Below, in pieces: positions 1-64,000 of a stretch of 64,000 bases of DNA (positions within the stretch are counted from its first letter, which is position 1; each line of letters begins with the position of its first letter). Location of the stretch: assembly GCA_025526915.1 (NCBI GenBank), contig JAHLKH010000018.1, positions 1 to 64,000 on the forward strand, in the 5' to 3' direction. The notes beneath the pieces are model-generated. The model did no database searches. It was not told the origin of the DNA and saw nothing but the letters and a program-made list of their open reading frames with translations. Position numbers and translations under genes: made by a program. The DNA comes from Entophlyctis helioformis (lineage: Eukaryota; Chytridiomycota; Chytridiomycetes; Chytridiales; Chytriomycetaceae).

Positions 1-2016
1 TCCTGAGACACACTTTTATCCATGAGAACATGGTCGAGTACCTCAAGGTGATACCAGAACCAGGCACTCGACGGCACGTGTCTGCTTGTCTGGTTGTGTT
101 GTTCTGACCATGTATGGACTTGAATCAGAGCTTCCGATATGACGCGCACCCAATGGGCATGCTGGTGTCGGCACTGTCGGTGAGTATCTTGGACGCATGC
201 CGCTTCCTTTGCCCCATTTTGGCTTTCTGGAACGGGGCAGACGCTAATCCGCTTCCACTCATTCGCAGGCCATGTCTACTTTCCATCCCGAAGGTAACAG
301 CAACCACACACGAGGCCATTTCACATACAGCTTGTTGCAAATTCAATGCACCATGAATATGCTAACCAATCGACGTTATCGCTGGTCGTTACCCGTCGGC
401 TGCTACGCAATTGACAGCGAGCACGGCTCTTCGTGGAGAGGTATCGACCATTCGCGGAGACTGCACTGGCTTCTAGTTTGGCCCGCTTGCTCACACGCAT
501 TATTGCAGGACATTTACAACGATGAGACCATGGTCAACAAGCAGATCTTTCGATGCCTTGGCAAGCTTCCGACCCTTGCCGCATGTGTAAGTGCAGGTCA
601 CTTCCTCGCTGGTGGTTCAACATCATCCGAGGAGATTCGCGGAATGCTGACCCAATGTTTTAGGCCTACCGCCACCGCATTGGACGAAGCTACAACTCGC
701 CCTCAAACGACCTTGGATACACTGAAAACTTCCTGTTCATGCTTGATCGTCTGTCCGAGACAAACTACACGCCGCATCCACAGCTGGCCCGTGCATTGGA
801 TGTGATTTTCATCCTCCATGCCGATCACGAACTCAACTGCAGCACTGCTGCCATGCGTCAGATGGCATCGACTGGCATTGATCCGTTTGTCTGCCTTGCT
901 GGTGCTGCGTCGGCTCTCTACGGCCCTGTAAGCAGCACCGTTACATTGCATGCATGCAATCACCTTAATGTCTTTGCTAATCACTTCTGTGCAATGTTGT
1001 GCTGGATATGATGGCCACACAGTCGCACGGTGGTGCCAACGAGGCTGCCCTCAAGATGCTGGAGGAGATTGGCACGGTTGACCGCATTCCTTCCTTCATC
1101 GAAGAGGTCAAAGCCAAGAAACGCCGTCTGATGGGTTTCGGCCACCGCATTTACAAGAGCTATGACCCTCGTGCAAAGATCCTCAAGAGGGTGAGTTGAG
1201 CTGCTGGTTTCTCAATAAGCTCTGCGTTTCATGTCTTTGCTGTCTTATCTGACCCCCCAACGTTCATCGTGTTCAAGATTTCGAGCCAAGTGTTTGAGAT
1301 TATGGGCCGAAACAACCTGATCGATGTTGCAGTCGAGCTTGAACGGATTGCACTGAGCGACGGTACATTGGAATGGTTCCGTCATCCAATGTTGCTCGGA
1401 ACTCACTGTGTTGCTGTCATACAGAATACTTTATCAAGCGCAACCTCTATCCCAACGTCGACTTTTACAGTGGTTTGATCTACAAAGCCATGGGATTCCC
1501 CACCGACTTTTTCCCCGTCCTGTTCTGCATTGCTCGCACTGCTGGCTGGCTTGGTGCGTGAAGATAGCGTCTGCGGTATTGCTGTTTGTCATGGTTTGGA
1601 AAACTAACCACATTTTCTGCTCCTCGCACTTTCCAGCACACTGGCGCGAACAGTTGCAAGAGCACGTCCCGATCTTCCGTCCGACTCAGGTGAGCCACAC
1701 GTGCTGAGTTTTGCATGGCTGTTTTCGCAATGGGAGGAAGACAGCAATGCGCACATTTACCTGTGCTGACTCGGCAATCCAACAGATCTACAATGGACCA
1801 GTCCGCAAGGTCTACACGCCGCGTGACGCAGATGGCAACACGGACCCCAATGTCAAGATCCGCGGCGCACACCCTCGTAAAGATCTGCCTCTTGCCGGCC
1901 AGTGTAAGTGCTGCTTCCGCTGTCGTTGGCTTTTGGTGGGAAATGGTGACGAGGTGGCATGATTCATTCAAGCTTCTTGCTTTCTGACCACATCTTCTTC
2001 TCCTGATCTTCAGAGG
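1..2016 (+). CDS. Citrate synthase, 5' end outside the window
   Basis: Condenses acetyl-CoA and oxaloacetate to citrate. The window opens inside an exon (1-47, ending VEYLK). Further exons include 129-179 ([17 protein letters not shown]), 269-293, a small exon near 430-455 and one from about 510. Family landmarks follow in order: [10 protein letters not shown] with a catalytic His, [14 protein letters not shown] with the second His, and YPNVDFYSG with the catalytic Asp. The sequence resembles the bacterial/plant-peroxisomal type more than the animal mitochondrial type, from memory of the family; the compartment cannot be told because the N-terminus is missing. The coding frame reaches LPLAGQ, where a GTAAGT donor follows one extra T. 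Joining that T to the acceptor near 2013 gives a TAG stop split by the intron; without splicing, the frame runs on to about 1962. The 3' end overlaps the convergent RasGEF gene. Confidence 0.93.
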
Positions 2017-5000
2017 CGTCGGGTATATTCGAGAGTATGGTGGCGAGCTCTTCAATGGGTTTGATCGTGTATGGCGCCTGCTGGAAGCTGACCATCTCTC
2101 GGATGACGCCGCTGATGAGCTCCCGCTTGCTAAAGTTGATCCGCGATTGAATAACATCTGGGTTTCCATCCTCCATATATGTCACTGAATGAATTGTTGT
2201 GTGAGAGCAGTCCATCAATAGTCCCTGACAAGGCCAAGCAATGCAACTCTTCAACGCTTACAGTCGATAAGGTATGTGCCAATATATGGGATGCAAGGCG
2301 GTGTGATGGATCGGATGCTGGCTCTGTACCCTTTGTATGATCCTTCGGCAGACATGAGTTTTTCAAGCTCAGCCAACCGCTTTGCTGAAGTGTTAGATCG
2401 ACGTTTGCACTACGCAGCCCAAAACGAATGCACAACAACAGACCTTGGAGGATTTTCCAGGCAACTCTTTGAAGGTCAGCCTCAGCCTACTGATGGCCGC
2501 CTTGTTGATACCAGCAATGATGGCCATGAGTGTGGAGAAGTTGTTGAGTGCGAGAAGTTGCTGGTTGAGAACCCACCAAGAAGCACAAGAGTTGTCCTGG
2601 TCAGCAAATTGGCAGCAGACATGCAAAGCATACGCTATTCCTCACATTTGCGATTTCAATAAGCTTGGTGAGTCGCTCTGCTCGCAACCTAGGTGTCTTT
2701 CCTTCAAGCACAGACTTGTCAAATTCAGTGCGTCAGCAAATTGATCCAGACCGCATTTAAAGAGCAACAGAAAATGGCGTACCCAGCATGCCCAGCAAGC
2801 CACAGCGTTAAAGCGCCTGGTGAGCGCGATTATGCCAGGTGCACGGCGGCTTGCGTCTTTCTTTGTCCATGCTTGGCCTAACATCTCAGAAGGCTAGCGA
2901 TCTGTGTGAGGGACGCTGTTTGAACAAAGTGCTATCAATGCAACAAAAACGCCTACCATGATGACAGAGAAATGATATTCCTCAATCATGGTCAGCTGCT
3001 GTGCGATATCCTCGGGAGTGTAGCTGAACACCGTCGCATTGGGATCCGATTTGGATGAGACTGTAGATTTCCATGAGGAAAGCATTTGGCTTCTGGCGGT
3101 GGCACTGTTTCCGTCGCGCTAAAACATTAATCGTCAGTTGGCTGACAATCGATTGTGAGCGATGCAAAACTGGCTAGAACTTACCAGTTTAAAGATGTTC
3201 CGTCTGATCTGCTTTGCCATGGATGCATGCTCATATGCAAGCACATGGTCGACAAATTCAAGGACGTGATTGCAGGTCCTCTGCCCTTGCTCTGGGTGCA
3301 CGAAATCCCAAGTATACTTTTTGCTCCATTGAAGCAGCACGTTGCAAACCCGCAGCTGAATTGTTGTCCGATACTTATCAAACTCTGGCCAAGGCAATTG
3401 CTTGTGGTTGGGCACTGCGTATCTGTGGCCAATCTGTCAGTGTCACATGGTAATCGACAACTCATCATCATGCACTTGCCTGTCGTTTAGCTTTTGCAAC
3501 AGAGCCACTGGTGTTGTAAACGACTGGTATGTAAGGAGAAATGTCTTGACAAAATCGAGATCTGTTACAGCCGTATTGCGTTGGCGGAGAGATTGAGCTA
3601 CCGCCATAATTTGCATAGTCACTACAAACATGTAACGTCACATACATGCTGTTGTTCCTTGCCCCTTATCCTCAGTTAGCTTCTCGACAAGCTTGTTGAT
3701 TGTTGCTGATGTGATCTGCGATCCAGTCGGGTCACTGCTATCCATTTGCAATGTCTCTGGCGTTGTCGGCTCGTCCCAGATACTGACTTGATTATCCAAG
3801 GCCTTCTGGAGAAGTTTGTAAGTCGTGAGTCTCTACCCATTTGACTGGCAACAAGCAACATGAGGAAAGAATTCATACAGGCACAGGTGTTGCTGCTATT
3901 TGCCATTCCAGCGTCATTGTTACGCCGGCCTTGTATCCTAGTGCTAATAGAGACTGTTTGAGATTCAATGTTGTCCCGTCTTCTAGTTTGATCCCTTGAA
4001 AGTCCAAGTAGCGGATCCCAAGTTTGCGGCAAAAGTAGGGCACGAGTGCATCCAGCGATTGCGAATAGTCAATGTCGACTTCGACAGCCACTGATGGATA
4101 CAGTGCTGCAGACAAGAACGCCTTTTGCGAAATGGGCCGATAAAAGAGCTTGTCAAGAGTTGAGATCTCCTTGAGGATTGTCCATATGAAATCGGTGTTT
4201 TTCAGCCGCTCTCCGGTTGGCAGATGCAGTGCAAATGTTTCCTGCGATGCAAGCGGTGTTTTGGCGTTTAGCAAATCCAATATTGTCTGCACCGTTGCTC
4301 GCTCGTCGACAGGCATCTTGGTGTCGCCGTTATTCAACTCTGCAATGCAAACGTTCTGGTACTGGGTGCGGAAGTGAAGATCCTCCTGTCATACGAAATG
4401 CGCGAACCAGATGCAATGTTAGAGTGCATAGTGACTACTCGTCAAAGTTTTATGCTTACGGTGCGAATCGTGTCATACTGCTCTACGCTCAGAGCTGGCT
4501 CCATCCATGTCCCTTTGGATGCAACAAACAGACCGTACTGGCAGTTTGGCGTCAACTGGAGCTTGCGATTGTTGAGCTGACAATGAATCATGGCAACGAT
4601 ATCTATCATCCATGGCAGCATGCGACAGGGCAGGTTTTGAGCAAGCGAATCAACCATCATCATCTTCACAAGTCTTATCAAGACTAACCAGACACGGATT
4701 GGCTTGGCAACGCCTTGATACCGATCTTCTGGCCAAAGTCCGGCAGTTGAATGCGAAGCAAAAACTCATGTGCCAGAGCGCGCAGCTCAATCACAGTCTA
4801 ACTCAGCAGCGCATGGTTAGGCAGATGCATTAATATTGGTGCACCATGGAGTCGGCGCGTTTACCACAGTCTTGACGCATACGGTAACAAACCTCTTCGC
4901 TTAGATTGTATGAAAACAGCGTCTTGGTTTCGTCCAGCCAAAGACCGAACCGTGGGCAGTATAGTCCGAACCTCTCTTTGGACTCGTTTGGTGGCTCTTT

Positions 5001-6026
5001 CCGTAACTTTCGGATGGCGTCGGATACCAGAGCATCAAACCCATACTCAAAGACAACGTGCTGGACATTCGGGGGGATGACTACCGTCACTTTTTCGATA
5101 TCCGATATATGTTTTAAAAGAAGCTCATCCTTGACGTTGTGAATGATCCATCAGAGTTAGTGTCCATTTCGGCCTGTCAGCAGCAAGTCGACTTACTCCC
5201 TGCTTGATATCATAGACACTAGTGATTGTACTCGCATTCATCCATGTCCGCATTCCAGGCGAATTGCGGTCAACTTTCCCCAACAAGAAAGCTCCAGGGT
5301 CCGCAAGCAGGTCGTTGCCCTGCGATGAGCCTTTAGCGATCTCCGCCTTCATGTCTTGCAGAATCGACACGATACACTCGCCAACGGCGATCCATGGCAG
5401 TATCTTGGTGTTGACAAAGGTGGACCTCCAGCATATGTTGACTTGGATTGGTTTCTGCACGGGTTCGTCAAGCACAGCCCTGACAATCTTGAAGGCATCG
5501 CCGCTCATGCTAATCTCGTCCACTAGTGTGTGTTTTTCAAAGTGTTGTTTTGTTATGCCTGAGGCTCTCTGGTCATAGGCACAGATGGTCAACGTACTGG
5601 ATTCAGAAATACTGGATTGTGTCTGCGTGTGGCTTTCGTAATTGTCTTCCTCTGAGCGCCATGATGAATCGTGTACATGTGATGGATGTTGTGCATGCCG
5701 CGTTTCCAGTGTCAGTCGGTTGACTCATCCGCACCTGGCTTTGTAACAATATTCATCGAAGAGGACATACCGCGTTTGCGATCAGAAGAAGACCGTCGAT
5801 GGCCTGGTTTGGTGCTGAATAAACTGCCGATACTGCCTCTTAACGAGCTTTCAGAGAGACTGGTGTTCCCTGAAACCCCATATCTCTTGTCAGGCCGTTT
5901 TGCTGATGTTGCATCTTTGCCTGCTGAGCCCTTGTCGACTGTCGAGCATCAAAAGGTGTTATCAATCTAGTCAGTACTGTTGTCGCTTGGAGCATGCTTG
6001 CTTGAAGCTGCACGATTATCAATCAA

Positions 6027-6059
<33 letters not shown>

Positions 6060-6642
6060 TCAGCCAGCAGCTCATATCCTCCAGGCTGCAAACAGAATGC
6101 GCTTGCAGTTCGTGTTTGGTTGTCATTTCTGGTCGGTCGCGGCTGTGCTGGATGCGCGACAATGGCACACATGACATTTCCGGCTTCGTACCCTTTGCTT
6201 TGCTGCCAAACCATCCTCCGCCAGATCCACTTGCAGTTGCTCGCTTTGCCTCGTCAGTCTGTATGCATGTGCCAGGGGTCAGTAGGCGCTTTCCGAATCC
6301 ATGTACAGAATGGAGCTCCAGTGGTGGGGGCTTCTGGCGATATGGTACTGGGATTGCATCTGCTCTTTTTACCTTGAGGGCATCAAAACTGCTGCGCCGA
6401 GATGTAGCTTCGCTATGTGTCGTATGCTGGACTGCAGAGAAGCTCTCGAAGCTCCGGTCTCGAGGAATGTCGATCGATCCAGCGATACTTTGCTCATTGC
6501 GCTCGACTTCACGCCAGTCACGGTCCTCGCTCAATGTCGGACACAGACTGGGCCGCCGCCGATTGATCTCATCATCGGTCATGGGAGGGATGCCGAGCGA
6601 CGGCATGCTTGACGAAACAGCGTGCTTCTGATCTGCTGCCAT
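1964..6642 (-). CDS. Ras-family guanine nucleotide exchange factor with talin-head-like N-terminal modules
   Basis: Predicted to load GTP on a Ras/Rap GTPase. A Ser-rich N-terminus (6642-6150) is followed by segments resembling talin/kindlin F0-type ubiquitin folds. One is near 5090-4830 (FGLYCPRFGLWLDETKTL); similar stretches are near 4600-4450 (QYGLFVASKGTWME) and 4080-3930 (YLDFQGIKLEDGTTLN). Next come the RasGEF N domain (about 3630-3450, DLDFVKTFLLTYQSF) and the catalytic CDC25 domain (about 3080-1964). In the latter, DIAQQLTMIEEYHF, a WTKKDASRRAPGI stretch, MAIIAGINKAAISRL and INFSKRELISGVI are recognisable. The gene has many introns and I did not resolve every exon, so the coordinates are the outer limits. 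The start is the first Met of MAADQKHAVSS. Talin F0 binds Rap1 in animals, which makes a Rap-type substrate attractive, but that is inference. Confidence 0.82.
6021..6072 (+). repeat. (CAGC)n microsatellite with CAGT variants
   Basis: About a dozen tetranucleotide units (AGCC/AGTC) lie inside the RasGEF gene, probably in an intron between the Ser-rich exon and the next coding segment. On the minus strand it would encode a WLAGWLAG stretch, which does not look like part of the protein. Confidence 0.85.
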
Positions 6643-6679
6643 TTTGCAGTGATGGCCAAACCACAACGGCACATTTTAT

Positions 6680-7267
6680 TCACTTGGTTTGAAGGCGGTC
6701 CACCAGGCTCGAGCGGCTTTGCAAGATGACGACGGGCAGGCGGCGCATCGGGAAGGCAGGAGCATCGCGACCCTCTTCGTTGCGCATCAGCGAGCCGATG
6801 CTCAGAAACAGGCCCAGCATACTGCCGTGCTGGAGCATATAAGTTCCGACAGTCTGGAGGTAGCCGCGTCCTGGAGTCGGGCCCATGCTGAAGGGCCACA
6901 CCAAGGCATTCACAAGCGGTGAGGACGCAGGTTCCAAGACAACGTTTCCGAGCCAGATCTTGAAAAGGTGCACTCTCGGCAATGATCGAACACTCACGTG
7001 AGGACATGGTATGAGCCGTACAGAAGGCCAATCGTAGCACCAACTGCAGAGCCTGTGATGAAGCCTGTTGCCATTGCCAAGCGTTAACGCTGTAAGCATC
7101 TGCCGGGCAAGTGACCAGACTGTGCCGTTGGAGAACATGCCTGTCTTGGCCTTTTCGAACCTACAGGGTTGTCAGTTTGGGCTTGCCTTGGGTAGAGCAG
7201 AGGTAGCACTTGCACAGGCTTACCAGGGGTTCATTTGAGCTTGGAGGCTCAGTTTCCTCTCCGACAT
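6680..7267 (-). CDS. ROMO1/Mgr2-like mitochondrial inner-membrane protein
   Basis: Mgr2/ROMO1 proteins are small two-helix subunits of the TIM23 translocase. Exon 1 (7267-7224) encodes MSERKLSLQAQMNPW. Exon 2 adds FEKAKT and ends at a GC donor (ACAG|GCATGT). Exon 3 encodes GFITGSAVGATIGLLYGS, and the last exon encodes GYLQTVGTYMLQHGSMLG with the second helix. The two Gly-rich helices and the basic loop between them match the family. The C-terminus is longer than in animal ROMO1, with a basic tail ending DRLQTK. One intron appears to be GC-AG. A CCAAT-box module lies about 110-170 bp upstream. I am confident of the family and less so of whether it is the Mgr2 or the ROMO1 orthologue. Confidence 0.85.
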
Positions 7268-7375
7268 GATGGCCCTGTGTTTATGTGCCAGAGCACAGTG
7301 TCAGCAAGGCGGCGGCAAGGCCGTCTGGACGGGGGGGAGATGACGCACACGGTTCTTTTGGTCAGGGAAGGCCCG

Positions 7376-7440
7376 ATAACCCCTGGTGGAATATTCCTGA
7401 TTGGTCAATCCTGGTGGAATCGCTCTGATTGGCCCGTCAA
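7376..7440 (-). promoter_or_regulatory. CCAAT-box promoter module shared with the sirtuin gene
   Basis: Read on the minus strand towards the ROMO1-like start, this contains GCCAATCAGAGCGATTCCAC, then a second GACCAATCAGGA followed by ATTCCACCAGGGGTTAT. The same order, spacing and orientation occurs at 17591-17686 upstream of the sirtuin gene. Paired CCAAT boxes suggest HAP/NF-Y-type control (inference). The rest of the 7268-7685 gap holds a short GA run (7669-7685) and no gene that I can see. Confidence 0.7.
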
Positions 7441-7685
7441 TGCTGACCATGCCTAGCATCGTTTCTCAATTGGGATTCTCCAGATCAACGAGTCCGGCCC
7501 CCTAAGCCATCACTATTGGCGCATCGCTGGTCACACACCGTCTTATTGGGGCATTGGATGGAATGATGATCATGATCGTGGTTGTGGTGTTGTGTAACGG
7601 CTGGGCCGAATGAAGCGGAGCAACAGCAGTTGGCACAGAGGTAGACACGTGGCATATGTGTGTGTGGGAGAGAGAGAGAGAGAGA

Positions 7686-10286
7686 TCATTCGGCCTTTCC
7701 GTCGTGATCGTCAACGTATTTGTAGCCAGGCGACGGGCGAAGGCAGAAGAACCAGACAAGGCCGGCGATCGAGCCAAAGATGACAAATGCAGACACAAGC
7801 AGGTTTTCAAGGATCATCGTCTTCGCATGGACAGCGCGTCAGCTTTGCTGTTATGGCGCACAGCTGGGCAAACGGTGGGGCACATACCAAGGTGCCGATG
7901 ACGCCTTTGTTGATGGAGCGCACAGTCTTGACAAAGAAGTTGTGATTGGACTTGACCTGCAGCAACCGGCCATAGTGGTAGCCGCATTAGATCAAACCAT
8001 ACGGTGATCATACCGTTCGCTCAAGTGCAGCTCACCTTGGACTTGCCGTCAAGCACTTCTGTGATCGCCTTGGAAACAGTGGCCTGGCCAAACGACTTGA
8101 ACTTTTCGCCATTGGCAAAAGTATCGTAAAACTCTTCGTTCTGTCCGCCGATCCCAAAGCCATGAGTGAACCAATTCGCTACTCCAAAAAACACCACGCC
8201 AAACAGTGACAAAGACATACCGCAAAGTCAGCAATGATAAGCCGAGGGAGATCCAATGGCTTGATACCGTAAATGGTAAACACATGCTGCGAATACTGCT
8301 TGCCGTCCAGCCACGCGAACGTGACATCGCCCGCCTTGGAGTGCTGGCTATCGTATTTCCACGACCGCGCTGCCTCGCGCAAGTTCTGGATAGCAACCAA
8401 TCCGGCATTCTCGGCTGGATCAACAACAGCCAGCACAACCTTTTTGCCACTCGAGAAGATCTCTTCCTGCGTCGAGCCGTCGAGCTGGGCAACAAGGGGC
8501 CGGCGTTGGGCCAGAATCCAGTTGCGAAGCGCAGTGCGGGACGCGCCGTCGCCCGTGAAGCTGCATCGTAGACGGACTGGTCAATGCCGCCGTCACGCAC
8601 AGCAACGAGAACGGGGCCAGAGCTAGGAAGTTGCTTGAGAGACAGCTTATCGAATGCCTGGACGCTGGGCGAGATGTAAACGCTTGCAGTCGATTTGACG
8701 GTTTTGGCAACTGACTGGAAGACTCGAATGACATTAAAGTCAGTGGCGGCGGGGTTGTACACGAAGAAGAACGCGACGGGCTCCTTTTCGATGACGCTCG
8801 AGATGGCGTCGGCGGGGATCGGTGTGAAGGATGGCTTGGAGACGAGATCAAGAGCAAACTTTTTGAGGCCAGCGAGCTCGCGGGGGCCCTTGAACTCGGT
8901 CAACGGGTCGGGCTCTTGCAGGCTGCCGGTCAAGCAAACATGCCGCCAGTCAGTGCATGTTTGTACATGCGTGTCAAATGGCCGAATCAGTCCGCCCGCG
9001 TATGTTCACTCACAAGATCAGCGTGGGGTAACCCTTGACGTTGAACTTTTTGCAAATGTCAGTGTGAACAGTGCAGTCCACCTTGCCGACGTTGACGCGT
9101 CCCTTGAGCTCGGCAGCAAGCGTCTCCCAAGTCGGTGCCAAGTTCTTGCAGTGTCCACACCAAGGCGCGTGCAGCATCTATCCAAGAGCAGCCGGTGGGT
9201 CAGTACATGCCACCAATTGGCTTGGCCGGAGCAGAATGAGGGTTGTTGATCAACATACTACAAACCACGGCGTGCTCTTGGTGAGCTGTCAAACAGTCCA
9301 TCCAGAATAGCGTCAGCCAATGAGTTTGCAAGCAGGCAAGCCACAAGAATGCAGGACGTACGACAGGGAACGTGCTCGACGTCAGGTACACAAGCTCGCC
9401 ATCTGGGTTGACGTTCTTGTTCGGCTGCAGCTCGGCGTCAATCAGTCCACGCAGATCCTCCATAGCGTCCGCCTGACCGCCCGACGGCGGTGCGATGGAT
9501 CCAGCCTTGCCTGGCACGGACCCGACAGCCACAGCAGCCGCAGCCGATGCAGCCGACGCAGCATCGTTGGATTCCGCCACCGCAGCCTGACCCGTGCGTT
9601 CGCGCACATGTTCCTTGACAAACTTGAACAGCGGGTCGAGATCGCGTTCGTTGATCTCATCGCCAATGTGGACACCGTCACGGTAGTGGTAGATGGTCGG
9701 GAACCCGTTGATGTTTTCACACAGCTCTGCCGGACGTCCATGCTATGTGAGTTGGGCGATCATATGCTGGATTGACCCAGATTGGCTGCAGGTCAACGTG
9801 AGCATGAGGTGGTCACCTTCGTTCTGCGTGCATTCCACCTTGAAGATCTTGAAGTTCTTGCCCTTGAGCTCGGTCTCGACTTTTTTCTGGAGCTCCAACC
9901 AAGTCGGCGTGAGCCTGTTCAGCCGCAAAGTCAGTGGGCGTCCTGCGGACAAGCAGCGCGCCGCGGCCGACACTTGCTCGGGCCAAGCAGGCTCAAGACA
10001 CAGGACAAGGCAAGGCAAGCATCAAGCGACAGCGAGCAGGCAGGTGCAGTGCGACGCACTTTTGGCAAAAGTGGCACCATGTAGCGCCGTAGAACACGAG
10101 AGCGTCGATGTTGACCAGCTTGGTCTTGAAGCTCGCCTCCTCAAGGTGGTAGATGTGCTTCTCTGCCTGCTCATACGCCTCGGTCACCGCTGCTGGAATC
10201 TTGCCGCCAGGCACTGCGACGGCGGTGGTTGTCGAGACGCCAAGGAGCAGCAGCGCCAGGCTGGCGAGCGACCATAGCGACAGCAT
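7686..10286 (-). CDS. Membrane-anchored protein disulfide isomerase (TMX3/Eps1-like)
   Basis: An ER oxidoreductase. A signal peptide ([16 protein letters not shown]) starts at 10286; an in-frame Met 12 codons upstream is possible. The first thioredoxin domain carries WCHFC; after a low-complexity Ala/Ser linker, the second carries [14 protein letters not shown] with the usual PTL cis-proline loop (VKGYPTLIF). A catalytically silent thioredoxin-like region follows. The protein ends with a transmembrane helix (about 7790-7730, [17 protein letters not shown]) and a short acidic tail, so it is a type I membrane protein. The CHFC site is not the classic CGHC. Around 8556-8568 the frame slips by one base inside an exon, and the open frame resumes as [15 protein letters not shown]. 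No intron fits there, so a missing base in the assembly is likely. The tail shows no KDEL. Confidence 0.85.
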
Positions 10287-10492
10287 CGCCGATGGCCGCG
10301 CTGTGAGAGTCTGTCTGGGCATTTGGTGGGTGGCGGCCAGGCTATTGACTCTGAGGGGTGGGCAATTGGCGTTATGGAAAGTTTTAAAATATCTTGGAAA
10401 TTGTCTCTTTATCGGCCAAATATATGGCCAGATATTCATACAATTACCAAGGATTTTGGAGTTAAATTCGTCGCAAGAGGCGTTGAATAGAT
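10287..10492. other. AT-richer gap between the Fanzor element and the PDI gene
   Basis: This gap holds the presumed PDI promoter. It contains ATATATGGCCAGATATTC and other AT-rich stretches unlike the neighbouring coding DNA. No gene was seen. Confidence 0.5.
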
Positions 10493-10633
10493 GCCCGCAT
10501 ATCACACGATGGCAGGTTCGAGTCAGCAACGAGCATGCGACGACAGGCGGGCGAGGCACATCCACATGCATGAGGGTCTTACCTTTATCGTTAGAAAAAG
10601 TGACCCGTTAGGTCGATCGGGAGGTTCCCCGAT
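10493..10633 (-). ncRNA. Candidate Fanzor guide-RNA scaffold (fRNA/omegaRNA) downstream of the nuclease gene
   Basis: The base after the nuclease stop codon begins a perfect 6-bp hairpin (ATCGGG-GAACCT-CCCGAT, 10633-10616). A 4-bp hairpin follows (GACC-TAACG-GGTC, 10614-10602), then TTTTT (10599-10595), a possible Pol III stop. The flank down to about 10493 can be aligned with the 3' ends of three decayed copies at 20140-20265, 24471-24591 and 47181-47304. Shared blocks are GATCGACC(T/A)AAC, GATGTGC.YCGCC and TGCTGACT. The 47-kb copy keeps the same stem with a different loop (ATCGGG-CCCGT-CCCGAT). In known TnpB and Fanzor loci the guide RNA overlaps the end of the gene and extends to the element's right end. 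Assigning that role here is inference. Confidence 0.5.
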
Positions 10634-13600
10634 TCAAAGTTGGTAGTCAAACAAGTCACTGTGTGGGATGCAGGTCAAGTAACTTGAGGGCAGGCTGTCG
10701 GCGTGTTGGTCGCTGCTGGACGACGGATGGACCGTGTCTTGAACGCCACAGGACGGCAGGCTGATCTGGTCCCATGAGGCCACATGCGACTTGAAGTGTT
10801 TCCGCGTTTGAGGCTGTGGGACAACAGACGGAGCATTTCGTGCACGATCCTGGATGAATAGATGCATTGCCTCGATGTCTGCAAGGTACTCTGACGTGGC
10901 TGGATTGCTGTCAGGTTTTGTGTGCGTCAAGTAGAGCGGCCGGTGTCCAAAGAGCAGATGCCATAGTGCGACCATCCCGATGTTGGTGGCTCCAAGCACG
11001 TCGCGGTGGTAGACGGTCGTGCATGGTATGCACTCGTAGCGTCGCAGGTTGGTGCGGTTCTCGTATGGGATCCGCTGCTTGCACTGCGGGCACATCTGGC
11101 TGGTCAGGTTCTCGTTGCAGCGGTAGATCTGTGTATGTGGTGTGTGCATGATCGTGTGTCAGTTGGTGCACAGATGGATGGATGGATGGATGGACAGCGT
11201 GGCATCAGACGCACATAGGCATATCCAGACGACCGCAGATGCCTGATGAGAAACCTCTCAAACACAGCGTGCCGGCCACCTTGGCCTGTAAAGTCATGCC
11301 AAATGCCCACACAACGGGAATGTCCTTCTCTGTTGGCTTGTCACAGCGGCCTTGAGACGCAGCAGATGCGCGCTTTCCAGTGGTCGAGCCTGCCAGCTTC
11401 ATGATGCCCTCAAGAGCGTTTCCGCGATCAGACGTGCGGCTGCTGCACATGGTGAACCGCTTGGCCTTGACCTTCTGTGGAATGCCATGCCATGCCATGC
11501 CGTCCAGTGTGATCAGCAGGCGATCAAGCAGTATGGCGGCCGTGTCAATGGACATCCAGAACCAGAGAAAACGTACCCGTGCATTCAGGAATGGCGAGCA
11601 GTACGCATGGCAGCGCAGATCCCAAAAGGCTCTCTCGCCTGCTGTGGCGTTTGGATCGGCATGCTTTGCTGTCTTGAATGCAATGGCCGCCTGGATGTCG
11701 GCTGCCTTAGCATATCGATTGTTGAGCCTGACACAAGAGGCAGGCACGGTGAGTTGATCTGGTCAAGAGTGCGCGTGGCAGAGCCATGGCATGCATACCA
11801 CCGCTGAAAGTCACGCTCAGCTTGAAACATGCCAGAGGAGAGCACGTAGTTGGACTCGAGCTTATACGAAAAGTCTCTGAGATCAACCAAGATACTGGAT
11901 GCGCCATAGAGGTACCGCTGGCCCCAATCAAAGCTGACAACGCGAACAGTCTGGTAGCCTTGGTCAGTGAACAGATTGTTGGCGTTGATGATGTCGCGCA
12001 GTCGCTGTGAGGCGTAAAAGTTGCGCTTGCCCTGTCATGCCATGGCATGAGTGAGGAATGTGCAATGCATGTGCACCAATGCGCGAGTTTAGCATGCAAG
12101 TGGCTTACAGGATTGGGCGTGTATGGCTTGGCGGCTGACGGGTTGGCTGGATTGGCGGCTGTGGATGGCATGTCAGTCGGTGTGGACAACAAGTGTGCGT
12201 CTGGATTGGCACAGCAACTCACATTCGCCATTAATGTAATCGGGCTCGCCATCAGCCTCGTCAACAAGCCACGGCTGCTCGCCTGAAGACGCCGCATTGG
12301 GATCTGCATATCAAGGCGGCAGTCAGAATCAATGTGTGCACCAAAGCATTCAAGCACGCCACATACAGCAAGGTGACTCTGGACGGTTTGTGCGGCAGTC
12401 CAGTGCCAGCTGGTAGATGCTGTATCCATCCGTCATGATGCTGCCAAGTAGGATCGCCTTGGCTGGTCTTGCTGGACGCACAGCATCAATCGCAGCCTTG
12501 ATATGCTTCTCGCGCTCCTTGCCAACCAGACCCTGCTCATCGGCCTCTTGCGTCGCCTTGGCTGTTGCCTTGGCAACCGCGTCCATCTCATCTTTGGCTT
12601 CTGAAGGTGTCTGGAAGCGACCTTTCTTGGGGCGGAGACCTGGGAGAAGGATGTCAAAGATGCAAACCTCGCGACTTGCGCTGAATGCGTCTTGGATATC
12701 CTTGTTGGATGACGCAAGAGCTGACTTGGCATCTTTGTAGCCTTGGAGAAAAGTGCAGAGTCAGCATCAAATTGTGTACACATGGCATATACAGGCAGTG
12801 CGACCAACCAAGTGCAGCCAGAAGCTGTAGTCTCAATGCCTGCAAAGCAGGATCCTGATTGCCACGGATGCGCTCATCCTTTGTCCTCATCACCGCCCAA
12901 AAGAGGGTGGTCTCAGTGATGAGGACAAACGGATCGCGGCCTGCAGGCTGCGGACACAACTTGAGGGATGAGCCTGCGAGATCACACAACTGCTTGAACT
13001 TGCCGGCCTCTGACAGCGACTTGTTGCGCACAACCACCGTGAGCCTGTGCAGTGCTTGTGGGATCTCGACAACGCGTCCGTCTTGTCTGGTCAACAGTGG
13101 CGTGCCAGACATGGCATCCCCAGTGGCTGTATCCATTGCCTTGGCAAATTCCACTGCCTTGTCAGCAGATATACCAGGAATCAGTCGGTGGATTGCCCAG
13201 TCAATGAGCATCGACTGGTGGGTCATGAAGTGCACAGCAAGCATGCCACAGATGCCCCGTGCCAGATTTTTGTAGATGTCGTTCCGAGCAGCTGCACACA
13301 AACTGTCGTCAAGCCTGCCAGGCAAAACGGCATGCATTGTGCTTGCGTCCATCTGCACAATGGCTGACAGCAATGAGCCGGCCTGCGTCGCGTCCATCTT
13401 GGCTGCCCGCGCCACACCAGCCCGCATCTTGGTCATGCTGTCCCGGATCATCTGCTGCGTCCATTCGCGGTTGATGATCATCTGCATGATGGTCACAATC
13501 CACGAGTGGGCCACATGCTTTGTCGCCCGCGGCATGACCGACTCCTGACCGGTGAGAATGTAGCCCAGGTATCGCAGAAGCATCGTGACGGCTCCCTCGC

Positions 13601-16600
13601 CACTAGAGGTGCTGTTTGTGAGCACCTTGAGCAGATCATTTGCCGATGGTACTGCCCGTTGTAGTGGTGGCTCGATGGCTGGTGGTTGGGCATCGGTGCT
13701 GCTGGATGCGGCGGCTACTGCTGCTGGTGCTGCTGTTGCTACTGCTGGTGCTGTGTCGTCGGTGAAGGTGCAGATCTTGACCATTGTGCCCACCTCAAGT
13801 CTCACCAAGTCGCCATAGTGAGCAATGTCGGTGTTGCTGCAGAGCGGGCCCTCGCCGTACATGCGCCGGGCATTAACTGGCCATCTGAGGACGCATCCAG
13901 TGGCGTAGAGCCACGCGCTCTCGTCCTTGAAGTGATCAGGATCAATATACACATATTCCATCTCACCATTCCTCCTGGCCTCCATGACGCAGAACTTGAG
14001 TGGCAGTGGTGCATATGGGTCGAGCGCAACGAGCTCTTTGACGATGGCGCCGATCATAGTGATGCATGCACGCCGCACGTCGGCCGTGTATCGGTACACG
14101 CCGTTGAAGATGTTTTCTGAGACCGAACCGCGGGTCTGTGTTGCCGGCGCCGTCTTGGCCTGGCGTCCAAAATACTTTGCAAGCATCGGATCTCCAGAGA
14201 GCATTTCCTGTATGTAGCACAAGTCAACATACACAAAGCCAGACATGCAGAGCAACATGGCAATCCAAACTCATACCTCCATTTTGACAATCTGCTCAGG
14301 GCGATCGTATGTGCTCTCCACTGGCCTTGCCTCATTGCCATGGATGGCAGCAGCAGCTGTCATGACTGGCAATGCCATCATGCGGTGGATCTTTTCAAGC
14401 ATCTGCTCTATCGCCGATCTTTCACCACGCTCGTATCTGTCAAAGAACGCACCGGTCAGCACACACACTCAAGGCACATGCCATGCCATATGCCACTTAC
14501 GCCCGTGTCTCGCCTCAGATGGAGCCTGGCGGGCTTGCCTGCTCGCATCCTTCTTGTGCTCCTGGATGAACTTCTTGGTCTTGGCCTTCTCAGCTTGCTC
14601 AGCTCGCTCCTTATCACGCTCAGCCTGCATGGCCAGTGTGACCAGGTATGGATCCTGCCGTGGTTGAATGCAATGTTAGGCATGCATCTTGAATGTGCAC
14701 AAGATGCTCGCAATCACAAGCCTGCAGTTCAACTCACAGTCGTCCTTGTGTCTTGAAGCACACCAATGTGAAAGACCTTGTCGCAATCTGTGCCTCTATC
14801 ATCTGCGGCTCGAGGTGGCAGCAGCATCTTGCATGGTTTTGGTGGCTTGACGGCCTGTTGAGTGGAAGGATAAGCAATCGCAGCAAGCCGTCACATGCAA
14901 ACAGAGCCAGCAAATGCAAAGACGCACCGGTACTCGATTGATAATCGACTGCAGCATCTGCTTTGCTTGGTCATAACACTCGCCAAATTCTGACACTTGG
15001 AAATCAGCATGCCTGACATCCGTTGGGTTTGTCAGGGCATTGAGCGTCTTTATGGCCGTTTCGCGAATATCGGCAACAGCTTCTGGGGTCGCAATCCGTG
15101 TGCTCCTTCTGAGCGGCTGCTTTGTCTTTTTACCCTTGACTGTCACACAAATGCCGTGATCAGTGGTGAATACACAATGCCACTGTGTCAACCCGTGCAG
15201 AGCAAACCTGGCTTTTTAGACGCCTGAAAGATGCGCATTTCAAGCCTGGATACTTCTTGAGCCGCTCATTCAGTCTTGCTATCACCTTCTGCTCGGCCCA
15301 GTAATGGATCAAGTCGGCAGCATTGAAGATCAGCAACAGCATGCAGTGGACAGCCAAGACACGCATCCAAGCCTCGCAAAACCCACCAATGCATGATAAA
15401 GAATCTTGCCGGCCGCGCTGAGCCTTGCATATGCTTCTTTAGCGATACGCCAGTCATGCACAGCCTGCAGCAGCTGCTTGCTTGCATTCTCGCAGATATC
15501 AGCAAGGATGTCGCGGCCGTTGAGAATGTTGTCGGCGAGGAGGTCTGCCGTGCATCGGAGAACGCAGCTAAACACGACACGGCAGCCATTGAGCATGACA
15601 AAAACGTCGTCCAGTCGCCTTGTGTTGACAATGTGCTTGGCGAGCACCATGACTTCATCCCGTGTAAGGTGCCAAACCGCACCACTGGCATTGCCCTTCA
15701 GCTGCTGTGCCGTGTGGCTCAAGCAGCAGTTGCTGTAGGCTGTGCATGCAGAGGCAGATCTGCCAGTGGCATCCATCAGAGTCAGTGCCATGAGAATCCT
15801 CCAGAGATCACAAGCATGCCTACTTTTTTCGAGCCGAGGCAGCCCTGTTGGCAGTCCTGCTGTTGCCATTGGATGTGCATGCATTCATGTCAATGCCATG
15901 CTGTCCAAGTGCATCCAAAGCAAGACTTACAGCGGTATCATTTGAGCAAAAACATCCCCATAACAACCATGGCTTTGGTCTGTGAACTCTCCAATATCCG
16001 CTCCAGTTTCGTCACGGTTGAGAAACACCGCGAAGGCATTGCTGAATGATTGAGCAAGAGGCTTGCCACCGATCTTGTACATCTGCAACATAAATGAGGC
16101 CTTGAAGACGTCCACAAACATCCTGGCAAGGTCTGGGTCTTGCAGGCGTTGACAGAACTCTGCGACAGTGATCCCTGCCCATGTTGCCTCAAAACGAATG
16201 CATGCCATAATGCACTTTGCAGCCGTGACGATCCCTTGCAAGTCAACATTGCAGCATCACAAGTAAGTCAAGGTCGCAGCGCATGGCATCCAAAATTGCA
16301 AAGCAGGCAAGCCAACATACCAATCTCGTCACAATGAAAATAGTCATTTCTCGCTGCGGCTGCCGCCAACCGGCAGATGTCAAGAATCTCTGGCAAGCCA
16401 AAGGTGGCTGCAATAGATGCTACACCCGGGTGATTGTACGATCTCATCTGTGCAATCTGTCTGCCGCGCATTTGCAGCAGCAGGACAGGGCAATAGCCCG
16501 CGCAATGAAAGATGAGGTCGGTATCACCACTGATGACGACGACCGGCACATTGCTGTCAAGAAAGGCGTGTGAGCCATGGATTGGAGAGGCATGCAGAAG

Positions 16601-17283
16601 ATCCAACCAACCTTGCTTCGCGCACACAGCATGCAATGCAAACATCCGCCTCATTCTCGCAAAGGCACACAGATGACCCTTCCCCAAAGTATCCAAGAAG
16701 ACCCCCAATGGCCCTGCAGATTGCCGCCTTACGCTTGCATGTCAATGGAAACGCCCACTGGAGTGACTGGATCTCATCCCTGGAAAGGCACTCAGTCAGC
16801 ATGGCATGCAAATCAACAACAGCAAGTGGCATACTTTGTGAGCCTGTTGCCTTTCTGGTCTGCTTTTCGCTTGGCCACCATTGTCTGGATCAACAATGCT
16901 GCTTCCAAATTTACCCGTGCCCGCTCAGTGCGGACAGCCTTGACATTGGTGTTGAGAAGCGAGCCATCGACATGGAGCCGGACCGTGTGGAGCTTTCCAA
17001 TCGATGCTGCGAGGCTGGCAATGAGCGGCTCGAGTGTCGGCGTCCAGTTTTCCTCTGGCTGTGCCAGCAGTATTGGTGCTGCTTTGTAGATATCGCCGGC
17101 ATAAAGACTGAGAACGTCCACATGCACAACACACTGGATGGGCGGACGCTCTGTGTTGTGCTGCTGCAGTGTTTGATGGGGCTGTACCACGACCTGAATT
17201 GCACCCGAGAGAGGGTTTGTGGGATCAAGGGTTTTGCTACCACCTGCTTTGTCGATGGGAGGAGTCGCGCCGACGACTCCCAT
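10634..17283 (-). CDS. FEN1/XPG-type nuclease fused to a Fanzor (TnpB-like) RNA-guided nuclease
   Basis: Tracing splice sites gives 19 exons that stay in phase and encode 1752 residues. Residues 1-300 form a FEN1/XPG nuclease. The seven catalytic acids of FEN1 have counterparts: D56 (VHVDVLSLY), D106 (HVDG), E191 and E193 (ENEADVCIA), D216 and D218 (ISGDTDLIF), and D276 (ARNDYF) in a helix-3-turn-helix. The middle, about 300-1300, is unrecognised; it includes a coiled-coil segment and one 1.4-kb exon (14207-12809). From about 1300 comes GSIMTDGYSIYQLAL, typical of Fanzors. Then RuvC-I D1411 (SFDWGQR), RuvC-II E1594 (YRCNENLTSQMC), a zinc ribbon (C1601, C1604, C1621, C1624) and RuvC-III D1631 (YHRDVLGATNIG). 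One intron is GC-AG (donor near 14538). Intron 17 (11344-11286, 59 nt) has a weak GTGACA donor but is needed to keep phase. The start MGVVGATPPI resembles the MGI/MGV start of FEN1/XPG. Two adjacent genes are an alternative, but no stop or promoter gap separates the halves. Confidence 0.8.
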
Positions 17284-17590
17284 GCGTGTTGGGCGTGCTT
17301 GTTGGTTTGTTGTTGCGTGTTGTTGTGTGACGTGGCAAGTCGCGATCTGGTGTTTGTTTGCATTGGCATGCTCTGATTGTTTGGCAGCAACACATGGAGC
17401 ACTGGTCTGTGTGTGTGGAATGGCATGCTCCTCAGAGAGAGAGAGAGCGTTGCACATGACTATGCATTCGCCCCTCTTTATTCATGGAGGACACACACGC
17501 ACGGCCCAGCGAGACAGCAGGCGCTGCTGCCTGCACCACTGCCGTTGCTGTGCTCGCATCGCGCAGTGTCTGCACTTCTCAAGGGCTCTC

Positions 17591-17686
17591 TAGATCGACC
17601 AATCACAGCGATTCCACCAGGATCGACCAATCACAGCGATTCCACCAAGAACAGCCAATCAGGAGTTTTCCACCAGGGGTAATGGT
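17591..17686 (+). promoter_or_regulatory. Triple CCAAT-box module between the Fanzor fusion and sirtuin genes
   Basis: Two near-perfect tandem copies of GATCGACCAATCACAGCGAT plus TCCACCA are followed by a third unit (CAGCCAATCAGGAGTTTTCC) and ACCAGGGGTAAT. It lies about 80-170 bp upstream of the sirtuin start and about 310-400 bp upstream of the divergent fusion gene. The last two units match the module at 7376-7440 in order and orientation. The rest of 17284-17762 is the shared upstream region, with a short GA run near 17436-17447 and no gene. Confidence 0.72.
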
Positions 17687-17762
17687 ATGAGAACCGGGCC
17701 GAAATAGGACTCTCAAGAGGCAAGCGAAAAGTCCACCCCTCGTGGAGAACCGGGCCAAGTAT

Positions 17763-19926
17763 ATGAAGAGGCAACGCACCATCAGCGACAAGACTGCAGT
17801 GCTGGGCCATGGCTCGACTCCCGCCAACAGCAGGCGCATGAACGCATACAGCCTCTCGCCGTTTAAAGTCCACGATATCCCAACAAGCGACGACGTCAAA
17901 CCCCCGCACAAGCGCAGCCATGCAACGGTGTGGGCGGAGGAGGCTGGCGTGACAAGTCACAGCAGCGTCGACGACGACGACAACGACAACGACGACAGCA
18001 GCAGCAACAACAACAGCAGCAGCAGCCTGGACAACGGCCAAGTCAATCCAACCTACGATACACACGAATATGGCCAGGATCAAAGCGCAGACGAACACAG
18101 TGATGCTATTGATGTCGAGGCGGTGACGGGCGATGTCGAGGAGCCGCTCAATCAACACGACGGTCCGCAACAAGGCGTTGTTCTTAGTCGCGTCCAGCGC
18201 TCATACATGCTTGACGATGCCCGATCACTCGGTGCGTGGTGCCGCTTGCTTGCTGGCTGGTCGGACAGCCGCTGGCTGCACATCTCCATCCTAGCCAGTA
18301 CCACACGCCTATTTTGCTGACACTCCTCGACCATTCGGCAATGGCAGGCTTTTGGCCTTGGCTTGAAAAGTATTCGCTGTTACACCCAGCCGACCTCTTT
18401 CAGGTGTTTGACCATGATCTTCCAGACAACCTTCGTGCGGCTTCCATCGACGAGCTCTTGCCTGCCTTGCGCGACCTTTTTCTGAAAAAGGTGTGCTTGC
18501 ATGTTTCTGGAGAGGCAACATTCCCGCATCATGCCTGCTGCTCTTTGCAAATCAACTCAGCACATGAGAATGCAGGCTTCGCGGAGACAAAAACGGCAGG
18601 ACATCAACACCATCGACGACGTTGTCCACCTTTTGGACGTCAGCCAAAACATTATGGTTTTGACTGGTGCTGGCTGTTCCGTCTCGTGTGGCATCCCAGA
18701 CTTCCGATCGGCAAATGGCATTTATTCAAGACTGGACGAGTTTGAACTGGACGATCCGCAGCAGATGTTTGATATCCAATACTTTCGTGTGCGGCCCGAG
18801 ACGTTTTATTCATTTGCCAAGGTGCGTGGCGACTCTTTTGGCAGAGGCCTGTGTCTGTCTGAACGTCGCCATTGTCGCTGACTGCCGCAATGTTTGCATT
18901 AGGAAATCTACCCAAGCAATTTCAAGCCGTCTCCGTCGCACATGTTCATCAAGCTTCTTGAAGAAAAGGGGAAGCTTCTGCGAAATTATACCCAGAATAT
19001 CGACACGCTCGAAAAGGCTGCCGGAATATCACGTGTGGTGCAATGTCATGGTATGCCGATGGGCGGCGTTTTTGCAGCCATGTCCAGTCGCCGTGGAGGT
19101 GAATAGCGGATGACTGACGACTTTGCTGTCTGAACACAGGATCGTTTGCGACCGCCTCTTGCATCGTATGCGGCTACAGCGTGCCTGGGACGGCTCTTGA
19201 ACACGACATTTTCAACAAGACCGTGCCGAGGTGTCCCAAATGTGACGAGGACCACGATGGCATCATGAAGCCCGACATTGTGTTTTTTGGAGAAAAGCTG
19301 CCAGACGAGTTTGACAATCTGTTTCAAGAAGACAAGGACAAGGTCGATCTTCTTGTTGTCATGGGCTCATCGCTCAAAGTCTCGCCTGTTGCAGATGTAA
19401 AAGGTGTGACCATGCCGGAAACGTATGCTGTTAGTGTTTGCTTGGCCGAATGACTGACCCCGCTTGGGTTGCCTGCCTGCTTGCCTGCCTGCCTGCCGAT
19501 TGGCTGGCGTGGGCAGATCGCATCCCGCATGACGTGCCCCAGATCCTGATCAATATGGAGTCGCTGCCTCACATGCAAACGTTTGATGTCCAACTGCTAG
19601 GCTACTGCGACACGATTGTTGCCGAGTTGTGTCGTCGGCTTGGCTGGGATCTCGTTCATCCACAGTTGCCTCGGCTCCAGAATCTGCCAGCACACGACGT
19701 GCTTGACGATGGCTCGCAGGCGGCTGCCAAGATTATGCAAGGGCAGGTGCCTCACCGGCACTTGTTTGAAGGCGCCATCGAGGCATCCTTGGGATCTGAT
19801 ACGGAGGATGATGCGGATTCTGCGTCTGACTCTGACAGCAGCGGATCTTCGTCAGCGTCATCAGCTTCATCAGCCGCGTCCTCGTCTCCCTCGCCGTTGC
19901 ATGCCCTGTCTCCGTCGGCTCAATGA
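17763..19926 (+). CDS. Class I sirtuin (SIRT1/Sir2/Hst1-like NAD-dependent deacetylase)
   Basis: Removes acetyl groups from lysines using NAD. A Ser/Asp/Asn-rich N-terminal region (about residues 1-150) has an acidic run [17 protein letters not shown]. The catalytic domain shows [27 protein letters not shown], the catalytic His in VVQCHG, zinc ligands CIVC and [13 protein letters not shown] and [15 protein letters not shown]. The tail is Ser/Asp-rich and ends SPSAQ. At least five introns interrupt the gene. The start ATG at 17763 ([10 protein letters not shown]) gives a basic, nuclear-type N-terminus. The order of motifs and the N-terminal helical region place it with SIRT1/Sir2 rather than SIRT2 or SIRT6, from memory of the family. 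CCAAT boxes lie just upstream. Confidence 0.93.
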
Positions 19927-19944
19927 AGCGTGGATTGGTCGACC

Positions 19945-20269
19945 TTGAGATCCAGACTCTGCTGCGCCTGCATCTCAAGACCACGTTGACAGCCCGCAAG
20001 AGGACGGCATTCTCGTGCGCGGATTGCTGGCTGCGACTCTACAGGCGAGGGTGGTCGGCACACGCTGTTTGATGGCATCAAGTCACGTGCAGGGCGTGAC
20101 CAGCATTCCAAGCAGCCATCTCCCACACAGTTTTATTGAATCAGGATCCCCCCACGATCGACCAAACAAGCCGCTTTATTGTGGGTGGCATGCTCGCTGA
20201 TGTGCGCCGCCGGCTGCTCGTCCATGCTGCCTGCTGACTCTTGGGGTGCTGACACGATACGCTGGCCAG
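19945..20269 (+). mobile_element. Decayed 3' fragment of a Fanzor element abutting the UMP-CMP kinase start
   Basis: From about 19966 it is nearly identical to 24293-24595. It is homologous to the end of the fusion gene: part of exon 17, the intron 17 region and the start of exon 18 (the block TACAGGCGAGGGTGGTCGGC corresponds to GQGGRH of the intact gene). The rest of the coding part is deleted. The 3' non-coding module (20140-20265) follows. The shared sequence ends at the ATG of the next gene (GCTGGCCAGATGG). It cannot encode a working nuclease. Confidence 0.75.
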
Positions 20270-21614
<1,345 letters not shown>

Positions 21615-21662
21615 TCGGCAGCACTTGCCCGTTTGTCAGAGTTTCCCAACAGTCACAGGCGA

Positions 21663-23256
21663 CTATTCTGCGGCCAGCGACACGAGCAACCGTCCGTCGT
21701 AAACTTGAGGGTCTCCGAGAATTGTTTGAGTAAAGTCACCAACGTGCACTGCGGCTGTGACGGTATGGGCAACCTTTCCTCTGGCGACGACAGCCATGTC
21801 TTGTGACGAGTATCCACGGCCAGACTGCGGCGCTGGCTTGCTAGTCGACAACTTGGGTCGGCCTCGAGGCTTGTGGACCACATCAACGCAGTCTGCCTTG
21901 CCAATGCGTGCACATCGTCCGCACGGTCGTGCCTGATCGCACGCCAAATGCGCCTTCTTACAGTGTACGCACGCCTTTCCAACTTGCTTTGGTCGCTTTC
22001 TAGCCAGTTCCTTGGCCCTATCACGCGCGGATCCAGGTTGTTTCCCTTGGTTGATACCTGCCCTCCTTGAATCCCGGCTGTCTTGGCTGCCCAATCCAGC
22101 TGGCGCCTGTCTGCAGGCCATCTGCCCTTGAGCACATTCTCGCGCGTCGGTGCTGCTGAAAGAGCCAGCACTTTTATCCTGGCACTGTCTTTGCTTGGAA
22201 GCAGCCAACGGTTTGGAAGGTGCCGCTACTGCCTCTGCCGCACCGCTTCTCATGACACCCTGCATGATCTCCAATGGAGACCCCGAGCTTTGTCCAATTG
22301 CCTGAACCACTGAACGGTTAGTCATGCTTGCCATCATTCCGCATGGCATATACACGTACCATTGCAGCGACTCTGGCTTGCTCTGATTCGCCCCAATGTA
22401 GCCCTCCGCTTGTATAGTCGCTTTGTGCAATGGGCAAGGAGGCATGATACTGGTGCGAGGGTTGCAGACTATAGTGCATGAACGGCAGTCCCAGTGCACA
22501 TTCGTATCCATGCTGAAGCCACTCATGTTGGTGCTGCTGCTTTCGAAAATGGTGCTCTTGTTGCAGCCGAAGATGCTCTTGCTGATCAGGGAACGTTGGT
22601 CCATAATTCAAACCACACAGGCTGTGGATCGGTAGCCAGTCGTTGAACAAACTAAACGCGGCATCGTCCAAGCAGCCTCCGTCCAGGCCCTGGCTTTGGG
22701 TCCACATTGCGGAGCTACTTCCAGAGTCGTAACTGTTTGCTGCGGGATCCAATGTTTTGGAACTGATGCTGTGCCTAAGCGGCATTTGAAGGGTGCTGTT
22801 ATCCTGAGTATTGGTTGCTGAAAGGTCCCCATTTCCGGTTGGTGGCGGTGGAATGCTGTCAGACAAGGCGCGCTGCATTTCCGTGACCTGGGAAGCATGG
22901 ACGTCGTCAGACTGGTGGGATAGTGCGCCTTTGGACAATCGATGGCTGGATAGTATATGCGGAATGCGGGCAAAACAGTCCTGGCCACACTCTTGCATAG
23001 AGCTCGAGTCGGCCATTGCCGCAGCCCTACTAGCATCTACGGCACTGGTGGGCAGACCGACGCGTCGCGAGTCCAAGGCTTGAGCCCGTGCGTCTTTACA
23101 TGGTTTTGTGGCCGGTTGACTGTCAGGATCGATGCCGCTTTGGTGGTCAGGCTCGCTCGCAATGCCGTTGGAGAAGATGAGCATTGAATGCAAGCCGCTT
23201 GAGACGCAATCGTATTGCAGCAACACAGATTCGGCTGGGCTGAACGGCTGGGGCAT
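21663..23256 (-). CDS. Zn(II)2Cys6 transcription factor, Ert1/AcuK-like
   Basis: A fungal binuclear zinc-cluster DNA-binding protein. Exon 1 (23256 to about 22361) encodes a Ser/Gln/His-rich region with EHLRLQQEHHFRKQQHQHEW. A short intron with donor GTACGT and branch-like CTAAC follows. Exon 2 carries the zinc cluster CVHCKKAHLACDQARPCGRC plus a sixth Cys (ADC), followed by a basic KPRGRPK (AT-hook-like) motif. The spacing C-x2-C-x6-C-x5-C-x2-C-x6-C fits the family, and the AHLxCD pattern resembles the Ert1/Rds2/AcuK gluconeogenic regulators. Unusually, the cluster is near the C-terminus, only about 80 residues from the end. No fungal-specific transcription-factor middle domain was seen. The first Met was used as the start; a later Met is possible. 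Confidence 0.83.
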
Positions 23257-23401
23257 GCCTCGTTGACGGGCTTGGGATACAGACAGAATCTCGCGAGTGG
23301 AGGGAAAGTCGCGTCCGGTTCGTGGTTAGATATCCCTCAAAAAACGAGCGTGTTGGAAAACAACAGTGCAGACTCCCACAACGTGCAGGGTGGCCGGTAC
23401 T

Positions 23402-24049
23402 TTATTGCTTTACGCAGCAGTATGCAAAGTATTCGAAAGCGCCTTGCGTCTTGCCAGTGAGCGTCTCAACCGTGACCTTAAACTCGGGGATCTCAAGGAA
23501 GCGCCGCCGGAAATGCGGCTGGGCAAACGTGATGTGGACAAACTTGCCGCCCGGCTTCAACGCAAGAGCGACCTGCTTGATGTACGACTGGATCTCGTCA
23601 CACAGATCTGCCGGCGGGTTCCACGGATCGTGCTTTCGAGTGAGCAGGGCGTCGAGCGTGCCCTTGTCCAAAGCGTACTCGAACGATCCAGCTGCAAAAG
23701 TGTCGTCCAGCTTGAAGATGTCAGCAACCACCCACGACACTCCTGCAAGGCCCGCGCAGCGCTTGGCCATCGTCTCGATGACGGCGCTGCTGTAGTCGAC
23801 ATTGACAATGTCTGTCCAGCCATGCTTGTGCATGTCCTCGGCGAGCCGGCTGTTTCCACACCCGAGATGGAGCACGCTTGCGCTCTTGTTGCACAATGCC
23901 GTCGTGAGAAAGCCGTCCAGGTCTTCAAAGCCCTTGAACCACTCAAAGGTAACCGTCTCGTCTTCCTGCTGGTACCGCTCCTCCCAGTAGTCGAGTGTCC
24001 CGTAGCGCTCGTTGTCCTCTGGCAGAACGTCAATGTTAGTTGAGTCCAT
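23402..24049 (-). CDS. Class I SAM methyltransferase, EEF1AKMT4-like
   Basis: Single-exon gene of about 215 residues from the Met at 24049 (MDSTNIDVLPED); an in-frame Met lies eight codons upstream. Motif I is SVLHLGCGNSRLAED, the acidic residue after strand 2 is in VNVDYSSAVI, and DKGTLDALL follows. The start (RYGTLDYWEERYQQE ... EWFKGFEDL) and the PHFRRRFLE motif match the N-terminal METTL13 domain and EEF1AKMT4, which methylate lysines of translation elongation factor eEF1A. The substrate is inferred from the family. The 3' flank faces the Zn2Cys6 gene. Confidence 0.85.
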   Translation of the reverse strand: MDSTNIDVLPEDNERYGTLDYWEERYQQEDETVTFEWFKGFEDLDGFLTTALCNKSASVLHLGCGNSRLAEDMHKHGWTDIVNVDYSSAVIETMAKRCAGLAGVSWVVADIFKLDDTFAAGSFEYALDKGTLDALLTRKHDPWNPPADLCDEIQSYIKQVALALKPGGKFVHITFAQPHFRRRFLEIPEFKVTVETLTGKTQGAFEYFAYCCVKQ

Positions 24050-24256
24050 GTTGCCTGCTTGTGGCCAGCGCATCGTACCATTACCGGTTAGATTCAGCAG
24101 CCTTCATGGACGACGAGTGCACCAGCGGACGGCGCACATCTGCGAGCATGCCACATCTCCTACCTGGACTGGAGGGGACCGGTTACGTTGAATGGTGTGA
24201 TAAAATCGATGCCGAAAAACCAGAATGGAATCCGGATCACGTGACAATCACATGAC

Positions 24257-24595
24257 TGGATGGCAGGCTCGACCACTGGACGTCCCGCATCTCCTGCATC
24301 TCAAGACCACCTTGACAGCCCGCAAGAGGACGGCATTCTCGTGCGCGGATTGTTGGCTGCGACTCTGCAGGCGAGGGTGGTCGGCACACGCTGTTTGATG
24401 GCATCAAGTCACGTGCAGGGCGTGACCAGCATTCCAAGCAGCCATCTCCCACACAGTTTTATTGAATCAGGATCCCCCCACGATCGACCAAACAAGCCGC
24501 TTTATTGTGGGTGGCATGCTCGCTGATGTGCGCCGCCGGCTGCTCGTCCATGCTGCCTGCTGACTCTTGGGGTGCTGGCACGATGCGCTGGCCAG
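24257..24595 (+). mobile_element. Decayed 3' fragment of a Fanzor element abutting the PIG-F start
   Basis: The left end (24257 on, GGCAGGCTCGACCACTGG) matches exon 17 of the intact fusion gene. Spacing from that block to the TCTGCAGG block is 110 nt in both copies. The internal deletion and the 3' module are the same as in the 20-kb copy, with only scattered substitutions between the two. The element ends at the PIG-F ATG (GCTGGCCAGATGG). A palindromic CACGTG lies within it, and another just upstream (24239). Confidence 0.78.
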
Positions 24596-25367
24596 ATGGA
24601 GATCTCTGAATTCGCATTAACCGCTGGCGCCGCTGCGGCTGCTTTTTGGGACCCGCTTGGATTCGGCCTGTTGGAAGCTCCGTTCAGCGGGCTGCTCCAG
24701 CTGGCCGCCATGTCGGTCGTCGGTCGCATTCTGGCCGCATGGATTCTTCAACCCCAGTTGCCTTCAAGCGGCGCTGGCTTTGCGGCTGGCTTGCTCGAGG
24801 TCAGCAAGAAGCCACACTATTGCTGCTTGCGTGGCTGAGATCCAACAAAAACACACTGACCTTGGCGCATTCAGACACTCGTTGGCATTCTAGCCAACAC
24901 AGCGCTCTTTGCTCTGCTGGGCATTGGCTTTGGAGCGCCACTCGAGTATGGATGTGCCTGACAGGGCTGCCAAGCAACTGCCGCTAACAAGTACATACCC
25001 ATCCTGCCACGACAGGTGGACAGATCTGACCCTGGCAGGATCGCTCTTTGTTGGTGCTCTGCTCCCGCCTTCATGCGCATTGACGCTCTATCGGATGGTC
25101 GCTTCCACGTCGAACCGAACAGCATCGCTGGCCAGATGGCCTCACTCCGCGGATGGCCGCATCAGCTTGAACGCTGGCGTCTGGCGGTTCGTCTTTGCGT
25201 TTGTCGGCGCGTGGATCGGCGCCTTTATCCTGCCTCTCGACTGGCAAAAAGACTACCAGAAGTACCCTTTGCCGCCGCTGTTTGGATTATTGGTGGGCCA
25301 AATGGCGTTCTTCATTGTCAACGCGGCGGCCCCTCGTCTGTTGCCCTCAAGCCTCGGGCTCGTGTAG
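24596..25367 (+). CDS. GPI-anchor synthesis protein PIG-F (Gpi11-like)
   Basis: PIG-F partners the ethanolamine-phosphate transferases that finish the GPI anchor in the ER. The ATG at 24596 starts MEISEFALTAGAAAAAFW; three or four exons encode a multi-helix membrane protein. Helices include LVGILANTALFALLGIGFG, LAGSLFVGALLPPS and a last exon with WRFVFAFVGAWIGAFILPLDW and DYQKYPLPPLFG. The GAW.GA..LPLDW core is the hallmark of the PIG-F family. The sequence ends SSLGLV at 25367 and overlaps the convergent FANCI gene by about 20 bp. The middle exon boundaries (24840-25140) were not fully settled. Confidence 0.85.
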
Positions 25368-28300
25368 GCGCACATGCTTCTTGTCCGTGTCGCTGTCCTC
25401 GCTCTCGCTGGCAATCTTTTGGACTTGGATCCGGAAATCGCGAGCCGTTGATCTCTGCCGGCATGCAAAGCCCGAATAAAAGTGGCCGTTATGGTCAGCA
25501 AGATGGTTGCAGCACCGAGTGAAAACATTGCACTCCATGACCACGCATGGACAAAGGAAGGAGCAGTCAGCTCGGATTACCTTGATGAAGCGCGCGAGGT
25601 TGGTCTGGTTGAAAGTGAGAGCGTCACAGTCGTTGATTGCAAAGGTGAGGCGGTTAGTTGGACCTCTTCAACTGCGAGAGGTTTAGTTTTCTGTCCAAGG
25701 GAGCAGTGGGCCCACCTTGCTTCTCTTGGTTAGCTTGATCAGGTGCCGTTCAAATTGCTCGACTTGGTAGACGAGGTTAGGCACCATTTTGGTGTCCTGT
25801 CCAAGCTGCTGTTTGGCACGCCCGCGCTTCTTCTTTTGCTGGACGGCCTCTCCATCACGCTGCTGCAGGTAAGTGATCAGGCTGTTGAAGCGGTGAGTCA
25901 TTTTGGTTGATGTCTCTTCGACCAGGAGCATAAACGTGGCCGAGAGTGGAACGCTGGGAGCGGCATCTCGAAGTTTCTGGTCCCCCATCGTCAGTCACGA
26001 CCCCCTGACTTTAAGATGGCCAGGCTTGCACGCGGACACGCGCTTGCACTTACTGCCTTTGACACAATTGTGAACAGACGATAGACTCGCCCGATGCACT
26101 TGAGCAGAGCTTCGGACACATTCGATGGCACGCATGCATCTGCAAGCTCGCAAACCATATCGGCTGCCCGCATCAGACGGCGCATCAGACGATCCTCAAC
26201 GGTAGAGACGCCTCCCTCAAACCCAGACGCAATGGATGCAACATGGATAAGGCACCACTCGATGTGCTCGAGGGACTCTTCCAAGAAGTTGAGCATGCAC
26301 AATGCAGACGAAGCAGCACTGCAAAGCGCGTTCATCAGCACTGGTGTACAGCGGTGCTGGATGTGAGCATCAAGCACATTGCTTCAAAAGCTTACGTTTG
26401 CTGGCAGATGATGGGGTACTGAAGCTCTTGGGCATCAGGATCGTCTTCAGCAATGATGCGACCAAACTGAATGGCAACCTCTGCCGCAAGGACTTGCAAC
26501 TGTGAGGCGCACGGGCTTGCTCAGCGATCGGATCGCACGAAACACGTCATCACAAGTGTCATGCAATGCGCACTCTCCTTACCGTTACAGAGTCATCTTC
26601 AAGGCACACCGAATGGAGGAAGAGATCAAAGACCTCTTTGATGGTGGGCACATCAACTATGGATTGCTGGAAAACGTCGTTTACGAGCCAAGTCTTGACG
26701 GTCGGGCCATTCAAAGTAAGCTGCTTCAGGACCGATGCAACGCACGAGAATACAGCAAGGGCTTGCTTTGTGTACGCCGATTGCCCAAACAGCGATCGCA
26801 GCGGGATCTGTGGATAAACGTTGCAGCAGTTGAGCGTTTGGTCATCGGCCAGCGTTCCGTCATCATGGCTGAAGCTTGAAAGCACATACCTGCAATGCCC
26901 CAATGATTTTGGCTGCGACAATCTCCATTTCGGCAGGGTCTGCAACGACGCAGCCCCGAGCCGCACTTTGTGGATTCAGAGCTTGAAGGCTGACATCCAA
27001 CCCCAACACCGACATGAACCATTCGAGATAACGCGGCTCAAAGTTGTCCTTGATCAGTCCGTGGCACTTTTCAAAGCATTCAAAGGCGAGTGCAAACAGT
27101 TTCTGGCAAGGTGTGCGCATGTATGTCAGACAGAGTCATGCTCTGAGCAGCACAAGCACATCCGACGCTGCCCACCTTGTCATAGTGCAGCTCCTGAACT
27201 GGGCGAGCCATGAATGATTTGAAGATGGTCTGGCCGATGCTTTGGCAGTCGATGAAGACGGACACAGAAACCAATTGAGACTCCTTTGCAAGCTGATCTC
27301 GTGTTGCCAGCCGCCCACGATTCCCATGCATTGGTCCATTCCACCCAGTGGATTACCGCAATTAATGGCCGCATGCTCAAAGTCAGCGCCAATGCTGCAA
27401 CAAGGCTGGCGTCAGGCGCAATCACGGTATGGCACTTGCATGTGTAAGCCTGGCACCGGCCGCCGACAACAAAAACTGGCCCATTTCACCATCGGGCTGG
27501 CCGTCATTCTGAAAGACATTGCAGATGATCGGAGCACAGACTTCCAAAGTGATCACTGAGATACCAGCTGCGCGTCGATCGCGCAGCATCATCTTGCCTT
27601 TGGCTTGCACATCTTTCATGGCCAGCTTGAGTTCTTGAAGCCGCTTAAACAAGGATACGGCAAAGTCGCCCCACTCCTTCGACCCGTCGCCGTGAAGGAA
27701 GCAATGACCCAGCATAGCCTTGTTGCCATGGTCAGAGCAGCCACCTGGTCAGTCTGAATCTCCCCCTTCAAGCGACTCGCCATGAGAGAAAAGGTCTCAC
27801 CTCGTATATGCCAATGACAAGCTGCAATTGCAACTGCAATCGCTCGAGATGCTGCACCTCTGTGTCGCCCCCTTCGTGAGTTGGTTCAAGCGAAACGAGG
27901 TCACCAACATGAAGCTTGGTGTACGCGCCAATCACACGCAGCAGCTTTTCGGTAATGCGGTGGTGCTCGGATTGCACTGTTCCAGAGGTGCCGGTCTTGG
28001 ACAGAACAAGGCTGCACGCATGGAAAAGCACTCCGAGAGGCTCTAGCGTACATGCAAACCCCCATAAACCGGTGGCATGTTAGCGACGATCCATGCCCGT
28101 AACCTTGCGTGTGAGCATGGCGTACCTAGCGGCTCGCTTCCGCCGCCTGGTTTGCGTGCCGAGCACATTTCAAGATGCAGACCATCTGCGTTGGAGTCGA
28201 TGTACTGGTCCAGCTAAGAGGAGGCAACCGTGAGTTTTTAGCAAAACGGACGGTCGAATGGGCGTGTGCGGCTTTCGAGCGATGCTTGCTCACCTGCATC

Positions 28301-31300
28301 CACAGGATGCTCAGAATGGTCTCGCACAGAGACGCGTTTGTGCTTGTCAGTCCGAGGAGGCCGTCATACAGTCTCTCGCGCACTTCATATTGCTGCGACA
28401 GGAAGCGGCGAAGATAACCTGGCGAACGCATACATACACATGGCATATTCCACCGTGCAAGCAAGGCGATTGCACGTTGGGTGCAGTGAGTATGCATGGC
28501 ACAGAAGAGCCGGGCAGGCAGATGACACAACACACCAATAATCTCTCGGCTTGGATGGTCATCTCTGGTGCCGGGGGCAGTGTGTGTGCTTGCACCCGCC
28601 TCATGCACCTCTGGCAGACCCATTTGGCCCAGCAGCGCAAACAGCCCGCAGAGAGCAACGTCTCTGACTGCCAGCTCCCTATAGAATGTATCGATGCGTT
28701 ACATGGATGCTGTTGACTGACCGCGGCGTTCACGCATTGACCATGGCAGACACGCACCTTTGGAACGAGCCTTTGCGAAGCACCAGCATTGCTGCATCAA
28801 ACAACGAAGACTCGCGGGCAATGAATGGCGACAATGCAGCGAGAAAACGCTTGCTTACGGCCACTGGCATGGCGAAGACGTTGCCGAGAAACTCTTTGAT
28901 CTATCAAACAGAGTGCAGTATTCGCATGCATGTCCTTAGTTCACATGCATCCTGTGAGTCCATTACAAGAGATGCCAGGCTGCTTGGTGATTACCAGTGC
29001 AGTGTGCAGAGACAGCTGCACGCCAGTTCCAGCGCAAAGAGCCTCCAGGATGTGCACCGCGTGGGTTGACGCGTCCGACTTGAACAGCATGCGGTCAAAG
29101 AGCGTATCAAGCACAGCACGCTGCATGTACGGATGCAACTAGAGTGATGTAAAGATGATGGATGAGCGAGACGGGGTTGGATGGAGAGCATCAACAGCAA
29201 ACACGCAGCAAACACGCAGCAGACAGTACCTTGAAAACAGCGATGAAGATGCTCTGGGCAATTTCAATCCTGCACATGCCATTGAGTTGGTGAGTGGCAT
29301 GCAAACAACACGTCGCTGTTCACATAAACCGTTACTTTCTGTGCTGGATGGGGTCTACTCGTTTCTTGCTCGTGCCGTTGGTCGTGTCGATCAAGTGGCA
29401 GGCAAGGCGCAGCATCCCGGTAACAATCTGGTCCGTGATACCGAACTCGCCAAACGCCAGCGGGTCAATGAGCGACATGAGCTGATCATCCAAACACTGA
29501 AAGTGCTGCTGAAGTTTCTCTGAATGTTCCATTCCGGCAAGCAGCAGCAGCCGCAGCAGCACGAATCGGCAATGTAGGGATTATTAGCCTCTGCAACCAA
29601 CACTCGAGATTCGCATTCTTGCATACCAGAAAGCCAAGCAATGCTCTTTGTTCTTTCAAACGCTTCGAGCCATGTCTTTACAGAGGCTGATATCAGGTCA
29701 AGAACCTAGCGCAAAGTGCCATACCCATGGATAAGCGATAAGGTGGCGACATTGACGATCGCGTTGCAGAGCAAAGAAAACGAAACCTTACCGTGGCTTC
29801 AAAGCGGGGTACTTGAGTGGCGAGTAGCAGGATGGCCAGATTGCAATCTGCAAGAAGACGCGTGTAATCCTCACGGATCCATTTAACAAAGTCCAAACAG
29901 AGTGCCTTGATAGCCAACGGCAATACATCGCATCGCGACAAGCATGTTAGCAGCTGCGCTTGCAGGCGATTGCCGAGATTCAATGTGTATCACATCGATG
30001 CGACTTGCTGTGCATATGCAGGATCAGACACACCTGATCGTGCCGCACAGCAAACGAAACGTTTGTCAGAATAGTCGCTCTGATGCGACGCTTGAGGACA
30101 GTCTGCTCGTCATCAGCCCTGATCGCCGATTGTGTCAGCCTTCAATGCGTGCTTTTTCATGTGCTCGTGCGCGGCAATGCATCGTATTCACATTGAGTGG
30201 CATGCCCAGGTATTCAGCGCCTTGGAGATGCCAGCGAGAACCGCACACTTTCCGCCCTGTTCAGCGTCGAAAACGCAGCACGACATGGTGAGCAGGTGCC
30301 GAGCAACGCCATAATGAGAGATTCATAATGAGTGTCAAGCGATGGCCAGCTCCAACCTTTTTCGAGAGTAGGATAAGGGTATGCGCCAGTTTGGGCTTGT
30401 CTTCGTCTGGTACAATTTCAAAGGAGCTGGACTCGCAAGCAGAGCACCAGTTAGCAAGGAGGTCATGCGAGCCACATGGGCCAGATGCACTGACTGGCAG
30501 TGGCAAACGTGCACGGAGCGATGACATACTGAAGAGCCTTTGTTGCGAGCATGTTTACGTGCGATTCCTTCAGCTCGAGATCCGTAAGGGCAGACACAAT
30601 GTGCAGAGCCTGCATTCGACGCAGGAGCTAGGCGTTATGAGGCCAATCTTGGACAACGTAGACACATGGCAAGAAGGAGAACGTACTGTACTTGGCGACC
30701 ACTGTGCTGCGAGGATGCGAGAGATGAAGGCCGACTTGCATTCGGCTCCGGAGAGGACGCGTTGACGGTCAGTTTGTGCGTTGTCGGTGCTCAATGCAGC
30801 ACTGTCGGCTTCTGGTTCCTCGAGTTCTTGGCCGGACTTGGTTGAGAGGGTCAGTTTGTGGACCTGCCCAATGGCCGAAAGCATTGCGGCCATGATCTGC
30901 TTATGCATCCAGCAGGGATCCAGCGACGTCTGTGTTAAATGGCTGCTGTCCACTACAATGGCACACAGCCCATCTGTGACCAACCTCAAAAGCCTTGGCG
31001 GGCAAATGCTTGCCAGACTGCATGGCAGACACGATCCGAGACAGCCCATGGATGACAGCATCCAGCGGGACCTTGTGCATCTGCGGGACATGTGATCCAA
31101 CAAGACTCGTATGTTCAGTTGAGGATTTCTGACAATGCACGCTCACGAGGATTGCTAGGTGAGTGGTGCACATCACTCGCCTTGGACAGCAAGCTGCTGG
31201 ACATGGATGCCAGCACGGTATTGTCCAGCGATGGGCGATCGGCTTGCACGGCCATTACGTCAAGCAAGAGCTGCAGAAGCATGCCGTTGGTGTCCTCTGA

Positions 31301-31664
31301 ATCCACTGGCAGTGATACAGATCGTCAGCAAGCAAAGCGTTGGAGATGGCCCATGCGCAGCCAAACGCTCACCATGGACAAGAGCAGCGAACGCCTCGCA
31401 AGCCATGTCAGCGTCGCCCGACTGCGCAGCACCCTTGTCTCCAGTCAAGGCCGCCATCAGACTGTCTCTCAGCTTTGCAATGCACCACCGTTGTTGCGCC
31501 GAGTAAGCAAGCATGCCCCTCGGCTTGGAGTTGCACAGTGCTGACGCTGGGCATGAACCAACCTGGCCAGTGGAGACGGATGCAACAATACTCGCAGTCT
31601 TCTGGCTGGCCTCGCGGTCGTGCCTGGCCGACTGAAGCTGCACCAACGCTTCTCTGCCATCCAT
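25347..31664 (-). CDS. FANCI: Fanconi anaemia protein FANCI
   Basis: FANCI pairs with FANCD2 on DNA and is monoubiquitinated during interstrand crosslink repair. The C-terminal part is diagnostic: VPNLVYQVEQFERHLIKL then TKRSK, an intron, then RSTARDFRIQVQKIASE and an acidic, Lys-containing tail, which match the [20 protein letters not shown] and STSRDFKI region of animal FANCI. Upstream are many helical exons (for example 29983-29800, 27710-27430, 26966-26560), as expected for this solenoid. The start at 31664 (MDGREALVQLQS) is the first Met of the exon carrying LRDSLMAAL. There are well over a dozen introns and I did not resolve all exons. The gene is lost in most yeasts and moulds, so its presence points to an early-diverging lineage. 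A Fanzor coding fragment lies just upstream. Confidence 0.8.
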
Positions 31665-31754
31665 TTGTGGTCTGTCCGAACGCCGAGCGATCTGGACAGA
31701 CCGAGTGTCGAGCGGCCATGCTCATGCACGTGACGTGACGAATGACTTGTGGTT

Positions 31755-31855
31755 GCTTTGATGCGTCCGAGTGGCTTGATCGCTGCCGTCTGGCGAGTGC
31801 CTCAAGGAGAGCGGTCGTTGTCCATGGAACAGATGCCACAGTGCGGCCATTCCCG
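31755..31855 (-). mobile_element. Short Fanzor C-terminal fragment upstream of FANCI
   Basis: On the minus strand it reads GMAALWHLFHGQRPLSLRH, matching GMVALWHLLFGHRPLYLTH of the intact gene just after its RuvC-III motif; the DNA matches as well (for example CAGATGCCACAGTGCGGCCA against CAGATGCCATAGTGCGACCA on the plus strand). No 3' hairpin module was recognised. It has the same orientation as FANCI and lies about 90 bp upstream of its start. Confidence 0.6.
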
Positions 31856-31942
31856 CCATGAAAAGCACTTTATTCGAGTCTTGAGATGGCTGGTTGCACC
31901 TGGGGGCTGCATCTGGCCGCCTGAACGGACCGCCACATACGG

Positions 31943-32444
31943 CTACTTGTGAGGAGCTGCGCCGTAGCTCACCTTGACGCTTTTGCCGTTGCTCTGTGCC
32001 CAGTCTGCCTTGATCTGAAAAGGGAGCGTCAGCGTCGCCCAGCCAGAATCATTGGGGGGCATGCATCAGTGCCCCATCACACCAGACCCAAGCGCCAGCT
32101 GCCTTGCCTTTGTCTCGTGGCTCTGGACAACCGCTGCGCGCAGCTCTGTCCAGCACGTGTGAGAAGCGCTGCATACAGCGACCCGAGAGGCGTTGCATAT
32201 AGCGACCCGAGAGGCGTTGCATACCGGACAATGCCTGCTGCTCCTTGACAGTCTGGTCCGTGACCGTCAGCTGCTTGCCCCAGCGCTGGTCCTTTTCAGT
32301 GACAGAGTTGACAAAGTCTGGATCGGTGTCCCAGTCGTCGCCGCCAGCATCGTCGCCGCCGCCAGAACAGCGGCCGGCCGCACCGTCTTTCGATGCCATC
32401 TTCTTCAGAACATCGCTTTCCACCGTCGCCGTCGACTTCCACAT
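31943..32444 (-). CDS. Small cortactin-like acidic protein
   Basis: Exon 1 starts [15 protein letters not shown] and contains [20 protein letters not shown], close to the N-terminal [20 protein letters not shown] of animal cortactin/HS1. In cortactin the DDW motif binds the Arp2/3 complex, so a role in branched actin is plausible. An intron near 32240-32010 carries 22-bp tandem repeats. The last exon encodes [19 protein letters not shown] and ends PHK. The product would be only about 100 residues, with no cortactin repeats and no SH3 domain. The last-exon assignment is less certain than exon 1. Confidence 0.62.
32165..32226 (-). repeat. 22-bp tandem repeat
   Basis: Units of GCGACCCGAGAGGCGTTGCATA repeat about two and a half times, with a partial first unit. 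They lie within or at the edge of the intron of the cortactin-like gene. Confidence 0.8.
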
Positions 32445-32621
32445 TGCGGCTGAGACAGGATAAGAAAGCGTGGAAACGCCGCGGACGCGTCAACACCCGC
32501 GTTGGCGCGTTGGTGCCACCACCCTCCTCGACGTGTCGTTGACGGGTGGCATTCACCTGCCCCTGCGTGTTGACAGCATTTCCGGCTTTACCATATCTCG
32601 GCAACACAGACCAGTACCAGC

Positions 32622-33855
32622 ATGCTTGCTTGGGCAAAGAACCGCCAGCGACGTCGCATCGTGGACAGCGTCGCTCCGCTTCCAGAGACCCCAACCGTGC
32701 AGGACATCTATACTGCTCTCAACATCAAAGTCAAGCACCCGCCTCCCCTCAACGAAGGACTGCCCCTGTCTCTGTTCCAACATGCCCTCTCGGCAAGCCA
32801 ACGCGCCATCGAGCAGTTTAAACGTTCGAGTCGAGCCGACCAGACCAGCCATGCCTTTCGGTGGCGCCACGAGCTCGTGCATCGGGCACAGCGGATGCTG
32901 CTCCAGTGCATGTACTACGTCGCCCACAGCCTTGGCGACGCTGTCATGCTGTCCCGTGACTACCGAAACCGTCTTGCTCCCGGCGACCACGCCGAGCTTG
33001 GCGGCACGTACTCGGAGCGCATTCTGTTCACTGCACAAGCACTGTCGCGGGGCTTCCAAGTCAGAAGCATCTGCGAGTTGCAGGCATTTCACATGCTCGA
33101 GTCTGCAAATGTGCTAAAGTCGGCGTACCACACGGCCATTGCAGCCTTTTACTCTCGCACTTGCTGGTCGATTCTGCCTCCGTACGACGATCTGGCACCT
33201 GTTCTCCGGGACTTTGAGCTGGCATGGGTGAACTTTGAGGAGCGAGCGACTGCCGCGCTGTTTGAGGCGGACTATGGTGGAATGCCAGAGATTGAGGACG
33301 ACACGGACCTCGTCTTTGTGAGTTTGCATGCACCGAGTGGCATACTCTGGCATTTAGCATGCCCTGTGTCATGCGGCATGCCTGCATGCACGCATCGAAT
33401 GACACTGACCGCATCGCTGCCACCTGATGGAACAGATCCAGATGAAAGAGGCCACTGACCATGGGGTTCGCGGTGGCGTCATCAGCATCGAGCAGCTGCA
33501 GGAGTCTGACCCGAGCGTGTTGGTTGGCATCCCAAGACTCACCATCATCTGTGCTCTGCGCCACCAACGCGGATCCAGTTTGTTCGAAGGGCTCTGCGAC
33601 GACTTTCGCTGGTTCAAGCGCCACGCAGCCATCATCAAGGAGCTCCGCGACTCGATACAGAGCATGTCCGCTGCGACTGTGCGCGATCTCGAACTGCAGT
33701 GTGTCGGCAGCACTGCCGAGTCAGGCGAGTTGGACGAGACGCTGCAGCACGCCTTCCGGCTCGTTTGCCAGATCGCAGACGAGCTGCAGACTGGCAGTCG
33801 TGCCAAAGAAATCGTGAGAGTGCTGGCGCACATATCCGAGTTATACAATTCGTGA
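32622..33855 (+). CDS. LST2/ZFYVE28-like protein without a FYVE domain
   Basis: Two exons, 32622-33317 and 33436-33855, joined by an intron with a GTGAGT donor and AACAG acceptor, give about 371 residues. The C-terminal half matches animal LST2: DFELAWVNFEERATAALFE, then VISIEQLQESDPSVLVGIPR and LTIICALRH. The N-terminal half, with ALSASQRAIEQFKRS and FRWRHELVHRAQRMLLQCMY, fits its helical N-terminal domain. Animal LST2 adds a C-terminal FYVE zinc finger and acts in endosomal receptor sorting; here the protein ends ISELYNS with no FYVE. The cellular role in this organism is inference. Confidence 0.75.
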
Positions 33856-34057
33856 TTGCGTCCGACTCTGCTGCTTCATGATAAACAAAAAGTCGACGAG
33901 CTGCATATAATCAACGGCATGTTCATTCATACAATCGTGCACACCAGCAGTGTGAGAGCGAATGACGCGCGGCGGACAGGGTGGAGGAGGATGCAAGGCA
34001 GGGCGGGATTTGCAGCATGTGTGCCAGGAATATGGATGGGCGGAGACGTGTCCCAGA

Positions 34058-36117
<2,060 letters not shown>

Positions 36118-37534
36118 TTTTTTTCTTTGTGGGTTTGCGGGGAAGTGCGGCTCGCAACATTGCAACGTCGTGCATCGGCCGGCCCCTGTCTTGGCGGCTT
36201 GGCGGGCTGCAGCCCCATCCAGCAGCGATCGCAGCAACCCTCGCGAGGCTTCCGAGGCGTCCAGCAGTGCTGGTGCAGGAGCAGGTGCGGGCATTGCCCC
36301 TGTCCCAGCCGTCGATCGTGCTTCAAATGGCGGGCTCGATCGGCAGCCAGCAGCCAGCAGTCAGCAGTCAGCTGTCAGCAGTCAGCTGTCAGCAGTAGGC
36401 AGCCAGCAGCCAGCAGTCGGCCAGCGCGAGTGCCAGAAGCAGGAGCAGGAGCAGTGGGCCATGTTGAACTGCTCTGCTGCAACGAGCACGAGCCCAAAGA
36501 GCACCTCTGCACGAAGCACACGACCGCGTTCTCGCGACTCGCGACTCCAGCGAGGTTTTCCCGTTCCGTCGCTGCGGACACTTCAATTTGCCCGACGTGC
36601 GTGTGTTCGTGCGTGCGTGCCTGCGTGCCTGCGACTTGCACGCCTGCCGTCCAGGCTGCCGCTGCCACCGGCTGCATTGGCACCGACCGCAATCCCCCAG
36701 AGACTGACCTGGCCTCTCTGGCCCCTGTCTGGCCCGTCCTGTCTGACCCGCCTTGTCTGGCCTCCCTCCGTCTCTCCCAGCCACCCGACCACGGACTGGA
36801 CAGCTGCCACGGCCCCTTCAGGTACCAACAACAAACGCCTCCTCCACGACGACCAACATGGCGTCGTCGCCGAAACCACGCTCAGCCAGCCAAGGCAGGT
36901 GCCTGCCCCTGTGCCTGCCTCTGTGTCTGTGCCAATGCCAATGCCTTTGCCTCTGCATGTGCATGTGCATGTGCATGTGCATGCGTCTGTGACCAATGGC
37001 CTGCACCTTCCAAGCCGCCTGCAGCGTCTCTTGGTGCCTTGAGACCCATGGATGCAATCGTCGCCTCAGACCGTCGGCTCGGCGGTATGCCAACATGGAT
37101 GGCTGGATGCATGCATGCATGGACGGCCAAGTCCTGCCGGCCCAAGCCTCAGACAGCCTCATGCACGGCTCCGCCATTCTGTCCCTGCTCCTCTCGCTGC
37201 TGGTGCATCATGCTGCCCTGCAGCGCAGCATCGAGCCTGCAGTCGACATGGGATTGGATCGCTTTGCATGATCTTATGTGGCTACTCCTCTCTGCGCTGC
37301 ATTCGTGGCCTGCAGACGAGCGTTGGTCTGGCACCGTCTTCTTGCCGTCTGCATGTGGATTATCCCGTAAGCCTGACTGACGCCCCAACTGATCGCCTGT
37401 CTGTCGCGCATCTGCCCATGCTGCAAGTGCAGCCAGGACAGTTGCAAAGCTACGATCCTCGGCAGCACGCACACCCTCGCCACAATCGTCTGGACATGTT
37501 GATGCCCCAACTGCAAGCGTCACGGCCTCTGCCG
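36118..37534. other. Long gap without a supported gene; low-complexity GC-rich DNA
   Basis: The region lies upstream of both Ran (minus) and VMP1 (plus). It contains CAGCCAGCAGTCAGC-type repeats at 36347-36420, (GTGC/CTGC)n near 36600-36650, a (TGTGCA)n run at 36955-36985 and GATGGATGCATGCATGCATG at 37098-37120. A possible first VMP1 exon starts at ATG 36858 (MASSPKPRSASQ). Long open frames on both strands here are Pro/Ala/Arg/Cys-rich and look non-coding. Confidence 0.6.
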
Positions 37535-39303
37535 CTGCCGCTGTCGCTGCCCCCGTGTCTGCACCATCCAAGCGCATAACCATCTGGAATTCGCCCGGCA
37601 CCGTCTTGTTGTACTTTTGTATATACATTGCAGAGTGCGTCGTCGATGCAGGCAGCTTTGTCGTGTCAAACAGCCGGGCTTTCCTCGCACTGTCGGCCGT
37701 CATCGGCCTGGGTGCGCTGATCTATCGCGTCGATGGCCAACATCAAGAGGTTCGCGACATGCCCCGTCTGTCTGGCTGTCTCTCCGTCACATTGGCAATC
37801 TAACCCTCATCTCCAATCCAATCTGTGCATTCTCTTTCATGCTTCCGCGCCAAGACGGTCATGTACCTCGAGTCTCTTTTCATGTGGTACGGCTGGTGGA
37901 TCGGCCTTGGCATCGCATCGTCGATTGGCCTCGGCACTGGCCTGCACACGTTCATGCTGTTCTTGGCCCCGTTCATCGCCGAGACAGCCTTTGCCGCATA
38001 CAGCTGCCAGTCGCTCAACTTTGCCACTCGTGGGCCACAAAGGTGTGTGTCATTCGCCCCATTTCTCTGGATCGTCTTTGTCTTCCTTCCGGTCTCAAAG
38101 ATGATCACACTATGCCGTGTGTGCAACTAACACGTCTCTTGTGTTTCTCTGCCAGCTTTGTCTGCCCAACATCTCCCGCAAGCGATGCGGCGGCGATCAC
38201 CATTTGGACCATTGCCCACAAGGTGCGTCTCGAGACGTTCTTCTGGGGACTTGGAACGGCCATTGGAGAGCTGCCTCCGTACTTTGTGGCCAGAGCAGGT
38301 AATCAGCGTCAATCGATCGCTCGTGAGCGAAATGGACGAGATGGATGGCCGCATCTAACCCCCCAGCCAACACTTTATCTGCCATGCGTCTTGCAATGGA
38401 CAGCTGCTGTCGCGGGCAAGGACGATCCCGAGTTTGCATCCATCGAACGCATTCTCGAAAAGGACCCCAACACCCGCAATGTTTCTGAGCGTGCACAGAT
38501 CATCATGCACAACATTGTAACGAATCTCGGCTTCTTCGGCATTCTTCTCTGTGCTTCTGTGAGCCCACCTTGCACCAACAGACCAGCAGTCACCAATGCC
38601 GCATTTTTGCGCATTGCACAGCGCCTTCCCATCGGCACTGACACACCACTCGGTTGCTTCCATAGGTACCCAACCCGCTCTTTGATCTGGCAGGCATCAT
38701 TTGCGGCCACTTTTCCATCCCGTTTGCAACCTTCTTTGGCGCAACGGTTATTGGCAAGTCCATCATCAAGTCCAACATCCAGGCAAGTGCAAGTCTACGC
38801 GCTCTTAAGAATGCTGCGCCAAACGCTCTTGGCGAGCCAGGCTTGCATTGGTGGTGCGCATCGTTGCTGACTCGGATGCATACCGCATATCAACAGGCCA
38901 TATCTGTTGTAATTGTCTTTTCTGAAGAGTTTCGCGAAGCTCTTTTGGCAACTCTCCGGGACCGCATTCCTTTCTTGCATTCCATTGTGGAGCGAACCAT
39001 CGAGAGCCAAGCGAGCAAGTTCCGTATCAACGGTGACACTGTGAGTCTCTTTGCCGCGTTTTGGCCCTTAAAAGCTCTCTCACTGTCCATCCTCTCACAC
39101 TTTTTTCCATCCACCTCCATCGACGTCTAAAATGGCAATCTCGCACATCTACTCGACAGAGCTCGCCGTCGTCCGAGCGCAGCTCGCCGCTCTCTCTAGC
39201 GTGGAACACCTTTATGGCCCTTATGATCCTCTACTTTGTTATCTCCATCATAGAATCCCTGGCTCTGTCGCGTCTCAAAGCTGCTGCGAAACAGTCAAAG
39301 TAA
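37535..39303 (+). CDS. VMP1: VMP1 (vacuole membrane protein 1, TMEM49) ER scramblase
   Basis: VMP1 is an ER lipid scramblase needed for autophagosome formation. Recognised segments in order: [40 protein letters not shown] followed by [40 protein letters not shown] then [43 protein letters not shown] then [17 protein letters not shown], and a C-terminal helix [18 protein letters not shown], ending KQSK at 39303. The VTT-domain core ([18 protein letters not shown]) is highly diagnostic. The N-terminal exon is not settled: the frame is open from about 37535, and a first exon near 36858 is possible. Confidence 0.9.
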
Positions 39304-39380
39304 ACTCTCTGCACTTCACACAAGACATTCGGTTTGGCTTGTGCAGGATGCGCGCATTGTAATACCGTGAATGCATTTGG

Positions 39381-42300
39381 CTAGTCTGGCAGCTGGCAAA
39401 GGCTGCGAATCCTGGACGCCAGTTCATCCACCTCGGCTCGTGCTGCTCCCAGGCTCGAGGCGGCGAGCAAGTCGGCAGTAGCCATGGCTGTGTTCTTGAG
39501 TTGGCTCTTGTACTTGAACTCGCCAAACCGGCTGTCGCTTACGCTCTGGTCAATCTTCTCCAGTGCACCGAGGATCGCATGCATGCATTTGACAGCACCG
39601 GCATTCTCCGTGGCTGGAGCATGGGCGACGCAGGCCATGGCAGACACTGCGCTTATCTTGACCTTGAAGTTGGGGCACACCGTTGCTGCTGACACGAGGG
39701 CGTCGTAAAGCGGCATCCGCCATGCGAGGTAGCGCACAAGAGAATGCGGAGAGCATAGCAGGCCGCCAAGCAAACTGCATGCGTTCCACCGTGCCTGTTT
39801 CGTCATGTCAGGTCATGGCCGCCAATTCCATGTAGGCTGCCATGCACAAAAGGCATCCATCCAATATGTGCACCTGGTGCTGCTCACCTTGAAACTGCCC
39901 GATTTGGCAACCTTGATGGCAACCTGCGCAGCCTTGTCCAAGCACCGGTCGATTCGTGGAGCATATGCGTGTGGTGGCGAATCACATTGAGTATGAAGCA
40001 GCCGAACCAGAATGTGGATAGCGCGCGCTCCATTCGCGCCGCACTGGTGATCCGCAGACAGTCGCGTCAGATGGCGTGCTCGAGTAGACTCTGATTGTAG
40101 CTGTGATGCAGTCGTGCAACCATGCCACCCCTCACCTTGTCATGCTCACTGGTCAGACGATTTGCTGCATCCACAAGATCCAACAGTACATCCAGCGACA
40201 TTGGAGGCTTTGGAGCTGGATGTTGCTGCTGCTGCTGCTGCTGCCGTCGAAGCAGCGCTTCGCCAAGATTTCCAAGAGCCCATGCGGCGCGGATTTTCAC
40301 CATTGTGCTCTTGTCTCGGGTTGCACTCGGCATCAGTGCTGCAAGCCTTGCAAGGTCTGCATCATTCTGGTGCACGTCCATGGCATGGCAAAGAGATGCA
40401 AGTGTCAGCTGCATAGACGCACACGTGTCTCAAAAAGACTGCCACTGGGGCTGTTGCCAACCTTGTCCAAGCAATGCCCCAGCAAAACGCCCAACGCTCC
40501 CCATGCTTTTACAGTTAAGAGAGAGAGAGAGAGAGAGAGAGAGGCAGTGTCAGCAGCAATGCACACACACATCCATGGAAATGCGCCGACAGACCTGCTG
40601 CCCGCACGTCCTGGTGCTCATCTGCGAGGAGCTCCTCGGTGGCGGCCCAGCATTCAGCCTGAAGGTCCGACTGCCTCGCAAATCAAGGCAGTGCATGTCA
40701 ACCATGAGTGAGTGCTTGGCAAGAATCGGCCTTGCTCACTCGAAAGTCACCACACACGAGCCTTACCGGTAGGTTTCGCATGTCTGCCTCTGGTATCTGG
40801 CCAATGGTGCTCGCTGCGAGAGTGCGCACAGCGTACATGCGATCAACAGCAAGTGGACCGCATATAACCGGGAGAATCTCGAGCCACCAGCCCGTCGGCA
40901 TGGCCTCGTGGGGAACAGCATGTGTACTGCAGCTGTGCGCAAACTGCTCGAGCATTTTGGCGCTTGCAATCCGCGTCGCAGGGTCTGCATCTATCCTCGT
41001 CTGCTTAAATACTGGGGAAAGCTTTGCATCCCAAAGCATTCTTGATGTCCAAGCGACAAACGATGGGTGGCATGCGCCAGTCCTGTTAGAAACTGCCGGG
41101 TAGACACGCCAAGTGCGAGATTCCAGCAATGCTCTGCATGCCCCACTCACCCAAATAATGCTGGCTGGTTGCGGGCTACTGCCGCGCATGCTCCAAGTGC
41201 CGGCACGCGCAGCTGCACGGTTTTGTCAGTTGCGGCGTCTGACAAGCGATCAATGATTGGTGGCGTCAAGTCAAGCCACGACGGCCGTGCTTCGTGGCTG
41301 CGTTCCTGTGGTGCCACAGCCGATGTGTCCAGAAGGACAGCAAAGCACTCTGCGATTCGCGCCTTGATGGTCATATCTGGCGTTCCATGGCAGGCCGGTC
41401 AGTGGCCTGTCGCGCGAATTGGGGGCATCAAAGTGTGTCCAACCTGAGTGGTTCAAGTGCCGTTCAACAATGCAGACAATGTCGGCACGAAAGTCGTATG
41501 CGAGGCGACTGTATGGCGAGCACTCCACCAAAGCCGTCAGAGCCTGGTAAGCATGGCCGATTGTGCATCGAGGTTAGTTTGGCCATCTTCCGCGGGCAGT
41601 GAGCAGATGATGCTAGGAGAGTGCAGCAGCACGTTCAGCCGCCAAACAATGACGCTCACACAAATGAGCAGATACAAGGTTGGCGAATGGCGCTCTTCGC
41701 GGAGTCTGGGAAGAATCGACTTGTGCATGGCATGAACCTGGTTTGCAAGTCGCTGCGACAGCGTCATAAACGAAGGCGACTGAGAGCCGCTGTTTGCGGC
41801 ATCGTGGCATCGTGGCATTATGCAGCCAGCATGTAGTCAGCAGGATGTGTCAGCGCGGGAGAGCAAAGGCTCAACCAAGCAACATGCGATTGATACCTGT
41901 GCTCTGCCATTGCCAGATGCGGCTTGGCATTTTCCAGCAATGAGCAAAATGCCTGCGATGCAGCGACACGTTGCCGCGGGTCTGGCGAGATGGTGATCAT
42001 GTCAATCAACGGGACAGTGACAGGTTCTTGTTCATGCGGCGTGAGAAAGTTGGTGAGATGTGGCAGAACTTGTTTTGGACATGCCTGTCCAAAGAGATTG
42101 CAGAGTCCGGGACACAGTCAGCATCCAACATTGGTGCACTGGTGTGTATATGGGGTCAGGCACAAGAATCCGTGAATCGGCGAAAATGGTCATACGTTGG
42201 AAAACGCAGTCAGAAGCTGCAACGCGCAGGTGCGCATCTTGGTGTCGGACGAACGCCTGGACAAGTGCAGCCACGCCATGTAAATCGCAAGTTGTTCATG

Positions 42301-43472
42301 CAGCAGCAGCAGCAGCAGCAGAATTCAATTGGCACCACATACTGCGGCCGCCTTGGCATCAACACGTCCATGTCCGACGCGTCAGAGTCTGACTCTAGGC
42401 GACGCCAGGGTCCGGCGGGCACAGGCAGCCTGGCTTGACTGGCGGAAACAGAAGATCCGAGACTCTCTGTGAAAATGATCTGCCCCAGCAGCGGAAGGAG
42501 CCTTGAGCATGCTTCGCTGGCAACAGCCTTGCTCTCGTTGACCAAAATCAACATGCTTCGGATGGCTTGGACTAGCAGCTGTGGGTTATGCACGGAAAGT
42601 ACGGCGCCTCTTGCTTGCTGTCCGGTCTTGTTTCGGCCCAAGCCTGGGCCTACAGACCTTGATACAGGTCCATGGCCGTGTTGGTCGAACTGCTGGATGA
42701 GGATACCGTAAATCTGCATGTGCAATACATGATGCTTGGAGCCTGTTTTCGCACACAGGTTGCCAAGGCAGGCGATGGCAAGCCGCCGAGCGTCCAGCGT
42801 GTCTGAGCCGTCATCAAGCTTGATCAACCGTTCAAGGACGATCAGCAGTTGGCCATGGACCTTTAGGTGGCAAGACGCAGTGTAAGTCCCTGGGGAGTAT
42901 CCGATCCTTCAAGGCACACCACGCCCTTCACACCTGCGCACAATGTGGTCCGTTTTCAAAGAGCACTGTGCTCAGAGCTCGAAGGATGTCGGCAAGATCG
43001 GTCTCTGCTGATGAATGGGCAGAGGCCATCGTCACACCATTGGCGATCGCATCTTGGCAGCGGTCGAGCAGAAAGCCAACCGCAGACGGGACCATTGCCT
43101 GAACGGCTGCTGAATGCGCGGCATCCTGCTGTTCATCCGAGCCGGTCAGCAGCCATACAGCAGCCATAGAGCTACCAGGCATTGGACGCCAACAGCTCTG
43201 CATCGGCGGCATACCTTGCCGTATTCACCAAAGATCCTGGTCAGAGCAAGGACGAACGGACGCAGGTTTGGATGTGCAGTCCAGTGGGCCGACCCGAAGG
43301 ATACAAAGCCGGCAATGTCCTTTCATCAACACATGCACGGCGCTTGTATGAGCAGGCAGGCAGGCAGGCAGGCGTGAGGGCCGCAGCAGCCTGTCCATTG
43401 CCTGACCTCGTTGAAGAATGGCTCGGCCGTGGAGCACGAAGCGCTGGAGAGTCGTTCCAGCAGGCGGTCCAT
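39381..43472 (-). CDS. HEATR6-like HEAT-repeat protein
   Basis: A large alpha-solenoid protein of unclear function (human HEATR6 is amplified in breast cancer). The C-terminal region matches best: MVKIRAAWALGNLGEALLRR, ARWNACSLLGGLLCSP and YDALVSAATVCPNFKVKISA, against KVRWNACYAMGNM and CKNFKVRIRSAA in the animal protein. Middle exons include LVQAFVRHQDAHLRVAASDC, a Ser-rich acidic linker (SDSDASDMDVLMP), and ISPDPRQRVAASQAFCSLLE. A start at 43472 (MDRLLERLSSAS) is plausible, but upstream exons cannot be excluded. It has many introns; the outer limits are given. Confidence 0.75.
42299..42320 (+). repeat. (CAG)n run
   Basis: Seven CAG/GCA units in the HEATR6-like gene, in an intron by my reading. 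Confidence 0.7.
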
Positions 43473-44842
<1,370 letters not shown>

Positions 44843-44954
44843 ACATTGTCGAGGAAACGGAATAGGAGCAGTGGGATGGCAGGACTCGAGCCTGTCTTGG
44901 CTCAATAAAAACGATTGCTGGCGTGCCTCTCAGCTTGCAATCCATCACAACAAC

Positions 44955-46446
44955 ATGGCGGCAGTCTCTGCGATGGAGCCTGCAAGCCTGCACTGGAGTC
45001 TGGCACTCTCTGGCTGCCTCTCGCTCTCGGCCGTCTTTGTCGGCTCCTTCTACCTGTTTCCAGGCGCTCTGTCCAAGTCCCGCAACGACTCTGATGTCAT
45101 TGTCCAGCGTTTCCAAGCCGTGGGCCTGACATCCGCCATTGGCCTGGCGTCTGTAACCGCTCTCTTCGCCTGGCTCAAGCCAGGAGGCTCGCTGGCAGAC
45201 ACGGTCGGTCCACTCGCTCCATCGGGCTGCTCGACTGCACTTGCCTCGTCCAGCTCTGCCCAATCGACTGCTGCACCGCTGGCCGAACCAGCGCCAGAGC
45301 CAGCTCCAGAGCCAGTCGGACGGTGCACAGGCACCAGCTTGTTACTGACGCCTGCCCGCATCGTCGCAGATCGGCGCCGGACTCGCAGCAACAGGCCTTG
45401 TGTCGTCATCGCCGATCTCCTCGGTGCTGACATCGCTTGGCCTGACCATGGCGCTCTTTCTTGGCCCGCTGTGTCTGGAAGGCCCCAGCCTCATGGCACA
45501 CGTGCGCACCCAGCTGGAAGACCCAACAAAGCGCCTCATTCTCTGCCGAAACTGGATCGTGGTATGTGATGCCGGACATTGCACAAGGACCCTCTGTCGT
45601 CTGCAAGATCTGCTGTGCTCATCCGTGTGTGTTCCGATAGGGCCCGATCGCCGAAGAGTTTGTGTTCCGTGGCTGCATGGTGCCGCTGATGCTTGCTGGA
45701 GGCTTCTCAGAGACACAGACGGTCTGGCGTCTTCCCATGTTTTTTGGCATTGGTACGCCAGAAACCTGCTCTGGATCGTACGCTTTGGCAGGCCGATGTG
45801 GCTGACGTTGCATGTGTGCGCGGCCATGCATGGCCATGCCAGCACATCTTCATCATGCTTGGGAAATGGCACGCGACGGTGGGCTTTCTAGGGCAGCCAT
45901 TCTTCGTGCTGCAGCCACTACAGGTACATCACGCGTACCCCCTTACGCTGTGGCCCAGACGCCATCTTAGCTGGTAGGCAGGGCAGTGTTGGACTCCCGC
46001 ACTCACACAGCGCCTCTTGGCAAACATGCAACAGCCTTCCAGTTTTTGTACACGTCTGTGTTTGGATGGATGGCCACATACTACTTTATCCGCACTGGTA
46101 AGAGCGGCAGGCAGACATGCCCATCATATCATCGCCATTCCCACAAGGCAACCGACACCTGACTTTTGTGTTCTTGTCAGGATCCATCTTTGGGCCCATT
46201 GCCTCGCACATGTTTTGCAATATCGTTGGGTTTCCTGACCTAGATGTTCTCTTCCAAGGAAGTCGGCTCCATCGAGGTATGTGCTGCATTCAGCCCATTC
46301 GTCGAATCCAACCTCCGTGCCTGATCGAACGTGGGCAAGGACGCATGCACTGATGCTCTTTGCCTTGCATGAACATGCCAGCGCGTGCATGGCTGCTGTA
46401 CGTAGCTGGCATTCTGCTGTTTGTGGCAAATACTTGGTACCGCTAG
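44955..46446 (+). CDS. RCE1: CAAX prenyl protease 2 (RCE1)
   Basis: An ER membrane protease that removes the last three residues of prenylated CAAX proteins. The start MAAVSAMEPASLHWSLALSG leads into helices with SAVFVGSFYLFPGALSKSRN. The catalytic motif is GPIAEEFVFRGCMVPLMLAG (EExxxR). Later exons encode FQFLYTSVFGWMATYYFIRT then GSIFGPIASHMFCNIVGFPD with the second active-site region, and the last ends LLFVANTWYR. The frame shifts between the N-terminal region and LTSLGLTMALFLGPLCLEG near 45300-45370; a short intron or an indel there was not resolved. The second conserved His region (about 45840-45870) is also only partly assigned. Confidence 0.87.
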
Positions 46447-46675
46447 CAATCGACGCAGCAAGCCACGATCGTCGATGAGCGACAAGAGGGCATCCGGGAA
46501 GCGGCGCATGCGTGATTCCTCCCGAGCTAGATCTGCCACCGCTTCTCGTTGAGTTCTGCGGCAAAGATCATGTGACACGCACTTGTGGCTTCGCATTGTG
46601 GCTTCTGCATGCTTTCCTTAGAATAAAGCAATCCAGTAACGGTCTGGTCGCCTTTATCTCCAGCTTGGATCGTTG

Positions 46676-47312
46676 ACTCTGCCACGCGCACTCTTGACCA
46701 GATCAACTCACAGTGCCTGCCTCGTGTGTCAGGCTCAACAATCGATATGCCAAGGCAGCCGACATCCAGGCGGCCATTGCATTCAAGACAGCAAAGCATG
46801 CCAATCCAAACGTCAAGCCTGGCGAGAGAGCCTTTTGGGATCTGCGCTGCCATGCATACTGCATGCCATTCCTGAATGCACGGGTACGTTTCTCTGGTTC
46901 TGGATGCCCATTGCCATGACCGCCATACTGCTTGATTGCCTGCTGATTGCACTGGATGGCATGGCATGACATGGCATTCCACAGAAGGTCAAGGCCAAGC
47001 GGTTCACCAAGCGCAGCAACAGCATGTCTATTCGCGGAAATGCTCTTGAGGGCATCATGAAGCTGGCAGGATCAACCACTGGCAACCGTGCATCTCGTGC
47101 GTCTCAAGGCCGTTGTGACATCAAGTCACGTGTCGCATCACGTGATCCGGCAGCCATCCTGCCAGCCCCCGCATCTGTTTATCGGGCCCGTCCCGATCTA
47201 CCCAACCGTCCACATTCTTGTAGGTGGCATGCTCGTCGGATGTGCGCCGTCCATTGGTCGTCCACGCAGGCTGCTGACTTTGGTCATGACATGATACGCT
47301 AGCCGCTGACAG
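46676..47312 (+). mobile_element. Fanzor gene fragment with 3' module abutting the PP4 start
   Basis: 46676-47115 matches exons 15-17 of the intact fusion gene and keeps two of its introns (donors GTGC-type and GTACGT), so it is a DNA-level copy, not a retrocopy. Encoded blocks such as LNNRYAKAADIQAAIAFKTA and GNALEGIMKLAGSTTG are nearly the same as the intact protein, with several substitutions. After GTTGTGACATCAAG an internal deletion joins directly to the 3' non-coding module (47181-47304), including the stem ATCGGG-CCCGT-CCCGAT. It ends GATACGCTAGCCGCTGACAG, then the PP4 ATG. The preceding stretch 46447-46675 has no feature I can support. Confidence 0.85.
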
Positions 47313-49445
47313 ATGGGAGGCAGCGACCTTGACCGGTAATGAACCCCGTGTATGGGGCAGGCGTGCCAGCACCGCTTGCCATTGGTGGCAGCAGAGACAG
47401 ACGCAGCAGAGGGCAGGGCAGCCAGCGACCGGCTGGACAGGCCGGCCAGTCTGTCTCATCCGCACAACCCTGGCCGGCGCACGACACGCAAACGGTCCCA
47501 GCCGACGTGCCCAGCCTCTGGCTGCTTTTTGCAGTTGCAGCTGCTGGGGTCTGGCGCTGTCAAGCCTGCCGGCCCACTCTGCTGCGTTGGCCTCCACCTA
47601 GCTGGCCGGATAACGGGCCGCCTTGCGTTGCCCATCTAACCAACACTGTCCACACACGCCGCCTGCACCCGGCTGCATCGTTCTCGGTCTCGGTCGGCCA
47701 TCGGCCAACATGCCTGCGCGGCCACAGACAAGTGGAGCAGCTCCTTCGCTGTGAAATCATCAAAGAGTCCGAGGTTAAGGAGCTCTGCAACAAGGCCAGG
47801 GAGATCCTCGTCGAGGAGGGCAACGTCCAAAGAGTGGATGCGCCAGTGACTGTGCGTCTGCTGGATCCAGCTGCTGCGGTGTTTTAGATTCTGCCTGCTT
47901 GTGGCCATGGCCAGGATGAATGGCGATGGGCTGACCGTCTGCCATTGCCTTGTCTTGGACAGATCTGCGGTGACATTCACGGCCAATTCTACGATCTCAA
48001 GGAGCTTCTCAAGGTTGGCGGCAAATGCCCAGACACCAACTATCTCTTCATGGGTCCGTCCACGTCTGCTGCCCAACATGCGTATCAGCCGCTTGGCCCA
48101 TGGTCCGCCAACGACGGCCGACTTACTCGAGATTGTCGACTTTGGCACCGCCTCGCTCTTGCTGTTTACTGCAACTAGGCGACTTTGTCGATCGCGGCTT
48201 TTACAGTGTCGAGACGTTTTTGTTGCTGCTTGCACTCAAAGTGCGTTATCCAGACAGAGTACGTGGGATCGGCTTGTTGCTCGTTTGGGTCCGCTGCCTG
48301 GTCCTGCTGCCGTGTCGATCCTGCCCGCATCATGACTAATCGACATCTGCTTTATGCTTGGCCATTGGGCAGATCACGCTCATTCGAGGCAACCATGAAA
48401 GCAGGCAAATCACACAGGTCTATGGCTTTTACGACGAATGCCTGCGAAAGTACGGATCCGTCAACGTGTGGAGATACTGCTGCGAGATCTTTGATTACTT
48501 GAGTCTGTCTGCAATCATTGATGACAAGATCTTTTGCGTGCACGGAGGACTGTCTCCTTCCATCACCACGCTGGACCAGGTACGCACAGTGTTCCTGGCC
48601 GAACAGCCTTGGCCAGTCCTGCTCATGCCCATGCCTGCTTGTCCGCGATTACTTGGCATGCGTATTGACGCTCTGTTCCGTCTGGGCATCAAGATCCGCA
48701 TCATTGACCGCAAGCAGGAAGTTCCTCACGACGGAGCCATGTGTGATCTGCTGTGGTCAGATCCTGATGGTAAGCAATGTCGCGTGCATGGCGATCATAC
48801 GTGTGCTATACTGTGCTGTGCTGTTTGCCCTTACAATTGGCATGCTTGGCAGATATCGATGGATGGGGCCTGAGTCCCCGTGGTGCAGGGTACCTCTTTG
48901 GCGGGGATGTTGTCAATTCTGTATGTTGTTTGCATCGTGTCTGCGTGCACTGCTCATGGCACCTCATATCATGCCATGGCAGTGGACTGGCTGACTAGCT
49001 GACTGGCTGGCTGAGCAATGCAGTTTATTCACGCCAACAATCTCGAGCTGATTGCCCGGGCACATCAACTCGTCATGGAGGGCTACAAGCTCATGTTCAA
49101 AGACACGATTGTGACTGTGTGGTCCGCACCCAACTACTGCTACCGGTGTGGAAACGTTGCTGCTATTCTCGAGCTGGACGAGCACTTGAACAAAAACTAC
49201 AAGATCTTTGAGGCCGCACCACAGGTAAGGAGCAGTGGATGTGGATGAGGCTTGGATCGCGTCGTCCCACAACGACTCATGGCATGTGCCAGTATGTTCA
49301 AATGTATTGGTTGCTGCAAAGGACACTGACACAGTCCTTGGCCTTGGCCTTGGCGCGCCAACCGTCCATCCCTATCGACGTTGGTGCTGCACAGGATGCT
49401 CGTGGCCTCCCGAGCAAGAAGCCCGCACCCGACTACTTTCTATAA
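47313..49445 (+). CDS. Protein phosphatase 4 catalytic subunit (PPP4C/Pph3)
   Basis: A Ser/Thr phosphatase acting in the DNA-damage response and other pathways. Exon 1 (47313-47335) is MGGSDLDR, split inside the Arg codon. Exon 2 begins [20 protein letters not shown]. Metal-binding motifs GDIHG, GDFVDRG and RGNHESRQ are present, followed by [47 protein letters not shown] and [11 protein letters not shown]. The C-terminus PAPDYFL matches the methylated DYFL tail of PP4/PP2A. Identity to human PP4 is clearly higher than to PP2A or PP6 (for example RQVEQL, SRQITQ). The whole upstream region is a Fanzor remnant that ends at the start codon. Confidence 0.96.
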
Positions 49446-49497
49446 ACATGTTGCGATCCTGTGCGTCTCTTTTGGCTGCAATCCATGCACGTCGCGC

Positions 49498-50310
49498 TCA
49501 TGCACCGTTGCCTCCGAGTCTGCGATACTGGCCAATGCGCTGTGACCGTTTGCGAAGAAACACAAAACTGCCAGACGCAAGCAGCCCAGCCAAGTTGAGC
49601 AGCTAGACGAGCAGTGGCAGCGCAAGATCAGAACCGAGTGGCCAGCCATGCACAGATCCAGCCATGTGCGAGCAGCATCCAACGAACCTCGAAGCGCACA
49701 AACCGCCACGACTCGGCCGACGAGTCTCCAACGGCAGCACACGAGCGCCATTCCGGCCGTACGATGCCGATCGGCATCTTGTTCCACTCGACGGGCACCG
49801 TGCCGTTGACAAGCGGTTTGCTGCAGTCGAGCTGCTCGTGGAACCCTGTGGCCGCGCACTCTTGCATCGTCGCCTCGCTCTCCATCATGCCCTGGCGAAC
49901 AGACATGCACAAGAAAGCATGTGCAGTGAGGTGAGCGACGAGGTGAGCGACAGCGTCGATGGCAGCAACGACTCTGGGTCTTGGACCGCAGAGGCACGCA
50001 CCTCGCAGGCAACGCAGTCGCCCAAGAGACAGGTGTAGTCGACGAACGTGGCTCCGGCAAGCGGCCCTGTGGACGGCATCGAGCCGTTGGCTGCTGGCAA
50101 CTCGACATGAAAGTGGACTTTGGCGTGCCAGGCCTTGCTGTTGTTGGTGCTGTCGCTCTTGCCCAGCGCTGTGTCCTTTGTGCCTGCCGTTGCGTCCATG
50201 TTCAGTGCCAAGCCCTCGACGGACGCCTGCACAACCGCAGACACGAGCTGCTGCAGCACCACGATGACGATGGCGTGTGCATGCATTTGTGTTGTGGGAT
50301 GAAGCGTCGA
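49498..50310 (-). CDS. JTB-like type I membrane protein
   Basis: The start MSTLHPTTQMHAHAIVIVVL gives a signal-like N-terminus. A luminal region follows with DYTCLLGDCVACE, an intron, then MQECAATGFHEQLDCSKPL and EWRSC, an exon end WRFVRFEV, and a final exon with a hydrophobic segment (LLNLAGLLASGSFVFL) and a basic tail RKRSQRIGQYRRL. The Cys pattern C..C..C, ECAATGFHEQLDC, SC and W+FE before the membrane segment resembles animal JTB (CGPTGYVEKITC, FKSC, FWKFEG). JTB function is poorly known (mitochondria, cytokinesis). The assignment rests on the Cys pattern, so it is moderate. The gene is tail-to-tail with PP4. Confidence 0.55.
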
Positions 50311-50449
50311 CATGACAACCTCGAGATGACAGCAACAGACTGCCATTGCACAGCGGCAGAGAGGCTCAACGGTGGCTGCGGGATCACTTGGCGCTTCATT
50401 GATGGAATTCACAGATCAGCCCAGACATAGACGGGCTGTTGGTAGGCAC

Positions 50450-53114
50450 CTAGCGGGTGGCATCGTTGCGATCCACCGCATGGTAAGGAAGAGGGCCAAG
50501 ACGGCTCGCATAGCCTGCCGAGCTGGCGGTGGCGGGCGACGCAGACTGTGCAGATGCAGGACCGTACAGCGCAGGAGCAGATCCAGGCGGTGTGTGTGGC
50601 TGGTGGGGCGAAAATACAAGTGGGGCAGAGGAAGGAGCCACTCCCGACGCGTTGTGCTGCTGTGTCTTGAGAGCAAGAGAGCCAGACATGCGGCCGCCTG
50701 GGAGGAACTTGGCCGGCGGCATCATCGATCCTGCCCGCATGCCGGCACTGGGAGTGGCGGGCCGTGGAAGAGAGCCCATTCCAGACAGGCTGCTGGCACT
50801 GCCTGATGTCGTCGGCCGCGACAACGAAGGCACGTAGCCAGCCATCCCATGCGCCATGCCGGAAGTTGGCCCGCTTGGCGAAGCCTGTGCAGGTTCCCGC
50901 GAGGGCGGCATTGCCAACGGCGACGGCGCTCTGGGAGTCGATGCAGGCTCAGGGGCGATGAATGGCTGTTCGACGGTGTTTGCCGCATCCACTGGAGGCT
51001 GGATTGGCCCAAGAGATGATGCGGCAGTGCCGCTCCCCTGCACGCCACGATAGGCGTTCATGCTTCCTTGACTAAAGATGTTGCTTGTACGATGATCGAC
51101 CTCTGGCTGGAGCGTCACGTGGCGAAGGGCATGTGCACCAAGATCAGCAGCAGACACGTCGTTTATGCCCGACCGGCGACGCGCATCCTTGATGGGCAGA
51201 AGCGGCATTGGCGTTGACCGCAGCGCGTTGGTGGCTGCGCGCACCATGACATTGATCCAGCCGACCATTGCAATTTGGGTGTCTGCAGCAAAGTGGAAGG
51301 TGACGCCAGGAATGGTGGCCGCATGAGAGCTTCTCCCACTGCTGACACTGCCGCGATGGCTGCCAGTGGCGCTGCTGGTTGATCCGTTGATTCCATCGTC
51401 GCTCCTGTCGCTTGGCGCAACTCCCTGCGGGGCTGTGGCGTAGCCGCTGTGCTTGGGCTCAAGCTTGAACGCAAACGGCGTCTTGGCACCTTCCGGTGGA
51501 TCGGGGAGAACCTGCATGTCTGCATTTAACGGAATGGAGCCAACGAGCTGCTGTTTCTGATCAAGATCGTCCTGTGGCAGCGTGCATGGCATGGTCAGCT
51601 GCATACAGTTGTGAGCATAGCAGGCAGCGTGGGATCCGTGGCCTTACATGTTTGGCCTTGAAAAGGTGAACCTGGCCGTTCTCCAACACGCAGAAGCGAC
51701 GCTTCCAGAGACGGTCCTGTGCAAAGCGGACATAGAGCCAGCCGGAATAATCCGAGTTTGACATGCTAATCACAGGGCTGGGCGACCGGAGAGGAGGCCG
51801 CTGAGATCCTGGCGGGGCAGGTGGGTGCGACGACGACGGCGACGCGTCCAGGTCGTCTTGCGCTTTGTTGCGGCTGGTCAGAGTCAGCTTGCGTGTCAGA
51901 CTGCCAAACGAGAACCCAAGCTTGGCTGGACGCTTGTCGCCGTCTGCGGGAGGCTGGGCGGTCTTGGAACGCGCAAACACGGATCCAAACTTGGATGTCT
52001 TTGGTGGGGCTGGTGCAGACGTGTCTGGCTGGCCAGGAGTCTTGAGGCTGGCCGGCAGCTCCGGATCGGCAGGAAGAGTCGGCAAAGTGGCGTCTTCGGG
52101 GATGCTGAGAGCCTGGGCGTCCAGGAGGTAGTCGCTGACTGTGAATCTGGACAAGTCCTGTTGAACGTGCGACGTCGCGTCGTCCTGGTCATTGTCACTG
52201 GCGGCAGATGCATCCAAGATGTTGCTGTGCACCACGACAGCAGTTGGCTGGACAGCGGCTGGGCTGATGGGCGTGACTGCTGCAAGCGGCTCCTTGAGAG
52301 AGATGATGCGGTGCATGAGAACGACGCGGTCTGCGAGCGGCTCGACGCCGAGCTCGCGCAGCCTGCCAAGAGTCATGGCCACGAGCTCGGTTCCAGATAT
52401 GCCGTGGTCTGGTGTTTCACATGCGTGTCAGGTTTCGACAGTGAAACATTGCGATCCCAGAGTGAAACCAACCGACCTTGGAGCAGTCGTGCGCTGTCAT
52501 GCATGCCCATGTCGGCGATCCATGCAGCGACCTGCGCGGCCGACCATGCCGCAGGATGCGACGGAGACAGCGGCTCGGCAGCCCGCGCACCGGGCTGCTG
52601 CTGGCCGTTGGCGGAATGCTCGAGCGCATGCCTGTCTGCAGCTGCATCGCCAAGGCTGGCTTGGCGATCGTCGGAGAGAGCGTCGGATGGAGCGTCGGAG
52701 AGCGTCGGCGAGGTGCTTGTCGCCTGGTCGTAGACGGCCGCAACAGCCGGCACCGACCTGACGTCAAAGCCAGCGATGTTGTCGAGCGTCACAAAGCTGC
52801 GGGGGAACAGGCCCTCGTCGCCACGGACGTTCTTGCCCTGTCGACGAACGGCGGCAAGCGCATTCAGCGGTCAGTCGGCGGCTTGGCGGCGCAGCAGCCG
52901 TGCACGGGCAGGCAGGACTCACACGCCACCAGCCATCTCCGTAGGGCTCGTCACGCTGCAGCACGACCACGGGCTCGCCAATGGCAAAGGCTATCTCGTC
53001 GTCCTCCTCCGCATGGAAGTTGTGGCGGGCGAACACGACGAACGGCAGCGCGCAGAGGTCCATGTGTGGGTTTGCGAGTTCGTGTTGAAGTTGCCGCCGA
53101 GATGACGATTTCAT
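50450..53114 (-). CDS. SH3-SAM-PH protein (Boi1/Boi2-like polarity scaffold)
   Basis: Domain order is SH3 (FVVFARHNFHAEEDDEIAFA, then GDGWW), a Ser/Ala linker, SAM (WSAAQVAAWIADMGMHD, then LGRLRELGVEPLADRVVLMH), a linker with LGFSFGSLTRKLTL, and a PH domain split by an intron (DYSGWLYVRFAQDRLWKRRF, then FHFAADTQIAMVGWINVMVR). A long Ser/Pro-rich tail ends DRNDATR. The same order occurs in yeast Boi1/Boi2, which link Cdc42, exocyst and membrane lipids at growth sites. A start at 53114 (MKSSSRRQ) would overlap the SURF1 start by 13 bp; an internal Met (MDLCALPF, 53063) avoids the overlap. Confidence 0.87.
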
Positions 53115-54400
53115 CGCGGCTGGCGACGTGCGTTTCAGGTGCAAGGGCGAGCCGGGCTGCGCACCCTCGGCCTCGGGCCGCGCAGGCGCTGCCTTTCTAC
53201 GTGCCAGCAGCTGGGCCAGCACCTGCACCTGCACCTGCACCTGCGTGGCCATTTTCTCGGTCGCTGGCGTCCGCAGCCACGCCGCACACCAAGTCGAGCA
53301 GCAGCGGGGACTCGAGAGCGTCGGTGGGCGGCTGGCTGTGGGCCATTCCCGTTGTGACGTTTGGCCTCGGCGTCTGGCAGATCCAGCGCCTGCAGTGGAA
53401 GAACAGCCTCATCCAGCAGGCGCAGGACCGCATCTACCCGCACGACAACACGCCCATCCCCTTCCTGACCAGGTGCGTCTGCACCATGCAGCCATGCAGC
53501 CATATGGCAACGAGTGTAGAATGCCTGTAAAATGGCGGCCGACTGCCCGCCTGATGCATTCCCCTGGATGCCGATCCGAGCGCCGATCCGAATGCCGCTG
53601 CCTGGCCGATCCCCAGATGGCCGACCGGCCTGAAGCCCTCTACTCACACTGCCATGGCACGATGCGGAATGCAGTGCACAAGTGCCGTCCATCGTGCCTG
53701 TTGACGCCCAGTTCACCCGCATGCTTGCAACGGGCACGTTTCTACATGACCAGGAGATCCTTGTCGGCCCCCGCTCACTGAACATGGCGTTCGTATCGAC
53801 CTCGGACGGCGGCGGTGCCAGCGCTGGTAATGGAGGCCTGATCGGCGGCAGCGCCAAGATCGGCTACACTGTTGTAACGCCCTTCCGTCTGGAAGATGGC
53901 ACGACGATCCTTGTCAACCGCGGCTGGATTCCAAGGGAAATGGCCAGTGACCGCCGACGCAGAGAGCCGCAAGGCACCGTCACGATCGAGGGCATTCTTC
54001 GCGACGGCGAGCCCAAGAACTACATCCAAATGCTGACGATCCCAAACAAGCCTGAAAAGAACCAGTGGCACGCCATCCACCTCGACCAGATGTCGTCGTG
54101 GGCCAAGACCTCGCCCGTCATTCTGCAAATGACCGACGGTATGTTTGTGCAGCCGCTCTGTGTCCTGGCTGGCGCGCACAGCCGCCCGCATCTCCTAACC
54201 CTGCGCGCAATCCAATCCAATCCACAGAGTCCCAATTGAACGCGCTGTTCGAGGGTGCTGGCCAGCCCGTTCTCGCTCACCCAAACGCCAACTTCCGCAA
54301 CCAGCATCTCGAGTATGCCATCACGTGGTTCAGCTTGTGTGCAGCGAGCTCGCTGCTGCTTGTTCGCTCCAATCGCGGTCTGCGCCTCAAGTGGCGATGA
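53102..54400 (+). CDS. SURF1: SURF1/Shy1, cytochrome c oxidase assembly factor
   Basis: An inner-membrane assembly factor for complex IV. The Arg/Ala-rich N-terminus (MTISSRLATCVSGARASRAA) looks like a mitochondrial presequence. Helix 1 is GGWLWAIPVVTFGLGVWQIQ followed by RLQWK, the family signature. The intermembrane-space domain has VGPRSLNMAF, TPFRLEDGTTILVNRGWIPR and EGILRDGEPKNYIQMLTIPN. The last exon ends with helix 2 (YAITWFSLCAASSLLLVRS). At least three exons are present, with donors near 53473 and 54137. It is head-to-head with the SH3-SAM-PH gene, so the promoters must be shared or overlapping. Confidence 0.94.
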
Positions 54401-54741
54401 TGGCCGTCTGGCCATGTCTGGCGGGGGCGATGCGTGCGGGCCGTCCAGATATGGCCTGACAGCCGTCTTGCAGTGGCCTGGCAGCCACCTATCTTGGAGA
54501 TCAGAATGGACCGTCTTGCACCACTTTCCCTGCTGTGAAATGGCAAGCAGCCCCGTTATAGATGGAAGGCAGCCAGAAGATGAATGGTCGACGATACACA
54601 TCTGCGAGCACGCCATTCGCCAGCATTGCGCATCTGGGCCATCAGCGAGTGTTGGCAGTGACAGCACGCTCGTCACGCTGCGAGGCACACACAGCAGTGC
54701 TCATCAGCATTCGAACAAACGAATCTTATCGCCTTAAAAAC
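54401..54741. other. Gap between SURF1 and MTG2
   Basis: Presumed SURF1 3' end and MTG2 promoter. No gene, repeat or recognisable element was seen. Confidence 0.4.
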
Positions 54742-54955
54742 ATGTCCGTGTCCGCGTTGATGCCGCTGTCTGCTGCGAGAGCGAGACTCTGCAGAGCGGC
54801 TGCGACCACACTCGCTTGCGGAGCCGCGCCAGGCTTGGAGCTCGCTCTGGCCCGGCATCCTTCACCTTCAGCTTCAGCGGCCACAGCAAATGCTGCTGCT
54901 GCGTCGGCTCGCTCGGCGTCAGTCGGGCATCACTCTCGCTGCATGTCGCTGTCTG

Positions 54956-54988
<33 letters not shown>

Positions 54989-56556
54989 CGCACAAGTTCC
55001 TTGGCAAGGGCTCGCCCTTTGTCGACTTCAAGCGTATCAAGGTGTGCGCTGGAAACGGCGGCGACGGCGCCATTGCATTCTTCAAGGGCATCCACCATCC
55101 CATGGGCCCGCCGTCGGGTGGAAATGGCGGACGTGGAGGCAACGTGTTCATTCGCGCATCCAAGACGGTCACATCGCTCAACGGCGTGCTCAACCAGTAC
55201 ATGGCCCCCAACGGCAATGCTGGCATGGGTAAGCAGATGCACGGCGCAGACGGCGAGGACGTCGAGATCGTCGTGCCCGTCGGTACCCTCGTGCGCGAGC
55301 TGCGTCTGGACGATTCCAAGGATAAGTTGGAGCTCGAAGAGCAAGCGCGGACAGACAAGCGCGAGCAGGATGCTGCCCGTGCACGCCGACACACACACGC
55401 ATCGCCGCCGCCCGCATCGTCGTCTGGATCGGCATCTGGATCCGCATCTGCACCAGAGCCGCTGTCTGAGTCGCCTCTCGGCGCACACAACGATGCCGAG
55501 GGTCCTCGCGATGCCGCACAAACAGAGGGCAGCCGTCTGGATGCAGACGAAATGCACGAGCTGGAGCTGGCAGAGTACGAAGAGGAAGAGGCGCATCGCC
55601 TGGCCCTGGCCCGTCTCGAGGCAGAGGATGACGAGACCGAGCCAGGAGATCCGCGGCTGGCGCTCGTCCAGCAGCATTTTAGATTCCGCAGCAAGTACCT
55701 TCCTCAGAACGATCGCATCAAAATGCTGATGGAGCGCATCCCGCAGCGCATCGCAGTCAAGCCGCCCATGCACTTTGACCTGCTGCAGGATGGCGAGCGG
55801 CGTCTGGTTGCGCGTGGCGGCCGTGCTGGTCTCGGCAACCCTCACTTTGCGTCCCCCACTATCCCTGGCCCTGGTATTGCAGGACGTGGCGAAAAGGTCT
55901 CCCCCATCGTCCTCGAGCTCGAACTCAAGACCATGGCAGATGCTGGACTTGTTGGCCTGCCCAATGCTGGAAAGAGCACGCTGCTGAAAGCGACTTCGAA
56001 CGCCCACCCCAAAATTGCGCCGTATCCCTTTACCACCCTCAACCCCTACGTTGGCACCATCGACTTTGAGGACTACTGGACCATGACCATTGCAGACATT
56101 CCTGGCATTATTGCCGGTGCGCACGCCAACCTCGGACTCGGCCATCGCTTCCTTCGCCACATTGAGCGCACCAAGCTGCTTGTGTACGTCATTGATCTGG
56201 CTGGCGAAGCGCCATGGTCGGATCTGGAGATTCTGCAAGGCGAGCTCGAGGCATTTCAAGAGGGTCTGACGGACCGGCCGTCACTCATTGCTGCCAACAA
56301 GGCCGATGTGGCGGGCATCTCGCAGCAAAACTTTGAGATTCTCAAGACTCGCACGCGCATCCCCATTGTGCCCATCTCTGCCAAGCACGAGAAGAACGTG
56401 CGCGCCTTGACAACGATTATGCGCAAAATGGTTGAGCAGATTCAGCAAGAGTCGGCCACCGCTGCATCAGCACCGCCTGCCAAGAAAGCTGCATCGCCAG
56501 TGCCAGCACCTGCTTCGTCGTCAGAGGCCGGAGAAGCAAAGCCAGACACGCAATAA
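54742..56556 (+). CDS. MTG2: Mitochondrial Obg-family GTPase (MTG2/ObgH1)
   Basis: Acts in assembly of the mitochondrial large ribosomal subunit. Uninterrupted 604-codon frame from MSVSALMPLSAARARL (54742); the open frame extends upstream, but only this Met starts a basic, Ala/Ser-rich presequence. The Obg fold is VDFKRIKVCAGNGGDGAIAF, PSGGNGGRGGNVFI and ADGEDVEIVVPVGTLVREL. A charged low-complexity insert of roughly 120 residues (about 55320-55680) interrupts it before GRAGLGNPHF. The G domain has GLPNAGKSTLL (G1), DIPGIIAGAH (G3), NKAD (G4) and SAKHEKNVR (G5). A (CAG)n-encoded Ser run (54958-54989) sits near the processing site. Long antisense frames are shadows. Confidence 0.95.
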
Positions 56557-56631
56557 TGAAGATACAAACTTGCACGGCAATGCAAAGAGTACATTCACGT
56601 GCTTCAATGGCCAATACAAGCCATGCATAGA

Positions 56632-58692
56632 CTACATGGGCTGTGGTCTGTCGGCATCCATGGGATTGTCGTGCTGGTCGCGTTCGGCAGCATCCTCAAC
56701 TCCAAGAGCCTCGTATTCTTCCAACGGCCATCCTGTAAGGTCCTTGGTCACTTGGAAATGGTGCAGCTCGGACGCAAGCTGCCTCAGCCGCTTGTCAGAC
56801 GCATGCTGGATCCAGACGCAGTAGTCGGTGACCCATACGCGGTCCAGCACAAAAGTGACTTCGTCATGCTCAAGCAGCCGCTTGATGTGCAGCAGGGCCT
56901 TGAGGATGGCGCGTCGGCCCAGCTTGAGCAGAATCACCACGTCTTCAAGCACGCGCTTGGACAACCCAAAGTGGCGATAGAGCGGGTACGTCAGCGATCG
57001 TCGAAGGCAACATGCCACCACATCCGATAGGTGCGTGAAATTCTGTGTCCGGCCAAAGGCACAGTTCGAAAAGCCAGTGAGTCCATAGATACACTGGCAT
57101 AGGTGGCTGCACCGCACCGCATGCACTCACATCAAAGCACGACAACGTTCCGCTCAGCTTGCAGATGGTCCATGCCGATTCAGGCGTGTCATCGCCTTCA
57201 GTAAAGCGCAGGTTGTAGCAGTGGCCAAAGAGGATGTCCACAAGCCCCAAGTACACCGATCGCTCCACGGGAAGATCAAGAATGTCTGGCAACGAAACAG
57301 CAGATTAACAGTCAGTGGGAGTTGGGCAAGGCAGCAGACGCAGCACATGAATAGGCAAATGCCGCGCACAGCTTCGGTTGGACAGGCGACGCATCTGCTC
57401 CTGCTCTTGTTCGGTAAACTCGAGAAAGGCGTGAACGGGTCGAGACGCGTCCGACGATCCAGCAGGCTGTTCGCCCTGCCCAGCTTGGGCCTGCTGCTGG
57501 ATCTCCTTGAGTGCTTTCCAAGATGCGGGCTTGAACCGCATAATCCGCTGAATCTCGTCATCATTGTTGAGCATGTCAAATCTACAGCGGCATTGCCATT
57601 TTGTCAGCATCGGCGGCTCGCAGATGCGTCGAGCAAGCAATAATCAGAATCGCAAGCCAGCCACGAACATGTAGTGCTCTTCGTCAAACTTGTCGTCTTC
57701 GAATGCGATCCTGTCTTGACGGCGTGACTCTGGCGTCGACTGGTCCAGATCCACCACGTCAAGCACCTCATGGGCAACCTGGTGGATGCTTGCAGCAAAT
57801 CCGCTGTACTGATTGTTGAATCCGTACTTTGCGCCGCTCAGCATATTCTGTCAACGAACGCAGTGCCATCGCATGCGAGTCAGCCACGAACTTGAGCAGA
57901 GGACTCTCGAGAGTAACCGCCTTGCACTCACAAGAGGCTCTGGGATCTGCTGGGGATAGTTCCAGTCGATCTCTTGCTCATCCTGATCGGGCTTGTGCTC
58001 TTGTGCCAAGCCGTCTGTTGGAGCGTCCATCTCTTGGATGAGCGGGCCTGCTGCCATGCGAGCAGGTGCGGCGTCCATCATCGCGCTGATGGTGGCGTTG
58101 ACGCTTGCATTGACACTTGCAGCAGCAGCTTGATCGGCCGACGCAGAAGGGCCAGACGAAGACGAGGCGGCGGCAGCGGCGGCAGGCGACTTGATATCCA
58201 TCAGCTTGGTGAGCAGATCCAGATCCTCAAACTGCTGGCCAAGGGTCTCCTTTGGGATCTTGAGAGAGACGATGCCGGTGCCGATGTCGTACGACGATCG
58301 CTCGCGGCCGTCTTCGATGAGGCGATGCGGCATGGTCAACCTGGCAGTGCGTCCAAGGTTAGCACTGCGCTGCAGCAGTCGCACAGCCAAGGCGCCATGG
58401 CAGCCCGGCCACACCTCAGAAAGTACGGATGGGCAAAGAACTTGAAGTCGCAGCCATCGACGTCGATTTCGACCTCTTGAGCCTGCGCAAGCCGAGACGG
58501 TCAGCCAAGCAAGCAAGGGCAGAGGCCGCACGGCATGGCACAGCATCGCATCGCCCTCTGCCAATGCCGTGCCGTCCCGTGCCGTGCCGTGTGTGGATGC
58601 CATCCAGGCCCGCCCACCTTGATGTACGGGCACTCGAGCTGCAGCTCAATGAACTCGTCCGTCTGCGTCAACGAAAACCTTGGCGTGAGCAT
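56632..58692 (-). CDS. SHQ1: SHQ1, H/ACA snoRNP assembly chaperone
   Basis: SHQ1 holds dyskerin before H/ACA RNP assembly. The start MLTPRFSLTQTDEFIELQLE opens the CS domain, which continues with MPHRLIEDGRERSSYDIGTG and VSLKIPKETLGQQFEDLDLL. An Ala/Ser-rich acidic linker follows. The Shq1 domain has AKYGFNNQYSGFAASIHQVA, LPVERSVYLGLVDILFGHCY and FGLSKRVLEDVVILLKLGRR. The C-terminus is acidic, ending DADRPQPM. There are about six introns. Only 35 bp separate this start codon from the divergent cyclin start. Confidence 0.93.
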
Positions 58693-58727
58693 TTTCCCAA
58701 TTGGACAAACCACCAATCTCGGGCCGC

Positions 58728-60757
58728 ATGGCTGCACCATCGTCGCCGCTCTACTACACGCACGAGGAGCTGCAGGCCTCGATGGCCCAGCGCGGCATCT
58801 CCAAGCAGCACGAGGTGCGCACACGTCTCGGCAACACACGCCTCTTGCGCAAGCTGTCGCAGCGGCTGGGTCTGTACGTCTGCCTGTCGCTGCCCGGCCT
58901 CTCGTGCGGTGTCGCTCTCGATGGGAACGCTCACAACAGTGCTGGCATCCGGCGGTGTGTGTCTGCTCTGCTGCTCGTCGGTCGGTCCGCCTGCCGGCTC
59001 GCACAGACCACACTACTCTTGCGCAACAGCACACTACCTGTATCACCGCTTCTTTGCCCGCTACTCCATCATGGACTATGACCACGAGGTAGCTTAGCTT
59101 GCTCGCTTGCTTTGGTCACGGTGGCAACGACGGTGCTGAACGCATTCGTTGATGCAAACACCCACAGGAAGTCATCTTGGCATGCATCTCGCTCGGCATG
59201 AAGATCGAAGAGACCGTCAAGCGGCTGCGAGACGTTTACGTCATGCTGCAGAGCATCGTCCATGATGTGGACATGGACCCAGAGGCAAAGGTATGCATGC
59301 CAAGTCGGGCCACGTTGTATGGCGACGGTGCACCTGACCCTTGCATTCCTTGCGCAGGACATGGGCGACGTGCGTGACCATGTCATGACGTGCGAGCGCA
59401 TGCTGCTCGAAGACATCCAGTTTGAAATGGCTGTCCACCACCCGTTCCGGTTTGTGCTCGCACTGGCCAAGACCATTGGAGGTATCTCTTTGCCAGCTGC
59501 ATTCACGAGCAACGCGTCCAAGGGCAAGTGCCGCCTCGCGAGCCAGTGGAACGCCAACTGACATGGACACGGACATGGACGCGCATATGCCCCTACCGCA
59601 TACATCCCAGCATCGTACGAGGTTTCCGAGAAGGCGTGGCGGGTCGTCGTTGACAGCTACCGATCGACCGTCTGTATCGAGTTTCCGCCACAAACGATTG
59701 CTGTTGCGGCTCTTTTCTTGGCGCACAAGTTTAGGTCCGTCGAGCCTCCAAGCATGCTTCTTGAATCGGAATGGCTCGAAAAGCATTACTGTCGCCAAGA
59801 CGAAGTTCAATGCAAGTGTCCTGATGATTTGCGCTGTACATAGACTTGAGGCAGACTGGATCTGACACTTGCCAACAGCCGCCATTCTGCTTATCATCGA
59901 ATCGTCTGTTGAAGCAGCCTCTTCAGATGAAGAAGTCGTTTATTTTGGCAAGATCTCGATTGAGTTGCAGCAGCTATTTCAAGCAGGCAAACGCGTTTCT
60001 TCGCGATCGTCGGGCACCTACGGTATGTCATGTCGGCTTGCTGTTGGAGCATTTGATTGTGAGCACGCCACATTGACTCAGTGGAACCTGGCTGTTGTTT
60101 GGCATTGACGGGATAGGCGAGAATGGTCGGTCTTCTGGATCTCGTGAGTCATCAGGCAGACGATCATCCAAGCGCACGTGGCATGAGCGCGATGATCGTG
60201 CAGGGCAGTCATCAGGCCAGCAAGATACCCCGCAGCACCATAGCCGTCGACCTGCACACGGGTTGCACGGGCAGGCAACATCTGGATCATCTGGATCATC
60301 AAGCACAGCAGCAGCATCTGGGTCAGCAGCCGGGCCCCTGATGTCGTCGGCACTGCCGCCATCTTTTCCTCAGCCGCCACCTCCACCCCATGCAGCAGCA
60401 GCAGCATCGCTTGCAGCGGCATCAATGCCAGCCTCGTTTGGGGTTGCAGGGGCATCTGCAGGACCTGCCCACATGGACAGGAACACGAGCTACGCAGGAT
60501 ACTCCCACTACGGGTCGGGGCAGGGCGACTTTGCAGCATATCGGGACGACACGGCATGGCAGGCCATGCATGCCTCTTCAGGGGGTATGCACGCCCAAAT
60601 ACACCAGCAGGCCATTCACGCATCCTATCCACACATGCACCACGAACCGCAACTGGTCCAACAGCAGCATCAGCAGTCGCATTCACAGCACTCGCAGCAC
60701 TCGCAGCACTCGCAGCAGTCGCGACGCGACAATCGCGCATGGTCGTCTCGCAGATGA
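58728..60757 (+). CDS. Cyclin K/T-type transcriptional cyclin
   Basis: Partner of a CDK9/CDK12-type kinase that phosphorylates RNA polymerase II. The start MAAPSSPLYYTHEELQASMA is followed by TRLGNTRLLRKLSQRLGL and YHRFFARYSIMDYDHE (cyclin box 1), then LACISLGMKIEETVKRLRDV, MTCERMLLEDIQFEMAVHHP then FRFVLALAKTIGG, and SEKAWRVVVDSYRSTVCIEF then PPQTIAVAALFLAHKF (box 2). The last exon encodes a long Ser/Ala/His/Gln-rich tail with SQHSQHSQHSQQSRRDNR, typical of cyclin T/K tails. Cyclin K and T cannot be told apart here. The promoter is squeezed into the 35-bp gap to SHQ1 or overlaps the genes. Confidence 0.85.
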
Positions 60758-60841
60758 CAGGCTGAATGAATGTGCACAACACTGTGTACATGAAAACACT
60801 GGCTTTTGCTCAGTTTGTTTTGTTTGAAGCGAAGGTGGAGA

Positions 60842-63178
60842 TTAGAAGAATTTGAGACCCTCTGTGGTGGACGCAGAGACACAGCCCAAGGTCAGCCAGG
60901 TGCTGCCGAAGCCACCATGGACACGCAGCAAGCATGGGTGAATGAAGAGGCAAGTCTTACTCATGATGGAAGGCACTGCGACGCAAATCACGATGCCAAT
61001 GACGATAAAGACGATGATGATGCACATTTTCTGGATCGCGCATCAATGTGCATGTCAGTCGGCCATGCTCGCGCGGCCACTGCAAACATTGCCCGGTATT
61101 GGACATGCCTTTCGCGTCTTCTTCTGGAGCTTGGTGGCCTGTACAAGGTGCTGTACACCCTGCTCCGTGTCATTGGCTGCATTGTCAATGTGCACAGCAA
61201 TCTGGTCAATGATTTGGCCCTGTGCAGACGTGAGCACCGCCATGTCCATGAACAATTGTTGCAGTTCCTATGTCGGCATCGCATTGGTTGATTGGTCGGT
61301 TAGTCTGCTCGTGTCTGGAGCTGGCAGGAAGCGCAGTCGGTCAATGCTTACAAGGATGCTCTTTTCAATTCTCATCACGTCCTTGTGCTTGTTCTGAATG
61401 TCCTCGAGCGCCTTGCGCGCTTCTTGCCTTTGTCCAGTGTTCATGATCTGGAATGGGATGAGTGGCAGTCAAGCAAAGCACACGTCAGCTTGGCTGTACA
61501 ATGTTCGTCGTGCAGGTGCAGTAAACTCGCCTGCTTTGAAAACATCTGTCCCTTGTCGCCATCCATCATCTGCTTCATCTCCTCCTCGGTCGCATTGGGC
61601 TTGACTTGATTATGAATGCATGCAAGCAGCAAAAATAGACGGCGTGTCAGGTTGCAAGAGAAAGCGGCGCCACAAGAAGGCTGCACACTCACCAATGAGG
61701 CACTGTCGCTGCATGCGGTCTTTGTACTTGTCTTGATACATTTCTTGGATCTTCTTGTACTCCATCATCACCTCCAAAAAGCTTTTGGTCAAGACGCCGT
61801 GCTGCACGAATCATGGATGCAAGCATGTCATTGATAAGGTGTTATGCATAGGCCCAAGCTCATGGTCGCATGTTCACGTGGCAATCAAAGCCAAGGTAAG
61901 ATGGTATGCGTACCTGGGACACGCGAATCTTTGCATCGCTGCTGGAGGGATCCTTCTTTTGCATGGCCTTGTTCTCGGCATCCATGGCTGAGCATCATTG
62001 ATTGCTCATGTCAGCGTGGCTCATTTGATCTGAAGCCTGCATAACGGCGTGGTATACCTTTGAGCTTGTTTCGGATCTCGCCAGAGATCTTGTTGGTTTT
62101 GTCCATGGTCGCATCTAGCTCCTTTGCAATTTCTGTGCCACGACCGCCATACAACAACAATAGTGGGTCAGCTGGCGACAGTCCGTGAAGGGCACTCACA
62201 AAGGGTTAGAGGCAGGACAGGACACTCACGCGCATTCTGCTGCTCGCTGATGACGTTGTTGAGAGCGCGATCATGGATGGCCCGGATCTCGTCGACATTG
62301 CCGCGAGCCATGGCAATCTGGTCCTTGATCTGCGCAAGCTCGTCAAAGAATCCCTGCATAGCCGCAGAGCTTTCTGCCTCGGCATCTTTGGCCTTTTTGT
62401 CGACCTTGGGCTGCTTCTTGGGCTTTTCCTTCTTGTCGGGCTCCGGCTCCGGCGGCGCGTCGGACTGCCGTGTTTATGTGTGGCCCCCGTTCATAACCGG
62501 TCGATACCGTCGCAGGGCAAACGACGGCCACGGGCGGTTGGTTCGATCGGCCGGCCAAGAACACAGAACCAAGCAAGTCAGACAGTGTGCCAATGTCAGT
62601 GACTATCAAAGCGGAGCAGTGTGGCTTGAAAGATACGCTGCAGGGCAAGACTGTTTGAAGGCAGATGGTGTCACGGATGCATCAAGGAATCGGCGGAGAA
62701 TCACAGCACAGCACATCGCGTTGCAGAATGGCTGTGCGATGGACATGCGGGTCGATGCATGGCCATGGCACCCGATTGAGAACCAAAGCGAGGCAGCTTC
62801 CAATCAACCATGGCATGCCAAGCCGTGCCAGAAACCGCAAGGCTTTGCAAGACCATAGCATGGTGATGACTGCCCGCCGTTTGTTCTTCTTGTCAAACCA
62901 GCCGAAAAGCCAGCAGGCACGGCAGACGCGGTATGGCCACATGCGACCGCGTCATCGTCTCATCCAAACTTGCCGGATGCCGTCCCATCTCGTGCGACGG
63001 CCCACACAAGCAGCATACTTGCAGATGAACATTGGACTGCTGGGAGCGAGGCTGAAGCGCCACGCAACACATCCCTCTTATCCACCGCTTGCGACGGCCC
63101 AGACAGCAACGACGGCCACGGAAAGCAAACGCATCCCGCAAACAAACACACCTGCAAGTCTTGCAAGCGGTCTCTCAT
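60842..63178 (-). CDS. Plasma-membrane-type syntaxin (Sso1/syntaxin-1-like)
   Basis: Qa-SNARE for exocytosis. Exon 1 is MRDRLQDLQ (63178-63152), matching MKDRTQELR of syntaxin 1. A roughly 680-bp intron then leads to a Lys/Glu-rich linker and FFDELAQIKDQIAMARGNVD (Ha helix). ELDATMDKTNKISGEIRNKL, SQHGVLTKSFLEVMMEYKKI and QEMYQDKYKDRMQRQCLI follow, then the SNARE motif with LTSAQGQIIDQIAVHIDNAA (central Gln) and a C-terminal membrane anchor CIIIVFIVIGIVICVAVPS. A last small exon adds KGLKFF. The long first intron is unusual for this window. Confidence 0.9.
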
Positions 63179-63467
63179 CTCGTTGCCAGTCGGAGTTGGA
63201 AGTTGAGCGGATTGTGGCCAAGTTTGTTCAAACTCTTGTCAGATGTTGGGTCGTCGAGCAGAGATGCACACAAGACGCTTGCTTTGCATGTAAAGCCATA
63301 ATGCAGCGATGAGGATGCCAAAATGGGCCCTCATGAGGTGAGATGTCTTGCTAGTGTAAAGGTGACAATATATTTCGAGGTTGGGTCCCTGCCCCATGGT
63401 TACACCCTACAAGTCCGACTGTCAAAGTCGGCCATGAACGAGCATAACTTTGCAAGACAGAGACTGA

Positions 63468-64000
63468 TCAGACACCGAGTTTGGAGATGGCAATCTCGAG
63501 GTATCCTTCTCTGTCAGGGACACGCACGGTGGTGAGGCTTCCAAGCACGGCAGGACCTCCCAAAGGAACAATGTTGCGAGCCGAGCGCGACTTTTTGACA
63601 AGGCTGCCGTCGGCATTGAGAACGCTCTGGCCGCGGTACCCCTCGATCAGGACAGCGTCAAAGATGGGCTTGCCTGGTGCTGACGCCGAGACTGGCTGTG
63701 TGTCATGGCCGGCGGTCGAGGTTGGAGCTGCGGAAGAGTCGGCATGTTTGGTGCCGGGGCAGCTGCTGGCCAGAGTGCCATCAGATGGCACTGCAGCAGC
63801 GTCCTTGTCATTCTTGGTCTGTGCTGAAGACGCGGCGCGGTTGGGGTCCTGTGTGAGCAGCACGCAGAGGTGGCGGTACTCAAATCCCGGCGCATACGCG
63901 AGCAGGATCCACTTGGTCTCGGTCTCATAGATCCAGACGTCAATGTTGGCAATGATGTTCTCGGTGCGAGCATGGGCGGACGTCTTGGCCGACATCGCCA
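63468..64000 (-). CDS. Unrecognised gene, possibly running past the right edge
   Basis: An uninterrupted frame of 175 codons begins at Met 63995 (MSAKTSAHARTENIIANIDV). The start could lie outside the window. A first conserved-looking block (IDVWIYETETKWILLAYAPG, then YRHLCVLL) and a last block (LTTVRVPDREGYLEIAISKL) flank an Ala/Ser/Asp-rich linker. No catalytic motif, signal peptide or membrane helix was seen, and I do not recognise the family. Codon use and low-complexity linker style match the neighbours. The gap 63179-63467 shows nothing else. Confidence 0.55.
   Translation of the reverse strand, partial: AMSAKTSAHARTENIIANIDVWIYETETKWILLAYAPGFEYRHLCVLLTQDPNRAASSAQTKNDKDAAAVPSDGTLASSCPGTKHADSSAAPTSTAGHDTQPVSASAPGKPIFDAVLIEGYRGQSVLNADGSLVKKSRSARNIVPLGGPAVLGSLTTVRVPDREGYLEIAISKLGV

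Follow-up and report, generated by a model that had tools for sequence, protein, structure and literature searches.

A transposon family of the chytrid Entophlyctis helioformis whose gene appears to join a probable XPG-type nuclease module to a Fanzor

The closest described systems are the Fanzor1 elements of fungi, such as Spu-1 of Spizellomyces punctatus and the MuDR-like elements of Rhizopus, Phycomyces and Mucor. According to the portions of the two reports consulted, these elements encode a RuvC domain and a C4 zinc ribbon, have inverted repeats with no transposase between them, and are present in multiple copies in one genome, all of which is shared by the Entophlyctis element described here (PMC10432273, PMC3627910). 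The Fanzor motif has been given as D-X(125,275)-[TS][TS]-xx-C4-X(5,50)-RD, and some Fanzor elements without their own transposase have been placed in a DDE superfamily by their ends (both from the consulted part of PMC3627910). Compared to these elements, the Entophlyctis element adds an N-terminal XPG-like module, 16 introns and an 8-bp target duplication, and shows mosaic exchange of its XPG, REC and RuvC parts. Its fusion protein is over twice as long as Fanzor1; some Fanzor1s are said to reach approximately 800 residues (consulted part of PMC10711439). The second group for comparison is the XPG/Rad2 nucleases (FEN1, EXO1, XPG and GEN1), with which the element module shares the order, spacing and identity of acidic ligands, the MGVxGL start in one subfamily (MGVIGL in copy L032) and the EAD pair of a host protein that we take to be EXO1-like, XPG_I_2 being the nearest model. 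Unlike these nucleases, it falls below the family cut-offs, is fused to an RNA-guided nuclease and is transposon-borne.

No earlier description of the XPG-Fanzor combination was found, and the titles and abstracts retrieved from open-licence PMC literature mentioned no such fusion. In the consulted part of the report on a viral system, the words Fanzor and flap endonuclease stand together without a domain structure, which may be loose naming (PMC11071296); both terms also occur in PMC12719977. Neither the full-length sequence nor its Fanzor region matched any of 5.8 billion proteins at E <= 0.001; an L023 frame retrieved four proteins at E <= 0.01, all from E. helioformis, and viral contigs searched with A2 and A1 gave no match.

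The window, a stretch of 64,000 nucleotides of E. helioformis (Chytridiomycota, which agrees with the "early fungal" host of the first-pass annotation), contains a 7.3-kb transposon with terminal inverted repeats (TIRs) that is filled by one gene at 17283-10634 on the minus strand. The element is a single member of a family of TIR-type DNA transposons in this organism. The element features are as follows:

10426..17700, minus strand (gene sense): whole transposon copy, 7275 bp, with borders where homology to other copies stops
17678..17700, minus strand: 5' terminal inverted repeat GGCCCGGTTCTCATACCATTACC, exact pattern match
10426..10448, plus strand: 3' terminal inverted repeat, differing at one position from the family's GGCCCGATATTCATACAATTACC
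17592..17661, minus strand: 28-bp CCAAT-containing subterminal repeat, 2.5 copies, candidate promoter or transposase-binding site
10426..10633, minus strand: 3' noncoding segment, conserved; candidate scaffold for an omega/right-end RNA

In this family the TIRs are approximately 23 bp long and target duplications are 8 bp. TIR sites with up to two mismatches number 198 genome-wide (control, 0); at least 145 merged XPG-exon places and at least 186 Fanzor places are present, and element copies total well over a hundred, roughly 100-200. Of the 198 sites, 100 exact ones were listed, and 96 of these flank a place with an XPG or Fanzor match, in 91 cases oriented as expected; the four orphans comprise L035 and L036, which proved to be of the same family once their sequence was inspected, and L034 and C89, both near contig ends. 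The first 160 bp of the element are 90.6% identical to the distant copy L036. A target duplication of at least 7/8 was present in 7 of 13 copies, compared to 5 of 156 mismatched pairings; the remaining 6 had no clear duplication, with flanks matching at no more than 6/8 in the window copy and in 4 of the 12 other copies that have both ends. The Fanzor is carried by a eukaryotic mobile element with TIRs, target duplications and many copies, a setting missing from the first reading.

No transposase domain, and hence none of the DDE transposase expected of an autonomous TIR (DDE) transposon, was detected inside the element by Pfam profiles, and the listed TIR sites (100 out of 198) include no sister element with the same TIRs plus a transposase. 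The fused protein might itself be the transposition enzyme, the Fanzor making guide- or end-directed cuts and the XPG-like part trimming the second strand with no DDE transposase, which would suit an element that has no transposase family and no other element kinds at those 100 listed sites. However, TIRs accompanied by target duplications of 8 bp typically point to DDE-type integrases. Elements that lack their own transposase, some DDE-assigned by their ends, are also already known among Fanzors (PMC3627910, part consulted), and we regard this reading as improbable.

The gene model of 17 exons and 16 GT-AG introns is supported by the sister-subfamily copies L018, L020, L024, L025, L027, L028 and L033. 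The position of intron 2 is the same in L031, which is 37% identical in the exon searched, and introns 6 and 9 are GT-AG in all 10 copies compared. All exons lie on the minus strand:

16835..17283, minus strand: exon 1, MGV... start; XPG_N-like ligands D56 (HVD) and D106 (HVDG)
16612..16779, minus strand: exon 2, E193-A-D195 motif (CENEADVCIA)
16321..16553, minus strand: exon 3, D216-x-D218 (SGDTD) and D276 (NDY)
15931..16234, minus strand: exon 4, helical region past the XPG_I-like core (GIVTAAKC...)
15387..15819, minus strand: exon 5, acceptor corrected by sister copies
15208..15288, minus strand: exon 6, single-base deletion in the window copy, common to L022
14928..15139, minus strand: exon 7, basic linker; acceptor corrected by sister copies
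14738..14854, minus strand: exon 8
14501..14654, minus strand: exon 9, charged linker; single-base deletion in the window copy
14277..14436, minus strand: exon 10
12809..14207, minus strand: exon 11, presumed from its position before RuvC to hold the start of the Fanzor WED and the REC region; strongly variable
12367..12741, minus strand: exon 12, precedes RuvC-I (SIMTDGYSIYQLAL)
12223..12303, minus strand: exon 13
12109..12158, minus strand: exon 14
11799..12031, minus strand: exon 15, RuvC-I Asp (VVSFDWGQRY)
11215..11727, minus strand: exon 16, middle of RuvC; single-base deletion in the window copy
11475..11576, minus strand: possible in-frame 102-nt intron within exon 16, skipped by the nr models P0001, P0003 and P0004
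10634..11128, minus strand: exon 17, Glu (NENLTS), C4 zinc ribbon, RuvC-III HRD and stop; PF07282 over cut-off, motif spacing

The 19 in-phase exons of the first-pass annotation gave way to this model. Both an 18-exon and a 19-exon model were dropped since one of their introns is coding in sister copies, and several of their junctions were shifted because of single-base deletions or wrong acceptors. The rejected 59-nt intron at 11344-11286, which was presumably used in the 19-exon model, is coding in the 10 other copies compared, and the window lacks one base there; only with this false intron can an unbroken frame be drawn through the window copy. The coding sequence of that copy carries at least three single-base deletions (exons 6, 9 and 16), so that, barring assembly error at these sites, it is frameshifted. 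The proposed XPG-Fanzor fusion gene stands as an architecture of spliced exons at minus strand 17283-10634, but the window copy of it is damaged, and the two active sites called intact are so as motifs and not as a protein of the frameshifted copy.

The continuity of the two halves is best seen in copy L028, in which 1522 aa can be read from exon 1 to the start of exon 13 and another 451 aa from the end of exon 13 through exon 17. Its GT-AG junctions keep the phase, and an insertion in exon 13 is the sole break; the earlier claim of one gene linking both halves is well supported by this frame. The encoded protein, of approximately 1800-1970 aa, is the only evident gene product of the element and runs from an XPG/Rad2-like module (residues ~1-345) through a helical and linker region to the Fanzor. 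A same-strand Fanzor lies within 20 kb downstream at 98 of 145 merged XPG-exon places (76 of these at 4.5-7 kb), compared to 8 of 145 with a Fanzor on the wrong strand or in the wrong order within that distance; at 90 of the 186 Fanzor places, no XPG was scored upstream. The arrangement is far beyond chance and recurs genome-wide. Although the frameshifted window copy might hint at an assembly artefact or chance neighbours, such an origin is refuted by the ordered linkage at those 98 places over diverged subfamilies, and we assign it a negligible probability. It is also rather unlikely that two proteins arise, whether from alternative promoters, by splicing or through cleavage at the junction, making the XPG and Fanzor parts neighbours instead of a fusion: the parts do evolve and recombine separately and the nr gene models are partial (P0004 starts in exon 12), but no stop and no noncoding gap separate the halves, which are connected by conserved in-phase introns. 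As judged from the reading frames, a flap-nuclease-like domain and a Fanzor appear to be joined in one very long protein.

For the N-terminal module, seven acidic metal ligands occur in XPG/Rad2 order and spacing (D56, D106, E193, D195, D216, D218 and D276) and are conserved over subfamilies, the two N-terminal Asp residues being present in the 6 of 8 aligned rows that cover that region. Six of the flap-nuclease residues named in the first reading (D56, D106, E193, D216, D218 and D276) were upheld; E191 was rejected as a metal ligand, because its site holds E, D, A or K across subfamilies, and therefore the E-x-[ED] pair is E193/D195, which matches the EAD and EAE pairs of the host's own XPG-family proteins. 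Ligand spacing is 2/21/2/58, compared to 2/19/2/51 and 2/19/2/49 as measured in two host XPG-family proteins that we presume by eye to be EXO1 and XPG; the ligand positions of FEN1 served as a further reference.

Six of eight members match Pfam XPG_I_2 (PF12813), the top family in five Pfam result tables, below the cut-off (best E 3.7e-4; best score 20.5 bits, cut-off 24.2), whereas L030 and L031 do not match it at all; a typed XPG consensus gave E 0.016, worse than natural sequences. The XPG_I and XPG_N profiles did not match the N-terminal part, and the four genome-wide matches to PF00867, at three places, include none of the element's XPG places. With the XPG-like part, hhalign to the two host XPG-family proteins was no better than controls, PDB sequence/profile and PHROGs searches were negative, and its profile did not recover these host proteins from 4419 frames. 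A natural frame that covers the module in part and lacks exon 1 gave an AlphaFold model of pLDDT 48 with no fold match at E <= 0.001. Of the profiles proposed for checking the two halves, the Fanzor type (PF07282) is matched over its cut-off, and XPG_N and XPG_I are not.

These sub-threshold matches and the negative fold search would also suit an XPG-like fold that binds a flap, gap or RNA instead of cutting, or a different acidic nuclease fold belonging to the PIN superfamily. All ligands are, however, retained in subfamilies that share 36-63% identity with L028, and the XPG part is under purifying selection between subfamilies (w 0.21-0.47), which makes a binding module or other fold unlikely. 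Taken with the seven ligands and their spacing, and despite the Pfam and PDB results, the "FEN1/XPG" identity proposed earlier is probable, and we predict the module to be a FEN1/XPG-type nuclease.

The identity of the C-terminal half as a Fanzor, also claimed earlier, is secure at the level of profiles and motifs. PF07282 (TnpB/Cas12f-type zinc ribbon) is matched by 4/4 members, with 38 bits for the window model and 40.4 bits for L028 (cut-off 26.3), the L028 motif D-X222-TS-QM-C4-X6-RD fits the published one, and the Fanzor D, E, C4 and D are all present. Exon 11 matched no Pfam family. Its low-confidence L028 model (mean pLDDT 44), which has no fold match, is strand-rich at residues 61-150 (blocks at pLDDT 68-84, but 39 at 121-130) and helical afterwards; we presume that it starts with WED, followed by REC. 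In sampled copies the Fanzor part shows w 0.46-0.74 at low divergence, the pattern of decaying copies.

Past the stop codon, the 3' end occupies the position of Fanzor guide RNAs. These ~210 nt are 74-96% identical in 27 other copies from all subfamilies sampled, with invariant blocks, and one hairpin recurs across part of the sequence variants. RNAalifold found zero covarying pairs, the window 3' end folds no better than shuffles (z -1.33; hairpin p 0.43), and an Rfam search found none; by position and conservation, the segment is a candidate guide RNA. Subfamilies have swapped their XPG, REC and RuvC-to-3'-end parts, and the last of these is homogenised, with a synonymous distance of 0.10-0.32 compared to 0.65-2.3 for XPG.

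As the best explanation of the whole, to which we give slightly less than an even chance, we suggest a TIR element moved by a transposase supplied in trans, the 3' end of which would be transcribed into a guide RNA extending into the flank. The Fanzor would cut sites that bear the flank and lack the element, either donor or allelic empty sites, and the tethered XPG-like module may remove 5' flaps or resect the cut strand. Repair would then be steered to recombination with an element-bearing copy, by which the element would be retained or duplicated. Similar repair events among copies would account for the homogenised 3' module. A bolder proposal, which we consider improbable, is a self-contained one-polypeptide RNA-guided mobile system without a DDE transposase, in which the guide is read from the flank, the Fanzor selects and opens the site, and the XPG module processes the ends to let the element be copied or inserted; recombination between elements would swap REC and XPG to alter target or substrate choice, leaving the RuvC core and the guide-RNA end uniform. 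The new RNA-guided system or transposition enzyme suggested in the first reading is a hypothesis.

If true, a second nuclease on the Fanzor chain would illustrate a way of coupling RNA-guided cutting to end processing in eukaryotes; it bears on the role of a Fanzor in its transposon and might find use as a cut-and-trim tool. Since the family is large, with close copies and recombining modules, its insertion sites could reveal the guide, the target-adjacent motif and the role of the XPG module.

The window holds a transposon with a single gene, which is built of distinct modules and carries conserved motifs; its features are as follows.

10426-17700: 7.3-kb element with terminal inverted repeats (TIRs), bordered where homology to the other copies ends (17700 and 10426)
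17283-10634, minus strand: gene with an N-terminal XPG-like module and a C-terminal Fanzor
17592-17661: 28-bp CCAAT-bearing tandem repeats adjoining the 5′ TIR on its inner side
11475-11576, in exon 16: possible optional intron, the corresponding in-frame stretch being spliced out in nr gene models of the element family

The element termini are imperfect inverted repeats of approximately 23 bp, and a pattern for both TIRs (at most two mismatches allowed) matches 198 sites in the genome (29.6 Mb in 482 contigs), whereas the reversed pattern, used as a control, matches none. Among the 100 exact TIR sites listed, 96 have a place matching the XPG exon or the Fanzor part within 12 kb and 91 are oriented as expected; of the remaining four without such a place, two (loci L035 and L036) belong to the same family and a third (L034) is close to the end of its contig. 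An 8-bp target duplication is directly readable in L017, L018 and L020. When this length was assumed and small shifts were allowed, at least seven of eight flanking positions matched in 7 of 13 copies (the window copy being one of the 13) compared with 5 of 156 mismatched pairings, and the window copy matched at six of eight at most. Scoring the best 150 of 157 candidates for the XPG exon gave at least 145 places after merging, and two Fanzor searches (best 150 of 258 and best 150 of 205 scored) gave at least 186. A Fanzor lies on the same strand within 20 kb downstream of 98 of the 145 scored XPG places, 76 of them with a distance of 4.5-7 kb, and in the wrong order or on the wrong strand for 8 of 145. 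The 90 of 186 scored Fanzor places that have no scored XPG upstream are a mixture of truncated copies, contig ends and unscored matches.

Several copies differ in structure. At C199:20580 and C35:165458 the distance between the 5′ TIR and the Fanzor ribbon is just ~1.6 kb and ~0.3 kb, respectively, and these copies are probably internal deletion derivatives retaining the 3′ module. Upstream of the XPG exon, certain subfamilies have additional sequence (L023, 1645-2112, and L036) with no match in Pfam, which in L023 encodes an AT-hook-like peptide, RGRGRPKG. L016 contains, at 1-2601 (gene sense) and upstream of a 5′-truncated copy, a frame of 867 aa that by eye resembles a retrotransposon pol.

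An initial minus-strand reading gave 18 exons, near the 19 of the first-pass annotation, whose model was superseded when sister copies of the same genome changed the exon borders and one supposed intron proved to be coding; the current model has 17 exons. Intron 16 of the 18-exon model was rejected, as 10 aligned copies continue as coding there and the window copy lacks one base. The window copy also lacks one base in exon 6, as does L022, and one in exon 9 (alignment of 10 copies). Six loci (L009, L010, L011, L012, L019 and L022) are ~96-97% identical to it across almost the entire element, and a sister subfamily comprises six copies with ~77-79% identity, measured on their 5′ half, and a further member, L033. 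Splice sites of all 16 introns were checked in 13 copies using the corrected borders: GT..AG is present in 8-13 copies for 14 introns, and in 10-copy alignments for introns 6 and 9. The least conserved is intron 11 (8 of 13), with GC..AG in three copies and a displaced acceptor in L028 and L033. L028 (contig C26) has two open frames without a stop, 1522 aa from exon 1 to the start of exon 13 and 451 aa from the end of exon 13 to exon 17, and the sole break between them is an insertion within exon 13. This insertion, ~122 nt long (101 + 21 in the alignment), has edges that look intron-like by eye, the copy being otherwise open. Several copies have many single-base deletions, so decay and assembly error, either of which may explain them, are not separable here.

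The Fanzor half proposed in the first-pass annotation was confirmed by a match to PF07282 above the cut-off, and the sequence agrees with the published Fanzor motif (as defined in PMC3627910). Four copies from different subfamilies agree without exception in the RuvC Asp, the Glu, the four Cys and the Asp of HRD. A protein database search with the Fanzor exons returned four similar proteins at E <= 0.01, all from the chytrid fungus Entophlyctis helioformis.

The FEN1/XPG identity assigned to the other half is backed by its conserved acidic ligands; it has no Pfam match above the cut-off and no counterpart in PDB or fold comparison. Among eight aligned sequences from diverged copies, seven of which are 36-63% identical to L028, E196, D198, D219, D221 and D279 (L028 numbering) are kept throughout, as are both N-terminal Asp in the six rows covering exon 1 (the other two lack it). 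The acidic ligands are spaced 2, 21, 2, 58, compared with 2, 19, 2, 51 and 2, 19, 2, 49 in two host proteins, one EXO1-like and one XPG-like (named by eye), and the L032 protein begins with MGVIGL, the customary start of the XPG-type nuclease family. Pfam XPG_I_2 matches six of eight members, every one below the cut-off (best E 3.7e-4); in single scans of six members it ranks first for the window copy, L029, L032 and L038 (E 0.0033 to 0.22) and is unmatched by L030 and L031. The XPG_I and XPG_N profiles do not match this half, a PDB profile search gave no match, profile-profile and profile searches against host XPG-family proteins were both negative, and the predicted structure of a partial frame, of poor quality (pLDDT 48), had no fold match. 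Judged from ligand conservation and spacing in the sequence, the N-terminal half is probably XPG-type.

With L028 as the reference, synonymous distances to the other sampled subfamilies are 0.65-2.3 in the XPG exons but only 0.10-0.32 in exons 15-17. Introns 13-16 show 90-100% identity across nine tested copies, introns 1-3 are close to background in those copies that are most diverged, and introns 4-11 are intermediate. L020 is a mosaic of L028-type XPG exons, a different exon 11 (presumed WED/REC) and the common RuvC part, with 93-100%, 30-50% and 87-93% identity to L028 at 4-fold sites, respectively. These sequence comparisons therefore show that XPG, REC and RuvC-plus-3′-end have been exchanged between elements, most simply through recombination. 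Element ends are uniform among the sampled copies, and the pairs L012/L022 and L020/L027 each have one flank in common and the other different, which also suggests recombination between copies.

The approximately 210 nt from the stop codon to the TIR, which include invariant blocks, are conserved: of 32 loci searched, 27 show 74-96% identity where the segment aligns, and the remaining five are host genes or do not extend to the 3′ end. Even copies with just 37-48% identity in the XPG exon share this conservation. A stem-loop of variable length recurs there (p < 0.05 against shuffles in 7 of 14 distinct folded segments; p 0.43 for the window copy's own); RNAalifold found no covarying pair and the folding energy is ordinary. 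Since homogenisation alone could produce such conservation, this segment is a candidate guide RNA only.

No transposase family was found inside the element with Pfam profiles, and the portion of PMC10432273 on Spu-1 reports none between its repeats either. The element would be moved by a transposase supplied in trans, the Fanzor would cut empty sites under RNA guidance, and the XPG part may process the ends, thereby favouring copying repair. No description of an XPG-Fanzor fusion was found in the open-licence PMC literature; a preprint (PMC11071296) speaks of viral "Fanzor flap endonuclease homologs" in passages that give no domain description. The XPG-Fanzor element is best filed among the Fanzor elements, as a new variant of them.
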